Notes under the pieces: model-generated
What the model was told of the DNA's origin: nothing
Seen by the model: the letters and a program-made list of their open reading frames with translations, nothing else
The model's database searches: none
Made by a program: the position numbers and the translations under genes
Source: Allosalinactinospora lopnorensis
GTDB lineage: Bacteria > Actinomycetota > Actinomycetes > Streptosporangiales > Streptosporangiaceae
Direction of reading: 5' to 3'
DNA: 64,000 bases
Assembly: GCF_000981225.1 (NCBI RefSeq)
Contig: NZ_LAJC01000003.1
Span: 1-64,000 of the forward strand
Shown: positions 1-64,000 of the stretch, piece by piece
Position numbering within the stretch: the first letter of the stretch is position 1
How the letters are laid out: the number at the start of each line of letters is the position of its first letter

Positions 1-20
1 CACTTGTACGCCGTACGCAT
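1..20 (-). CDS. Start of a probable TnpB-type (IS200/IS605) RNA-guided nuclease gene, cut by the window edge
   Basis: Only six codons are inside the window. They read Met-Arg-Thr-Ala-Tyr-Lys from an ATG at position 20 on the minus strand. This is the usual N-terminus of actinobacterial OrfB/TnpB proteins (MRTAYK followed by C/W-R-x-Y-P). An AAGG ribosome-binding site lies 8 bases upstream. The rest of the gene lies left of the window. The identification rests on six residues plus a similar-looking hairpin about 120 bases upstream, so it is tentative. Confidence 0.33.
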
Positions 21-130
21 GTACGACACCTTACAAAAGGGACGGTACGCGTGAGCCGGCTGGTTCGCTGCCTTCGAACTTCGTTCTCGGACCGCCCCGG
101 CTACGCCGGGACGCCCCTGACGGAGCCCGG

Positions 131-180
131 ATTCTCCTCCCCGGCCTGAAGGCCAGGGCCCCCTCCGGGAAATCCGGTGA
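131..180 (-). repeat. IS200/IS605-like right-end hairpin, copy A
   Basis: GGCC (143-146), loop TGAA, GGCC (151-154), flanked by a C-rich run on the left and CCTCCGG on the right. On the minus strand it reads as a GGCC-TTCA-GGCC hairpin followed by GGGGAGGA, the layout at the right end (and omega-RNA 3' end) of many actinobacterial TnpB elements. Similar copies lie near 3446, 26501 and 61142, all in the same orientation. Apart from the putative tnpB start at position 20, which is downstream of this hairpin and not upstream as expected, no transposase gene adjoins it. Confidence 0.45.
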
Positions 181-251
181 AGCGCTGAGGTGCCCTGGCC
201 ACGCGCAGCTCAGGAGAGGCGGCCGCCCCGCGTTGGAGGTGCGGAGATGGC

Positions 252-911
252 CTATCCGACGACCTGCCAATCGACGTCGACGACGCCCTGGTCGGGCGAG
301 GCGATCGTTGTGAACGCCGCCCTGGAGAGATCCAGGCATCGGCCTTCGATGAACGGGCCGCGATCGTTGATGCGCACGGTGACCGACTCGCCGTTGTCGG
401 GGTTGGTCACCTCGACCATGGTGTCGAAGGGCAGTTCCTTGTGCGCGGCGGTCATGGCGCCGGGATCGAACGTTTCGCCGTTGGCCGTGGGTTGCGATTC
501 GCTGTACATGGACGCCTCGCACGAGCCGCCCTCACCGGTGGAGCCGTTCCCGGAGGAGTCGCCCTCGGAGGAGTCCTCTTCGGCGGGCGCGGACTGCTCC
601 TCGCTCTGCACGGTCGCGCCGGTGAAGCTCTGGTAGGCGGCCTCGGAGGCCTCGTCGCGCTGCTCCTCAGCCTTGGCCTGGTCGCCGCGGTCGGCCGGGG
701 CCGCGGGCTCCTCCGGATCGGCGGTCTTCGCCGCGGGGACGCCTGTGTTGTTCGCGGCCGCGCTGGGGTCGCCCCCGAGGTCTCCGACGACCGCGGCTCC
801 CGCTGTGCCGCCGGCGATCAGGACCGCTCCTGCGGCGGTGATGGCGGCGACCAGGCGTTTGTCCTTCGTGCGTTTCAGCGGCGAAGCGTGCAAGGGCTGC
901 TTTTTGCCCAC
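252..911 (-). CDS. RlpA-like double-psi beta-barrel protein, membrane-anchored
   Basis: The last 90 or so residues form an RlpA-like double-psi beta-barrel: an ASMYSESQPTANGE-type opening, AHKELPFDT, and a VRINDRGPFIEGRCLDLS segment that contains the family's NDRGPF and DLS motifs. RlpA proteins act on septal or cell-wall peptidoglycan. I place the start at the GTG at 911 because AAAGGA lies 6 bases upstream; an ATG at 1079 would add an arginine-rich leader without a ribosome site. With this start (219 aa) a basic N-tail is followed by a hydrophobic segment at about residues 20-41. A long Ala/Glu/Ser-rich linker follows, so the domain should lie outside the membrane. Whether it is a lytic transglycosylase cannot be read from sequence. 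Confidence 0.85.
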   Translation of the reverse strand: MGKKQPLHASPLKRTKDKRLVAAITAAGAVLIAGGTAGAAVVGDLGGDPSAAANNTGVPAAKTADPEEPAAPADRGDQAKAEEQRDEASEAAYQSFTGATVQSEEQSAPAEEDSSEGDSSGNGSTGEGGSCEASMYSESQPTANGETFDPGAMTAAHKELPFDTMVEVTNPDNGESVTVRINDRGPFIEGRCLDLSRAAFTTIASPDQGVVDVDWQVVG

Positions 912-1420
912 GATGAATCCTTTGAACGGGAACAGGGACACGGCTGCGCGGGCCCCGGAGACTATGGGGCCGGTTCGAAGGTGAGAACGCAGCACGACCA
1001 CCCGGGCCACGGGGTGGGGCATCGGGTGGGGTCCGAGCCGCGGATCGGCTGCGAGACCGCCAGTGCCGAGCGTAGGCATAACGCTCGGGTCACGAAAACC
1101 CGAATCAGTGTTGTGTGGAACTTGTCACGCGTTTTCTCGCGCTCAGACCCTTAAGTGATCTTTTGTGGAATCTTCGGTGATCCTGGCATTTTTGTTGCCG
1201 TTTATCCGGGTATGGCCGGTTCCCGGACAACTGGTCACGTGTCTACCGGCCGCGGTAGCCGTGGTCAACGAGGACACCGATTCCGTTCCGAATCGGCGCG
1301 TCGTCTAGAACTATCGGAGGCGAACAGGGATTTGGCCGCCGATTCGTGATCCCGCGGGTGCGAGGGGCGCTACCGCGCCGCGTGCCCCTCGAACGCGGCG
1401 GCCGGCGGGGCGGGCCGCGG
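912..1420. other. Long intergenic region upstream of the rlpA-like gene
   Basis: There is no convincing gene. The part from about 1080 to 1220 is clearly more A/T-rich than its surroundings and holds two overlapping inverted repeats (see 1066-1102). It lies between the start of the rlpA-like gene and the stop of the ARH-phosphatase gene, both on the minus strand, so it should carry the rlpA promoter and leader. I looked for the conserved c-di-AMP (ydaO) riboswitch boxes that often precede cell-wall hydrolase genes in actinobacteria and did not find them. Confidence 0.6.
1066..1102 (-). promoter_or_regulatory. Two overlapping hairpins in the rlpA-like leader
   Basis: CCGAGCG (1066-1072) pairs with CGCTCGG (1082-1088), and CGGGT (1086-1090) pairs with ACCCG (1098-1102). 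The shared bases 1086-1088 make the two stems mutually exclusive, as in an attenuator or small switch. They lie 155-190 bases upstream of the GTG start. No known riboswitch class was recognised and no ligand can be inferred. Confidence 0.3.
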
Positions 1421-2593
1421 TCAATCCCGGGGCGCCCTGCGCCGCTGCGGCGGGCCGCCGGGGAAGAGCTCTCGCAGCGGATCGGCGAGCTCCACCCCGT
1501 GCAGGGCCGCGGTCGCACGGGACAGTTCCGGGGTGTCGAGGTGCCCTCCAACAGCGGGGATGATCGTGCGCAGAGCCTCCACCACGTCGACGCCGCGGCT
1601 GAGCACGGCGTAATGGGCCGCCACCGCGGGGGTGCGCGACTGGCCGGCGGCGCAGTGCAGCAGTACCCGCTTGCCCTCACTGCGCAGCGCCGCGACCGCG
1701 CGGGCCGCCTCGTCGATGACGAAGTGCAGGTTGGGGTTGACGCCTTCGGTGTCGGCCAGCCACACCTCGATCCGGTCGCGGCCCGGCAGCCGGGTCAGCG
1801 GATCCTGCGCGCCGATCCGGCACAGCGTCACCACCGCCCCGATATCGGAGGCCGAGCGCATGTAGGACAGGTTGCCCAGCGTCACCCCCGGGTCGTGCGG
1901 GTGCTCGATCCCGAAGGGGTGCCGGATGCAAGGGCTGCCCTTCAGGTGGTGGTGAGGCTGCTCCGGCCACACCGACGCCGCGCTGCCCCGCGCCGTGACC
2001 ACCGCCCGCCTCACCAGCGATCCCGGGTCGATGGTGTCGGCCAGCCGCCTTTGCGCCCGCAGCGGGATCCCCGAGAGGCCCCACCGTGCCCCGGCCAGCG
2101 CCCCCGCGTACATCGCCGCCTCCTCCCCGCTCGCCGCATGGGCCGACCGCACCGCATCGACCAGCTGGGCGCAGGGGAAGACCCCGCGAGCGGGGTCGAG
2201 CGGCGGGACCGGGGTGCACTCCACGGCCCACCGGGAGACCGCTTCCGGCCCCGACTCGGGCGTCCCTTCGCCGGCGGCCGGTACCCGCCCCTCGGCGAGG
2301 GTGCTCCGCAGTGCCAGTGCCCAGGAGCGGTGGGGTCCGGCGCCGACGGCCGCGGCCACGCCGCCGGGATCATCGAGGTGGCGCAGCGCCGTGACGACGA
2401 GCCAGGACAGCAGGGCGGGCCCGGTCCCGCCGCCGTCGGGGCGGGCGATCTCCTTCACCACCGGTGCCGACGCCCCCACGATGCAGGCCACGGCCGCGGC
2501 GCCCAGCCACGCCCCGGCGGCCCGGTCGTGCCGAGGATCGTCGTCGTCCCAGAGGTTGGCGGACACCGTCGGGGCCTGGCTCTCAGAGGGCAT
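1421..2593 (-). CDS. Degenerate ADP-ribosylglycohydrolase domain fused to a dual-specificity phosphatase
   Basis: 390 aa. Residues about 20-210 resemble the ADP-ribosylglycohydrolase (DraG/ARH) fold, notably the C-terminal GARWGLSGIP segment. The usual N-terminal G-D-A-x-G and Asp-Asp-Thr metal motifs are not visible (GAAAV at the first site). Residues about 220-375 are a dual-specificity/tyrosine phosphatase domain with an intact P-loop HCAAGQSRTP (Cys-x5-Arg) and an upstream Asp-rich loop. The phosphatase half therefore looks active while the ARH half may only bind ligand. GGGAGAGG precedes the ATG closely. The gene lies directly downstream of the siroheme/nitrite genes on the same strand, 81 bases from cbiX. 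What it dephosphorylates is unknown. Confidence 0.8.
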   Translation of the reverse strand: MPSESQAPTVSANLWDDDDPRHDRAAGAWLGAAAVACIVGASAPVVKEIARPDGGGTGPALLSWLVVTALRHLDDPGGVAAAVGAGPHRSWALALRSTLAEGRVPAAGEGTPESGPEAVSRWAVECTPVPPLDPARGVFPCAQLVDAVRSAHAASGEEAAMYAGALAGARWGLSGIPLRAQRRLADTIDPGSLVRRAVVTARGSAASVWPEQPHHHLKGSPCIRHPFGIEHPHDPGVTLGNLSYMRSASDIGAVVTLCRIGAQDPLTRLPGRDRIEVWLADTEGVNPNLHFVIDEAARAVAALRSEGKRVLLHCAAGQSRTPAVAAHYAVLSRGVDVVEALRTIIPAVGGHLDTPELSRATAALHGVELADPLRELFPGGPPQRRRAPRD

Positions 2594-2674
2594 ACCTCTC
2601 CCGTCGCGACGCGGATACCCGCTTTAGGTGTGCCCCTGGGGCGGGGGGTTCCACCCTCTCGCAGGCCCGGCCGC

Positions 2675-3421
2675 TCACATGGTCACGGGGTGGCGCCCGA
2701 CCGCCGCGCGGTAACGGGCGGCGCCGGCCTCGGCGATCTCGTTGTCGGGGCACAGCGGATCGGCCACGGTGTCGGCGCCGGCCTTGGCGAGGCGCTGGTG
2801 GAACAGCCCGGGGGCCAGCAGCCAGGAGGCGATGGCGACGCGGTCGTGGCCCTGCCGGCGCAGCCGCGCGACGACCTCGGCCACGGTCGGTGCCGCGGTG
2901 GCGATGTAGCCGACCTCGACCCGCGCCGGGACGGGAAGTGCGCCCGACAGCCGGCGGGCCGCGTCGTCGACGTGGGCGAGGGCCCGAGTATCCGAGGAGC
3001 CCGCCGCGGCGAGCACAACGGCGTCGCCCGGGCGCCACCCGGCCTGGAGAAGCCGACGCGCTGCGGTCGCGACCAGGCGGTCGTCCGAGCCCAGCGCGTC
3101 TGTGATCAGCGCCGCGCTGTCGTCTTCGAGTCTTTGCGAGTCGGCGTCGGCCGCCGGGACGGCCGTGCGTCCGGCGCGCGCGAGCTGGGCGGGGATATCA
3201 ACGTGCACGTGGTAGCCGGCGGCCAGGAAAGCGGGAACGACCACGATGGGGCCGTCGATGGTCGCGGCCACCTCCCCCACATCGGGGGTGAGCACATCGG
3301 CGAACCCCAGCCGCACCGGCACCCCCGCGCAGCGGGCGACACCGCGCGCCAGGGTCCGCGCTACCGAGGTGCCGTACCGGTCGCGGGTACCGTGCACGGC
3401 CAGCAGCAGTGTCGGTGTCAT
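2675..3421 (-). CDS. cbiX: Sirohydrochlorin chelatase (CbiX/SirB family)
   Basis: 248 aa, two CbiX repeats. It opens with LLLAVHGTRDRYG, whose His is the metal/substrate ligand of the family. The second half repeats the fold with VLAAAGSSDT. The enzyme inserts iron (or cobalt) into sirohydrochlorin; next to nirBD it should supply siroheme for nitrite reductase. I chose the ATG at 3421 because the fold begins there; a longer open frame to 3733 only overlaps nnaR. The 64-base gap to nnaR contains an IS-right-end-like hairpin, so the leader of this gene may have been remodelled by an insertion. Confidence 0.88.
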   Translation of the reverse strand: MTPTLLLAVHGTRDRYGTSVARTLARGVARCAGVPVRLGFADVLTPDVGEVAATIDGPIVVVPAFLAAGYHVHVDIPAQLARAGRTAVPAADADSQRLEDDSAALITDALGSDDRLVATAARRLLQAGWRPGDAVVLAAAGSSDTRALAHVDDAARRLSGALPVPARVEVGYIATAAPTVAEVVARLRRQGHDRVAIASWLLAPGLFHQRLAKAGADTVADPLCPDNEIAEAGAARYRAAVGRHPVTM

Positions 3422-3430
3422 TTGACTTCT

Positions 3431-3475
3431 GGCTTCCTCTCCCCACGGCTGAAGCCGGAGGTCTGCTCCGCTGGA
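3431..3475 (-). repeat. IS200/IS605-like right-end hairpin, copy B, in the cbiX leader
   Basis: CGGCT (3446-3450), GA, AGCCG (3453-3457), with the same flanks as copies A and D (CTCC before, CTCCG after on the plus strand). It is the most diverged of the four. It lies between the nnaR stop (3486) and the cbiX ATG (3421). On the minus strand the sequence just 3' of the hairpin is the cbiX ribosome-binding region. Confidence 0.4.
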
Positions 3476-3485
3476 AACTTCATGA

Positions 3486-4646
3486 TCAGGACCTCGTAGG
3501 AGGGCAGTCGCCGCCGTCGAGAGCGAGGCGGTAGCCGCGTTTGACCACGGTTTGGATGATCCGGGGGGCGCCCAAGGCGGTGCGCAGCCGCGCGATGGCG
3601 GTCTCCACCGCGTGGGCGTCGGCGTCGCCGCCCAGGCAGGCGAGCAGGTCGGCGCGGTCACGCACCTGCCCGGGGCGGCGTGCCAGCTCGCGCAGTACCC
3701 GCATGAGGGCGGGCGAGACCGGGCGGACCACACCGTCGAGCAGCACCGCGTGTCCGCGCAGCCGCAACCGGTGCCCTGCCACGGGCAGGCTCGGGAAGCG
3801 CTCGGGCAGCTCCTCGGCGAGCTTGCGGACCTGGGCGCCGATGCGTGCCCGGGGCGGCCACACGGTCGGGATGTCCTCGGCCATCAGAGGGCCGGCGGTC
3901 ACCGGGCCGACGCACATGGCCAGCACGTCTCCGCGCAGCATGGCGACCAGGTCGTGGCGGGAGCCCAGGCGTCCAGCGCGTTCCAGCAGCCCCGCGGCCG
4001 CGGGTGCGCTGGTGAAGGTCACCGCGTCGACACTGCCGCCGAGGATGGTCTCGATGAGCCGGTCGAGCGCGGTGACGTCCTCGGGTTCGGTCCACCGGTA
4101 CACGGGGACCTCGACCACCTCGGCCCCGGCCATGCGCAGTGCCGCGCAGAAGTCGGGAAGGGGCTCGCCGTGCAGCTGGACGGCCACGCGCAGTCCGTGG
4201 ACGCCGGACTCCAGCAGGTAGTCCAGGACCTCGGCGGAGGACTCCGAAGGCGGGGACCATTCCTCGGTGAGGCCGGCGGCCCGGATCGCCCCCTTGGCCT
4301 TGGGGCCCCGTGCCAGCAGGCGGGAGTGGCGCATGGAGTTCACCAGCGGTTCGGCCAGGCCCCAGGTGTCGCATCCCTCCACCCAGCCGCGGAAACCGAT
4401 GCCGGTGGTGGCGACGACGATGTCGGCCGGGCGGCGGATCAGCTCCCGTGAGGCGCTGGCCAGCCGCTGGTCGTCGCTGAGGGGGACGATGCGCAGCGCC
4501 GGGGCGCTGAGGACCTCGGCCCCCTTGCGGCGCAGCAGAGCCGAGAGCTCGTCGGCGCGGCGGGCTGCGGTGACCGCGACCGTGAACCCGGCCAGGGGGG
4601 CCACGGTCGTCACTGGTTCGGCCTGCAGCGGAACGGTGGTGCTCAT
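3486..4646 (-). CDS. nnaR: NnaR-like nitrate/nitrite regulator: uroporphyrinogen-III synthase (HemD) domain plus winged helix
   Basis: 386 aa. Residues about 20-270 are a HemD fold (FTVAVTAARR, VATTGIGFRGW, VTFTSAPAAAGLLE). Residues about 290-380 are an OmpR-type winged helix (SPALMRVLRELARRPG, AVETAIARLRTALG, VVKRGYRLAL). This two-domain protein is the known actinobacterial nitrate/nitrite regulator NnaR, which works with GlnR on nir and narK genes. Whether the HemD half still makes uroporphyrinogen III is not decided by sequence. The ATG at 4646 overlaps the nirD stop by four bases (ATGA), indicating translational coupling. It follows nirBD and precedes cbiX. Confidence 0.85.
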   Translation of the reverse strand: MSTTVPLQAEPVTTVAPLAGFTVAVTAARRADELSALLRRKGAEVLSAPALRIVPLSDDQRLASASRELIRRPADIVVATTGIGFRGWVEGCDTWGLAEPLVNSMRHSRLLARGPKAKGAIRAAGLTEEWSPPSESSAEVLDYLLESGVHGLRVAVQLHGEPLPDFCAALRMAGAEVVEVPVYRWTEPEDVTALDRLIETILGGSVDAVTFTSAPAAAGLLERAGRLGSRHDLVAMLRGDVLAMCVGPVTAGPLMAEDIPTVWPPRARIGAQVRKLAEELPERFPSLPVAGHRLRLRGHAVLLDGVVRPVSPALMRVLRELARRPGQVRDRADLLACLGGDADAHAVETAIARLRTALGAPRIIQTVVKRGYRLALDGGDCPPTRS

Positions 4647-5026
4647 TGGGGTGCCTCGTCGGGGTGGGTGCGGACATCGATCCGGCCGCCGTGCTCGCGT
4701 ACCCGGTAGGTGCGCTGGCGCACCTCGGGGACGTCCAGGCACGCGCCGGTGCGCAGCGAGAAGATCTGTTTGAGCATGGGCGAGGCGACGGTGGGTTCTC
4801 CGGAGCGGTCGCCGACGATGCCGCGTGCCAGCACCGCGGCGCGGCTGAACGGGTCGATGTTGTCGATGGCGTAGAGGGTGCCGTCGTGCGTGCGGAACAG
4901 TGCCGCCTGGTCACCGTTGGGGAGCAGCACGGCGACCCCGCGCTCGGGCATGAGCCTCTCCGAGAGGCAGGCGGTGATCCAGCGGCCTTCGGCGCTGACG
5001 GGCAGGGCGGTAGCGGTGGCAGTCAA
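4643..5026 (-). CDS. nirD: Nitrite reductase small subunit NirD (Rieske-like)
   Basis: 127 aa, normal length for NirD. The Rieske-like fold shows GVAVLLPNGDQAALFRTHDG and YAIDNIDPFSRAAVLARGIVGD, then PMLKQIFSLRTGACLD. As in other NirD proteins the Rieske Cys/His ligands are absent, so it does not bind a 2Fe-2S cluster. It partners NirB in cytoplasmic NAD(P)H-dependent reduction of nitrite to ammonium. It begins 4 bases after the nirB stop and overlaps nnaR by ATGA, so nirB-nirD-nnaR should be one transcript. Confidence 0.93.
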   Translation of the reverse strand: MTATATALPVSAEGRWITACLSERLMPERGVAVLLPNGDQAALFRTHDGTLYAIDNIDPFSRAAVLARGIVGDRSGEPTVASPMLKQIFSLRTGACLDVPEVRQRTYRVREHGGRIDVRTHPDEAPQ

Positions 5027-5030
5027 CGCG

Positions 5031-7586
5031 TCAGACCTCCATTGTCTGCGGTTGGGCGGAACCGGTGTGCGCGGTGTCTCCGCCGGCCGGCGGACGGCGG
5101 GAGGGCATGCCCAGGGCGACGGGGCCGGCGGGGACGGGCTGCTCGCGTTCGGTCTCGAAGGTGATGGTGGGGTCGGGGGCCTCGGGGGCGTTGGCGAAGG
5201 AGACGAAGCGGGCGAGCTTTTCGGGGTCTTGCAGGACGCCGCGCCACTCGTCGGAGTAGCAGGCCACGTGGCGGGCCATGGCCGCCTCGAGTTCGGCGGC
5301 GATGCCGAGGCCGTCCTCGACGACGACGGAGTACAGGTGGTCGAGCCCGCCCTCCATGGCCTCGATCCATGCGGCGGTGCGCTGCAGCCGGTCGGCGGTG
5401 CGGATGTAGAACATCAGGAAGCGGTCGATGTAGCGGATGAGGGTCTCGGAGTCGAGGTCGGAGGCGAGGAGTTCGGCGTGGCGCGGGGTGAAGCCGCCGT
5501 TGCCGCCGACATAGAGGTTCCAGCCGTTCTCGGTGGCGATGACGCCGAAGTCCTTCCCCCGCGCCTCGGCGCATTCGCGGGCGCAGCCGGAGACCGCGGC
5601 CTTGATCTTGTGCGGGGAGCGCAGGCCCCGGTAGCGCAGCTCCAGTTCGATCGCCATGCCCACCGAGTCCTGCACGCCGTAGCGGCACCAGGTGGTGCCC
5701 ACGCACGACTTCACGGTGCGCAGCGCCTTTCCGTAGGCGTGGCCGGATTCGAACCCGGCCTCGACGAGCCGGCCCCAGATCGCGGGCAGCTGCTCCACGC
5801 GCGCGCCGAACAGGTCGATGCGCTGGCCGCCGGTGATCTTGGTGTAGAGCCCGAAGTCGCGGGCCACCTCGCCGATGACGATGAGCTTGTCGGGGGTGAT
5901 CTCGCCGCCGGGGATGCGCGGCACGACCGAGTAGGTGCCGTTGCGCTGGAGGTTGGCCAGGAAGTGGTCGTTGGTGTCCTGGAGGGCGGCCTGCTCGCCT
6001 TCGAGGATGTGGCCGCCGCCGAAGGAGGCCAGGATGGAGGCGACAGCGGGCTTGCAGACGTCGCAGCCGCGCCCGGTGCCGTGCTTGGCGATCAGCTCGG
6101 AGAACGTAGCGATGCCGGTGGCCAGCACGATCTCCACCAGCTCGGCGCGGGAGTGGGCGAAGTGCTCGCACAGCGCGCTGGCCTGCTCCACGCCGGCGTC
6201 GGCGAGCAGGTTCTTCAGCATCGGGATGCAGGAGCCGCAGCCGGTGCCGGCCTTGGTGCACCCCTTGAGTGCGGGGACGTCGGCGGCGCCATTGGCGATC
6301 GCGGAGCGGATGGCGCCCTTGGTCACAGCATGGCAGGAGCACACCTGCGCCTCGTCGGGCAGGGCGCCGACGCCCACTCCCCCGCCCGTGCGGCCGGGGG
6401 CGACCAGGTCCAGCGGGTCGCCGGGGAGCTCGTGGCCCACCAGGGGGCGCAGCCCCGCGTAGGCGGAGGCGTCGCCGACCAGGATTCCACCGAGCAGTGT
6501 CGCGGCGTCGTCGGAGACCACCAGTTTGGCGTAGCGGCGGCCGGGGGCGTCGTTGAGCACGACCTCCAGGGCGCCGGGGGTTTCGGCGTGGGCGTCGCCG
6601 AAGCTGGCGACGTCGATACCGAGCAGTTTGAGCTTGGTGGAGGTGTCGGCGCCGGTGAACGTGGCTTCGCCCCCGGCCAGCCGGTCGGCGACGACTTCGG
6701 CCATGGCGTTGCCCGGCGCCACCAGCCCGTAGACCGTTCCCTCGATGCTGGCGCACTCGCCGACCGAGTAGATCGCGGGGTCGCTGGTGCGGCAGGCCGC
6801 GTCGACCGCGGCCCCGCCGCGGGGGCCCAGTTCCAGTCCGGCGGCGCGGGCGAGCTCGTCGCGGGGCCGGATGCCGACGGAGAACACGACGAGGCCGGCG
6901 TCTATGCGGGTGTCCTCGCCGAGGCGGACGTGTGCGGCCTGGCCGTTGTCGCCGGGTTCGACGGCGCGGAGCTCGGCGCCGGCGTGCACGGTGACGCCGG
7001 TGTCCTCGATGAGCTGGCCGAGGAGCGCGCCGCCCCCTTCGTCGACCTGCCGGGGCATCAGCCACGGGGCCATTTCGACGACGTGGGCCCGCAGGCCGAG
7101 CAGGCGCAGCGCGTTGGCGGCCTCCAAGCCGAGTAGTCCGCCGCCGATGACGACGCCGGTGCCGGTGCCGCGGGCGGTGGCGGTGATGGCCTCAAGGTCG
7201 TCGATGGTGCGGTAGACGTGGCAGCCGGGCAGGTCGTGGCCGGGGACGGGGGGAACGAACGGCGCGGAGCCGGTGGCCAGGACCAGCGCGTCGTAGTGGA
7301 GGGTGGTGCCGGCGGAGGTGGTGACGGTGCGGGCGCCGCGGTCGATACCGGTGGCGCGCTCCCCCAGACGCAGTTCGACCCGGTCGTCTGCGCGGAGGTC
7401 GCCCATACGCAGGTCGGTTTCGGCTGCGCCGTCGAAGTAGGAGGACAGCGCGACGCGGTCGTAGGCGGGCCGGGGCTCCTCGCCCAGTACGACGATGTGC
7501 CAGGCCATGCCGGAGTCGCGGTCGAGGACCGCCTCGACGAGGCGGTGTCCCACCATGCCGTTTCCGATGACGACGAGTTGTCTCAT
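5031..7586 (-). CDS. nirB: NAD(P)H nitrite reductase large subunit NirB
   Basis: 851 aa, full length. Residues 1-300: FAD/NAD(P) oxidoreductase (VVIGNGMVGHRLVE; GVVIGGGLLGLEAANAL). Around residue 415: BFD-type 2Fe-2S domain with four Cys (VCSCHAV and CGSCIP). Residues about 520-800: ferredoxin-like half domain and siroheme/4Fe-4S domain with the cluster cysteines in KSCVGTTWCRYG (about 630) and SGCARECAEA (about 670). It reduces nitrite to ammonium in the cytoplasm with NirD. It is the first gene of the nirB-nirD-nnaR-cbiX unit. The ATG at 7586 has a GAGGAG about 10 bases upstream. A partial GlnR-like motif lies at 7692-7707. Confidence 0.95.
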   Translation of the reverse strand: MRQLVVIGNGMVGHRLVEAVLDRDSGMAWHIVVLGEEPRPAYDRVALSSYFDGAAETDLRMGDLRADDRVELRLGERATGIDRGARTVTTSAGTTLHYDALVLATGSAPFVPPVPGHDLPGCHVYRTIDDLEAITATARGTGTGVVIGGGLLGLEAANALRLLGLRAHVVEMAPWLMPRQVDEGGGALLGQLIEDTGVTVHAGAELRAVEPGDNGQAAHVRLGEDTRIDAGLVVFSVGIRPRDELARAAGLELGPRGGAAVDAACRTSDPAIYSVGECASIEGTVYGLVAPGNAMAEVVADRLAGGEATFTGADTSTKLKLLGIDVASFGDAHAETPGALEVVLNDAPGRRYAKLVVSDDAATLLGGILVGDASAYAGLRPLVGHELPGDPLDLVAPGRTGGGVGVGALPDEAQVCSCHAVTKGAIRSAIANGAADVPALKGCTKAGTGCGSCIPMLKNLLADAGVEQASALCEHFAHSRAELVEIVLATGIATFSELIAKHGTGRGCDVCKPAVASILASFGGGHILEGEQAALQDTNDHFLANLQRNGTYSVVPRIPGGEITPDKLIVIGEVARDFGLYTKITGGQRIDLFGARVEQLPAIWGRLVEAGFESGHAYGKALRTVKSCVGTTWCRYGVQDSVGMAIELELRYRGLRSPHKIKAAVSGCARECAEARGKDFGVIATENGWNLYVGGNGGFTPRHAELLASDLDSETLIRYIDRFLMFYIRTADRLQRTAAWIEAMEGGLDHLYSVVVEDGLGIAAELEAAMARHVACYSDEWRGVLQDPEKLARFVSFANAPEAPDPTITFETEREQPVPAGPVALGMPSRRPPAGGDTAHTGSAQPQTMEV

Positions 7587-7691
7587 GCCGGGTACTGCTC
7601 CTCGCTGGTCGGCGGATGTCGTACTGTCGCGTCCCGGGGTCCTTCAGGGCTCCAGGCAACCCGCGAGGTGTTTCTGCGCCGTCAGCCGTCT

Positions 7692-7707
7692 GTGACGGCG
7701 ATGTTTC
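7692..7707 (-). promoter_or_regulatory. Possible partial GlnR site upstream of nirB
   Basis: GTGAC, six bases, GTTTC on the plus strand. It matches part of the actinobacterial GlnR pattern (GTnAC and GAAAC half-sites every 11 bases, here in reverse order). It lies about 105 bases upstream of the nirB ATG. A further GTCAC follows but out of phase by two bases. It is much weaker than the site in front of narK. Confidence 0.33.
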
Positions 7708-7803
7708 GTTGTCCTGTCACCGCAGGTGATCAGGGCGTGAACGGCACGGAGAAGAACTGGCCGCGAAGTGGTGTTGGACACAGGCCCAAGCGGGCAGTAT
7801 CGG

Positions 7804-8697
7804 ATGGATATGGACGCCATCGATTCCGACTGCGCCCGGCGGGCGATGATCTCCCTCACCGGACTCGCCCTTGGCGACGGGTTCGGGCAACGCTTCTCCG
7901 CTGCGCCGGGCATGGGCCCTTCCGGTGAGTGGCGGCTCCCGCCGGGGCGGTGGGAGTGGACCGATGGCACCGAAACGGCCTGCTCGGTCTATACGGTGCT
8001 GCACCGCTACGGACGTATCGACCAGGACGCGCTGGCGGCGGAGTTCGCCGCCCGTTTCGATCCCGGACGGGGGTATGGGGCGGCCACCCAGCAGTTGCCG
8101 CGCAACGCGGGCGGCGACTGGCGTGAGCTCGCCGCGAGCCGGTTCGACGGGGCGGGGTCCTTCGGTAGCGGAGCCGCGAAGCGGTCGGCGCCGCTGGGCG
8201 CCTGGTTCAGCGACGACGTGCCCGAGGCGGCGCGCCAGGCCGCGCTGGCGGCGGAGGTGACCCACGCTCACCCCGAGGGTGTCGCCGGGGCGGTCGCGGT
8301 CGCCGTGGCCGCGGCGATCGCCGCGCGCCGGGAACCGATCGGGGCGGGGGTGTTCCTGAACGAGGTCCTCGGCCACGTCCCTTCCGGGCAGGTGCGCGAT
8401 GGTGTGCGCGACGCCCGTGCGCTGCTCGTCGTCTCCGGCCCGGTCGCTGTTGCGGGTGAGCTGGGCTGCGGGAAGCACAGCAGTTCCCAGGACACGGTGC
8501 CGTTCGCCCTGTGGGCCGCGGCCAAGCAGCACGACGACTACCCTGCGGCGCTGTGGGAGACCGCCCGGGCGGGCGGAGACGCCGGCACCATGTGTGCGAT
8601 CGTCGGCGGCATCCTCGCGCCCCGGGTGCCCGGCGGCCGGCTGCCCCCCGAGTGGCTCTCCCACGGCGAACCGCTGCCGGAGTGGGTGAGCCTCTGA
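7804..8697 (+). CDS. ADP-ribosylglycohydrolase (DraG/ARH) family protein with altered metal-binding motifs
   Basis: 297 aa from the ATG at 7804 (a GTG at 7768 is the alternative, adding 12 residues). The ARH fold is clear: GLALGDGFGQRF at the N-terminus, GSGAAKRSAPLG in the middle, HAHPEGVAGAVAVA, and GGDAGTMCAIVGGI near the C-terminus. The canonical metal motifs T-D-D-T and D-T-D-T read T-D-G-T and D-A-G-T, so one Asp is lost at each site. The family removes ADP-ribose from proteins or nucleic acids; here activity is doubtful. It stands divergent from nirB and convergent with the PIN toxin gene, inside the nitrate/nitrite block. No Shine-Dalgarno is visible, so translation may be leaderless. 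Confidence 0.85.
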   Translation: MDMDAIDSDCARRAMISLTGLALGDGFGQRFSAAPGMGPSGEWRLPPGRWEWTDGTETACSVYTVLHRYGRIDQDALAAEFAARFDPGRGYGAATQQLPRNAGGDWRELAASRFDGAGSFGSGAAKRSAPLGAWFSDDVPEAARQAALAAEVTHAHPEGVAGAVAVAVAAAIAARREPIGAGVFLNEVLGHVPSGQVRDGVRDARALLVVSGPVAVAGELGCGKHSSSQDTVPFALWAAAKQHDDYPAALWETARAGGDAGTMCAIVGGILAPRVPGGRLPPEWLSHGEPLPEWVSL

Positions 8698-8716
8698 GTC
8701 TGGGGCCACGTGCAGG

Positions 8717-8730
8717 CCCGCGTACGCGGG
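8717..8730. terminator. GC hairpin between convergent genes
   Basis: CCCGCG-TA-CGCGGG, a perfect 14-base palindrome in the 52-base gap between the stops of the ARH gene (8697, plus) and the PIN gene (8750, minus). A bidirectional hairpin terminator is the simplest reading, although no T-run follows on either side. The stem and the following GGACGGTCC also resemble one repeat of an actinobacterial type I-E CRISPR array, but there is a single copy only. Confidence 0.4.
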
Positions 8731-8749
8731 GACGGTCCGGCGTGTTCGG

Positions 8750-9163
8750 TCAGGCCAGATTCTCCAGCAGGTCACGGGGCGTGACCGCCGGCGGACTGAG
8801 GTCGGTCTCAAGGAGATCGGCGTCTCCGGTGACGATGACGGCGCCGGCGGTCTCGGCGAGAGCGACCAGGTAGTTGTCGTCCGGGTCGCGCACCTTCCGC
8901 GACGGTGCTCCCGGATCCGGGTGGAGATCGGCCTTGCCGCCCAGGGTTTCCACGAACGCAACCGCGTCAGCGAGGCTGAGCCAGCGGCGGAACTTCGGGC
9001 GGGTCAGTACCGAAGCCAGCTCATCGAGAAGCTGCTGGGTGACAACGGCGGCGATCCGATCGGACATGACCGCCTCGACCACCCGGGCAGGAGTTCCGTA
9101 GGGGTTGATGACCGCCGCGATCCACACGTTGGGGTCGATGACAACGGTGACCGGCTTGTCCAC
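8750..9163 (-). CDS. PIN-domain toxin (PIN_3 family, VapC-like)
   Basis: 137 aa. The four acidic positions of PIN nucleases are visible: Asp in VVIDPNVWIAA, Glu in LLDELASVL, Asp in VRDPDDNYLVAL and Asp in IVTGDADLLE. The wording matches the 'putative toxin-antitoxin toxin component, PIN family' group. PIN toxins are Mg-dependent ribonucleases, kept inactive by the partner antitoxin. Its GTG start follows the antitoxin TGA with no gap (TGAGTG), so the pair is translationally coupled. It lies downstream of the nas operon on the same strand. Confidence 0.85.
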   Translation of the reverse strand: MDKPVTVVIDPNVWIAAVINPYGTPARVVEAVMSDRIAAVVTQQLLDELASVLTRPKFRRWLSLADAVAFVETLGGKADLHPDPGAPSRKVRDPDDNYLVALAETAGAVIVTGDADLLETDLSPPAVTPRDLLENLA

Positions 9164-9424
9164 TCAGCCCGCCTTGCGCGTGGCGCGTTCGGCGCGCACG
9201 GCGGCCAGCTCCTCGGCGGCGATACGCGCCGCCTCCTCCTCGCCGGGCGCATCCTCTGGACTGATTCCGGACCAGATCCGCTCGACTATCTCCGTGAAGC
9301 CCAGGTGCCGGCGCAGCGCCTCCTCGAAAACCTCGTACTCGCGCTTACCGGAACGCGCCGCCGCGATCTTCGCCGCCCGCAGCAGTGATTCGTCGATGTA
9401 GACCGTGGTCTTCTTCCGCGCCAT
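9164..9424 (-). CDS. Antitoxin, ribbon-helix-helix type, partner of the PIN toxin
   Basis: 86 aa from the ATG at 9424. The N-terminus ARKKTTVYIDESLLRAAKIAA is a typical ribbon-helix-helix DNA-binding strand and helix. The C-terminal half is acidic and helical (PGEEEAARIAAEELAAV), suited to wrapping the toxin. Upstream codons to 9460 are open, but this start fits the fold. No strong ribosome site is seen; an A/T-rich CAAAAT just upstream could be a -10 for a near-leaderless transcript. RHH antitoxins usually repress their own operon. Confidence 0.75.
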   Translation of the reverse strand: MARKKTTVYIDESLLRAAKIAAARSGKREYEVFEEALRRHLGFTEIVERIWSGISPEDAPGEEEAARIAAEELAAVRAERATRKAG

Positions 9425-9621
9425 GCGTCCATTTTGACAGAAAGAACGAAGGACGGCCACTGAGGAGGGAGCGAGGAGTGCCTAAGCCGGATGGCCCGTC
9501 CTGGGCGCTTCTCGGCCCTGCCTGGCCGCGGAACTACCCGGTGCGCCTGCTCGCGGAGCGTGTCCTGGACTCCTCCGAGGCCCACAGGAGCGTGTGGGGC
9601 CGAACCGCTCCCTATGCGTCT
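9425..9621. other. Gap between nasB and the toxin-antitoxin pair
   Basis: No gene or remnant could be supported here. It should hold the antitoxin promoter, read leftwards. A plus-strand open frame covering it has no recognisable protein features. Confidence 0.4.
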
Positions 9622-11051
9622 TCAGGACACATCGGCCGGGGCGGCGGCGGACCACCCTGACAGCAGGGTGTTGACATCGCGGATGCAGCTGCCGCAGCCG
9701 GTGGTGGCCCGGGTCTGGGCGGCGATGGTGTCGCGGGTGCGGGCGCCGTCCAGCCAGGCGGCCTCGATCTGGTTGCGGGTGACGGCGTTGCAGCGGCAGA
9801 TCAGCGGGTCGGCCTGCGCCGCGGCCTGGACGTCGTCGGCCTCGGGCTGGGGGCGGCCCTGCAGCAGCGCCAGGCGGTCGGCGGGCACGGCGGCCCGGGT
9901 GTCGAACAGCTGGGCGATGGCCGAAGCCGCGTCGGGAAAGCCCAGCAGCACGGCCCCGGCGACCCGTTCGGCGCGCACCGACAGCTTGGCGTAGCGCCCG
10001 CCATAGGGGTCGGCGATCGTCACGGTCTCGGCGGTGTCGTCGGCTTCGGTCTCGCCCAGCGAGGTCAGGTCGATGCCCTCGGCCTTGAGCCGGGTGATCG
10101 GGCGCGCGCCGGTGTAGCGGGCCTCAGGAGCGGTTCCGGTGAGCAGGTCGGCCAGCACGGCGGCCTGCTCCCAGCCGGGCTGGACCAGGCCTGCGCCGCC
10201 GCCGGTGTGCTGGGCGCAGTCGCCGATGGCATGCACCCGGGGGTGTGAGGTGGTCAGGGTGTCGTCGACGAGGACGCCGTGCTCGACGGCGATGCCGGCG
10301 TCCTTGGCCAGCTCGGTGTTGGCGCGCGCCCCGGCGGTCACCAGGAGGGCGTCGCCGGCCAGTATCCGCCCGTCGTCGAGTTCCAGACCGGTGCCGGGGA
10401 TCCAGCGCGCGGCCACGCGCCAGGAGTGCACCGCCACGCCGAGCGCCCGATAGCGTTCGGCGAGGATGGCGGCGGCGGCCTGGTCGATCTGGCGGCGCAT
10501 GAGCCACGGCGCGGCCTCCACCACCGAGACCCGAACGCCGCGTTCGGCCAGTGCCCGGGCGGCCTCCAGGCCCAGCACTCCCCCGCCCAGCACGACGGCG
10601 GGCGCGCCGGGCCGGACCAGCGCCTGCACCCGGTGGCAGTCGGCCATGTCGCGCAGCGCGGTGACGCCGGGAGCGGGGGTGCCGTCCTTGGCGGCCACCC
10701 CGGTCACCGGGGGAAACGAGGCGCGGGCGCCGGTGGCCAGCACCAGCTCGTCATAGCCCATCCGGGTGCCGTCGTCCAGGGTGAGGTCGCAGGACTCGGC
10801 GTCGACGGCCTGCACCGCGGTGCCGGTACGTACACTGATCGAGGGCTGCTCGGGGCAGGGCAGGTAGATGTCCTCGGGGGTGTAGGCGCCGGATACCACC
10901 CCCGGCAGCAGCACCCGGTTGTAGGCGGGCTCCTCCTCGGCGCCGAGCACGGTCAGGTGCACCCGCTCGCCCGCGGGGTCGCGGCGGGCGACCTCCTCGG
11001 CGAAGCGGGCGCCCACCATGCCGTTACCGATCACCACGACATGACGCTGGT

Positions 11052-11055
<4 letters not shown>
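9622..11055 (-). CDS. nasB: Assimilatory nitrate reductase electron-transfer subunit (FAD/NAD(P) oxidoreductase with BFD-like 2Fe-2S domain)
   Basis: 477 aa. It has a FAD site at the N-terminus (VVVIGNGMVGARFAEEV), an NAD(P) site in the middle (AVVLGGGVLGLEAARAL), and near residues 415-465 a BFD-type 2Fe-2S domain with four Cys (LICRCNAV and GCGSCI). This is the front half of NirB without the siroheme part, the form used as the NAD(P)H-oxidising partner of assimilatory nitrate reductase. The GTG start overlaps the nasA stop by four bases (GTGA). It closes the narK-nasA-nasB operon. Confidence 0.85.
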
Positions 11056-13135
<2,080 letters not shown>

Positions 13136-13139
<4 letters not shown>

Positions 13140-14530
13140 GAGGAAACGGGCTCCAGGGCGGACTCGGCGCCGGCCCCGGACGATCTTCCGGAGGGCCTGC
13201 GCACGTAGACCGTGTAGGTAACGAGGATGCACACCGTGTAGAAGACCAGGAAGGCCACGAACGCCGGCGCCGCCGATCCGGTCGCGGCAAAGGACTCACG
13301 GAAGACGAGGTTGGTGCTGACCCCGCCCAGGGCGCCGATGGCGCCGATGAGGCCCAGCATCGAGCTGGCGATCCGCTTGTTCTGAGCCAGCGTTTCCTCG
13401 CGCGGCGCCCCGGCGGCGATCTGGTCCTGGGCCTTGGCCGCGTAGATGCCCGGGATCATCTTGTAGGTGGAGCCGTTGCCGATCCCGGTGAACAGCACCA
13501 GCGCGATGAAGGAGGTGACGAACAGCGCCAGCGAGTTGATGCTGACCGCGAAGATGATCAGGCCGGTTCCGGCGGCCATCGCGGCGAAGTTGATCAGGGT
13601 GATGCGGGCGCCGCCGTAGCGATCCGACAGCCAACCGCCCACAGGCCGGATCAGCGAGCCGATGGCCGGGCCGAGGAAGGCGACCGAGGCGGCCTCCAGC
13701 GGTGTGCGGTCGAACTGGTTCTGCAGCAGCAGGCCGAAGGCGAAGCCGAAGCCGATGAAGGAGCCGAACGTGGCGATGTAGAGGAAGGACATGATCCAGA
13801 AGTGCTTGTCCTTGGTCGCCGCGAGCTGGGCGCCGGTGTCGGTGCGGGCGGTGGAGAGGTTGTTCATGTACTTGTAGGCCACCCAGACCGCCAGCAGCAA
13901 AAACGGCAGGTAGAACATCGGCACGGCCGCCCCGGCGCTAGTGGTGAAGACCGCGATGACACCCAGGCCCACCATCTGCACGGTGGCCACGCCGATGTTG
14001 CCGCCGCCGGCGTTGAGTCCCAGCGCCCACCCCTTCTCCTTCTCGGGGAAGTAGAAGTTGATGTTGGCCATGGAGGAGGAGAAGTTCCCCCCGCCCAGGC
14101 CCGCGGTCGCGGCCAGTATCACGAACAGCCAGAACGGGGTGTCCGGGTTCTGCATCAGGAAAATCGCCAGCGCGGTGGGCACCAGCAGCGCCAGCACCGA
14201 GACGATGGTCCAGTTGCGCCCGCCGAACTTGGGCACCGCCAGCGTGTAGGGCACCCGCAGCACGGCACCGACAAGGGCGACCACGGAAACCAGCAGGAAC
14301 TTCTGCTCGGGGCTGAAGTCGAACCCGTGCTCGGGCAACATGAACAGGACGAGCACCGACCAGATGCTCCAAACGGAGAATCCGATGTGCTCGGCCAGGA
14401 TGGAGGACCACAGGTTGCGCCTGGCGATGGGGCGACCCGTGGCCTCCCAGAACCCCTGGTCCTCTGGGTCCCAGTGGTCGATCCAGCGGCCGCTTGGGCG
14501 CTGCGCTGATGTGGCGGTGTCGGAGGTCAC
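13136..14530 (-). CDS. narK: Nitrate/nitrite transporter NarK (MFS)
   Basis: 464 aa, twelve hydrophobic helices. It contains the NarK signatures GLGGGNFSSSMANINFYFPEKEKG (positions 14050-14115) and NAGGGNIGVATVQ, and a second half with FGSFIGFGFAFGLL. It imports nitrate and may export nitrite. I chose the GTG at 14530 because GGAAGG lies 7 bases upstream; the frame is open to 14806 without a better start. It is the first gene of the nas operon, with a GlnR box 76 bases before the start codon. Confidence 0.92.
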
Positions 14531-14575
14531 AGCCCGGCCTTCCTGCTTGGCGTGCGGTTTCGCCGTTGACGGTAG

Positions 14576-17011
<2,436 letters not shown>

Positions 17012-17164
17012 GCGCGCAGTTGTGGCTCGAAAGGGCGGGACCCGATCTCCGGCCGAGTTCGGCGCGGGCCGGTGCCGTACCCCGCCGGCTCGAAGCCCCC
17101 GCGAAGTACGCCGATCCCGGCAAGGTCAATGTCACCGGGATTTGCCGGCGACGATCTTCCCGCT

Positions 17165-17260
17165 CAGCCCGGCGGTCTGACGCTCCTCCACGCCGACAAG
17201 GACTTCGAGGTCGTCGCCGGGATCACCGGTCAGCCCCTCGAACGGTCGCGGCTTGCCTGA
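17165..17260 (+). pseudogene. C-terminal remnant of a VapC-like PIN toxin
   Basis: The last 30 or so codons read LTLLHADKDFEVVAGITGQP followed by LERSRLA and a stop. This is the standard end of VapC proteins (HxDxDF-x-x-IAxxTGQP). Nothing upstream in any frame continues the PIN domain, and no antitoxin is present, so it is a fragment. The rest of the 17012-17335 gap holds no gene. Confidence 0.5.
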
Positions 17261-17335
17261 GACCTCTCTCCCGGCGATCGTGATGGAACCGGGCCCTTCC
17301 GGTCGGCGATTACCTCGCGGGTAATGGTTTCGGTG

Positions 17336-17361
17336 CCCCGGTGGCGATAGCGTCACCGGGG
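17336..17361 (+). promoter_or_regulatory. Inverted repeat at the start of the MmyB regulator gene
   Basis: CCCCGGTG (17336-17343), ten bases, CACCGGGG (17354-17361), a perfect 8-base inverted repeat whose last base is the first base of the GTG start codon. A possible -10 (GATAGC, 17346-17351) lies in the spacer, placing the transcript start near the GTG, i.e. a leaderless mRNA. Autoregulation by the encoded protein is a reasonable inference. Confidence 0.45.
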
Positions 17362-18167
17362 TGAGGAGCCTGAACACGCCTCCGGTGGGAGAGCTGCTGC
17401 GGGATCATCGCCGGCGGGTGCGGTTGAGCCAGCTCGGCCTGGCGCTGGAGGCGGGCGTTTCCAGCCGCCACCTCAGCTTCGTGGAGACCGGGCGCACCCG
17501 GCCCAGCCGCGAGATGATCCTGAAACTCGCCGACCACCTGGACGTGCCCCTGCGCGAACGCAACCACCTGCTGCTCGCGGGCGGGTACGCGCCCGCCTAC
17601 CCCGAGTACTCACTGCGGTCGCCGGAGATGTCGCCGGTGCGCAAGGCGCTCCGCCAGATCCTCACCGGGCACGAGCCCTACCCGGCTCTCACGGTGGACC
17701 GGCTCTACACCATCATCGACCACAACGACACCGCGCAGACCCTGCTGGCCTCGGGGGTCTCCCCGCGGCTGCTCGAACCGCCGGTGAACACCCTCCGGGT
17801 CAGCCTGCATCCCGACGGCTTCGCGCCCAGGATCGCCAACCTCGGCGAGTGGCGGGCCCACCTGCTGGGCAGGCTGCGCCGCCAGGTCAAACTCACCGGC
17901 GCCCCCGACCTCGCCGAACTCTACGCCGAGCTGTGCGCGCTGCCCTGCGACCAGGAGGAGCCCGAGGTCGAGCTACCGGGGCCCGGCGATGTCGTGGTGC
18001 CGTTGCGGCTGCGCCACGAGGGGCGCGAACTGGCTTTCTTCAGCACGCTGGCGGTCATCGGCACCCCGCTGGACGTGACGGCCGCCGAGATCCTCGTCGA
18101 ATCCTTCTTCCCGGCCGACCGCGATACCGCGGCCTTCCTCCAGCGGCATTCGCCGACACTGCGATAG
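17361..18167 (+). CDS. MmyB-like XRE-family transcriptional regulator
   Basis: 268 aa. Residues about 8-65 are a helix-turn-helix of the XRE type (GELLRDHRRRVRLSQLGLAL; VSSRHLSFVETGRTRPSREM). The rest is the MLTR/MmyB ligand-binding domain (PYPALTVDRLYTIIDHNDTA; LHPDGFAPRIANLGEWRAHL), which in relatives binds a fatty-acid-like ligand. The start is the GTG at 17361 without Shine-Dalgarno, consistent with leaderless translation. An inverted repeat overlaps the start. It is followed at 124 bases by a thioesterase-fold gene in the same direction. Confidence 0.88.
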   Translation: MRSLNTPPVGELLRDHRRRVRLSQLGLALEAGVSSRHLSFVETGRTRPSREMILKLADHLDVPLRERNHLLLAGGYAPAYPEYSLRSPEMSPVRKALRQILTGHEPYPALTVDRLYTIIDHNDTAQTLLASGVSPRLLEPPVNTLRVSLHPDGFAPRIANLGEWRAHLLGRLRRQVKLTGAPDLAELYAELCALPCDQEEPEVELPGPGDVVVPLRLRHEGRELAFFSTLAVIGTPLDVTAAEILVESFFPADRDTAAFLQRHSPTLR

Positions 18168-18290
18168 GGCACCGCCCCTGCCATCGGCCTGTACGACTTC
18201 CCTTACCCGCGACGTAATTGCCGGGCCGCACCCGGCGGGCGAGGCTGGAAGCGTTCGGCGAGTCCCGCCGCGGAAACCCGGAGGAGCGAC

Positions 18291-19115
18291 ATGAGCGGTA
18301 CAGGAACAGACGTGGTCACTGGCACGGGTCGGCACCCTTTCGACGAGGACACCCGGTCGCAGAAGCGTGCCGGCGGCGGGCGCACGGCGACCGTCACCGA
18401 CCGGTGGACCGTGCTGACCGGCCACCCCAACGGCGGGTACCTGCTGGCGCTGGCCGTGAACGCGCTGCGGGAGGAGATCACCCGCCCGGACCCGCTGGTG
18501 GTCTCGGGGTTCTTCCTCCGCCCGGCCGACCCCGGGCCGGCGGTGCTGAGCACCGAGGCCGTCCGCCGGGGGCGCCGGACCACCACCGGCCAGGTCCGGC
18601 TGTTCCAGAAGGGTAAGGAAGCCCTGCGCGCCACGGCCACCTTCGGCGACCTCAGCGCGAACAATGAGGGCACCCACTCGTTGGCCGCGCCGCCGGAGCT
18701 GCCCCCGCCGGATGAGTGCCTCGATCCGCTGGCGGGGTTCGCGCTTTCGGGCCTGTCCCTGCTCGACCGGATCGAGTACCGCACACCCCGTCGACCGGGC
18801 TGGCTGGACGGCCGCCCCAGCAAAACCCCGACGATGGAGTTCTGGATGCGGCTGGCAGGAGGGTACGACGCCGGCGTGGCCGCGCTGCCGTTCCTGGTGG
18901 ACGCCGGGCCACCGGTGGCCCTGGAACTGGGCGAGGCGGGCTCCTCCACGGTGGAACTGACCGTGCACGTGCGCGCCCGGCCCGCCCCCGGGTGGCTGGC
19001 CTGCCGGGCGGCGACCCGCAACATCTCCGGCGGCTTCCACGAGGAGGACTTCGACATCTGGGACTCCACCGGAACCCTGGTGGCCCAGTCCCGCCAGTTC
19101 GCGATGCTGTGGTGA
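18291..19115 (+). CDS. TesB-like hotdog thioesterase family protein
   Basis: 274 aa. A double hotdog layout: first half with VTDRWTVLTGHPNGGYLLAL and STEAVRRGRRTTTGQVRLFQ, second half with PTMEFWMRLAGGYDAGVAAL and a final ISGGFHEEDFDIWDSTGTLV. This is the acyl-CoA thioesterase (4HBT_3/TesB) arrangement; the substrate is not predictable. GGAGGAG sits 4 bases before the ATG. It follows the MmyB regulator, whose family binds fatty-acid-like ligands, so a role in acyl-CoA turnover under that regulator is plausible but not shown. Confidence 0.82.
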   Translation: MSGTGTDVVTGTGRHPFDEDTRSQKRAGGGRTATVTDRWTVLTGHPNGGYLLALAVNALREEITRPDPLVVSGFFLRPADPGPAVLSTEAVRRGRRTTTGQVRLFQKGKEALRATATFGDLSANNEGTHSLAAPPELPPPDECLDPLAGFALSGLSLLDRIEYRTPRRPGWLDGRPSKTPTMEFWMRLAGGYDAGVAALPFLVDAGPPVALELGEAGSSTVELTVHVRARPAPGWLACRAATRNISGGFHEEDFDIWDSTGTLVAQSRQFAMLW

Positions 19116-19131
19116 TCCCCTTGGGAAGCGT

Positions 19132-20028
19132 TCACGCCGCCGTGGGCACGTCTCCGGTACCCGTGCGCGTGCGGCGCGCGGACCGGCCCGCCGCCAGGCG
19201 GCCCGCGATTCCGTGGCTCGGGGAGAGCAGGTAGGCCAGGGTGAACGCGCACGCCTGGGCGACCACGATCGCGCCGCCGGTCGCAATGTTGAGGTGGAAG
19301 CTAGCATAGGTTCCCAGGACGGAGGCTGCGACCGATACGGTCGCCGCGATCAGCAGCATCCGTTCGAACCGGTCGGTGAGCAGGTAGGCGGTCGCGCCGG
19401 GGATGATCACCATGGCGACCACGAGGATGATGCCGACCGCCTGCAGTGCGATCACCACCGTCACCGACAGCATCCCCAGCAGCAGTGCCTCCAGGCGGCG
19501 CGGATTGAGGCCGATCGCGTGGGCGTGCACCCGGTCGAAGGCGTACAGGGTGAGGTCGCGGTGCTTGAGTGCCACGGCCACCAGCACCACCGCGGCCATG
19601 ATCAGGATCTGGACGATCTCGGAGTCGGAGACCCCGAGCACGTTGCCGAAGAGGATGTGCATCAGGTCGGTGTCACTGGGGATCCTGGAGATCAGCACCA
19701 CACCGACCGCGAACAGGGCGGTGAACACGATCCCGATGGCGGCGTCCTCCTTGACCCGCGAGGTCCGGTTGACCACGCTGATCAGCGCCACCGATCCCGC
19801 GCCGAACACCAGCGCTCCCGCGGCGAACGGCAGCCCGAACAGGTAGGCGAGCACCACACCGGGCAGCACCGCGTGCGAGACCGCGTCGCCCAGCAGCGAC
19901 CAGCCGATCAGCGTCAACCAGCACGACAGGACCGCGCAGATCGCACCGGCGACCACGCTCACCAGGAGCGCGCGCTGCATGAAGTCGAACTGGAACGGCA
20001 GGACGAACCATTCCACCAACGCGGTCAT
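19132..20028 (-). CDS. Metal (Mn/Zn-type) ABC transporter permease
   Basis: 298 aa with about eight or nine hydrophobic helices. Family signatures of the ABC-3 permeases: CWLTLIGWSLLGDAVSHAVLPG near residue 40 and VIALQAVGIILVVAMVIIPG near residue 195. It forms the membrane channel for manganese or zinc with the ATPase and lipoprotein encoded upstream. Its ATG overlaps the ATPase stop by four bases (ATGA). The three genes form one operon read leftwards. Confidence 0.9.
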   Translation of the reverse strand: MTALVEWFVLPFQFDFMQRALLVSVVAGAICAVLSCWLTLIGWSLLGDAVSHAVLPGVVLAYLFGLPFAAGALVFGAGSVALISVVNRTSRVKEDAAIGIVFTALFAVGVVLISRIPSDTDLMHILFGNVLGVSDSEIVQILIMAAVVLVAVALKHRDLTLYAFDRVHAHAIGLNPRRLEALLLGMLSVTVVIALQAVGIILVVAMVIIPGATAYLLTDRFERMLLIAATVSVAASVLGTYASFHLNIATGGAIVVAQACAFTLAYLLSPSHGIAGRLAAGRSARRTRTGTGDVPTAA

Positions 20029-20771
20029 CGTGTCCTCTCCCCCACTGCCTGCGCCTCGATTCCGAACGCCTCGAACAGCCGGTCCGGTGCCAGTACCTCG
20101 TCAGGGGCGCCGTGCGCGATCACCCGGCGCTGCAGCAGCACCGCCTCGTCGCAGAACTGGGGGACGCCGGCCAGGTCGTGCGTGGCGACCAGCAGCGTGT
20201 GGCCGTCGTCGCGCATCGCGCGCAGCACCTCGATGATGGTCGCCTCGGAGCGCTTGTCCACCCCCGCGAACGGTTCGTCGAGCAGGAACACATCGGCGCC
20301 TTGGGCGATGCCGCGCGCGACGAACGCCCGCTTGCGCTGCCCGCCGGAGAGCGCGCCGATCTGCCGGTGGGCGAGGCCGGTGAGGTCGGTGCGTTCCAGC
20401 GCGGCGGCGACGGCCTCGTGATCGGCGCGGCGGGGTCGCCGGGTGATGCCCATGTGCCCGTAGCGGCCCATCATCACGACGTCGATAACGCGGATCGGGA
20501 ACGCCCAGTCCACCTGTTCGGACTGCGGGACGTAGCCGACGATGCCCTTCCTGCGCGCGGCCGCCGGGGGGCGGCCGCGCAGCCTGACCCGGCCCAGCTC
20601 CGCCGGGACCAGTCCGAGGATCGCCTTGAACAGGGTGGACTTCCCGGAGCCGTTGGTGCCGAGAAGGCCGCAGATGCGTCCGGGGGCTACCGTGAGGCTC
20701 ACGTCCTCCAGCGCGAGTACGTCGTTGTAGCGGACCGTGATGTTCTCGGTCAGCAGCGCCGGAGTGGTCAT
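20025..20771 (-). CDS. Metal (Mn/Zn-type) ABC transporter ATP-binding protein
   Basis: 248 aa from the ATG at 20771. Walker A GTNGSGKST (about residue 37), signature LSGGQRKRAFVARG (about 145), Walker B DVFLLDEPFAGVD and the switch His in LVATHDLAGV. VPQSEQVDWAFPIRVIDVV is typical of Mn/Zn importers. The ORF is open far upstream (to 22412), but the fold begins here and the ATG overlaps the stop of the binding-protein gene (ATGA). It powers import through the permease encoded downstream. Confidence 0.92.
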   Translation of the reverse strand: MTTPALLTENITVRYNDVLALEDVSLTVAPGRICGLLGTNGSGKSTLFKAILGLVPAELGRVRLRGRPPAAARRKGIVGYVPQSEQVDWAFPIRVIDVVMMGRYGHMGITRRPRRADHEAVAAALERTDLTGLAHRQIGALSGGQRKRAFVARGIAQGADVFLLDEPFAGVDKRSEATIIEVLRAMRDDGHTLLVATHDLAGVPQFCDEAVLLQRRVIAHGAPDEVLAPDRLFEAFGIEAQAVGERTR

Positions 20772-21715
20772 CGCCGGTTCTCCTCTCCGGTCAGCCCCGC
20801 CACGATGGTCTCGGCGTCGTAGCGGAGCAGGTCGAGGTAGCTGGGGACGGGGCCGTCGGCCTCGGAGAGCGAGTCGACGTAGAGCTCGCCGCCCATGTCC
20901 GCCCCGCTCTCCTTGGCGACCTGGCGCTGGGCGCCGTCGTTCACCGTGCTCTCGCAGAACACCGTCGGTACGTCGTTGTCCTCGACGAATTCCACGACGG
21001 AGGCGATCTGCCGCGGGGTCCCCTCGCTGTCGGCGTTGACCGGCCAGAGGTAGCTCTCCTGCAGTTCGGCGTCGCGTGCGAGGTAGGAGAACGCACCCTC
21101 GCAGGTAACCAGGGCGCGCTGGTCGCGGGGAAGCCTGCCGAGCTCGGTGTCGAGGAACTCGCCGATCTCGGCGATCTCGGCTTTGTACTCCTCGGCGTTG
21201 GCCTCGTATGTTTCGGCGTTCGCGGGGTCGAGGTCGCTGAGCGCGTCGCGGATGTTGTCGGTGTAGATCCGGGCGTTCCGCGGTGACATCCAGGCGTGCG
21301 GGTTGGCCTGGCCTTCGTAGTCGCCCGAGGAGATGGGGATGGTCTCGACACCGTCGCTGAGGGTGGCGGTGGGGGCGTCGATCCGTTCGGTGAACTGTGC
21401 GAACCAGGCTTCCAGACCGAGGCCGTTGTCCAGGATGAGGTCGGCGTCCTGCCCGCGCACCAGATCGTCGGGGGTGGGCTCGTAGCTGTGGATCTCCGCG
21501 CCGGGGCGGGTGAGCGACTCCACCTCGATCTCGTCCCCGGCGACGTTGCGGGCCATGTCGGCGAGCACGGTGAACGTGGTGAGGGCCTTGGGCGGCCCGT
21601 CCTCGGAGGCCGATGACGGCAGGCCGGAACAGGCGGGCGCGGCGAGCACGGCGAGAGCCGCGGGAAAGACCATCGACGATCGGGTTAAAGAAGACCAATC
21701 TCGAATGTTCGGCAC
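20768..21715 (-). CDS. Metal ABC transporter substrate-binding lipoprotein (ZnuA/PsaA family)
   Basis: 315 aa. A short basic N-tail, a hydrophobic stretch and a lipobox-like LAAPAC at residues 24-29 mark a lipoprotein. Metal ligands of the cluster A-I family are visible: His in AEIHSYEPTPDD, His in NPHAWMSPRN, then an acidic pair in the C-lobe (VFCESTVND and YVDSLSE). There is no His-rich loop, which slightly favours manganese over zinc. The GTG at 21715 gives a proper signal peptide; the ATG at 21673 would remove its positive charges. A -10-like TATGAT stands 11 bases upstream of the GTG. Confidence 0.9.
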   Translation of the reverse strand: MPNIRDWSSLTRSSMVFPAALAVLAAPACSGLPSSASEDGPPKALTTFTVLADMARNVAGDEIEVESLTRPGAEIHSYEPTPDDLVRGQDADLILDNGLGLEAWFAQFTERIDAPTATLSDGVETIPISSGDYEGQANPHAWMSPRNARIYTDNIRDALSDLDPANAETYEANAEEYKAEIAEIGEFLDTELGRLPRDQRALVTCEGAFSYLARDAELQESYLWPVNADSEGTPRQIASVVEFVEDNDVPTVFCESTVNDGAQRQVAKESGADMGGELYVDSLSEADGPVPSYLDLLRYDAETIVAGLTGEENRR

Positions 21716-21726
21716 ACCAAACTATT

Positions 21727-21732
21727 ATCATA
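21727..21732 (-). promoter_or_regulatory. Probable -10 element of the metal ABC operon
   Basis: TATGAT on the minus strand inside an A/T-rich island (TATGATAATAGTTTGG), 11 bases before the GTG of the binding protein. There is no Shine-Dalgarno, so the mRNA is likely leaderless or nearly so. A weak dyad in this island could be an operator for a Fur- or DtxR-family repressor, but it does not match a box I know well. Confidence 0.45.
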
Positions 21733-21870
21733 GGAGAGCCGTGCCCCGATAGGCGGCTCCCCGGTGCCCGGCAGGGATGCGATTCCCCTAACGTGAGGCG
21801 CGAAGGGAACCGGAGAGCGGACGAAGGGAGGCCGGGGCCGGCCCGGTCAGCGGGAGCCCCGAAGGCACCG

Positions 21871-22662
21871 ATGACCGATCCGAGGTTGCACACGGTGCTC
21901 AGCGACATCGGCGCCATCAACGCGTTCTTCGCGGTCGACCCCGAACCGCCGGACGAGGGCCGCCACCCGGTGGCGGCCCTGTGGAACCGGCCGGACCTGC
22001 TCGCCGCCGAGATCGCCGGCGTACGGACCAGGCTGGCCGAAAGAGCCGGATGCGCCGAGGCCGACGTCGAACCGCGCGTCGCCGCGTCGATCCTGTACCA
22101 AGGGCTGGCCTCGCGCCTGCTCTCCCCGGTGATCGGCGCCGTCCTGTGCCACGGGCGCAGCCCCGAGCCCGCCGCATTGTGCTGGTTCCCCGTACGGTCG
22201 GGGCCGCTGGCGTTCGCGCTGGACGATGGAGCCGGGAGCATCACACTCGGCGGCGGGGCGGCGGGAAACCTCCGCGAGGCCGCGGACCTGGTGGGTGAGC
22301 ACGTGCTGCACGGGCTTCTCGCGCCGATCGGTGCGGCACTGCGCGCCCAGGCCAAGGTGGCGCCGCGGCTGCTGTGGGGCAACGCCGCCTCTTCTCTGGC
22401 TGGAGCGGTCACCGCATTGGCCGCGGCCCGGCCGCAGCGGGCCGATGACGCCTACACGGTGGCCGGTCAGTTGCTCGCCGGCGAGCAACTGACCGGCCAG
22501 GGGGAGTTCGTCCGCCCCGGTGGCGGCCCGCGGCGCTTCTTCGTCCGCACCAGCTGCTGCCTGTACTACCGGATCCCCGGCTGCGCGAAGTGCGGAGACT
22601 GCGCTCTGCTCTCCGCTGGAACGCGCCTCGCGCAGTGGGCCGAGACGCCTCCCGCCGGTTGA
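21871..22662 (+). CDS. FhuF-like (2Fe-2S)-binding protein
   Basis: 263 aa. The C-terminus FVRTSCCLYYRIPGCAKCGDCALL carries the C-C-x10-C-x2-C arrangement of FhuF-type ferric-siderophore reductases (positions 22546-22611). The N-terminal 200 residues are helical with an FhuF-like middle (RVAASILYQGLASRLLSPVIG). Such proteins release iron from siderophores in the cytoplasm. GAAGG stands 5 bases before the ATG. It is divergent from the metal ABC operon, and the shared 155-base region carries both promoters. Confidence 0.82.
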   Translation: MTDPRLHTVLSDIGAINAFFAVDPEPPDEGRHPVAALWNRPDLLAAEIAGVRTRLAERAGCAEADVEPRVAASILYQGLASRLLSPVIGAVLCHGRSPEPAALCWFPVRSGPLAFALDDGAGSITLGGGAAGNLREAADLVGEHVLHGLLAPIGAALRAQAKVAPRLLWGNAASSLAGAVTALAAARPQRADDAYTVAGQLLAGEQLTGQGEFVRPGGGPRRFFVRTSCCLYYRIPGCAKCGDCALLSAGTRLAQWAETPPAG

Positions 22663-22692
22663 TCCCCGACCTCGCGGGCGGGTGTGCTCCCC

Positions 22693-22893
22693 TCAGGCGC
22701 GTGTGGGCCACTCCGGCTTCTCGTCCCCCTCGTTCTCCTGCGGGGGCGTGGCCGCCGGGTCGGTCTCCGAGGGCTCGTGCTCCCCGCCGACCTCGTTGCC
22801 CGCCACCGGAGGGCTGTCCGCCGACCGCCGGTCGGCCAGCGGGCGGTCGTCGTCCTGCTGCTCGTCTTTCCTGTCGTCGCTGTCGCGGTTCAT
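22693..22893 (-). CDS. Small, highly charged hypothetical protein
   Basis: 66 aa, almost entirely Asp, Glu, Arg, Gln, Ser and Pro, predicted disordered and cytoplasmic. AAGGA lies 7 bases before the ATG at 22893 (a GTG one codon earlier is also possible). No family recognised. It is 69 bases downstream of the 462-residue protein gene on the same strand and could be the last gene of that unit. Such acidic small proteins are common in salt-tolerant actinobacteria. Confidence 0.6.
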   Translation of the reverse strand: MNRDSDDRKDEQQDDDRPLADRRSADSPPVAGNEVGGEHEPSETDPAATPPQENEGDEKPEWPTRA

Positions 22894-22962
22894 CACTGGT
22901 TCCTTTCCGTTGCCTGTCTCCCCCGGCCGCCCGCCGGGTCTTTTCCGGCGCTCTGGTGCGGC

Positions 22963-24351
22963 TCAGCCGATCAGGTCCACGTCGTCACGGGCTTTCAGGA
23001 AGTCGGCCGCCGTGGCCCACGGCAGCGACTCGGGAAGCGGGTAGGTGCGGCGGATCCGGGTCAACTCGCGGTGCGCCTCGGCCAGCACGGCGAAGTCGCG
23101 CGGGAACCTATCGGGGTCGGTCCCGAGGAAAACGCCGAGCTTGGTCGCCCGGTCCAGGACCCGTTTCCATTCCTGTACCGGCGCCAGCCCCACCGATTCC
23201 ACGCCGTGCGAGAACAAGGCAAGACGGATCTCCTCGAAGTCCGGGGCCCCGTCAAGGTAGCTCTCCAGGGCCCGCAGCGAGTTCTCGGTGTTAAACACCA
23301 TCCAGAACGGCACCGATCCGGTCTTGAGCGTCCAGAACGGCTCGGTCAGCATGAAGCTCTCGACCAGCAGCCGCCCGGTCGGCAGGCCGCGACGCTCGTA
23401 CCAGTCCCGGTAGAGATCGGCCACGGCCGGGCTGAGGGACTCCGGCTCGGCGTAACGCAGCCGGACCAGGTTCCACCCCTCTTCCGCGGCGAGTTCACGC
23501 AGGTCATTGAGGATCGCAGGCTCGAAACCCCATTCGGCCTCAGGTGAGTCGCCGTCGGGCTCCGGGCCGCGCCAGGCCTCGTGGGGGAATCCGTGGCTCT
23601 GGAGGAACTCGCGGACGCGCTCGCTTCCCCGGTGGAACTCTTCCTTCGTGGCCCCGCCGAGTGCCCCGTGCTGGAAGACGTACTGATCGCTGACACGGGT
23701 GGTCGGCCAGCGCAGCCCGCAGTCGGAGATGACGAGAGTGCCGCCCGGGGCGAGCCTGCGGCGCAGGAAGAACCGGTAGGGCGCGGGCAGCCGCCGCCAC
23801 TTGACCCGGAAGTAGGCCATGTACTCCACCATGAGCCGGTCCTGGGCGGGATCGTGCATGTGGTGCACGTTCCACTCGGGGTTGCGGGCCGCCAGCTCCA
23901 GTCCTGTCGACCGGAGCTTGTCGAGGTCCTGTGAGGCATCGTCGGGGTGCACCCCGTGCCGCCGAACCGGGACGAGCAGCGTCTGGGGCAGCCAGGGCGC
24001 CTCCACAGCGGCGGCGAGATGAGTAAGGGCCCCGTTGGCGGAGCCGATGAACGCCACCTCGTGCTGGCGGTCCGGGTAGTGCCCGGCGACCCAGCTCGCC
24101 AGGTCGTCGGAACGCACATCCTTGACCTCGCCACGCCGGATCGCCTCTGACCAGCCGGCGATGGCGTAGGTCTGCTCCTTGGCCGCGCGCGGCAACCGGT
24201 TGGCTCCGCGCATGAACCTGATGGTCGCGGGCTCGGCCTTCTTCGGAACGACACCGGTGAACGGGAACTCCCGGCCGGACAGGTAGTAGCTGAGTCCTCG
24301 CAGCATCGCGGTGGCCGAGTCGAACCCCGCAACGGCTCGATCCGGTTTCAT
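22963..24351 (-). CDS. Unrecognised 462-residue protein coupled to an alpha/beta hydrolase
   Basis: 462 aa, no signal peptide or membrane segment. Two stretches recall a Rossmann-like or hydrolase-like fold: EVAFIGSANGALTHLAAAVE near residue 100 and LAPGGTLVISDCGLRWP near residue 210, the latter like the strand after a methyltransferase core. No S-adenosylmethionine or GxSxG motif is complete. The C-terminal 100 residues (ALFSHGVESVGLAPVQEWKR) look helical. Its ATG overlaps the stop of the hydrolase gene (ATGA), so the two are made together. I cannot assign a function. Confidence 0.8.
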   Translation of the reverse strand: MKPDRAVAGFDSATAMLRGLSYYLSGREFPFTGVVPKKAEPATIRFMRGANRLPRAAKEQTYAIAGWSEAIRRGEVKDVRSDDLASWVAGHYPDRQHEVAFIGSANGALTHLAAAVEAPWLPQTLLVPVRRHGVHPDDASQDLDKLRSTGLELAARNPEWNVHHMHDPAQDRLMVEYMAYFRVKWRRLPAPYRFFLRRRLAPGGTLVISDCGLRWPTTRVSDQYVFQHGALGGATKEEFHRGSERVREFLQSHGFPHEAWRGPEPDGDSPEAEWGFEPAILNDLRELAAEEGWNLVRLRYAEPESLSPAVADLYRDWYERRGLPTGRLLVESFMLTEPFWTLKTGSVPFWMVFNTENSLRALESYLDGAPDFEEIRLALFSHGVESVGLAPVQEWKRVLDRATKLGVFLGTDPDRFPRDFAVLAEAHRELTRIRRTYPLPESLPWATAADFLKARDDVDLIG

Positions 24352-25097
24352 GGGGTTCCTTCCTCTTCGAGGAAATCGGAGACAAGGTCGGCCAGGGTCT
24401 GCGGGGCACCCACCGACACCGTGTGGCCCTGCCCCTCGACCGTGCGCAGCCTGCCCGACGGAAGCAGCCGGGTCACCTCCTCGGCCCAGGGGCGCGAGCA
24501 GATGTGGTCGCCGCTTCCGCGGACCACCAGCGCCGGAACATCGATGTGCGGGAGCTTGTCCTCGAACGGGTCGTGCATGCTCTCGGCGTAGGCCCGCAGT
24601 GTCCGGCGCGGTCCCGCGTCCATGTAGTCGGCCGCGTTCATGGGGAGTAGCCGCAGGGGCTCGCTGGGTGAGGTGAGCAGCCCCCGCATGGCGATGCCGC
24701 GCGCCGAGCGCATCCGGGGATCCATGGTCGGTCCGACGAGCAGCACCGACGAGACCAGCTCCGGTCTGCTCTGGTACATCTCGGCGACGATCTGGCAGCC
24801 CATCGATGTCCCGAGCAGGCAGGCGTTCTTCAGGTCGCGCTGCTGCATCCACGAGGCGCACGCGCCGGCGAGTTCCAGCAGCGTCAGGGAGGATTTGCGG
24901 CTCCGGCTGCGCCCGAAACCGGGAAGGTCCACCGCCCACGCCTCGTGGCGTCCCGCCAGCGCCCGCACGACGGGGAGTGTCTGGCGGGAGGAGACACCCG
25001 CCCCGTGCACGCAGACCACGGGCGGGCCGGGTCCGGGAAGCCCCCAGCTCACGACCGGGTCTCCCCCGACCTCGTCGATGTAGCGGGTCAACGTCAT
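24348..25097 (-). CDS. Alpha/beta-fold hydrolase
   Basis: 249 aa from the ATG at 25097 (an ATG at 25133 would add 12 basic residues). Oxyanion-loop HGAGVSS, nucleophile elbow LLGTSMGCQIVAE (Ser in G-T-S-M-G), acid in VRGSGDHICS and the catalytic His in VEGQGHTVSV. Substrate unknown; the overall layout is that of C-C bond or ester hydrolases. It is the first gene of a two- or three-gene unit with the unrecognised 462-residue protein, overlapping it by four bases. No clear ribosome site is seen at either start. Confidence 0.85.
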   Translation of the reverse strand: MTLTRYIDEVGGDPVVSWGLPGPGPPVVCVHGAGVSSRQTLPVVRALAGRHEAWAVDLPGFGRSRSRKSSLTLLELAGACASWMQQRDLKNACLLGTSMGCQIVAEMYQSRPELVSSVLLVGPTMDPRMRSARGIAMRGLLTSPSEPLRLLPMNAADYMDAGPRRTLRAYAESMHDPFEDKLPHIDVPALVVRGSGDHICSRPWAEEVTRLLPSGRLRTVEGQGHTVSVGAPQTLADLVSDFLEEEGTP

Positions 25098-25354
25098 AGG
25101 GACCCGCTGCCCGTGGCCCCGCGGCCGAATCATGCGCGCTCAGCGAGCCGGCTCCCGAGCATCGTGGACTTGTCGCCGCATGGCCGCCTCGCGGGGGAGA
25201 TCAGAGCACGGCGGTCGCGGGCTGAGGGCCACTCAGAGCTCCCCCTTCTGAAGGGCACCGGTACCGGCCGCATCCCCGCCGATGTGCGTGAAAGGCCCCG
25301 GCCCGGGTAGCGGCCGACTACGAGGGAACGTGCCGATCAGCGTGGACGGAAAAG

Positions 25355-26548
25355 ATGACGAAGCACCCGGACGGCAGCGCGGTACGGGATGGGGCGCCGC
25401 CGAGGGTGGCCGTGGTGACCGGGGCGAGCGCCGGCGTGGGCCGGGAGGTGGCCCGGACGCTGGCGGCCGCGGGCTGGGACATCGCGCTCATCGCACGCGG
25501 CGAGGCGGGGCTGGACGCCGCGGCCGGCGAGGTCGAAAGGGCGGGGCGCAGAGCCCTCGCGCTGAGCGTGGACATGGCCGGCCCCAAGGCGGTCGCGGAG
25601 GCGGCCACCAACGTCGAGGACCGCTTCGGCGAGATCCACCTGTGGGTGAACACGGCCATGGCCTCGGTCATCGCGCCTTTCACGCAGATCACGCCGGACG
25701 AGTACGCCCGCGTCACCGAGGTGTGCTACCTGGGCTACGTGCACGGAACGCACGCCGCGCTGGAACACATGCTCCCGCGCGACCGGGGGGTCATCGTCCA
25801 GGTCGGCTCCGCGCTCGCCTACCGCGGAATCCCCCTGCAGACGGCCTACTGCGGCGCCAAGCACGCCGTGCGCGGGTTCTGCGACTCGCTGCGGGCCGAA
25901 CTCCTACGCGAGCGCAGCCGGGTCCGGGTGACCGAGGTGCACCTGCCGGCGGTGAACACGACGCAATTCTCCTGGGTGCGCTCCCGGCTGCGCGGTCGGC
26001 CGCGGCCGGTGCCGCCTGTGTTCGATCCCGCGGTGGCCGCGCGGGCGGTGGCGTTCGCCGCGCGACGCCCCTACCGCCGCGAGTACTGGGTGGGCGGCTC
26101 GACCATGGCCACGGTGCTCGCCTCCCGCATCGCCCCGCGCCTGCTCGACCATTACCTGGCCCGTACCGCCTATGAGGCGCAGGAACGCGAGGAAGAGGCC
26201 ACCGGCGGTGCCGACAACCTCTACTCTCCGGTGGACTCGGGGGCCTCGGGTGCCGATTTCGGCGCCCGAGGCCCTTTCATCGCCGAGTCCCGGCAGCGCA
26301 GTGCCAGATGTGGCTCAGCCGTCACCGCGACGCCGCCGCCGCGGTGGTGCTGGGGGCGGGCGCTGGGGCGGCCGCCGTCCTGCGGAGGCGCCGCCGCTGA
26401 GAGCGTGGGGCCCGCTAGGTCGAGGCAACGCCGAGCCGGCGCATCAGGGACAGGTTGTCCGAGTAGCCGTGCTCCCGGTGGGGCTTGCCGTTTCCTCCTC
26501 CGCCTGAAGGCGAGGATATCCCCGGAGGGATTCAGACGGAGAGATTAA
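25355..26548 (+). CDS. Short-chain dehydrogenase/reductase with a frameshifted membrane tail
   Basis: SDR core in residues 18-250: VAVVTGASAGVGREVARTL (NAD(P) site), catalytic Ser in VGSALAYRG and YCGAKHAVRG (Tyr-x3-Lys). The tail LYSPVDSGASG onward is usual for a group of about 340-residue SDRs that end in a membrane helix and basic residues. Here the frame breaks at about 26305. If one C is restored, the frame continues MWLSRHRDAAAAVVLGAG and an Ala-rich helix to RRRRR and a stop at 26400. As written, the frame runs on to 26548 with meaningless sequence. A 15-pair hairpin with loop ATTT (26241-26274) lies in the linker. Substrate unknown. Confidence 0.82.
   Translation: MTKHPDGSAVRDGAPPRVAVVTGASAGVGREVARTLAAAGWDIALIARGEAGLDAAAGEVERAGRRALALSVDMAGPKAVAEAATNVEDRFGEIHLWVNTAMASVIAPFTQITPDEYARVTEVCYLGYVHGTHAALEHMLPRDRGVIVQVGSALAYRGIPLQTAYCGAKHAVRGFCDSLRAELLRERSRVRVTEVHLPAVNTTQFSWVRSRLRGRPRPVPPVFDPAVAARAVAFAARRPYRREYWVGGSTMATVLASRIAPRLLDHYLARTAYEAQEREEEATGGADNLYSPVDSGASGADFGARGPFIAESRQRSARCGSAVTATPPPRWCWGRALGRPPSCGGAAAESVGPARSRQRRAGASGTGCPSSRAPGGACRFLLRLKARISPEGFRRRD
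26415..26483 (-). pseudogene. C-terminal fragment of an unidentified protein next to an IS-like hairpin
   Basis: On the minus strand, directly after hairpin copy C, 22 codons read PHREHGYSDNLSLMRR followed by LGVAST and TAG (26415-26417). The reading is protein-like and ends cleanly, but nothing upstream continues it, so it may be the tail of a gene cut by an insertion. I do not recognise the family. Confidence 0.3.
26491..26530 (-). repeat. IS200/IS605-like right-end hairpin, copy C
   Basis: CGCC-TGAA-GGCG (26501-26512) with TTTCCTCCTC before and GGATATCCCCGGAGGG after, the same layout and orientation as copies A and D. No transposase gene is adjacent. It separates the SDR gene from the mntR-like gene. 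Confidence 0.45.
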
Positions 26549-27332
26549 TCCGGCGCAGTAGGCGCGAAGGAAACCGAAGATCCCTTTGCGGACGGATGGG
26601 GCCGCTCCTGCGACCGGCCGCACGCGAAGGGGTCAGTGGTTGGAGGCGAGCCACAGGCTTCCGCCGCGACAAGCCCCAGGGGCTGGTTGCGCTGCTCGCC
26701 AGGCGGACCGACGCGGATCATCAGGGAGCCGCCGAACGGCTGGCGCTCGACGACCTCGACGCGCATGCCGATGCCGATCCGCTGTTCGGCGAGGTAACGC
26801 AGCAGGTCGGGGTCGGTGTCGTTGACCCGGACGATCACGCCTGCGGTTCCGGCGGCGACCTCGGAGAGCAGGAAGGTCTCGCGCTCGACGATCTCGCCCT
26901 CGCTGGTGGGGATGGGGTCGCCGTGCGGGTCCACCCGCGGATCGCCGAGGTAATCGGCGATGCGCTCGACGAACTTGTCGGAGACCACGTGCTCCAGGAT
27001 CTCGCTTCGTCGTGCACCTCGTCCCACGAGTAGCCGAGCGCCTCGACCAGATAGGTCTCCAGGAGCCGGTGCCGGCGCAGCACCGCCAGCGCGGCCTTGG
27101 TTCCGGTGTCGGTGAGGTGGACGTCGCCGTAGCGCTGATGTTCCACCAGCCCCAGCTCGCTGAGCTTGCGCAGCATGCCGGAGACCGAGGAATTGGACAC
27201 CGCCAACCGTTCGGCCATCCCGGATATGGTCACCGGGCCTGAGCCACGCTCCTGAAGATCGTAGATGACCTTCACATAGTCCTCGACGGAGGTGGACGGC
27301 CGACCGGATGCGTCATTCCCCATGGCCGACAC
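26545..27332 (-). pseudogene. mntR: DtxR/MntR-family metal-dependent repressor, frameshifted
   Basis: The first part (27332 to about 27005) reads VEDYVKVIYDLQERG, then the winged helix TISGMAERLAVSNSSVSGML and the dimerisation start RRHRLLETYLVEALGYSWDE. The second part is one frame over (about 27005 to 26545): EILEHVVSDKFVERIADYLG, PHGDPIP, then an SH3-like FeoA domain with GVIVRVNDTD and FGGSLMIRVG. Restoring one G at about 27003 (GCG-AG to GCG-GAG) joins them into a normal protein with the metal ligands of MntR (Glu and His in the EILEHVVSD helix). It would repress Mn transport genes, possibly the ABC operon at 19-21.7 kb. Confidence 0.8.
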
Positions 27333-27401
27333 GGTACCGCGTGCCAGCGGATATGGCCGGTGCGACCGCGGAAGCCCCTCGGAGGCGGGGAATCCGGTCC
27401 C

Positions 27402-29519
27402 TCAGATACCGGTGATCGGGACGGCGGCTTTCAGCAGCATCTCCTCGTACTCGTCGTCGGGGTCGGAATCCAGGACGATCGCGCCGCCCGCGCCGACCAC
27501 GAGTTCGCCACCGCTGCGTACGGCCGTCCGGATCACGATGCTCAGATCGGTGGTCCCGTTGTGGGAGACACAGCCCAGCGCGCCCGAGTAGACACCCCGC
27601 GCGGAGGACTCCAGACGGTCGATGATCTCCATGGTGCGCAGCTTGGGCGCACCGGTCATGGAGCCGCCGGGGAAGCAGGCCCTGATCGCGTCGATCGGGC
27701 CGACGTCTCGGCGCAGCCGCCCCTGGATCGTGGAGACGAGCTGGTGAACAGTTGCGTAGGACTCGGTGTACATGAACGCCGGGACCCGCACGCTGCCGAT
27801 CTCGCACACCCGCCCCAGGTCGTTGCGGAGCAGGTCGACGATCATCAGGTTCTCCGCGCGGGTCTTGGTGCCGGTGCGCAGTTCCTCGGCCAGCCGCGCG
27901 TCGGTTGCGGGATCCTGGTGGCGGGGCGCGGTGCCCTTGATCGGCCGGCTGTCGGCGACGCCGTCGGTGTCGATGCGCAGGAAACGCTCGGGGGAGGCAC
28001 TGAGCACGCTGACCTCCCCCAGGCGCAGCAGCGCCGCGTACGGCGCGGGGCGCGCGACCCGCAGTCGGCGGTAGAAGACGAGGTCGTCCGCTGGGGCGGG
28101 AAAGCGCAGCCGGTTGGTCAGGCAGATCTCGTAGCTCTCCCCCGCGGTGAGGTAGCCCAGGCACTCCTTGACGTCGGTGAGGTACTGCTCGCGGGAGCGC
28201 TCCAGCAGGGCTTCCGGTTCGGTGCCGCCGGGGGCGGTACCGGGGCCGGACGGGAGGGGCGGGAGGGCGGCGAGTGCCGCCTCGGCACTGTCCAGCCAGG
28301 CCTCGGCTCCGTCGTCCTCCCCCACGGTCACCAGGTAGGTGCGGTCCTCGGCGTGGTCGACGGCGAGGAATCGGTCACAGCGCAGCCAGACGGCGTCGGG
28401 TGTGGAGGAACGGTGCGTCGCGGTGGCGCCGCAGTCCGCCTTGAGCTCATAGCCGAAGTAGCCGACATAGCCGCCGGCGAAATCGAACGGCAGGCCGGTG
28501 GTGCGGTGCGGCCGTTCCGCCACCCGCCTGCGCAGTGCGTCGAAGATCGTTCCGGCCTCGCGCCGCTCGGCGCTTCGGCCCCGCACGGTGACACTGTCGT
28601 CTCCGACCCGGTAGGTCAGCACCTCGCCCTGCGGGCCGCTGGTGTCACCGAGGAAGGAGAACCGCGCGGTCCCACCGGTGCGGCTGCTGTCCAGCCAGAA
28701 CGCGTACGGTGACGCCGCGTAGAGGTGAGCGAAGGCGCGTTCGGTGTCCGCCGCGCCCGGCAGTACCCGGAAACGGACGGGCCCGGCGGTGAGCGGGTCT
28801 CCATTCACGGTCGGGGTTTCGGACAGAGCACCCGGACGGGAGGCCAGGTCAGGGAGTGGAGACGCAGCCGCCACGGCGCTGTCACGGGTTTCGGTCACCA
28901 TCTGGAGGGACGCTGTTTTCCTGGTTTCGGACCGGGAGCGTGTACGCCGGACCAGGCCGGCGAAGTTCGCGACGAGTTCCCGCCCGTGCTCGGTGGCGAT
29001 CGACTCCGGGTGGAACTGCACTCCCCAGCGAGGAAGAGCGCGGTGCTCAAGCGCCATGATCACGCCGTCCTCCGCCCACGCGGTCGCCTCCAGGGGGGCG
29101 GGCAGCGGCCCCGGGACGGCCAGCGAGTGGTAACGGACGGCGGCGAAGCCCTGCGGCACCCCCGTGAACAGCCCCGATCCGGTGTGCCGGACCCGGGTCA
29201 GATGGCCGTGCCGCGGAACCGGGGCCGACATGACCGGCGCCCCCGCCAGGTGGGCGATCGCCTGGTGCCCCAGGCAGACCCCCAGAACCGGCAGGTCGGG
29301 GACGGCCAGTACCCGCGGCGCCTCGCCCAGGTCGCGCTCGTGCTGGGGGCGCCCCGGCCCCGGGGAGATGACGGCGGCGTCGAAGCGGGCCGGGTCGATG
29401 TGCTCCCATCGGGGGGCGTCGTTGGCCACAACGGTCGGTTCGCTGCCGAGTACCCCGGAGAGCAGTTGGAACAGGTTGTAGGTGTAGGAGTCGTGGTTGT
29501 CCACGAGCAGCACGCGCAT
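27402..29519 (-). CDS. pabAB: Aminodeoxychorismate synthase, PabA-PabB fusion
   Basis: 705 aa. Residues 1-195 are a class I glutamine amidotransferase with the nucleophile in GVCLGHQ and the His-Glu in FHPES. Residues about 240-700 are the chorismate-binding part. It contains PIKGTAP, whose Lys marks aminodeoxychorismate synthase rather than anthranilate synthase (Ala there), plus AENLMIVDLLRNDLGRV and GGSMTGAPKLRTMEI. It makes 4-amino-4-deoxychorismate for folate or for p-aminobenzoate-derived products. GGAAGGAG precedes the ATG. No PabC or antibiotic genes flank it, so a folate role is the safer guess. Confidence 0.92.
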   Translation of the reverse strand: MRVLLVDNHDSYTYNLFQLLSGVLGSEPTVVANDAPRWEHIDPARFDAAVISPGPGRPQHERDLGEAPRVLAVPDLPVLGVCLGHQAIAHLAGAPVMSAPVPRHGHLTRVRHTGSGLFTGVPQGFAAVRYHSLAVPGPLPAPLEATAWAEDGVIMALEHRALPRWGVQFHPESIATEHGRELVANFAGLVRRTRSRSETRKTASLQMVTETRDSAVAAASPLPDLASRPGALSETPTVNGDPLTAGPVRFRVLPGAADTERAFAHLYAASPYAFWLDSSRTGGTARFSFLGDTSGPQGEVLTYRVGDDSVTVRGRSAERREAGTIFDALRRRVAERPHRTTGLPFDFAGGYVGYFGYELKADCGATATHRSSTPDAVWLRCDRFLAVDHAEDRTYLVTVGEDDGAEAWLDSAEAALAALPPLPSGPGTAPGGTEPEALLERSREQYLTDVKECLGYLTAGESYEICLTNRLRFPAPADDLVFYRRLRVARPAPYAALLRLGEVSVLSASPERFLRIDTDGVADSRPIKGTAPRHQDPATDARLAEELRTGTKTRAENLMIVDLLRNDLGRVCEIGSVRVPAFMYTESYATVHQLVSTIQGRLRRDVGPIDAIRACFPGGSMTGAPKLRTMEIIDRLESSARGVYSGALGCVSHNGTTDLSIVIRTAVRSGGELVVGAGGAIVLDSDPDDEYEEMLLKAAVPITGI

Positions 29520-29635
29520 GCCACGCTCTCCTTCCCCGATGCGCTCCCCAGGTTACGGCGGATTCACCGGGAACCCGAGCGAGGGGGCGCGTCTACGGGG
29601 AAGGGCCCAAAGACAATGAGCCGGGTGGACGCGGC

Positions 29636-30043
29636 TTACCCGAACAACGGACCGGTGATGGTAGGGCCGATCGCCTCCTCGGAGTACAGGACGAAGGCCA
29701 GGAGTGACGCACCGGCGAGGGAGACGTCCTTGAGGAAGTGGAGCATCTCGTTCTGCCGCATGGCCGGGTCCGCCTCCGTCCAGAATCCGTGGAAGAGCGC
29801 GGCGGTCGCCAGCAGGAAGACGAACAGCATCAGGGTACCGAGGTCACCCCACACCCCCAGCAGGACGAGCAATGCGCCGACCAGGATCCACAGACCGCTG
29901 GCGATCACCGCGGCCCGGGCAGCGGGTATCTGTTTGGACTCGGCGTATCCGGCCATAGCGGAGGTGTTCATGAGGTGGTTCACGCCCGAGGACAAAAAGA
30001 TCAGAACGAAGACGATACGGCCGATGATCGCGATGACATCCAT
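29636..30043 (-). CDS. DoxX family membrane protein
   Basis: 135 aa from the ATG at 30043, with GGAG 6 bases upstream. Four hydrophobic helices: IIGRIVFVLIFLSSGVNHL, AVIASGLWILVGALLVLLG, TLMLFVFLLATAALFHGF and a last one near LAGASLLAFVLY. LSSGVNHL and FHGFW are typical DoxX positions. The family sits in the cell membrane and is often linked to redox or quinone stress. It lies alone between pabAB and the drug-exporter gene. Confidence 0.85.
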   Translation of the reverse strand: MDVIAIIGRIVFVLIFLSSGVNHLMNTSAMAGYAESKQIPAARAAVIASGLWILVGALLVLLGVWGDLGTLMLFVFLLATAALFHGFWTEADPAMRQNEMLHFLKDVSLAGASLLAFVLYSEEAIGPTITGPLFG

Positions 30044-30372
30044 CTGGATCTCCAAATTCGCGTGTGCCCGCCGCTTCGCGGCTCCGGTCGGAGACGATGC
30101 TCTTTGGGCAAACCCAAATTCTAGCGCACAGTAAGGCAAATATCACGGATTGTGGGAAGTGGTGATACCGGTCTTCCCCTCCCCAGCAAGCAGGGCGGGC
30201 AAGGCGGTCGACGGTTCCGTGAGGCCCAGCCAGGCGACCTCGGCATCTGAGCGCAGGAGTGGGAGGCGCGAAACCAGGTCAAGAACTCGGCCACGTCGAC
30301 CAGACTCCAGCGCAGGGGAGAGCGCCAGGGGCGGCCGGGTCAGGATGCGTCCGCTCCCCCGGGAGGACGGAG

Positions 30373-31209
30373 TCACTCGAGAGAGATCAGGACGACGGTG
30401 GCTACGGCGCACAGCAGACCGCCGACCTGGGAACGGGTGAGGCGTTCGTGGAGTGCGGTCAGTCCCCAGAAGACGGGGACGACCGGATACATCGAGGTGA
30501 GCACAACGGTGGTCGAGAGCATCTGCTCGCGGCCGGCCAAAGCGAATGCGGTGATCGCCGCCATACTCACGACACCGGTAGCCGCGGAGGCCGCGGCGAA
30601 CGGAACGCGCATGCGCAGGCGCGCGGGCCGCGAGAGGACAAGAGGAAGAATCACCAGTGCCGACACTGCTCGGTTGACCACCAGCGGCCACAGGCCGGCC
30701 GACGTGTCGGCCTGGGCCAGGGCGGTGTACTGCAGGGCGAAGGCGGCTCCGGAGACCAGTGCCGGGCGGAGTCCGGCCATAGCGACGCCGTCCGGCATGC
30801 CGCCCGAGCGGGTGGTCAGCCACAGCGCTGGGAGTGCGGTACCGATCCCCACCCATGCCAGGGCGCCTGGACGGTCGTCCAGCAGTGCCACTCCGGCCAG
30901 CACCGGCAGGGCGATCCCGGCCACCACACTCAGGGGCACCACGATGCTGAAGCGCCCGATGCCCATAACACGGAACAGATAGGCCGCGCCCAGGCCGGTG
31001 CCCACACCGGACAGCGCTCCCCATCCCAGGGCGGTGGCACTGACGTCGGGAGCGAAGACCCAGGGGGCGGCGGCCAGCATGAGAGCCGTTCCCGCCGCCT
31101 GGCCGACCAGGGCGACAGCCGCGCTGTCGACCCGGCGCGCCAGCAGGCCGGCGAAGATGTCGGTGAGACCGAAACACAACGCCGAAGCCAGCGCCGATCC
31201 TTCACCCAT
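30373..31209 (-). CDS. EamA family (drug/metabolite) transporter
   Basis: 278 aa with about ten hydrophobic helices in two EamA repeats; the second opens near ALVSGAAFALQYTALAQ and ends with PVVPVFWGLTALHERLTRSQ and GGLLCAVATVVLISLE. It likely exports a small metabolite or toxic compound. Its ATG lies inside the last codons of the MarR gene (8-base overlap), so the two are co-transcribed and the MarR protein probably controls it. Confidence 0.85.
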   Translation of the reverse strand: MGEGSALASALCFGLTDIFAGLLARRVDSAAVALVGQAAGTALMLAAAPWVFAPDVSATALGWGALSGVGTGLGAAYLFRVMGIGRFSIVVPLSVVAGIALPVLAGVALLDDRPGALAWVGIGTALPALWLTTRSGGMPDGVAMAGLRPALVSGAAFALQYTALAQADTSAGLWPLVVNRAVSALVILPLVLSRPARLRMRVPFAAASAATGVVSMAAITAFALAGREQMLSTTVVLTSMYPVVPVFWGLTALHERLTRSQVGGLLCAVATVVLISLE

Positions 31210-31747
31210 CGTCCTCGGCCCGGCGGGCACGGCACTCACGGTCGGCCTGCCCCACGGGACAGACGGCTCCCCGAGCCAGACACGCATTGCGGTCGCACAG
31301 CCTGCACAGCCGCTCGGCGTCGCCCGGTTCCCGGTAGAGGCCGGCGAGAAGCTTGCTCAGCAGCGTTTCGAGCTGCTGCTGTTCCCGCTCGTCCAGGTAT
31401 GCCACCGCCCCGCGCAATGCCTCTCCCCGAGAGATCAGGAGGCTACGGGCCGCCTGGATGCCCGTGTCGGTGGGCCGGACCGCGACCCAGCGGCCCCAGG
31501 TGCGCTCGCGGTGCACCAGCCCCTGCCTCTCCAGGCTTTCGACCATGCGCGCGGCCGCCGGCTGGCTCAGCCCGACGCGTCGACCCAGTTCGGTCACACT
31601 CAGCCCGGGATCGAAAGACAAGGTCACCAGGGCCGCCGCCCCACTGGTGCTTGTCCCGGCCGCCGCGGTGGCGCCGGACACCAGCAGGTCGCTGAGCGCG
31701 AGCGAGGAGGCCCCTAGGAGGTTCGCTGTCCGGTATTTATCATGCAT
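31202..31747 (-). CDS. MarR-family regulator with a cysteine-rich C-terminus
   Basis: 181 aa. Winged helix at about residues 40-105: LSVTELGRRVGLSQPAAARM, VESLERQGLVHRERT. The C-terminus has CRLCDRNACLARGAVCPVGQ with five Cys in about 35 residues, beyond the MarR fold, as found in a sub-group of actinobacterial MarR proteins; it may bind zinc or sense redox state. The ATG lies inside a perfect palindrome, so the protein probably represses its own operon, which includes the EamA exporter. Confidence 0.85.
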   Translation of the reverse strand: MHDKYRTANLLGASSLALSDLLVSGATAAAGTSTSGAAALVTLSFDPGLSVTELGRRVGLSQPAAARMVESLERQGLVHRERTWGRWVAVRPTDTGIQAARSLLISRGEALRGAVAYLDEREQQQLETLLSKLLAGLYREPGDAERLCRLCDRNACLARGAVCPVGQADRECRARRAEDDG

Positions 31748-31758
31748 GACTCATGCAT
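31742..31758. promoter_or_regulatory. Perfect palindromic operator at the MarR start codon
   Basis: ATGCATGA-C-TCATGCAT, a perfect 8-1-8 palindrome in an A/T-rich patch (31733-31770). The MarR start codon (31745-31747) lies within it. Size and symmetry fit a MarR dimer site. The -10 is not distinguishable, but the A/T-rich surroundings suggest the promoter overlaps. Confidence 0.65.
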
Positions 31759-32086
31759 ATCAGATTTGGTCTGGCCGTTCAATCTTCGAGAGAGGTGGGG
31801 GATCTTCCACCTCTGCGTTGGGCAGGTCACAGCTACCCGCGGGGCGGGACGGACCGAGGTCCGCCCGGAGGAGTTCCGGGCTTCGGCGGCGCGCTCTCCG
31901 GGGCCGGGCGGTCAGTGTTCTACGGCTCGGCGTCAGGCCGGTGCGGGGAACGGCCGCGTCAATCAGGTGCCGGATGCGTCCACACCGGGCGGCACGAGCT
32001 TGTGTACCTCCGGGTCGGTCATCGGGCTTGCCGATCTTCAGCACCGATCGGGGTGAAGCCCCGAATCCTCCTGAGAGCACTCATAC
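31759..32086. other. Intergenic region upstream of the MarR gene, no gene seen
   Basis: All open frames here look like chance. The region lies between the promoter of the MarR gene and the end of the CU044_5270-type gene, both on the minus strand. Confidence 0.5.
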
Positions 32087-32120
32087 CGGAGGCCGGCCCC
32101 GATGAGGGAACCGGCCTCCG
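32087..32120 (-). terminator. Hairpin downstream of the CU044_5270-type gene
   Basis: CGGAGGCCGG (32087-32096), 14-base loop, CCGGCCTCCG (32111-32120): a perfect 10-base-pair stem 70 bases after the stop of the minus-strand gene. No T-run follows, which is common for high-GC actinobacterial terminators. Confidence 0.6.
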
Positions 32121-32190
32121 TGCTGGCAGGGTTGCCAATGAGTGATATGACGAGTGCCGCGGCGGCGCCCGGGGGCGCCCGGGAACAGGG

Positions 32191-32937
32191 TCAGGGTCGG
32201 GTTTCGAGGTCGGGGACCCACTGGGCGGCCATGTAGTGGGTGTAGGACTGCAGCAGCGGCAGCTCCAGGCCGTACTTCTCCAAGTCCTCCGGCGGGTGGA
32301 CGCCGGAGTCCTCCAGTTCCTTCTTCTTCTCCTCGGAGAGCTCGCCGGTCTGGACCGCCTCGTAGTACAGCGGGCGCGCGGTCTCGGCGTCGAACATCAG
32401 CCGGTACTGGAAGGGCGGTCGGTCCTTGGCCTCGCCGTCGCTCTCCGCCTGGAAGAGCATGCCCGAGCGTCCCAGGCGGTCCTCGGTCCGCCCGGCGAAC
32501 CGCACCTCCGGGTACTCGGCCAGAAGTCGCAGGATTCCCGCCTGGCTCGCGGGCTGGACAGGCTGCTTGGTGTAGACGGTGTTGTTGAGGCGCTCCACCA
32601 GAGTGCCGATATCATCCTCAGCGGTCGTGCCATCGCCCTGGTCCAGGAGCGCCTCCTTGATCGCGACAGCGTCGGTGGGCAGCTCCTCCAGCGGGTTGCA
32701 GTACTCCCCCGGCCCGTGGGTCTCATCACTGGTGTTGAGCTCCAGGAACTCGGAGTGCTCCGTGTGGTCTCCCGTCTTTTCCTTGGGCGGGCCGGGCTTT
32801 TCGGCAACGCGGCAGGTGCCGTCCGGGGACTGCCAGATCTCGCGGTCCATGGGGATGAACGCGCTGCTGCGCGCGTGCGGGGATTCGTTGCCCTCGAAGC
32901 TGGACACCTGGCGCCGCTCCATCTCGGATGTGCTCAC
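32191..32937 (-). CDS. CU044_5270-family protein, C-terminal part (frame-split gene)
   Basis: The frame starts VSTSEMERRQVSS and continues FIPMDREIWQSPDGTCRV, then LPTDAVAIKEAL and LLAEYPEVRFAGRTEDRLG, typical of the extracytoplasmic part of CU044_5270-family proteins, which are encoded next to ECF sigma factors. The N-terminal part and membrane helix are in the other frame (32934-33314). Adding one C at about 32940 would give DVAYVSTSEM without a stop and make a single protein of about 373 residues. The GTG here would not be a real start in that case. Confidence 0.72.
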   Translation of the reverse strand: MSTSEMERRQVSSFEGNESPHARSSAFIPMDREIWQSPDGTCRVAEKPGPPKEKTGDHTEHSEFLELNTSDETHGPGEYCNPLEELPTDAVAIKEALLDQGDGTTAEDDIGTLVERLNNTVYTKQPVQPASQAGILRLLAEYPEVRFAGRTEDRLGRSGMLFQAESDGEAKDRPPFQYRLMFDAETARPLYYEAVQTGELSEEKKKELEDSGVHPPEDLEKYGLELPLLQSYTHYMAAQWVPDLETRP

Positions 32938-33314
32938 GTAGCGACGTCGCCCTCGTCGGCGGGCGGTGACTGCTCCTCGGCTTTCTCGGCCAGCTCCAGC
33001 AGCATCGCACTGCCGTCCTCAAGCGAGTCCACCCGGATATTCAGGGGCGGGGGCGGATCGGCATAGGCCGCGGGCACCGCCGGCTCACCGCCAAGACCAC
33101 CGTTGAAAACGGCCACCGCCGCCAGCCCGGCCGCCGCGGCCACCGCACCAAAGGCCAGCACCCACCGCGACCGCGCCCCGGCCGGCGCGGCATCCGCGTG
33201 TTGCGCGGCCAGGACATTGATGCGCGCCTGGTTGCGCTGTTCGGCACTGACGGTGGCTCCGGCCCGGGGGTCGTGCCGGCTCAGCAGGTCCCGCAAGATG
33301 GTGGTGTCACTCAT
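32934..33314 (-). CDS. CU044_5270-family protein, N-terminal part with membrane helix (frame-split gene)
   Basis: 126 codons. Cytoplasmic head (MSDTTILRDLLSRHDPRAGA), one membrane helix (WVLAFGAVAAAAGLAAVAVF, about residues 51-70), and the start of the outer domain (PPPPLNIRVDSLEDGSAMLL). It ends at a TGA overlapping the next frame by four bases. This overlap is unlikely to be natural because the family domain runs straight across it. Its ATG overlaps the sigma factor stop (ATGA). In this gene pair the membrane protein probably works with or is controlled by the sigma factor. Confidence 0.75.
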   Translation of the reverse strand: MSDTTILRDLLSRHDPRAGATVSAEQRNQARINVLAAQHADAAPAGARSRWVLAFGAVAAAAGLAAVAVFNGGLGGEPAVPAAYADPPPPLNIRVDSLEDGSAMLLELAEKAEEQSPPADEGDVAT

Positions 33315-33832
33315 CGTGTCTCCTTCACAGCGGTGGCGGCGGTGCGCGGGGTGGAAGCGCCGGTGTCGGCCAGCGAGGACTCGATGCGTTTGCGCGCCCG
33401 GTGCAGCCGCACCCGGGCCGCGACATGGGAGCAGCCGGCGACCTTGGCGGCCTCGCGCGGCTCCAACCCCTCCCAGGTGACCAGCATCACCAGCTCGCGC
33501 TCGGAGGAATTCAGCCCGGCCAGCGCGGACAGCGCCGTGCTGCGCTGGATGATCTGCTCGCAGTCATCGGGAGCGGCCAGGCCGCTCCCGGTCTCGTCGA
33601 ACAGCCGAAAGGCCTCGCCCCGGCGCCGTATCTCGCGCTGCTTGGCCAGCGCGATCCGGCGCGCGCACCCATACAGCCACAGCAGCGGCCGATCCGCGGG
33701 AATCTCGGCAAAGCGGCGCCAGGCCACGGTCAGCGCCTCAGCGGCGACGTCATCGGCGTAGTCCGGGCCGATCCGGCGCCAGGCGTAGTTGTAGACCTGG
33801 TCGTAGTGGGCTTCGAAGAACCGGGTGAACAC
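33311..33832 (-). CDS. ECF-type RNA polymerase sigma factor
   Basis: Region 2: FTRFFEAHYDQVYNYAWRRI and DDVAAEALTVAWRRFAEIP, with PLLWLYGCARRIAL. Region 4: LNSSERELVMLVTWEGLEPR and EAAKVAGCSHVAARVRLHRA. About 173 aa from the GTG at 33832, but this start has no ribosome site. An ATG at 33873 with GGAAGGGG 8 bases upstream reads MANDDDEAQQRAR in a frame one base off, so the true start is probably 33873 with one base missing near 33832. It directs transcription of an unknown regulon and precedes the CU044_5270-type gene. Confidence 0.85.
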   Translation of the reverse strand: MFTRFFEAHYDQVYNYAWRRIGPDYADDVAAEALTVAWRRFAEIPADRPLLWLYGCARRIALAKQREIRRRGEAFRLFDETGSGLAAPDDCEQIIQRSTALSALAGLNSSERELVMLVTWEGLEPREAAKVAGCSHVAARVRLHRARKRIESSLADTGASTPRTAATAVKETR

Positions 33833-33873
33833 ACCCTCGCGCGTTGCTGCGCCTCATCGTCGTCATTGGCCAT

Positions 33874-34466
33874 CGGGTAATCCCCTTCCGGTCGATGTCA
33901 CCCATCAATGTCGGAGACACCCGCATTTGTTACGTGCCACAGCGAAATCTCCACGGCCTCCCCGGCGGCGGTGGTCAACTCTTCTTGCGAAGCCCAACGG
34001 AACCGCGAACACACGGGTTCGACCTACTCCCCAGGCGACGCACGACAAACGAGAGGCCACCGCGCACCGCCCGCCGCACCCGCACCGACCCGGCGGGGTA
34101 TTGCCGATCGTTGTCCGCGAGCTCTACGGCCGGATCGCTGGGGCCGGAGCTCAGAGGCGGCAGGGGGCGCTATCACCGGCCGCACGCATCCCGGCGGTGC
34201 CCGGTGGGACGTCAGCGGATCCCGGTCGGCGCCTGGCGTACGGTCCCGGGGTACCCGCGAAGGGCGTATGCCCTCCTGGCGTTGCGCCCTCCGCCTTCTG
34301 CGCGCTCAGAAACGGCCCCGCGGTCGGGGCCCTCCGTGGCTGCCTGCACAGAGGGCGGTTCCCCGATCGCGGGGCCGTGAAGTGAAGGGGTGTGGTGCCC
34401 CCATTTGTCCCCAATCGAGTCTCGGAGCCCCGACCGAGGAGCAGAAAAGGCTCCCTGAACTGCGAA
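33874..34466. other. Long intergenic region upstream of the sigma factor gene
   Basis: No gene could be supported. On the minus strand it should carry the sigma factor promoter: GGCACG, then about 14 bases, then GTCTCC near 33912-33937 recalls an ECF-type promoter that the sigma factor itself might use. GGCCCC (34314-34319) and GGGGCC (34326-34331) form a short stem after the sugar porter gene and may act as its terminator. Confidence 0.45.
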
Positions 34467-35876
34467 TCAGCCCATCGACTCCAGGGTCCTCCCCTTCGTC
34501 TCGGTGACGAACTTCCACACGAACAGGAACGAGAGAACCGCGAAGGCGGTGTACATCATGTAGGTGCCGGACAGATTCCAGTCCCGGAGGGCCGGGAACG
34601 TGACGGTGATCAGCCAGTTGGTGATCCACTGGGCAGCCGTCGCCACCGCCATCGCGGCCGCGCGGATCCGCACCGGGAACATCTCGCCCAGCAGTACCCA
34701 GACCACCACGCCCCAGGAAAGGGCGAAGAACAGCACGAACGAACTGGCCGCGGCCAGGGCGACGGCGCCCCATACGAAGGGCAGTGAGGCCTCTTCGCCG
34801 ACAACGGTGGCGTGGCTGAAGGCGTACCCGGTCATCGCCAGTGCCACGGCCATGCCCCCTGATCCCACCAGCAGCAGCGGTCTGCGGCCGATGCGGTCGA
34901 CCAGTCCGATCGCGATGAACGTGCCGATGATGTTGACGATCGAGGTGAACAGGCTGAGCAGAAGGGAGTTGCTCTCCTCGATGCCCACCGACTGCCACAG
35001 TGACGAGGAGTAGTAGAAGATCACGTTGATGCCGACCAGCTGCTGGAACGCCGACAGTCCTACACCGATCCATACGATGGGCAGCATCCCGTACCTGCCC
35101 TTCAGGTCGCGGAGCCTAGGACGGACCTCAGAGCCCAGCGCCTCGTGGATCTCCCCGATCCGCTGCTCGACATCGCCGCCCTCGACCTTGGCGAGGATCC
35201 GGCGCGCGTGGTCCTCCCGGCCGATGCGGACCAGGTAGCGGGGAGACTCGGGGATGGTCAGGCTCAAACCGATGTAGAGCAGCGCCGGAAGCACCTCCAC
35301 ACCCAGCATCCACTGCCATGCCTGCAGCGGGCCGAGCATGTTCTGCGCGCTGCCGCCGGCCGCTGCCGCCAGGCCGTAATTGGCCAGTTGCGACACGGCG
35401 ATCCCCAGCACGATGGCGAACTGCTGCAGTGAGGCGAGCCGACCACGATAGGCCGCGGGTGAGACCTCGGCGATGTAGGTCGGCGCGATCACCGATGCCA
35501 TACCGATGGCGATGCCCCCGACCACGCGCCAGCCCGTCAGATCCCAGATGGTGAACGGCAGCGCCGATCCCACGGCGCTGAGCGCGAACAGCAGGCCCGC
35601 GATCTGCATGACGCGGATACGTCCGAACCGGTCGGCCAGGGCACCGGCGACACCCGCACCCAGCGCCGACCCCAGCAGTGCCGCGGCCACGGCGAAACCG
35701 ATGACGGCGGCGGTCACCTCGAAACGGTTCTGGACGGCGTCGACGGCGCCATTGATGACGGCACTGTCGTAGCCGAAGAGGAACCCGCCCATCGCCGCCG
35801 CCCCGGCGATCATTGTCACCTGGGCGATACGCCCTCCCCGGGTGGCCTGTTCCGCCGCTGAATCCGTTACTGGCAC
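34467..35876 (-). CDS. Sugar porter family MFS transporter (XylE/GalP-like)
   Basis: 469 aa, twelve hydrophobic helices. Sugar-porter signatures: GFLFGYDSAVINGAVDAV in helix 1, DRFGRIRVMQIAG, GWRVVGGIAIGMAS, PESPRYLVRIGRE in the central loop, FQQLVGINVIFYYSSSLWQS in helix 7 and a final PETKG-like VTETKGRTLE. It imports a hexose or pentose with protons. I start at the GTG at 35876 after AGGAG with 5-base spacing; a GTG at 35903 is open but lacks a site. The 35904-36251 region upstream has no gene and should hold its promoter. Confidence 0.9.
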   Translation of the reverse strand: MPVTDSAAEQATRGGRIAQVTMIAGAAAMGGFLFGYDSAVINGAVDAVQNRFEVTAAVIGFAVAAALLGSALGAGVAGALADRFGRIRVMQIAGLLFALSAVGSALPFTIWDLTGWRVVGGIAIGMASVIAPTYIAEVSPAAYRGRLASLQQFAIVLGIAVSQLANYGLAAAAGGSAQNMLGPLQAWQWMLGVEVLPALLYIGLSLTIPESPRYLVRIGREDHARRILAKVEGGDVEQRIGEIHEALGSEVRPRLRDLKGRYGMLPIVWIGVGLSAFQQLVGINVIFYYSSSLWQSVGIEESNSLLLSLFTSIVNIIGTFIAIGLVDRIGRRPLLLVGSGGMAVALAMTGYAFSHATVVGEEASLPFVWGAVALAAASSFVLFFALSWGVVVWVLLGEMFPVRIRAAAMAVATAAQWITNWLITVTFPALRDWNLSGTYMMYTAFAVLSFLFVWKFVTETKGRTLESMG

Positions 35877-36251
35877 GGCTGCTCCTAGCCGGCCCCTTGT
35901 CACCCGGCGCTTCCGAGCGGGGCCCGTTGGTCGCGTAGCTGTCCCCTCATGGGCGTCACCCCTGCTGAGCGAAGCGCGTAGCTAACACCGCTTTGTGAGA
36001 TGACTCATGAAGGAGAAATTCACGGTTAGGAACCATACACGACACTCTTATGACATGGAACATGCATATGTCCGATCGATAGAGAGCAAAAAGAGGCGGA
36101 ATGGTCGGGGATTGCGGGAGTGCTGGTCACGCTCCCGGTGAGCGCGCTCCGGTCTCCGCTTCGCCCGCTCTGATGAGGTGTTCCGGCGCCCGTGCGGCGG
36201 ACCCGATCGCCGAACACGCGGTTACGCCGCCGGCCAGCGTGCCACTGACCC

Positions 36252-36291
36252 TTGACAGGCCGTGTGTCGACATGTATAAAACCAATAGGTT
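36252..36291 (+). promoter_or_regulatory. Consensus sigma-70 promoter and dyad operator of the ArsR gene
   Basis: TTGACA (36252-36257), 17-base spacer, TATAAA (36275-36280), almost perfect. The transcript would start at about 36287, only a few bases before the ATG at 36292, so leaderless. AACC-AATA-GGTT (36280-36291) overlaps the -10 and start, and GGTTAT recurs at 36304. This fits the operator of an autoregulated ArsR repressor. Confidence 0.7.
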
Positions 36292-36660
36292 ATGAAACGA
36301 AATGGTTATTTAAATGCGACCCCTGAACGCCTCGACGCGACGTTCACGGCGCTCGCCGATCCGACCCGGCGGGCGATCCTCGCCCGGCTGGTGGCGGGCG
36401 AGGCCACGGTGACGGAACTGGCCGCACCGTTCGACATGAGCCAGCCGGCGATCTCCAAACACCTCAAGGTGCTGGAGCGCGCCGGCCTCGTCTCCCGCGG
36501 TCGCGATGCCCAGCGGCGGCCGTGCCGACTTGAGGCACGGCCCCTCAGGGAGGCCACCGACTGGCTCGAGAACTACCGCGATTACTGGGAGGAGAGCTAC
36601 CAGCGCCTCGACGCGCTGCTCGACGAACTCAAAACCGGTGAGGGCACCAGTACGGAGTAG
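36292..36660 (+). CDS. ArsR-family transcriptional regulator (SRPBCC-linked group)
   Basis: 122 aa. Helix-turn-helix ALADPTRRAILARLVAGEAT, VTELAAPFDMSQPAISKHLK, VLERAGLVSRGRDAQRRPCR. It lacks the arsenic-binding Cys pair and belongs to the group that sits next to SRPBCC genes. The ATG follows a strong promoter with no leader. It is the first gene of an ArsR-SRPBCC-VOC operon and should repress it. Confidence 0.92.
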   Translation: MKRNGYLNATPERLDATFTALADPTRRAILARLVAGEATVTELAAPFDMSQPAISKHLKVLERAGLVSRGRDAQRRPCRLEARPLREATDWLENYRDYWEESYQRLDALLDELKTGEGTSTE

Positions 36661-36675
36661 GGCCGGGGAGCACCC

Positions 36676-37192
36676 ATGAGGAACGTCGAAGCCCTGACGG
36701 TAACGACGCCGACGGACACCGAAATCGTGATGACGCGGGTATTCGCCGCGCCGTCTGGTCTTCGATGCCTGGACCAAGCCCGAGCTGCTCAAGCGCTGGT
36801 ACGGCGCGCGCGGTTGGGACCTGGTCGTCTGCGAGGTCTCCCTGCGCGTGGCGGGCTCCTGGCGTTTCGTGTGGCGTGGTCCCGGCGGCACGGAGATGGG
36901 CGCCCGCGGTGTGTACCGCGAGATCGCGCGACCCGGCCGTCTGGTCTACACCGAGTCGTTCGACGACCACTGGTATCCCGGCGAGTCGCTGGTCACCCAC
37001 GTTCTTGCCGAGCAGGGAGATAAAACCACGCTGACCAGCACGCTGCTCTATCCGTCGCAGGAGGTCCGCGACATCGTGGTCCGTTCTCCGATGGAACGCG
37101 GTGTCGCCGAAGGCTACGTGCGGCTCGATGAGATGCTCACCGGAATGCTCCGCCGCGCGGACAGCACGGCAAAGGAAAGAGGCAAGCCATGA
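36676..37192 (+). pseudogene. SRPBCC (AHSA1-like) protein, frameshifted
   Basis: The first frame reads MRNVEALTVTTPTDTEIVMT and RVFAAP, then breaks at about 36753. The second frame continues RLVFDAWTKPELLKRWYGAR, VAGSWRFVWRGPGG, LVYTESFDDHWYPGESL and ends at 37192. Together they are a normal AHSA1/START-like protein of about 170 residues. The shift is +1 (or loss of two or five bases in a repeated GCC/GCG tract). Small-ligand binding is the family role. Its stop overlaps the VOC gene start (ATGA). Confidence 0.82.
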
Positions 37193-37596
37193 ACTGGACG
37201 CTCGAGGTCGTGGTCGTTCCCGTATCGGATGTGGACCGCGCCAAGGCCTTCTATTCCGAGAAACTCGGTTTCAACGTGGACCACGACACCAGGATCAGCG
37301 AGGAGTCGCGCATCGTCCAGCTGACCCCTCCCGGCTCGGACTGTTCGATCGTCATAGGGAAAGGGGTCGTGGAGTTCATGGATCCGGGCTCGCTCAAGGG
37401 TCTGCAACTGGTGGTCCCGGATATCCGCGCTGCGCGCGCCCAGCTCGCCGAGCGAGGTGTGAAGGTCAGTGATGTGCAGGTCATGGGGGAGAACCCGATC
37501 CCTGGCGGCGATCCCTTGGACAACGTCGGCTTCGTCTTCTTCGACGATCCGGACGGCAACGGCTGGTCCGTGCAGCAGATGGCCGGCCGCAGCTAA
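37189..37596 (+). CDS. VOC family (glyoxalase-like) protein
   Basis: 135 aa. Two babab units: VVVVPVSDVDRAKAFYSEKL followed by GFNVDHDTR, and LQLVVPDIRAARAQLAERGV with VGFVFFDDPDGNGWSVQQM at the end. The fold is that of glyoxalase I and bleomycin-resistance proteins; the substrate is unknown. It closes the ArsR-SRPBCC-VOC operon, a common actinobacterial combination. Confidence 0.9.
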   Translation: MNWTLEVVVVPVSDVDRAKAFYSEKLGFNVDHDTRISEESRIVQLTPPGSDCSIVIGKGVVEFMDPGSLKGLQLVVPDIRAARAQLAERGVKVSDVQVMGENPIPGGDPLDNVGFVFFDDPDGNGWSVQQMAGRS

Positions 37597-37694
37597 CCTC
37601 GCGCTTCGTTTCGGCGGCAGGGAGGTTGTGCCCGGGGCATGATCGGTAGGCAGGCCCTGGTACAGCTGATGCCGGCGTCAGGAAGGAGTTGGGT

Positions 37695-38255
37695 ATGTCG
37701 GACCTGCTCGATCTGCACGTCCAGGCCATGAGGGAGTTCGACCACCGCGTGCGCGCCGTGGAGATGACGCAATGGGCCGAGCCCACTCCGTGCACCGATT
37801 GGGACGTCCATGACCTGGTCAACCACCTGGTGGGAGAGCAGCTCTGGGTGCCGTTCCTGCTCGCGGGCGGGCGAATCGAGGAGGCGGGCGACCGCTACGA
37901 AGGTGATGTCCTCGGTGAAAACCCGATAGCGACCTGGGAAGTCGCCTCCCGCGAGTCGCGCAACGCGTGGCTGCAGCCCGGCGCGACCGAACGCACCGTG
38001 CACCTGTCCTTCGGGGACGCGCACGCTTCCCTGTACCTGTGGCAGATGACGTTCGATCTGACCGTGCACGCCTGGGACCTGGCGCGCGCCATCGGCGCCG
38101 ATGAGACCCTCGACCCGGCCCTGACCAATGCGGTGCTGGGATGGGCGGAGGAACAGGGGCTGGGCGGTGCTCCGATATTCGCCCCACCGGTCCCGGTCCC
38201 CGACGACGCCGACCCGCAGACCCGGCTGCTCGCGCTGTCCGGCCGCCGGAACTGA
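37695..38255 (+). CDS. TIGR03086-type (DinB-like) metal-binding protein
   Basis: 186 aa. The N-terminal mycothiol maleylpyruvate isomerase/DinB-like bundle shows [20 protein letters not shown] and a second His region, [16 protein letters not shown]. These His residues bind a divalent metal in the family, often in mycothiol-dependent enzymes. GGAAGGAG stands 6 bases before the ATG at 37695. It is separated by 98 bases from the VOC gene, so it may be its own unit. Confidence 0.88.
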
Positions 38256-38313
38256 GGCGGGCTCCCCAAAGGCCCGGGGCCGCGCATTCACGGCGGCCGA
38301 CGGGACGGTTCCG

Positions 38314-38341
38314 GGACCGGACCGTCCTGTGGGGCCGGTCC
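38314..38341. promoter_or_regulatory. Inverted repeat between the DinB-like gene and bioB
   Basis: GGACCGG (38314-38320), 14 bases, CCGGTCC (38335-38341). It lies 58 bases after the upstream stop and 73 bases before bioB. It could be the terminator of the former or an operator of the latter; it does not match the BioQ or BirA boxes I know. Confidence 0.35.
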
Positions 38342-38413
38342 ACAAACCCGGGGGCCGAACTTTGGCGCGTCTCGCGGCTGCGCTCGAAGGGCGCGTCCCC
38401 GAGGATCGGCGGC

Positions 38414-39475
38414 ATGGCGAAATTCGACCCCCTTGCGGATAAGGCGCTGCGCCGAGAACCGCTCACCCGAGCCGAACTGCTCTCCGTGCTGACCAGCTCT
38501 GACGACGACATCCTCGACGCCGTCGCCGCCGCGTTCCGCGTCCGGCTGCGCTACTTCGAGCGCCGGGTCAAACTCAACTACCTGGTGAACCTGAAGAGCG
38601 GCCTGTGCCCGGAGGACTGCACCTACTGTTCCCAACGCCTGGGCTCCTCCGCCGACATCGTCAAGTACACCTGGCTGCGTCCCGAGCAGACCCGCGAAGC
38701 GGTCTCCTGCGGGGTCAACGCGGGCGCGTCGCGGGTCTGCCTGGTGGCCAGCGGTCGCGGCCCCACCGACCGCGACGTGGATCGCCTCGGCCCGACCATC
38801 GAGCAGATCAAGTCCGAGCACCCCGGCGTGGAGGTGTGCGCCTGCCTCGGCCTGCTCTCCGAGGGGCAGGCCGACCGCCTCCGGGAGGCGGGAGTGGACG
38901 CCTACAACCACAATCTCAACACCTCCAACGAGCGCTACTCCGATATCTGCACCACACACGGCTTCGAGGACCGTGTCGAGACGGTTCAGCAGGCCAAGCA
39001 GGCGGGCCTGTCCCCGTGCTCCGGACTGATCGCCGGCCTGGGAGAAAGCGACGACGACATCGTCGACGCGCTGTCCTCGCTGCGCGGGCTGGACCCGGAC
39101 TCGGTCCCGGTGAACTTCCTCATCCCGTTCGAGGGAACGCCGCTGGCCGGACAGTGGAACCTGACACCGCAGCGGTGCCTGCGCATCCTGGTGGCGACCC
39201 GGTTGGTCTTCCCCGATGTCGAGGTGCGGTTGGCCGGTGGCCGGGAGATCCACCTGCGGAGCCTGCAGCCGCTCGCGCTGCACGTGGTCAACTCGATCTT
39301 CCTGGGCGATTACCTGACCAGCGAGGGCCAGGCCGGCCAGGCTGATCTGGAGATGATCCGCGACGCCGGTTTCACCGTGCAGGACGCCGGCGAGGGGACA
39401 CTTCCCCCCGAACGCCTCGATCTGGTGAAGCCCCGGCACCGCGGCGCCGGGACCGAGTTGCCGCCGAACGCCTGA
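38414..39475 (+). CDS. bioB: Biotin synthase
   Basis: 353 aa. Radical SAM motif Cys-x3-Cys-x2-Cys in [13 protein letters not shown] (about residue 60), then [53 protein letters not shown] and ANF-like [12 protein letters not shown], all BioB landmarks, with the further Cys ligands of the 2Fe-2S cluster and the Arg in the C-terminal third. It inserts sulfur into dethiobiotin. The ATG at 38414 follows GAGGA. No other bio gene is nearby. It provides the cofactor used by the large carboxylase at 55-61 kb. Confidence 0.93.
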
Positions 39476-39558
39476 GCGCCGTGCTGATGCGGTGCCCGGC
39501 CGTCGGCGCGTGGCCTGGCACCGCTGTCCCGCTGCGCGCGAGCTTTAGAGTCGGTGAC

Positions 39559-40110
39559 ATGGGCAAGGGGCCGGAGTTACGCACGGAGCGCCTGCTGCTG
39601 CGGCGCTGGCGGGAGGAGGACCGGGCGCCGTTCGCTCGGATCAACGCCGATCCGGACGTGATGAGGTACCTTCCCGCGCTGCTGACATGCGGGGAGTCCG
39701 ACGCCCTGTCCAAGCGGGCCCAGCGGGACCTCGACGAGTACGGCTACGGTCTCTGGGCGCTGGAGGTCGTCGAGACCGGGGAGTTCATCGGCTTCACCGG
39801 TCTACTCAACGTCCGGTTCGCCGCTCACTTCACTCCGGCCGTGGAGGTGGGGTGGCGGCTGGCCCGGCATGCCTGGGGTCATGGCTATGCCACCGAAGCC
39901 GCCCGCGCCGCGGTACGCCACGGCTTCGACAGGGTGGGGCTGGCCGAGATCGTTTCGCTGACCGTCGGAGCCAACACCCGGTCGCGGGCCGTGATGCGCC
40001 GTTTGGGGATGCGCCGCGCACCTGAGGACGATTTCGCCCACCCCGCGCTGCCCGCCGGGCACAGGCTCTCCCGGCACCTGCTCTACCGGCTGCCCCGCTC
40101 AGCGGCCTGA
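39559..40110 (+). CDS. GNAT family N-acetyltransferase (RimJ/RimL type)
   Basis: 183 aa from the ATG at 39559. TERLLLRRWREEDRAPFARI at the start, VEVGWRLARHAWGHGYATEA with the acetyl-CoA loop (about residues 95-115), and NTRSRAVMRRLGMRRA near the end. RimJ/RimL-like enzymes acetylate protein N-termini or small amines; the substrate is not known. A TAGAGT -10 lies 7 bases before the ATG and no Shine-Dalgarno is present, so translation is probably leaderless. Confidence 0.88.
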   Translation: MGKGPELRTERLLLRRWREEDRAPFARINADPDVMRYLPALLTCGESDALSKRAQRDLDEYGYGLWALEVVETGEFIGFTGLLNVRFAAHFTPAVEVGWRLARHAWGHGYATEAARAAVRHGFDRVGLAEIVSLTVGANTRSRAVMRRLGMRRAPEDDFAHPALPAGHRLSRHLLYRLPRSAA

Positions 40111-40136
40111 GCGCCCGTGGCGTACGCTGCTATGCC

Positions 40137-40634
40137 GTGCGCATCATTGTTGAGGAGACCGCCTGGAAGCACCCGAGTGCCGTCCACCTGCGCGAGGAGC
40201 AGGAGCGGGAGATCATCGGGCGCTACGGCGCGGACTTGGAGCACGGTCCGAAACCCTCCCTTTCCGACATCGCCGTCTTCCTGTTGGTCACTGACGTCGA
40301 CAGCGGAGACGTGATGGGGTGCGGCGGGCTGCGCCAGCTGGACGCTCAGACCTACGAGGTCAAGCGGATGTACATCGTCCCGTCCTGGCGGGGCCGGCGC
40401 GTCGGGCGGGTGCTGCTGCGGCAGCTGGAAGAGGCCGCCCGGGGCCGCGGGGCCACGCGCATGCGCCTGGAGACCGGCGCCGCGCAACCGGAGTCGATTC
40501 GGTTGTACGAACGGTGCGGGTACCGGCGGATCGAGCGTTTCGCTCCCTATGTCGACTGCGAGGAGAGCATCTGCTACGAGCGGGTGCTCGTCTCCGCCGG
40601 CGCCGGGACGACACCGACCGGGCATCCCCTATAG
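40137..40634 (+). CDS. GNAT family N-acetyltransferase
   Basis: 165 aa. Acetyl-CoA loop in YEVKRMYIVPSWRGRRVGRVL (residues about 77-98), followed by ETGAAQPESIRLYERCGYRR. Substrate unknown. A GTG start with CTATGCC just upstream (a possible -10) and no ribosome site suggests leaderless translation. It is 26 bases downstream of the preceding GNAT gene and convergent, with a 6-base overlap, with the acyltransferase gene. Confidence 0.86.
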   Translation: MRIIVEETAWKHPSAVHLREEQEREIIGRYGADLEHGPKPSLSDIAVFLLVTDVDSGDVMGCGGLRQLDAQTYEVKRMYIVPSWRGRRVGRVLLRQLEEAARGRGATRMRLETGAAQPESIRLYERCGYRRIERFAPYVDCEESICYERVLVSAGAGTTPTGHPL

Positions 40635-42686
40635 GCGGGCCTCCAGGTCGGGAGCGAGCAGCCGCGAGTACGCCTCGGTGAGGTGGTGGCTGTCGCGGTA
40701 GACGAGCACGTTGCCCACGACCGGCGGGCAGTCGCCGTCCGCGCAGAACCTGTCGGTCAGGTCGAGGACATCGGCGCCGGTGTCGCGCGCTTCGGCGGCC
40801 AGCTCCTGCGGGTCCTCCTGCGCCAGTGCCTCGTCCTCGGAGTTCGTGCATTCGTCGAGGTCGTCGGTGTGGCGCTCGACGCATTCCGGGATGCGGGGCT
40901 GGGACCTGGGGGTGTCTCGGATCGCCACGATCTCACTGCCCGCGCTCTCCAGCCTCGCCCAGAGGCCGATCATGCCCTCGGCGAGCATCTCTGTGTTCTC
41001 CTCCTCCGAGTCGATCCCGTGCGCCTGCGCCTGCGTGGCGGAGCTGGTGAACACGATCTCGGGCTGGACCTCCGACACCAGTTCCTCGGTGACGGCCTCG
41101 TTCCACGTCTCGCACTCCGAGTAGGGGCCCTCCCGCAACTCGAGCAGCGTCTCGGTGAACGCGCAGGAGGACTTGGTGTAGGTGTGCAGCCGCCACTCCT
41201 GGCTGTCGGCGACCTCGCGCAACGCCGGAACCCAGTGCGCCCCGTGCGAGTCGCCCACGATCGCGACGTCGGTGGTGGCGTCGTCCGGGCCGTAGATGCA
41301 GCTCTTCGGGGTGGTCGTCCCGGGAGTGGCCTGGCACTTGTCGTCATAGACGCTGGGCAGGTTGTCGCCGGCCGCGGCGAGCGGCGGGTAGATGGCCGCC
41401 TCGGCGCTTCCCTCCGACCGCTGGTCGGTGATCGCCGTCGGACCCACGTGCACCGAAGGGTCGAACTGGACATCGCTCAGCCGCTGCACGTGGACGTACT
41501 TCCCGGCGCCGATGAAGGTGACGAGCACCAGCCCGGCGACCGCGAAAACGGCGGCGCTGCGTCCGGCGCGTAGGAGACCGCCCTCGCGCACCGGGTCCTC
41601 CACCACGATCTTGGTGCCCCAGGCCAGGAGGAAGCTACTGGTCAGAACGAGCACCGCCTCAAGCGGGGTGAGTGTCGCCTTCTCGGTCACGGCCAGCGCG
41701 AACACGATCAGCGGCCAGTGCCACAGGTACAGCGCGTAGGAGATGTCACCGACGAACCCGGCCGGCCTGGTGCTCAGCAGCGCGTACACCGACAAGGGGG
41801 TGCTGCTGCGCCCGGCGACGATGATGGCGGCGGTGCCGAGTATAGGCAGCGTCGCGGCCCAGCCGGGGAACAGGGTCCCGGAGTCGTAGGTGAGGACGGC
41901 GGTCATGATGGCGGCGATCCCGGCCCAGCCGAGCACCCAACGCACCCCTTCCGGGGGCTGCCACCGGGTGAGCAGGATGGCCAGCACCCCTCCGACCGCC
42001 AGTTCCCACATGCGGCCCTGCGGCAGGAAGTAGGCAGGCTGCGGGTCCGTGGAGACGAGCCAGACCGACCAGACGAACGAGACGACCACAATGGCCGACG
42101 TCATCGCGAGGATCACGGTGCTGGTCCGCCACCGGGGGCTCAGAGCGAGCCAGCCCACGAAGAGCAGCGGCCACAGCAGGTAGAACTGCTCCTCGACCGC
42201 AAGCGACCAGAAGTGCTGCACCGGGCTCGCGGCCGTCTCGGCGGCGAGGTAGTCCACGGACTGCTGGGCCAGGAACAGGTTCTCCACATACGCGGCGCTG
42301 GCGATCAGTTGCAGCGCCGTGTCCTGCAACCGCGTCGAGGGCAGCAGCAGGAACGAGGCTATGCCGGTTGCGACCAGTACCAGTGTGGCCGCGGGAAGGA
42401 TCCGGCGGATCCGCCGGATGTAGAAGCCGGTCAGCGACACCCGCCCGTGCGTGCTGGCCTCCCGGAGCATCAATGTGGTGATGAGGAAGCCGGAGATGAC
42501 GAAGAAGATGTCCACGCCGACGTAGCCGCCCGGGAGGAGCTCGTGGTCGACGTGGTAGATGAGCACGATGATCACCGCGAGCGCTCGCAGCCCTTGCACC
42601 TCGGGAAAGAATCGGCGCTGGGCGGAGGGGGCGGCGGGCTTGGAAGACGCGACTTCGGAGCGAGTCTGAGTCGTCACGGAGTGCAT
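40629..42686 (-). CDS. Membrane acyltransferase with SGNH domain (OafA/OatA type)
   Basis: 685 aa. Residues about 25-380: acyltransferase-3 membrane domain with ten or so helices (RALAVIIVLIYHVDHELLPG with the catalytic His; YVGVDIFFVISGFLITTLML; HFWSLAVEEQFYLLWPLL). Residues about 420-685: outer SGNH domain with VAIVGDSHGAHWVPAL (Ser block I) and VYRDSHHLT (Asp/His block). Such proteins O-acetylate cell-surface glycans or exported metabolites. No glycan gene cluster adjoins it. The ATG at 42686 has only a weak upstream site. Confidence 0.9.
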   Translation of the reverse strand: MHSVTTQTRSEVASSKPAAPSAQRRFFPEVQGLRALAVIIVLIYHVDHELLPGGYVGVDIFFVISGFLITTLMLREASTHGRVSLTGFYIRRIRRILPAATLVLVATGIASFLLLPSTRLQDTALQLIASAAYVENLFLAQQSVDYLAAETAASPVQHFWSLAVEEQFYLLWPLLFVGWLALSPRWRTSTVILAMTSAIVVVSFVWSVWLVSTDPQPAYFLPQGRMWELAVGGVLAILLTRWQPPEGVRWVLGWAGIAAIMTAVLTYDSGTLFPGWAATLPILGTAAIIVAGRSSTPLSVYALLSTRPAGFVGDISYALYLWHWPLIVFALAVTEKATLTPLEAVLVLTSSFLLAWGTKIVVEDPVREGGLLRAGRSAAVFAVAGLVLVTFIGAGKYVHVQRLSDVQFDPSVHVGPTAITDQRSEGSAEAAIYPPLAAAGDNLPSVYDDKCQATPGTTTPKSCIYGPDDATTDVAIVGDSHGAHWVPALREVADSQEWRLHTYTKSSCAFTETLLELREGPYSECETWNEAVTEELVSEVQPEIVFTSSATQAQAHGIDSEEENTEMLAEGMIGLWARLESAGSEIVAIRDTPRSQPRIPECVERHTDDLDECTNSEDEALAQEDPQELAAEARDTGADVLDLTDRFCADGDCPPVVGNVLVYRDSHHLTEAYSRLLAPDLEARL

Positions 42687-43015
42687 TCCAAACAGAGTCT
42701 CGGGGGCAGGGGCGATGTACTCGGGGGTGCACCGCTCCCCCGGACTCCCCTATGCTGGCGTGCTTCCGCAGGGGGGAACAAGCGTATGGCGAGATTTTCT
42801 GAGAATTCTCTCAGGGTTTCTTGGGGAATGCTCAGGGAACGGCGCCGCCTCCGGGGTGTCCCGCCCTCTTCAGAACGCCTCCCTCTCCTGGTCACCGGCC
42901 GTGAACGGCTGTCGGCGGGTCGAGAACCCGTGCCGGGATGTTTGTGGGCGCCCGTCGTCGGGTGCCGCGCCCCGCTGCCCCGCCGTGTCCGGGACCTGGA
43001 GCCCGCGGCGCCGTT
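42687..43015. other. Intergenic region upstream of the acyltransferase gene
   Basis: No gene supported; all frames look like chance. GAGAATTCTC (42801-42810) is a perfect 10-base palindrome within an A/T-rich patch and may be a regulatory site for the acyltransferase gene on the minus strand. Confidence 0.45.
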
Positions 43016-44032
43016 TCAGCGGGCGGGGGCTTCCGGCCTCCGCATCCACTCTCGCACCACAGCAACGTAGTCCTCGGGGGCCTCCCACTGCGGAAGGTGC
43101 CCCGCTGTTTCGAAGACGTGCAACTCCCAATCCGGTCGCAGCACCGTGACCCGGTCGATCACCGGACGCCTCATGATGCGGTCCCGTGCCCCCCACAGCA
43201 GCAGCGTGGGCACCGCGACCCGGGCGATCGTCGTCTCCAGCGCACGCCGCGCGACGTACATCTCCTCGGTGCTCGTCGTCCAGGTGGCGAGAGTGGCGTC
43301 CAGCCGCCAGGGCTGGGTCAGGATCAGTTCACGGTCCTCCGTGATCAGTTCGGTCAGTTCGGGCGAGATGTTCCCCGGAACACCGAGGGTCATCCGGAGC
43401 CGTTTGGCGGACTGTCCGCGCGCCTGCTCAAGGAAATAGTTCGGCACCTTGCTGAACAGCCGGAACCAGGGGCGGCCAACGGAGAGAACCAGGAACAGCG
43501 CTGCCCGCCCTACCGTCTGCCAGCAGAAGGAGGCTCTTGAGCTGAGCGGCGCGGGCAGAGCGGGATCGACGAGTACCAGCCGTTCGACACGCTCGGGTGC
43601 GAGCGCAGTGAACAGCAGCGACACCAAGCCTCCGGCCGAGTGTCCGTGCAGCACGACGCGATCGAGACCGAGCGTCGAGGTGAAGGCGCGCAGGAACCGC
43701 GCGTTGACCCGCACCCCTGTGGCGTGCCGGCGCGGTGGCCGTGTCCGGCCGTGTCCTGGAAGATCCGGCGCGATGACCGGACCGTGCGCGGTGAGCGGCC
43801 GGAGCACGTCCAGCCAATGCCAGGCGGCGCCGCCCATACCGTGGACCAGCAATTGGGTGGGCGCGCCGGCCGGCGCCTCGGGGGCGGCACCGGCTCGCAG
43901 CACGTGCACCCGCGTGCCGTGCACATCGACCGTTTCGCTGCTGATTCCGGCCCAGCGCGCTGATCGCGCGCCCCAGTCCTCGTACCACACTGCGCGTCCT
44001 CCGTTGGTGCTTCGCGGCTCGCCCTCACCCAT
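43016..44032 (-). CDS. Alpha/beta-fold hydrolase
   Basis: 338 aa. Oxyanion region VHGMGGAAWHWLDVLRPL, nucleophile elbow VLHGHSAGGLVSLLF (Ser in G-H-S-A-G), acid in LLWGARDRIM and His in FETAGHLPQWEAPE. The layout is that of epoxide-hydrolase/esterase-like proteins; the substrate is unknown. The ATG at 44032 is 42 bases after the stop of the D-amino-acid-oxidase-like gene on the same strand, so the two may be one operon. Confidence 0.88.
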   Translation of the reverse strand: MGEGEPRSTNGGRAVWYEDWGARSARWAGISSETVDVHGTRVHVLRAGAAPEAPAGAPTQLLVHGMGGAAWHWLDVLRPLTAHGPVIAPDLPGHGRTRPPRRHATGVRVNARFLRAFTSTLGLDRVVLHGHSAGGLVSLLFTALAPERVERLVLVDPALPAPLSSRASFCWQTVGRAALFLVLSVGRPWFRLFSKVPNYFLEQARGQSAKRLRMTLGVPGNISPELTELITEDRELILTQPWRLDATLATWTTSTEEMYVARRALETTIARVAVPTLLLWGARDRIMRRPVIDRVTVLRPDWELHVFETAGHLPQWEAPEDYVAVVREWMRRPEAPAR

Positions 44033-44074
44033 ATCGTTCCCGCACGCGCGAAGCCCGGGCCGCGGACGGACCGC

Positions 44075-45205
44075 TCAGCTGCCCGGTACGGCGACCAGGC
44101 GGTCCGGGCGGAACGGCCGCAGATCGATCTCGGCGGTCTCGCCCAGCGCCAGGCGGGCGGCGACAGCCCCCTGATACGGGCCGAACGTGAGGCCTTCGGC
44201 TCCCAGTCCGGTGGCCACGAGCACTCCCGGCAGCGGCTCGACCCCGCCGAGTATCGGCAGGGAATCACGGCTGCCGGGGCGGAACCCGACGCGGGTCTCC
44301 AGGACCGTGGCTTCGGCGAGGGCCGGCGTGATGTCGATGGCCTCGGTCAGCACCTGCTGCAATCCTCCGCCGGTCACCCGGTAGTCGAACCCCGCCTCGG
44401 GTTCCCGCGTGGCGCCGGCCACGATCCGGTTCGGGGGGAACGCGAGCATGTAGTAGTCGCGTTCGCCGATCCGGACGCACGGCCAGTCGCGCGTGCTCCG
44501 CTCGGGAAGGGCGAAGTGGGTGATCTGACCGCGGACGGGGAAAACGGGGATCTGCACGCCGAACGGCGCCAAGAGCCGGGCCGACCAGGCGCCCGCGGCG
44601 ACGATGACACTGTCCGCGCGATACTCCTGGCCGCCGGCACGCACACCGGTGATCCGATGGCCGTCACCGACCAGTTCGGCCTCGGCCTGCAGGTAGCGCA
44701 ACCCGCGTTTCTCGGCGGCGTTGCGCAACGCGTCGCAGACCTGGCGGCCGTCCACGCGCGCCATGCCGGCCATGCTCACGCCCTGGTGACTCGGTGGAAG
44801 CAGCGGGAACCGCTCGGCGGGCTCACCGGGAGCGAGCCGCTCGACCCTCCCGATACCTCCGAAGCCGCGCTGCGCCGCCAGCTCTTTCACGAGCTCGAAC
44901 TCCTGGTCGGCGGTGGCAGCGTCGGCGCTCACCGAGATCCCGCCCACGGCCTCGTAACCGGTGGCCTCCCCGTCCTCGGCGAGCTCGGCCATGAGCGCGG
45001 GGTAGTGGTCCGCGGCCCGCAGCTCGAACTCCCAGACCTGGGGCGCGGCCCACGGGAACGGCCACGGGAACACGATGCCGGCGCCCGCCGCCGTGGCCTG
45101 ACCGGGGTGGGCGCGGTCCACGAGAATCGTGGACACCCCGCGCTTCGCCAGGTGGAAAGCCGCGCTGGCTCCCACGATGCCTCCGCCGATCACGATGACG
45201 CGCAT
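44075..45205 (-). CDS. FAD-dependent oxidoreductase (glycine/D-amino acid oxidase family)
   Basis: 376 aa from the ATG at 45205. FAD site MRVIVIGGGIVGASAAFHLA at the N-terminus, GQATAAGAGIVFPWPFPW after it, IVAAGAWSARLLAPFGVQIP in the middle and RVGFRPGSRDSLPILGG near the end, typical of DAO-type enzymes such as glycine or sarcosine oxidases. It deaminates or demethylates an amine substrate not identifiable here. The gene is divergent from the methyltransferase at 45414; the 208-base gap holds both promoters. Confidence 0.88.
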   Translation of the reverse strand: MRVIVIGGGIVGASAAFHLAKRGVSTILVDRAHPGQATAAGAGIVFPWPFPWAAPQVWEFELRAADHYPALMAELAEDGEATGYEAVGGISVSADAATADQEFELVKELAAQRGFGGIGRVERLAPGEPAERFPLLPPSHQGVSMAGMARVDGRQVCDALRNAAEKRGLRYLQAEAELVGDGHRITGVRAGGQEYRADSVIVAAGAWSARLLAPFGVQIPVFPVRGQITHFALPERSTRDWPCVRIGERDYYMLAFPPNRIVAGATREPEAGFDYRVTGGGLQQVLTEAIDITPALAEATVLETRVGFRPGSRDSLPILGGVEPLPGVLVATGLGAEGLTFGPYQGAVAARLALGETAEIDLRPFRPDRLVAVPGS

Positions 45206-45413
45206 GGCTCTACCCTGCCAAGACGTTCGCCCCGGCGCCAGCGACACACTGCTGCCCGGCAGGCGGCCGTGCCCGCCTCTCGGTCGTACGGGTGCGGCTC
45301 GATGTGTCCGGTTGCGGACAACAAGCGTGCGGCACTGTTTCGCTCTGCTCCCGCGGGCGGCCGGGAATATTCCGTTGCCCCGGCCGTCGGGCGCACGCTA
45401 GAACAATGGAGCC

Positions 45414-46115
45414 ATGGTGCGATTCGCCGATTTCGACTCCCGCGGCTACCGGATGGTGGATGTGCGGACGGGGTACGCGCAGTGGGTCACCACTTATGAA
45501 GACACCGTGGAGGACGCGATGGACGTCGCCCTCCTGGAGGAGCTGACGGTTCCTTCGTGGAACGCGGTGCGCCGAGCCGCCGATCTGGGATGCGGTACCG
45601 GCCGGACAGGCGACTGGCTGCGAGGCAAAGGGGTCGCCTCGATCGAAGGTGTCGACCTCACTCCCGAGATGCTCGAAGTCGCGAAATCCCGCGGCGCGCA
45701 CGACCGTCTTTTCGAGGCCGACGCGACAGCGACCGGCCTCGACAGCGGCGCCTACGATCTGGTCATCGCGAGCCTGATCGACGAGCATCTCTCGGACCTG
45801 CGCCCTTTCTACGGCGAGGCATGGCGGCTGGCCGGGCCCGGCGCCCTGTGCGTGCTGGTCGCCTTCCACCCGCACTTCATCATGGCCACCGGAATGCCGA
45901 CCCACTTCACGAGTGGTTCGGGCGAACCGGTCGCCATTACCACCAATATCCACCTGGTGAGCGAGCACGTAACGGCCGGCCTGCGGGAAGGCTGGCGGCT
46001 CGTGGAGATACGGGAGGGAACGGTCGACGACCGCTGGCTCGCGGTCAAGCCGAAGTGGGAACGCTTCCGCAATCACCCCGTCTCCGCCGCCTTTGTGTGG
46101 CGCAAGCACCATTGA
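45414..46115 (+). CDS. Class I SAM-dependent methyltransferase
   Basis: 233 aa. Motif I AADLGCGTGRTGDWLRGKG (about residue 57), an acidic SAM loop in IEGVDLTPEMLEVAKSRG, motif II-like YDLVIASLIDEHLSDL. Substrate unknown. TAGAAC (-10-like) is about 11 bases before the ATG, so the leader is short. The conserved first 40 residues (RGYRMVDVRTGYAQWVTTYE) resemble other small-molecule methyltransferases. Confidence 0.88.
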   Translation: MVRFADFDSRGYRMVDVRTGYAQWVTTYEDTVEDAMDVALLEELTVPSWNAVRRAADLGCGTGRTGDWLRGKGVASIEGVDLTPEMLEVAKSRGAHDRLFEADATATGLDSGAYDLVIASLIDEHLSDLRPFYGEAWRLAGPGALCVLVAFHPHFIMATGMPTHFTSGSGEPVAITTNIHLVSEHVTAGLREGWRLVEIREGTVDDRWLAVKPKWERFRNHPVSAAFVWRKHH

Positions 46116-46252
46116 CCACCGGCGATGCGCTGACCCGTTCTCCGATATCGGCCCCGTACGGGGCGGCGCCTTAAAGGAGCGAGCTTCCCGGTCCGCCGGG
46201 GAACACGCTCACCGTTCCGTTATTGGTGTTTCCGCTGTTCCCGGGTCGGGCG
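46116..46252. other. Intergenic region between the methyltransferase and phoX genes (left part)
   Basis: No gene seen. The whole 46116-46543 gap is non-coding; the right part carries PHO-box-like repeats. Confidence 0.4.
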
Positions 46253-46290
46253 TTCACGGACTCTTCACCACCGGCCAAGACACCATTCAC
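46253..46290 (+). promoter_or_regulatory. PHO-box-like direct repeats upstream of phoX
   Basis: TTCAC at 46253-46257, 46264-46268 and 46286-46290, spaced 11 and 22 bases. This is the 11-base direct repeat pattern of PhoP boxes in actinomycetes (GTTCACC-type units). The next gene is a PhoX phosphatase, a classical PhoP target. The distance to the phoX ATG is about 250 bases, so the promoter would lie between. Confidence 0.55.
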
Positions 46291-46543
46291 GACAATGGCC
46301 GGGTACCGGTTGATAAGGGACGCCATGATGTCGTGGTGTCCCTGGCCGCACGCGCCGCGGCCAAGGGAACCGGCCTACTCGGATGGACGCGGTCCGGGCC
46401 GTCATCGGGTGACGCGCCCGGTTTTCCGGCGGTCTGGACGGTTCATGTCCCCCTGACGTAGCGTCCGCATTTGTCAGCCTCGCTTGGCGGCGGGGTCCCC
46501 GTGCCTCCGGTCCTACCGGAATAGACGTGAACGAGGATGCCCA

Positions 46544-48448
46544 ATGGGATTCGATCCTGACGACATCAGCTCCAACCGCTCCGGAAATCCCCCCTTCCAG
46601 AAAGTCCTGGCCAACCGTTTTTCCCGCCGTGACATGTTGCGGGGCGGCACAATTGCGGCAACCGGCTTCCTGGTATCCGGCATGGTGAACGGGAACGCGG
46701 GCGCGCGCCCCACGCCCGGCCGGCCGAGTCCCCTCCTCGGTTTCACCGCGGTTCCGCCGAGTGACGCCGACGCGGTCGTCGTACCGGACGGATACAGCGC
46801 CGATGTGCTCATTCGTTGGGGGCAGCCGCTCCGCTCCGACGGGCCGGCGTGGAAGAAGGACGCCTCCAACACCGCCGAGGAGGCGGCCGAGCAGATCGGC
46901 TCACACCACGACGGCATGCACTTCTTCCCCCTGGGCAAGGGGAAGGAGGCCAACCGGCACGGGCTGCTGGTCCTGAACCACGAGTACATCGACCGCACGC
47001 TGCTCTACACCGACGGCGACGAGGAGATGACTCGGGAAAAGGTTGACAAGGCCCTGGCCAGCCACGGTGTCAGCATCGTCGAGATCGAGCTGGTCGACGG
47101 CGAATGGCAGGCGGTCGACTCCGAGTGCAACCGGAAGGTCACCCCGACCACCCCGGTGGAGCTCTCCGGCCCCGTCCCGGCCGACCACCCCGAGCTCCAG
47201 GCGCGGGACCCGCAGCCCCGGGGCACGATCAACAACTGCTCGCACGGCGTGACGCCGTGGAACACCTACCTCACCTGTGAGGAGAACTTCAACGCCTACT
47301 TCGGCACCACCGACGGCTCCTGGGAGCCCACGCCGGAACAGGACCGCTACGGGATCAACGCCGCAGGGTTCGACTACCGGTGGTACGAGGTGGACCCGCG
47401 GTTCGACGTGGCCACCAACCCCAAGGAGCTCAACCGCTTCGGCTGGGTGGTCGAGATCGACCCGTTCGACCCCGGGCACACCCCCGTCAAGCGCACCGCT
47501 CTGGGCCGGGTGAAGCACGAGGGCGCCGTCACCACCGAGTCCCGCGGCCGGGTGGTCGTCTACACCGGCGACGACCAGGACGGCGACTACATCTACAAGT
47601 TCGTCGGCTCCGGACCGTGGAAGGCGGTCCGGGCCAGGGGCGAGAGCCCGCTGGACCACGGCACCCTCTACGTCGCCCGCTTCGACGACGACGGCAGCGG
47701 CGAGTGGCTGCCCCTCGTGTTCGACGAAGGCCCGCTGACCGCCGACAACGGGTGGGAGGACCAGGCCGACGTGCTGCTGCGCACCCGCGAGGCCGCCGAC
47801 GCCGTCGGGGCGACCCCGATGGACCGGCCCGAGTGGATCGCGGTCCAGCCGAGCAGCAACGACGTCTTCTGCAGCCTGACCAACGGCGAGCTGGGAGAGG
47901 GGGACGCCAGCCCGCGCGACCCCAACCCCTACGGCCACATCATCAAGTGGCGGGAGAAGGACGGCCACAACACCGCGACCACGTTCACCTGGGACATCTT
48001 CGTGCTCGCCGGGGATCCCGCCTACGACGACGAGGTAGAGCTGGACGAGGACGGCATCTTCGGCTCCCCCGACGGCCTGTGGTTCGACCCGGACGGCCGG
48101 CTGTGGATCCAGACCGACGTCTCCAACTCCGTGCAGAACGACCCCGAGGAGGGCTACGACAACATCGCCAACAACGCGATGCTCGCCGCGGACCCGTCCA
48201 CGGGCGAGATCCGGCGGTTCCTCACCGGACCGCGGGGAGCCGAGATCACCGGTGTGATCACCACACCGGACCAGAAGACCATGTTCATCAACGTGCAGCA
48301 TCCGGGCGAGAGCACCGCTGCCATCGGCGAGCCCACCCCGGAGGACCCGCGCGCGGTGAGCAACTGGCCGGACTTCGACTCCGGTGGCCGCGCCCGGTCG
48401 GCCACCGTGGTCATCCGCAAGGACGACGGCGGGGTCATCGGCACCTGA
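46544..48448 (+). CDS. phoX: PhoX-family alkaline phosphatase, Tat-exported
   Basis: 634 aa. Twin-arginine signal FSRRDMLRGGTIAATGF at residues about 27-45, so it is exported folded. The PhoX (DUF839) beta-propeller follows: NHEYIDRTLLY, NCSHGVTPWNTYLTCEENFN, HEGAVTTESRGRVVVYTGDD and SPDGLWFDPDGRLWIQTDVS, with the Glu/Asp/Cys ligands of the Fe-Ca cofactor in these segments. It releases phosphate from organic esters outside the cell. GAGGA precedes the ATG at 46544. PHO-box repeats and a strong terminator flank it. Confidence 0.93.
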   Translation: MGFDPDDISSNRSGNPPFQKVLANRFSRRDMLRGGTIAATGFLVSGMVNGNAGARPTPGRPSPLLGFTAVPPSDADAVVVPDGYSADVLIRWGQPLRSDGPAWKKDASNTAEEAAEQIGSHHDGMHFFPLGKGKEANRHGLLVLNHEYIDRTLLYTDGDEEMTREKVDKALASHGVSIVEIELVDGEWQAVDSECNRKVTPTTPVELSGPVPADHPELQARDPQPRGTINNCSHGVTPWNTYLTCEENFNAYFGTTDGSWEPTPEQDRYGINAAGFDYRWYEVDPRFDVATNPKELNRFGWVVEIDPFDPGHTPVKRTALGRVKHEGAVTTESRGRVVVYTGDDQDGDYIYKFVGSGPWKAVRARGESPLDHGTLYVARFDDDGSGEWLPLVFDEGPLTADNGWEDQADVLLRTREAADAVGATPMDRPEWIAVQPSSNDVFCSLTNGELGEGDASPRDPNPYGHIIKWREKDGHNTATTFTWDIFVLAGDPAYDDEVELDEDGIFGSPDGLWFDPDGRLWIQTDVSNSVQNDPEEGYDNIANNAMLAADPSTGEIRRFLTGPRGAEITGVITTPDQKTMFINVQHPGESTAAIGEPTPEDPRAVSNWPDFDSGGRARSATVVIRKDDGGVIGT

Positions 48449-48468
48449 CCCCGCGTTCGTCTTCTGCC

Positions 48469-48506
48469 GAGGGCCCGGCCCCCGTCCCCGCCGGGCCCTC
48501 CTTTTT
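48469..48506 (+). terminator. Rho-independent terminator of phoX
   Basis: GAGGGCCCGGC (48469-48479), 10-base loop, GCCGGGCCCTC (48490-48500), then CTTTTT. A perfect 11-base-pair stem with a T-run, 20 bases after the phoX stop. Confidence 0.9.
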
Positions 48507-48561
48507 CTGGAATTCCGGCAACTCGGCATGACCGACTCGTCGCTTTCGGTAATGTCCGCTC

Positions 48562-48902
48562 ATGCCGACAATGGAGCACGAGCTGCTGATCGAGCTCTTC
48601 CGCAACCAACCGTCGCTGGCGGCGGTGTACTCGCGGCGCTGCCTGATGCCGCTCAGAAGTACCTGGAGGCATTGATGGCTACCGGCACATATGAGTACCG
48701 CAGCGACTTCGCCAGGAAGTACTACGGCCAGGGGATGGCCGAGGGTGAGGCCAAGGGGGTCGTGGCGGTTCTGGCGGCCCGGGGGATCCCGGTGTCCAAG
48801 GAGGTCCGCGAGCGCATCCTCACCTGCACCGACCTCGACCAGGTCGACACGTGGCTGCAGCGCGCGCTCACCGCTAAGACCGTCGACGACCTGTTCGACT
48901 GA
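48562..48902 (+). pseudogene. Remnant of an Rpn-like/transposase-associated hypothetical gene with its middle deleted
   Basis: The start MPTMEHELLIELFRNQPSLA (from the ATG at 48562) and the end LAALPDAAQKYLEALMATGT, EYRSDFARKYYGQGMAEGEA, VSKEVRERILTCTDLDQVDT with VDDLFD are the two ends of a well-known actinobacterial family of about 280-300 residues. The central 170 or so residues are missing, and the frames do not match across the junction near 48618. The gene is therefore dead. Intact relatives are widespread, multicopy and of uncertain function. Confidence 0.7.
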
Positions 48903-48947
48903 GCGCTCCCGCCCCTCAGGCACGATGACTCGGGACGCCCGCCGCCG

Positions 48948-49886
48948 CTACCGGCGGCGGGGCACCGCGGTCCGCTCCAGGTCGCGGGCCAGGACGATCT
49001 CGCCCTCGAAACACCTGGCGGCCTCGGCGACGAACCGGGCGTCATCGCCTTCTTCGTAGCGCTCGGAGAAGTGCGTCAGGACCACCTTGCGCGCCCCGGC
49101 CTCGGCGGCGATCCGGCCGGCCTGGCCCGCTGTCAGGTGCCGGTACTCGGCCGCGAGAGCCGCCTCGTCCTCCAGGTAGGTGGCCTCGACCACCAGCAGG
49201 TCGGCGTCCTGCGCCAGCCGCACCGCGTTGGCGCAGGGCACGGTGTCCATGACGAACGCGGCGACCTGGCCGCGGCGGGGTGTGGCGCACTCGGCCAGTG
49301 CCACCCTCTCCCCTGCCGTGTTGCGGATCTCCCCCTCACGCTGGAGCCTGCCGATGTCCGGCCCGGCGACACCGCGCTGGGCGAGCCTGTCCGGCAGCAT
49401 CCGCCAACCGTCGGGTTCGGCGATCCGGTAACCGTAGGTCTCGATCCGGTGCTCCAGTGGCAGCGCCGTCACGGTGATGCCGCTGTCACCGGGCAGGCTC
49501 GCGGAGTCTCCGCTGACCGGCTGCTCGACGATGACATCGGTGTCGGCGAAGGCGGTCGCGTGACGCAGCCTGCGCCAGTAGCGCTCCCCCGAGGCCGGGA
49601 ACGCCGCCCGGACCTCGTGCTCGACCCCGTCGCGCGCGATACGCTGCACGATGCCCGGGATCCCCAGAGAGTGGTCGCCGTGGAAGTGCGTCACACAGAT
49701 CCGCGTGATGTCGTGCGCGGACAGTCCGGCCCGGCGGAACTGCCGCTGTGTTCCCTCACCGGGGTCGAACAGGAGCCCGTTCGCGTCCCACCGGAGGAAG
49801 TAGCCGTTGTGGTTGCGTCGTTTGGTCGGCACGGCACTGGAACTGCCCAGAACCACGAGTTCACGCGCTGACATGCGCGCCATCAT
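48948..49886 (-). CDS. rnz: Ribonuclease Z
   Basis: 312 aa from the ATG at 49886, which has GGAG 5 bases upstream (ATGs at 49883 and 49874 also possible). Metallo-beta-lactamase motifs VTHFHGDHSLGIPG, later Asp in VMDTVPCANAV and His in VVLTHFSERYEEGD, plus GSSSAVPTKRRNHNGYFLRW at the start. It cuts the 3' trailer of tRNA precursors. No partner genes are seen nearby; it is divergent from the symporter gene. Confidence 0.9.
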   Translation of the reverse strand: MMARMSARELVVLGSSSAVPTKRRNHNGYFLRWDANGLLFDPGEGTQRQFRRAGLSAHDITRICVTHFHGDHSLGIPGIVQRIARDGVEHEVRAAFPASGERYWRRLRHATAFADTDVIVEQPVSGDSASLPGDSGITVTALPLEHRIETYGYRIAEPDGWRMLPDRLAQRGVAGPDIGRLQREGEIRNTAGERVALAECATPRRGQVAAFVMDTVPCANAVRLAQDADLLVVEATYLEDEAALAAEYRHLTAGQAGRIAAEAGARKVVLTHFSERYEEGDDARFVAEAARCFEGEIVLARDLERTAVPRRR

Positions 49887-50030
49887 GGCAGCTCCGGCGG
49901 CGGGGAACGAACGGGCCCGGGTCGGCGCTCCGGTGCGTCGACGGACCGGCAACCGTCTTGTGATGTGTGCGTTTCGGTTGAGTCGGTATAAATCCTCCAT
50001 TCGATACCCCCGATCCGGTAAAGGACGACG

Positions 50031-51335
50031 ATGTCCACACAGACGTCGAGACCTTCGCTCTGGCGGCGCTATCTGGACTTCCCGCTGATCTGGAAACTGG
50101 CGATCGGACTGGTCGCCGGGGCCGTCACGGGACTTGCTGTCGGCGAACCCGTCACCGTCATCGCTCCTTTGGGCGAGCTCTTCCTGCGCCTGCTGGAAAT
50201 GCTGGTGATGCCCCTGGTCATCGTCACTCTCATCGCGGGCGTCTCCGCGGTCACCCCGGCGGCTCTGGGGCGCATCGGGTTCAAGGTCTTCCTCTTCTAC
50301 CTGGTGACATCGGCGTTCGCCATCACCGTCGGGCTGCTGATAGCCCTGGCGATCGCTCCGGGGACCGGGATCTCGATGCCCGGTGCCGCCGGAGAGGAGG
50401 GGGAGGAGCCTCCGCCGGTGTCGGAGACCCTGCTCGACATCGTCCCCGCCAACCCCTTCCAAGCGCTGGCGGAGGGCAACGTCCTCGCGGTCATGTTCGC
50501 CGCGATCGCCGCGGGGATCGCTCTGACCTTCATGCGCGGCAGCGACGACGAGCGGATCCGCGACCTCGGCGACTTCCTGCGCCGCGGTGTCGACGGCGCC
50601 GTCGAGCTCGTCTTCCTGGTGATCCGGGGCGTGCTGCAGTACGCCCCGATCGGCGTGTTCGCGCTGATAGCCGTGGTCATGGGCGAGACCGGAACCGAGG
50701 CGCTCGGGCCGCTGGCCAAGCTCATCGGTGTGGTCTACGGCGGTATCGCACTGCAGATCGTGGTCTACATCGGGATACTGCTGCTCTTCCGGGTCGGGAT
50801 CAGACGGTTCTTCGGTGCGGCCAAGGACCCCATGATGACGGCGTTCGTCACACGTTCCAGCAGCGGCACCCTTCCGGTCTCCTCCCGTGCCGCGGAGAAG
50901 CTCGGCGTGCACGAGGGCGTCTACGGCTTCAGTCTGCCGCTCGGCGCGACCATCAACATGGACGGCACGGCCATCTACGTCGGTGCGGCCACCGTCTTCG
51001 TGGCCAACGTCTCCGGGGCGGAGCTCACCATCGCCGAACTCCTGACCGTTGTGCTGATCGGTGTGCTGGCCTCGATCGGGACCGCGGGCGTACCGGGCGC
51101 CGGGCTGATCATGCTGACCATGACGGTCTCCCAGACGGGCCTCTCGATGGCCCCGGTCGCCCTGGTCGCCGGTATCGACGCGATCCTGGACATGGCCCGC
51201 ACAATGTGCAACGTGACGGGGGACCTAGTCGGTACACGCATCGTCGCCCGGACCGAGCCCGGCATGCTGCGCGACTCCGATCCGCCCGGACCGGAGGACG
51301 GGACCGAGGAAAGCCGAGCCTCCTCGGCGCCGTAG
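50031..51335 (+). CDS. Dicarboxylate/amino acid:cation symporter (DAACS)
   Basis: 434 aa. Family signatures PLGELFLRLLEMLVMPLVIV near residue 45, FVTRSSSGTLPVSSRAAEKL (serine-rich hairpin 1, about 280), LPLGATINMDGTAIYVGAAT (about 310) and DAILDMARTMCNVTGD (substrate site, about 385). It imports glutamate, aspartate or C4-dicarboxylates with sodium or protons. The ATG follows AAAGGACGACG, a good site. The rnz gene is divergent, and A/T-rich bases at 49980-50010 contain the promoter. Confidence 0.92.
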   Translation: MSTQTSRPSLWRRYLDFPLIWKLAIGLVAGAVTGLAVGEPVTVIAPLGELFLRLLEMLVMPLVIVTLIAGVSAVTPAALGRIGFKVFLFYLVTSAFAITVGLLIALAIAPGTGISMPGAAGEEGEEPPPVSETLLDIVPANPFQALAEGNVLAVMFAAIAAGIALTFMRGSDDERIRDLGDFLRRGVDGAVELVFLVIRGVLQYAPIGVFALIAVVMGETGTEALGPLAKLIGVVYGGIALQIVVYIGILLLFRVGIRRFFGAAKDPMMTAFVTRSSSGTLPVSSRAAEKLGVHEGVYGFSLPLGATINMDGTAIYVGAATVFVANVSGAELTIAELLTVVLIGVLASIGTAGVPGAGLIMLTMTVSQTGLSMAPVALVAGIDAILDMARTMCNVTGDLVGTRIVARTEPGMLRDSDPPGPEDGTEESRASSAP

Positions 51336-51452
51336 GCGTGCGGTCCCGAGGCGGCGTGCGACCACTCGGGGCCCTCCCCGCGTCCCCGGCCCCTCCCCCC
51401 GGTTCACCGGGGCCGACGGCCAACGCGAACGAGGATTGGGGGATTCACCGAA

Positions 51453-51884
51453 GTGGCGGATTCCGAATTCGACGTCGACTCTTTCCTGGCCCGGCCGCTC
51501 ACGGCCCGGATCGCCACCAACGGGCCGACCGTGCGGCCGACGTGGTTCCTCTGGGAGGAGGGGGCCTTCTGGGTCATCGTCGGACCGTGGGCGCGATTGC
51601 CCTCCCGGATCAGGACCGATCCCCGGATCGCACTCGTCGTCGACATGTGCGATCTGGGGAGCGGGACGGTCCGACAGGTGATCGCGCAGGGCCGTGCCGA
51701 GATCCTCCCCTTCGACAAGCAGCGTGCGCGCCGCAAGCTCACACGTTATCTCGGACGGGACCAGACACGATGGGACGCGCGCTTCCAGCGGATCATGGAG
51801 GGCGATCCCGCCAGGACGGGGTGCGAATGGCTGCGCATGGTCCCCGACACCCTCAGAGCGAAGGATCTCAGCTACGTCGTATAA
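51453..51884 (+). CDS. Pyridoxamine 5'-phosphate oxidase-like FMN/F420-binding protein
   Basis: 143 aa. Split-barrel fold: FLARPLTARIATNGPTVRPT, WFLWEEGAFWVIVGPWARLP, DPRIALVVDMCDLGSGTVRQ, VIAQGRAEILPF. These small proteins bind FMN or F420 and reduce or bind unknown small molecules. The GTG start at 51453 follows a GAGGATTGGGGG stretch. Its stop is 34 bases before the SoxR-type promoter of the ABC exporter. Confidence 0.82.
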   Translation: MADSEFDVDSFLARPLTARIATNGPTVRPTWFLWEEGAFWVIVGPWARLPSRIRTDPRIALVVDMCDLGSGTVRQVIAQGRAEILPFDKQRARRKLTRYLGRDQTRWDARFQRIMEGDPARTGCEWLRMVPDTLRAKDLSYVV

Positions 51885-51917
51885 CGGCTCTCGACCGATA
51901 GCGGACACCGGAACGAG

Positions 51918-51948
51918 TTGACCTCAAGCTAACTTGAGATTCTAGGCT
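51918..51948 (+). promoter_or_regulatory. SoxR/MerR-type promoter in front of the ABC exporter
   Basis: -35 TTGACC (51918-51923), 19-base spacer, -10 TAGGCT (51943-51948). The spacer carries CCTCAAG-CTAA-CTTGAGA (51922-51939), matching the SoxR box CCTCAAG-n4-CTTGAGG in 17 of 18 positions. The over-long 19-base spacer is the hallmark of MerR-family-activated promoters. In Streptomyces the SoxR regulon includes an ABC transporter. No soxR gene is in the window. Confidence 0.78.
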
Positions 51949-52021
51949 CCACCCGTAGCGCCGGCCGATGCCGGCGAAGTCATGACCGTGACAGCCAACG
52001 CCCGGAAGCCGGTGGTGCGGG

Positions 52022-53903
52022 ATGGACATGCAAGCGACCGCGTGGATGTCGATGTACAACGCGATGCACGCGCAGCAGGACCAGCGACCGTTCTCCATGG
52101 CGACACTGCGCCGCATCGGACGGTTCGCGCGGCCGCATCGCCGCCGCCTCGTATGGTTCCTGCTGCTCAGCATCACCACAGCGGCTCTCGCGGTCGCCAC
52201 GCCGCTTCTGGCGGGCCGGGTCGTCGACGCGATCGTCGAAGGCCGGGAACTGGGGCTCGTCGTCGGGCTCGCGCTCCTCATCGCCGGTATCGCGCTGGCG
52301 GAGGCCGGATTCGGGCTGGTGTCGCGGTGGTTGTCAGCGAGAATCGGAGAAGGTCTGATCCTGGACATGCGCACGTCGGTGTACGACCACGTGCAGCGCA
52401 TGCCGGTCGCCTTCTTCACCCGCACCCGCACCGGTGCACTGGTCAGCCGGTTGAACAACGACGTCATCGGCGCTCAGCGCGCGTTCAGCGATGTCCTCTC
52501 CGGCGTGGTGAGCAACCTCGTGACACTCCTGCTCACCCTCGCCGTCATGGTCGGCATCTCCTGGCAGATCACCCTACTCGCGCTACTGCTACTGCCCCTG
52601 TTCGTACTGCCGGCACGCAGGATGGGCACCCGGCTGGCGCAGCTCGAACGCGAATCGGCGAACCACAACGCGCTGATGGGCACGCAGATGACGGAGCGCT
52701 TCTCCGCCCCCGGGGCGACGCTGGTGAAGCTGTTCGGCCGGCCCGCGCATGAGTCGGCCGAGTTCGCCACGCGGGCCCGGCGGGTGCGCGACATCGGGGT
52801 GCGCACGGCCATGGTGCAGGAGGTGTTCATCACCGCTCTGACCTGGTCTCGGCGTTGGCGCTGGCACTCGTCTACGGGGTGGGCGGGTTCTACGCGCTGC
52901 GCGGGCAGTTGGACCCAGGAGCCGTCGTCGCACTCGCGCTGCTGCTCACCCGCATGTACGCTCCGCTGACCGCCCTGGCCACCGCCCGCGTGGAGGTGAT
53001 GAGCGCGCTGGTGAGCTTCGAGCGGGTCTTCGAGGTATTGGACCTGGAGCCGCTGGTCGCCGAGAAGCCGGATGCCCGGCCGGTGCCCGCGGGGCCGGTC
53101 TCCGTGGAGTTCGACGGAGCGCGTTTCAGCTACCCCTCGGCGGACAAGGTCTCCCTCGCCTCGCTCGAGGAGGTCGCCAACCTCGACACCCGGGGCGGTG
53201 TCGAGGTGCTGCACGACGTGTCGTTCCGCGCCGAGCCGGGGCAGACGGTGGCGCTGGTGGGTTCCTCAGGCGCCGGGAAGTCCACGATCGCGCAGCTGGT
53301 GCCGAGGCTCTACGACGTCGACGGCGGCGCCGTGCGGCTGGCCGGGGTGGACGTCCGCGACCTGACCGCCGGGTCCATCCGCGAGACGCTGGGGATGGTA
53401 ACGCAGGACGGACACCTGTTCCACGACTCGATCCGGTCGAACCTGCTGCTGGCCCGCCCGGAGGCGGCAGAGGAGGAACTGTGGGACGTGCTTCGGCGCG
53501 CCCGGCTCGATGACCTTGTCGCGGCCCTGCCCGACGGTCTGGACACCATCGTCGGCGAACGCGGGTACCGCCTCTCCGGAGGAGAGCGCCAGCGGCTGAC
53601 GATCGCCCGCCTGCTGCTCGCGCAACCGCGGGTGGTGATCCTGGACGAGGCGACCGCGCATCTGGACTCCACGTCGGAGGCGGCGGTGCAGGCCGCTCTG
53701 GGCGAGGCGCTGCACGGGCGGACCGCGGTGGTCATCGCGCACCGGCTCTCCACCGTGCAGACCGCCGACGCATCCTGGTGATCGAGAAAGGGCGGGTCGT
53801 GGAGCGCGGCACGCACACCGAACTGCTGGCCGTCGGCGGCCGTTACGAGGAGCTGTACCGTACTCAGTTCGCGCAGTCGCCCGCCGCGGAGGCGGCCCGC
53901 TGA
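52022..53903 (+). pseudogene. ABC exporter (membrane domain plus ATPase), frameshifted twice
   Basis: The natural product would be about 627 residues. First frame (52022 to about 52843): six-helix export domain, LVWFLLLSITTAALAVATPL, DMRTSVYDHVQRMPVAFFTR, LLPLFVLPARRMG. Second frame (about 52843-53770): LALALVYGVGGFYALRGQLD, Walker A VGSSGAGKST, LSGGERQRLTIARLLLAQPR, Walker B VVILDEATAHLD, switch IAHRLSTV. Third frame: ILVIEKGRVVERGTHTELLA to a stop at 53903. One missing C at about 52843 (GACC-TGG to GACCCTGG) and one missing G at about 53771 restore a normal exporter. The SoxR-type promoter suggests export of a redox-active drug. Start ATG at 52022, no clear ribosome site. Confidence 0.85.
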
Positions 53904-53917
53904 CCGCTTGAACCGGG

Positions 53918-54445
53918 TCAGCCCTCCGCCAACTCCAGGAGCCTGGTGACGGTGCTCCAGTTGCGGGCCGTGGCCGGGCCCGGCATGTGCTTCTGCAGGA
54001 TCGCGGGAAGCCGCGCGTTGCGGACGCCATCGGGGAGGAACAGGTACAGCTCGCGTTCCCCCACCCCCATCTCCTCCGGCGCGAAGGACTCCGCGTCGAT
54101 GGCGACCAACCGTTCCGGATCCGGGGGCTCGGCCAGGAACAGCACGAGGAACCTGGCCGGGTCCCTTATGTCGAGGGGGACACTCTCGACCACCGCCCGC
54201 AGCTGGCCGGCGGTGCGTACCACGACGCCCACCTCGAACCCGGCTTCGCGGGCGATACGGTCCTCGATCTCGGCCGCGATCTGCTCCGAGGGCCGCTCGG
54301 GCGCGCTGAAGACAGCGTTGCCGCTCTGCAGGTGTGTCCTGGCCTCGGTGTATCCGAGTCCGGCCAGCAGTCCGCGCAGCTCGGCCATGGCGATCCGCCG
54401 GTGCTTGCCGAGGTTGACCCCGCTCAGAAGCGCCACATATCTCAT
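53918..54445 (-). CDS. DUF1697 protein
   Basis: 175 aa from the ATG at 54445 (a GTG precedes it directly). The start RYVALLSGVNLGKHRRIAMA is the family hallmark (GINVGGxxxxxMxxL), followed by LLAGLGYTEARTHLQSGNAVF and AREAGFEVGVVVRTAGQLRA. Function unknown; widespread in bacteria. It is convergent with the ABC exporter gene and divergent from the yrhK-like gene. Confidence 0.92.
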   Translation of the reverse strand: MRYVALLSGVNLGKHRRIAMAELRGLLAGLGYTEARTHLQSGNAVFSAPERPSEQIAAEIEDRIAREAGFEVGVVVRTAGQLRAVVESVPLDIRDPARFLVLFLAEPPDPERLVAIDAESFAPEEMGVGERELYLFLPDGVRNARLPAILQKHMPGPATARNWSTVTRLLELAEG

Positions 54446-54554
54446 CACCTCACTGTGTACCTCGTGACACGGCCGAGTTCCGTCCGCCGCACCGCAGAGG
54501 CCGTTATCCTGCTCGGGAGACCGGTATCACGGCGACCACCTGGAAGAAGAGCAC

Positions 54555-54854
54555 ATGCAGCGATCCGGCGACAACCAGCCGGTCACGATCAAGCTGGGGC
54601 GTCACGAGCTCATCATCCGGCAGCGCTACGAGGCCATCAGCATCTGCAATGACATCTGTATCGCCATCTGGTTCATCATCGGCAGCATCCTGTTCTTCTC
54701 GCCGGCGTCGACCACGTTGGGCACCTGGTTCTTCCTGCTCGGCAGTGTCCAGCTGCTCATCCGTCCCATCATCCGGTTCACGCGGCTTGTGCACCTGCAG
54801 CGCCTTCAGGGCATACCACCGGGAACGAACGGGCAGTCCGGCCAGGAGTTCTGA
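54555..54854 (+). CDS. YrhK-like small membrane protein
   Basis: 99 aa. LIIRQRYEAISICNDICIAI, a first membrane helix WFIIGSILFFSP, and a second helix TWFFLLGSVQLLIRPIIRFT, the full YrhK domain. Function unknown. The ATG follows GAAGAGCAC with a modest ribosome site. The 100-base gap to the divergent DUF1697 gene holds the promoter. Confidence 0.85.
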   Translation: MQRSGDNQPVTIKLGRHELIIRQRYEAISICNDICIAIWFIIGSILFFSPASTTLGTWFFLLGSVQLLIRPIIRFTRLVHLQRLQGIPPGTNGQSGQEF

Positions 54855-55026
54855 GCGGCGCTCGCCCGCGCGGGTGCGCCTCAGCGGTTCCGGCCCCTGC
54901 CGGCGACGCTCGTGGCCCGCCCCGCGCTGGGGCCGCAACGTAGGGTTTCCAGAGCGCCGGGCAGGGACCCGCGGTCAACCGGCGGAACCGCCCCCGCCCC
55001 GCTGACGAGGCTCAGGGAGACCCGCC

Positions 55027-55323
55027 ATGGCGAACCGCGGCAGATCCTGGTGGGGCTGGGGCCGGGTGGAGCGCGCGCTGTCCGATTCCGAGTGCGCGGA
55101 GTACGCCGAGTTCATCCCGGGCCGGTACCGGTCCTCGGCCTCGCTCCGCGGTTTCGGATCGGCGGCCGTGCCCGTCGACACGCCACTCGCCGAGGCCGTG
55201 GAGATCGCCCGGAACCACGGCGCGACCGTCGAAGCCTCCGGCGGCGGCAGCGCCCTCGACCCGCAGAACACACTCAACCCGGGGCGCTGCTCGGCTAGTG
55301 CGCGGCCGGTTCCGAGCGGATGA
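55027..55323 (+). CDS. Short protein or N-terminal remnant of an FAD-linked oxidase
   Basis: 98 codons with AGGGAG 7 bases before the ATG. The opening NRGRSWWGWGRVERALSDSE resembles the N-terminus of alkyl-DHAP-synthase-like FAD oxidases (about 530 residues), but the sequence diverges after residue 35 and stops. The rest up to 55459 holds no continuation. It may be a degraded oxidase gene or an unrelated small protein. The neighbour is the large carboxylase gene, convergent. Confidence 0.4.
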   Translation: MANRGRSWWGWGRVERALSDSECAEYAEFIPGRYRSSASLRGFGSAAVPVDTPLAEAVEIARNHGATVEASGGGSALDPQNTLNPGRCSASARPVPSG

Positions 55324-55459
55324 AGGCCGACGCCGGCGCCGCGTCGGCGGTCGGTGCCCCCGGCGACACCGTCTTCGGGTAGGTCGGCCTGGACGGCGGG
55401 CCCGACGCGGTGGACCTGACCACCGGACGGGCCCGCTCCGGACCGGCGCCGGGGTGGGG

Positions 55460-60916
<5,457 letters not shown>

Positions 60917-61017
60917 CCGACCGAGCCCTTCTATAGACCAACGATGTGCGCGCCGCGACACGGTGGCCCCGGCAGTGCCCACCCTCCCGTCTTCCGGCCG
61001 GCAGCGCCATGTCGTAG

Positions 61018-61031
61018 ATAGCGCATGCTAT
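61018..61031. promoter_or_regulatory. Palindrome upstream of the acyl-CoA carboxylase gene
   Basis: ATAGC-GCAT-GCTAT, a perfect inverted repeat in an A/T-rich patch about 100 bases before the carboxylase start. It may be an operator for a lipid-metabolism regulator; the regulator is unknown and no regulator gene adjoins it. Confidence 0.4.
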
Positions 61032-61130
61032 GCGGCTCTATTTGTGGAAAATGGCCAAAAGCCTCGGCCGCATAGACCCGGTTTCGCGGAAGGGCTCGGC
61101 GTGAGTAAGCCGTCTCGGGGGTGGCAGTCC

Positions 61131-61175
61131 CGGACTCATCCCCGGCCTGAAGGCCGGAGCATCCTCCGGAAGGCC
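61131..61175 (-). repeat. IS200/IS605-like right-end hairpin, copy D
   Basis: CCGGCC-TGAA-GGCCGG (61142-61157), a perfect 6-pair stem, then AGCATCCTCCGGAAGGCC. This is the best conserved of four copies. On the minus strand it reads CCGGCC-TTCA-GGCCGGGGATGA, the classic right-end form of TnpB elements. No transposase adjoins it; a MAPEG-like remnant lies to its right. Confidence 0.5.
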
Positions 61176-61195
61176 TGATGAGGCAGGCTCGATGC

Positions 61196-61312
61196 GGGTA
61201 CCAATACATGTCGGGCCGCCGAGGGCACGGGGACGCGGTCGAGAACTTCGCGGCCTTCCCACCGCTGGCGCTGATCATCGCCGCCTGGTGGGCACCGGGT
61301 ACCCCCTTGGTC
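61196..61312 (+). pseudogene. Fragment resembling a MAPEG membrane protein
   Basis: The frame reads GYQYMSGRRGHGDAVENFAA and FPPLALIIAAWWAPGTPLV. The RxxRxHxNxxENFxxFxPLxL pattern is the core of MAPEG proteins (small membrane glutathione- or lipid-linked proteins). It lacks a start, and the second half is missing. It borders hairpin copy D, so an insertion may have destroyed it. Confidence 0.35.
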
Positions 61313-61409
61313 CGGGAGCACCGGTGCACTGAGCCGGTCACCGCGGGGCCGCAGCGTCGGCGCCGCGAGACGAACGGCGACCGAGCGGACATGAAAGGGG
61401 AGGTGGACC

Positions 61410-62594
61410 ATGGCCGACGCGGCTGCCGCGCTCGCGGACCTGGCCCGGCGCGACCTGCCGTCCATGCTGGAGGACATGCGGCGACTGGTCGGACTGGAGA
61501 CGCCCAGCAACGACAAGGCCCTGCTCGACACCGGCCTGAGCGACATCGAGGACTGGCTGACCGAGCGGCTGGGGCGGCCCGCCGCGCGCCGCCGCCACGA
61601 CGGCGGGAGCAACGGCGACGTACTGGAACTCGACTACCATGCCGTTCCCGCTGATACCGGCGGTACGGTCGTCCTCCTCTGCCACTACGACACCGTGTGG
61701 CCTGCCGGGACCATCGACGAATGGCCCGTCACCGTCGAAGGCGACCGGTTCAGCGGCCCGGGCTGCCTGGACATGAAGGCGGGACTGGTCCACGGGGTGT
61801 GGGCCCTGCGGTTCCTGGGCGAGCTCGGTCTGGCCCGCCCCGGCGTGCGGCTGCTGCTCACCGGGGACGAGGAGATCGGCAGCCACGCCTCCCGCGCGCA
61901 CATCGAGCGGGTCAGCGCGGGGGCGTCGGCCACCCTGGTCCTGGAGCCGAGCAAGGACGGCCAGGTCAAGACGGGCCGCAAGGGAATGGGGCTGTTCAGC
62001 GTCACCGCGCACGGGATCGAATCGCACGCCGGACTCGACCCCCTGGCCGGTGCCAGCGCCGTCCACGCCCTTGCGGAGGCGATACCCGCGATCACCGCAC
62101 TCGCCCGCCCCGAGCTGGGCACAACGGTCAACGTCGGTGTCGTCTCCGGCGGTACGAGCCGCAACGTTGTGGCCGGCCGCGCGAACTGCCTGGTGGATAT
62201 CCGTGTCCGGGAGCCCGCCGAGATGGGGCGGGTCGACGCCGGCCTCGCGGACCTGGCGCCCACCGATACCCGGGTGAAGCTCATGGTCAGCGGGGAGTGG
62301 AACCGTCCGCCGATGAACCCCAACCCGCCTTCGCGCCGGCTTTTCGCCCGGGCCCGCGAGGTGGCCGCGGATCTCGGCACCGACCTGGGCGAGATCTTCG
62401 TGGGCGGTGCCAGCGACGCCAACTTCGTGTCAGCGCTGGGCCGCCCGGTCCTTGACGGCCTGGGCGCTGTCGGTGCCGGTCCGCACGCCCGCGACGAGCA
62501 CATCCTGACCAGCGCCACCCCCACACAGGTGGCGCTGGTGGCAGGACTGCTCACCCGGCTGGCCCGCGAAGGCGCCGATCGAACACCCCGTTGA
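61410..62594 (+). CDS. M20-family metallopeptidase (carboxypeptidase G2-like)
   Basis: 394 aa. Metal ligands in VVLLCHYDTVWPAGT (His-Tyr-Asp), GPGCLDMKAGLVHG (Asp), LLTGDEEIGSHAS (Glu-Glu), LVLEPSKDGQVKTGRKGMGL (Glu) and GAGPHARDEHI (His). An M20 dimerisation domain lies in the middle, where ESHAGLDPLAGASAVHALAE marks its start. It removes a C-terminal residue or hydrolyses an amide in the cytoplasm; the substrate is unknown. GGGGAGG stands 6 bases before the ATG. Confidence 0.92.
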   Translation: MADAAAALADLARRDLPSMLEDMRRLVGLETPSNDKALLDTGLSDIEDWLTERLGRPAARRRHDGGSNGDVLELDYHAVPADTGGTVVLLCHYDTVWPAGTIDEWPVTVEGDRFSGPGCLDMKAGLVHGVWALRFLGELGLARPGVRLLLTGDEEIGSHASRAHIERVSAGASATLVLEPSKDGQVKTGRKGMGLFSVTAHGIESHAGLDPLAGASAVHALAEAIPAITALARPELGTTVNVGVVSGGTSRNVVAGRANCLVDIRVREPAEMGRVDAGLADLAPTDTRVKLMVSGEWNRPPMNPNPPSRRLFARAREVAADLGTDLGEIFVGGASDANFVSALGRPVLDGLGAVGAGPHARDEHILTSATPTQVALVAGLLTRLAREGADRTPR

Positions 62595-62639
62595 GGCGGT
62601 GCCCGCCGCCCCGTCCCGTTCCGGTGCGGCGCCGCGGGC

Positions 62640-64000
62640 TCACCTGGGAGCGGTGTCCAGAGCGTGGCCGCCGTGTCCCGCCCCGGCGGCCGCACCGCCG
62701 GCGAACCGCGCGATGGGGTTCTCCAGCTCGCCGGCAAGCTGGATCGCGCTGGCCGGGTCCTGCAGGTCCACCATCTGCTGGTTGTTCCGAAGCTGCAGCC
62801 GGTTCAGGCAGGAGAGCCCGAAGCGCTCGGTGAACAGGTCGTAGCGGGCGAATCGCCGCGCCAGGTGCGGCATGGACTCCTGGTAGTCGAGGATGCACGC
62901 GGCGACGGTGGACCAGAACGCCTCCTCCGCCAGCAGGCCCTCGGCGTGCAGGGCCGCGTTCAGAAAGCGCAGGAAGCAGTCGAACACGTCGGTGAGGAGC
63001 GACAGCGACTTGAGTTCCTCGGGCACCTCGGCCCGGATGCGCTCGACCTCCGGAGGAAGCACCGCTTCGCTGTCCAGTACCGCGATCTCCTCGGCGATGT
63101 CCTTCATGAAGACACGCTCGGGGACCCCGTTCTCCAGCACGAGGATCACGTTCTCCCCGTGCGGCATGAACACGAGGTCGTAGGCGTAGAAGCAGTGCAG
63201 CAGCGGCGTGAGGTAGGCGTCCAGATAGCGGCGCAGCCACGTCGCGGGCGCCAGGCCCGACTGCGCGATGAACGCGCCGGCCACGGAGTCGCCGTCGGCG
63301 TCGACGTGCAGCAGGGAGGCCATGGTCGCCAGTCGCCGGCCCTGCTCCAGCATCGGGACCGGGCTCTCCCGCCAGAGCGCGGCGAGCATCTTCAGGTAGG
63401 GCGATCCCTTGGGGGCGGCGGCCGTGTACTGCTCGTGGTGGTAGCCGATCGCCGCCCGCTCCCGCAGGATCGTGAACCCCGATCCCCGCAGGACCTCGTC
63501 CCGTGCGACCAGGTCGGCGACCCAGTCGTTGATCGCCGGGGTGGCCTGCATGTAGTCGGTGGACAGGCCGCGCAGGAACCCCATGTTCAGCACGGACATG
63601 GCGGTCTTCACGTAGTGGCGCGCGGGGGCGGTCGTGTTGAACAGCGTCCGGATGGACTGCTGCGGCTGGTACTCGTCGTCGCCGTGGCCCAGGCACACCA
63701 GGTCGCGTCGGGCGATCTCGCCCGCGAAGGTGACCGAGAGCTTGTTCCACCACTGCCACGGGTGCGTGGGGATCAGGTGGAAGTCGTCGAGGTCGAGCCC
63801 GAGGTCCGCCATCGTGGCCGAGAACCGCTCCAGCGTCCGCTCGTCCAGCTCGGCGCGGATCAGCGCCGCGTAGTCCAGGTCCGCGGAGGCGGAGAAGGTG
63901 CACCGGTCGCGGCGAGCGGCCAGCCAGACGAGCCGCACCCGGGGACCGGCCTCCGGCGCGTAGCCGCGGTACTCGGCCGCGTCGAGCCCGATCCGGCCGC
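62640..64000 (-). CDS. IucA/IucC-type siderophore (NIS) synthetase, incomplete at the right edge
   Basis: The frame is open to the window end (GRIGLDAAEYRGYAPEAGPR precedes the inner GTG at 63938), so the N-terminus lies beyond 64000. Landmarks: LIPTHPWQWWNKLSVTFAGE, RTLFNTTAPARHYVKTAMSV, ILRERAAIGYHHEQY (ATP and substrate residues), HCFYAYDLVFMPHGENVILV and a C-terminal FRFLNAALHAEGL-type segment. These are the DesD/IucC family of NTP-dependent ligases that join amines and carboxylates into hydroxamate or citrate siderophores. The partner genes should lie right of the window. The FhuF-like gene at 21.9 kb is a candidate for iron release. Confidence 0.88.
   Translation of the reverse strand, partial: GRIGLDAAEYRGYAPEAGPRVRLVWLAARRDRCTFSASADLDYAALIRAELDERTLERFSATMADLGLDLDDFHLIPTHPWQWWNKLSVTFAGEIARRDLVCLGHGDDEYQPQQSIRTLFNTTAPARHYVKTAMSVLNMGFLRGLSTDYMQATPAINDWVADLVARDEVLRGSGFTILRERAAIGYHHEQYTAAAPKGSPYLKMLAALWRESPVPMLEQGRRLATMASLLHVDADGDSVAGAFIAQSGLAPATWLRRYLDAYLTPLLHCFYAYDLVFMPHGENVILVLENGVPERVFMKDIAEEIAVLDSEAVLPPEVERIRAEVPEELKSLSLLTDVFDCFLRFLNAALHAEGLLAEEAFWSTVAACILDYQESMPHLARRFARYDLFTERFGLSCLNRLQLRNNQQMVDLQDPASAIQLAGELENPIARFAGGAAAGAGHGGHALDTAPR

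Follow-up and report, generated by a model that had tools for sequence, protein, structure and literature searches.

A hydrolase gene and the gene of a 462-residue orphan protein, here called P1, form an overlapping pair in the 64,000-nucleotide stretch of DNA from the soil-type bacterium Allosalinactinospora lopnorensis that was analysed (the window). The same pair recurs in distant phyla and is thus probably a real two-gene metabolic unit, and P1 represents, within the reach of the searches made, a family not described before. Our tentative reading, held at somewhat less than an even chance, is that P1 is a cytoplasmic enzyme of this family which forms with the hydrolase a catalytic unit acting on one compound, with an SDR or a P450 sometimes alongside.

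Gene organization at the locus

The locus comprises the following features (window coordinates):

22693..22893, minus strand: acidic protein of 66 residues, downstream of P1
22963..24351, minus strand: P1, orphan protein of 462 residues, ATG start, apparently with two Rossmann-like lobes
24348..24351, minus strand: ATGA stop-start overlap of the hydrolase and P1
24348..25097, minus strand: alpha/beta hydrolase (Abhydrolase_6) of 249 residues, ATG start, intact Ser98/Asp197/His225
25355..26548, plus strand: SDR oxidoreductase of the NF005495/PRK07109 type, divergently oriented

The initial annotation had placed three genes here, for the acidic protein, P1 and the hydrolase, and all three are present on the minus strand; the overlap that it described is likewise borne out, the hydrolase gene ending, and P1 beginning, within the same four bases (ATGA). 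The hydrolase start and the divergent SDR are ~260 bases apart. The stretch is high in GC and other frames are open as well (~230-330 codons, against 658 codons in the frame of P1), so that a long open frame by itself says little about P1. Instead, P1 is counted as a real gene because it is conserved: it is 37-67% identical to 50 further intact members, among which are named records from four phyla besides its own. The small acidic protein does follow P1, as annotated, without belonging to the conserved unit: it was rejected as a third member after tblastn at E<0.001 found only two relatives outside the window, one of 42% identity beside a P1 remnant (L112) and one of 51% over 33 residues (L049).

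Conservation and joint decay of the pair

Seventy-one loci were examined, and then 15 more. A hydrolase homologue lies directly upstream of P1 on the same strand in 42 of the 51 distinct intact P1 loci of the first set and in all 11 of the intact loci among the later 15 (one of them cut by a contig end). The pairing is thus kept in 53 of the 62 intact loci, and the prospect raised in the initial annotation, that the pair might not be conserved, was not borne out. The first count stood at 43 of 53 before L123, whose P1 is identical to that of L023, and L111, whose P1 is split and counted as broken, were dropped; also left out were L057, with a diverged P1 (31% over residues 44-380, by eye lacking the D/QD and EAEWG motifs), and L166, which gave no tblastn match. 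With start codons picked by script, the two genes overlap in 26 of the 42 pairs, in 20 of these by exactly 4 bases; they lie within 60 bases of each other in 14 pairs and further apart in two. The pairwise distances of P1 and of the hydrolase are strongly correlated (Mantel r 0.89, 0 of 2000 permutations, n=42), a correlation for which shared descent could partly account. In the tree of P1, whose midpoint root is weakly supported, paired loci fall to either side of that root and into most clades; a five-row clade (L142, L145, L137, L044 and L043) has only one of them. The pairing label changes seven times on this tree, compared with a mean of 8.5 for shuffled labels (30 of 500 shuffles were as low); since the label is not significantly clustered, unpaired loci seem scattered, which is consistent with an old pairing that was lost or rearranged here and there.

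Loci with a broken or partial P1 (n=21: L024, L042, L049, L106-L120 and L163-L165) point the same way. An intact hydrolase stands directly upstream in three of them (L042, L109 and L117), in each of which P1 is just divided over two frames, perhaps because of a sequencing error; hydrolase fragments remain at L113 and L119, and at L049, L114, L116 and L120 a hydrolase homologue occurs elsewhere in the stretch. Because one regional deletion can take out both genes, this co-loss is supportive rather than independent evidence. Co-occurrence was checked in 100 related genomes, the own genome included: close hydrolase homologues (E<=1e-30) were present in five of the 12 genomes with a P1 match and in two of the 88 without (Fisher p 0.0002). 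The former figure understates the pairing, because diverged hydrolases beside P1 miss this threshold. The four non-self close matches (50-53% identity) all lie beside P1. The two exceptions among the 88, G005 and G055, carry a close hydrolase of the L043 type at 67-68% identity, and the 12 kb around each gave no match to P1.

Co-conservation, joint decay and co-occurrence together give good support to the proposal that the two proteins act together; what does not hold throughout is the adjacency, nine of the 62 intact loci having no adjacent hydrolase. The tight overlap and the joint decay would also be expected under the main rival to the enzyme reading, in which P1 is a non-catalytic partner of the serine hydrolase, be it a regulatory subunit, a substrate-presenting protein or a scaffold. 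We regard this rival as rather unlikely, on grounds that come from the unpaired loci and from the conserved residues of P1.

Loci without the adjacent hydrolase and other neighbours

The nine intact loci that have no hydrolase directly upstream are diverse. In three (L044, L137 and L145) an SDR sits directly upstream of P1, and at L044 a hydrolase lies beyond this SDR on the other strand. In Rhizobium (L020) a P450 gene upstream overlaps P1 by 4 bases, and an annotated alpha/beta hydrolase is found further up on the other strand. The Bacteroidota locus (L019) has an intact P1 and no hydrolase neighbour; L035, L041 and L142 have the hydrolase in another arrangement; and at L124 no upstream hydrolase was found, the upstream bases resembling the end of a hydrolase. 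Intact P1 beside an SDR or a P450 argues against a non-catalytic partner role, as does the Bacteroidota genome, in which no hydrolase homologue was detected at E<=1e-12 (nor was one detected on the Rhizobium plasmid), although this is not decisive. In seven of the eight genomes searched in which a P1 copy lacks that neighbour, a hydrolase homologue turned up at E<=1e-12 all the same, and two of the seven (G820 and G879) have a second, paired P1 locus. P1 without a hydrolase has therefore been firmly seen once only, which weakens the argument against a partner subunit: partnering in trans would be possible.

The divergent SDR of the window is probably a looser associate of P1, since SDRs recur beside P1 elsewhere. 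SDRs of at least 150 bits occur within 2.5 kb of P1 in 13 of 49 loci (L034 and L035 left out), 4.7 times more densely than farther out in the same loci, a count inflated by the five SDR queries that came from five of those 13 loci; among the other loci the figure is 8 of 44. The window SDR scores 418.3 bits against NF005495 (cut-off 264). A Pfam scan of 89 neighbouring genes took positions +1 and -2, set hydrolase homologues aside and left out L034, L035 and L019; the SDRs at -1 (L044, L137 and L145) fall outside it. The neighbour lists, from a home-made gene picker, are approximate and were poor for the AT-rich L019. The SDR family was the commonest (10 genes, that of the window put in by hand in place of a spurious entry), and next came Abhydrolase_1 (4) if the overlapping Epimerase model (5) is set aside; the neighbours are thus mixed, with no Pfam family in more than 10 of the 89 genes. 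Single loci carry other genes, such as a class III PHA synthase-like gene at L050 and a TPP-dependent enzyme at L051. A downstream gene of 534-538 residues at L052, L053 and L055 was considered as a general member of the unit and rejected, relatives having been seen only at L051 and L054.

Distribution of P1

Matches at E<=0.001, counted with the centre genome included each time, were found in 12 of 100 related genomes, in 60 of 345 genomes of the order (remnants included) and in 12 of 396 genomes of the phylum. Sampling around the more distant members gave matches in four of 95 genomes from the phylum of the Rokubacteria genome, one of 118 from that of the Nitrospira genome and one of 247 Bacteroidota genomes. 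Intact P1 loci span Actinomycetota, Pseudomonadota (sampled by plasmid records only), Nitrospirota, Rokubacteria and Bacteroidota, the Nitrospira and Rokubacteria records being metagenome-assembled genomes. Five plasmid records match P1: Nonomuraea (a 'plasmid' record of chromosome size), Paraburkholderia, Rhizobium, Caballeronia and a Geminicoccaceae fragment. The P1 of G854, a genome from the same family as that of the window, is identical to that of Nonomuraea gerenzanensis (Streptosporangiaceae, Actinomycetota), and the Nonomuraea P1 is 60% identical to the window P1.

Such a patchy distribution (12 of 396 in the phylum, one of 247 in Bacteroidota), the carriage on plasmids and the repeated decay would suit a toxin-antitoxin or anti-phage module. 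We nevertheless consider this highly improbable: P1 matches no PADLOC family, the hydrolase gives only a marginal TAP-like match (E 0.0016), no P1 relative occurs in 50,697 phage records and none was found in viral contigs, and the neighbours belong most often to oxidoreductase and hydrolase families. A phage or defence origin of the pair was rejected on the negatives from phage records, PADLOC and viral contigs.

Search for a known family and predicted fold of P1

The initial annotation had recognized no family in P1, and this held in every collection searched. P1 has no match in Pfam and matches no family in PADLOC, in both cases at E<=1; a single insignificant row was returned from PHROGs, a single match from NCBIfam (methyltransferase model NF045667, 11.4 bits against a cut-off of 155), and nothing significant from PDB sequences. 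Fourteen members searched singly against Pfam, and then 51 against Pfam and NCBIfam, gave scattered insignificant matches only, and profiles of the 14 and the 51 members found nothing in PDB sequences below E 0.4. Among the weak matches, the acetylxylan esterase 5x6s aligns with positions 78-115 of the 51-member profile at E 0.42, and the Pfam Esterase model PF00756 matches one of the 51 members at an insignificant E of 0.012; no Pfam methyltransferase match was found for P1 or among the 51 members. Searches of the open-licence literature brought up no paper on the P1 family, PMC8436566 being judged irrelevant to it.

The structure prediction proposed in the initial annotation gave a confident model (AlphaFold2 with a 14-member alignment, pLDDT 92.4, pTM 0.93). 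From the order of its strands and helices and the ranges matched in structural alignment, P1 appears to consist of two Rossmann-like lobes, one of residues ~70-301 together with the C-terminal tail and the other of residues ~304-437. Foldseek found no match at E<=0.001 to the whole model among PDB chains or viral models (7acy was matched at E 0.041). The highest VIA-align scores of the whole model were to Cwp6 (Z 9.9, rmsd 5.4, 216 residues) and SLPL/SLPH (Z 9.2, rmsd 4.1, 209 residues), both of which we take to be CWB2 cell-wall-binding proteins; a best Z of 7-8 is typical of models that have no clear match, and the best alignments here (Z 8.7-9.9 over 208-216 residues) are slightly above that norm. 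Lobe 1 predicted alone (pLDDT 91.7) also had no Foldseek match at E<=0.001 in the PDB, and its best VIA-align score was Z 6.6 to RecR (rmsd 3.7, 91 residues), with assorted unrelated proteins lower. No internal duplication was detected by HHalign of one lobe against the other (14 sequences, probability 0.2%).

These results bear on the possibility that P1 belongs, as a very remote member, to the alpha/beta hydrolases, the SAM methyltransferases or the Toprim/CWB2-like Rossmannoids and has kept the chemistry of its relatives. The weak esterase and methyltransferase matches and the structural alignments to Cwp6, SLPL/SLPH and RecR hint in this direction, whereas the lack of any Foldseek match at E<=0.001 in the PDB for the whole model or lobe 1, the absence of any similarity between the two lobes detected by HHalign and an elbow nucleophile that is not conserved (see below) argue against it, and we consider it unlikely.

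Conserved residues of P1 and a putative active site

Across the 51 members, 33 columns are invariant, many of them polar. They include D11, D167, Q170, D171, R182, K184, E271 and E273 (51 of 51 each), as well as F10, S12, G103, G107, A108, M165, Q227, G229 and G233, the whole stretch E271-G275, and P348, W350, F353 and W395; strictly invariant His or Cys was not found among these members, a point against the enzyme reading. The recognizable motifs are M-x-D-x-x-Q-D, R-x-K, Q-x-G and E-A-E-W-G. Many of the invariant residues map to loops after predicted strands of lobe 1, and Rossmann-like enzymes usually bind their ligands in loops that follow strands. We infer from this placement, that is, from predicted secondary structure and conservation, that the active site of P1 may lie in a cleft of lobe 1. 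Columns so rich in Asp, Glu, Arg, Lys, Gln and Trp resemble a ligand site more than an interface, which speaks against a non-catalytic partner without being decisive.

The loop after the first strand, G-S-x-N/S-G-A, resembles a hydrolase elbow and reads G-S-A-N-G-A at residues 103-108 of the window protein. Position 105, that of the elbow nucleophile, is Ser in 33 members, Ala in 14, Thr in two, Gly in one and Pro in one, the window P1 having Ala. The earlier description of one Rossmann-like and one hydrolase-like stretch with no full catalytic motif was therefore fair, and P1 as an active alpha/beta hydrolase was rejected, the nucleophile not being conserved. An elbow-like loop of this kind is also what a degenerate partner of the hydrolase might have.

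The hydrolase partner

The upstream protein scores 75.5 bits against Pfam PF12697 (Abhydrolase_6; cut-off 26.3), and its triad is kept in the paired loci: Ser and Asp in 42 of 42 and His in 41 of 42, L046 being the one that differs. Against the 25 NCBIfam models listed it falls far under the cut-offs, for example with 62.9 bits of 255.85 for PcaD, 57.1 of 206.95 for BioH and 55.9 of 208.55 for MenH. The closest paralogue in its own genome is 32% identical.

Proposed function and comparison with known systems

In the enzyme reading, P1 and the hydrolase would constitute an old, mobile two-gene metabolic unit in which the hydrolase, of the ordinary serine alpha/beta type, would open an acyl bond such as that of an ester or lactone, and P1, a soluble two-lobed Rossmann-like enzyme of an undescribed family, would work on the substrate of the hydrolase or on its product. 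The putative active site of P1 would be the cleft formed where the strands of lobe 1 have their C-terminal ends, with D167/Q170/D171, R182/K184, Q227 and E271/E273/W274 as candidate residues, and lobe 2 (P348/W350/F353) would cap it. Translational coupling would keep the two proteins in step, and in many loci a redox step may come from an SDR. No chemistry for P1 is given by a fold or sequence match (Pfam, NCBIfam, PDB, Foldseek and VIA-align); we infer that P1 is catalytic, that the hydrolase substrate is common to both proteins and that it belongs to an ester- or carbonyl-type class. A broader proposal, which we hold to be possible and doubtful, is that P1 founds an enzyme superfamily and is itself the constant core of the mobile unit, its partner usually being a serine hydrolase and being swappable for an SDR or a P450. 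In this proposal the superfamily would have two Rossmann-like lobes and a cleft rich in Asp, Gln, Glu, Arg and Lys, and would carry out a reaction as yet assigned to no gene.

The components of the unit can be set against known systems. The upstream gene is like the Abhydrolase_6 serine hydrolases in scoring above the Pfam cut-off and keeping Ser, Asp and His, and unlike PcaD, BioH and MenH in scoring far under their NCBIfam cut-offs. P1 shares with the alpha/beta-hydrolase elbow the succession helix-strand-G-x-x-x-G-A-helix at residues 81-115 and the weak esterase matches, but its nucleophile position is Ala, Thr, Gly or Pro in 18 of 51 members, including that of the window. CWB2 proteins, which consist of tandem repeats of one module, provide the best structural alignments of the whole P1 model, at Z only slightly above what is usual without a clear match; no sequence match to them was obtained, and HHalign with 14 sequences detected no similarity between the lobes of P1. 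The window SDR is well above the curated cut-off for the PRK07109/NF005495 type, but such SDRs are not present beside every P1, and the name of the model assigns no substrate. Catabolic operons that contain a hydrolase, or a hydrolase plus an oxidoreductase, are a common and known kind. In the present unit the third component is an orphan family: it has members in five phyla and 33 residues that never vary, it is modelled with confidence, and neither a fold nor a function can be assigned to it. Unassigned biochemistry is hidden in conserved orphans such as P1, and the pairing makes this one tractable: the serine hydrolase is open to activity-based probes, and its substrate would hint at the role of P1.

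Second copies, a diverged relative and remnants of P1

Two copies apiece of P1, the 462-residue orphan protein, are carried by four genomes: G879 (loci L139 and L145), G820 (L122 and L137), G023 (L040 and L043) and G093 (L046 and L048). In both G879 and G820, one copy is partnered by the alpha/beta hydrolase and the second by a short-chain dehydrogenase. A strongly diverged relative shares 31% identity with P1 across residues 44-380, and inspection by eye did not find the conserved D/QD and EAEWG motifs of P1 in it:

L057:8111-9526, + strand, strongly diverged P1 relative

In genomes belonging to the same taxonomic order as the window, P1 is reduced to short remnants at L106, L107, L112, L113, L115, L116, L163, L164 and L165, which suggests repeated decay of the P1 unit (P1 with its hydrolase).

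Genes adjoining P1 in other genomes

A cytochrome P450 gene occupies the hydrolase position on Rhizobium plasmid pR132503 and overlaps P1 by 4 bases. Downstream of P1, three loci encode a 534-538-residue protein in which, judged by eye, the N-terminus appears to be a membrane segment and the C-terminal half resembles a hydrolase; relatives of it occur at L051 and L054, and a Pfam scan of the L052 copy returned no match. The PHA synthase-like gene at L050 scored 312 bits, under the 365-bit cut-off.

L020:8745-10004, + strand, cytochrome P450
L052:9703-11319, L053:7086-8702 and L055:6883-8487, 534-538-residue protein, 3' of P1
L050:8019-9110, - strand, class III PHA synthase-like gene, immediately 3' of P1

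Metal-related genes near P1 in the window

26545-27332, - strand, DtxR/MntR-like metalloregulator gene, broken over two reading frames (identified by eye)
19132-21715, - strand, metal-type ABC transporter operon of permease, ATPase and substrate-binding protein (identified by eye)
21613-22662, + strand, FhuF-like ferric reductase protein carrying the 2Fe-2S domain FhuF_C

Around the middle of the metalloregulator gene, the N-terminal part runs on in a different frame; either this is a pseudogene or the break is a draft-assembly error. The transporter operon lies close to this split gene, and the FhuF-like gene is convergent to the P1 unit.
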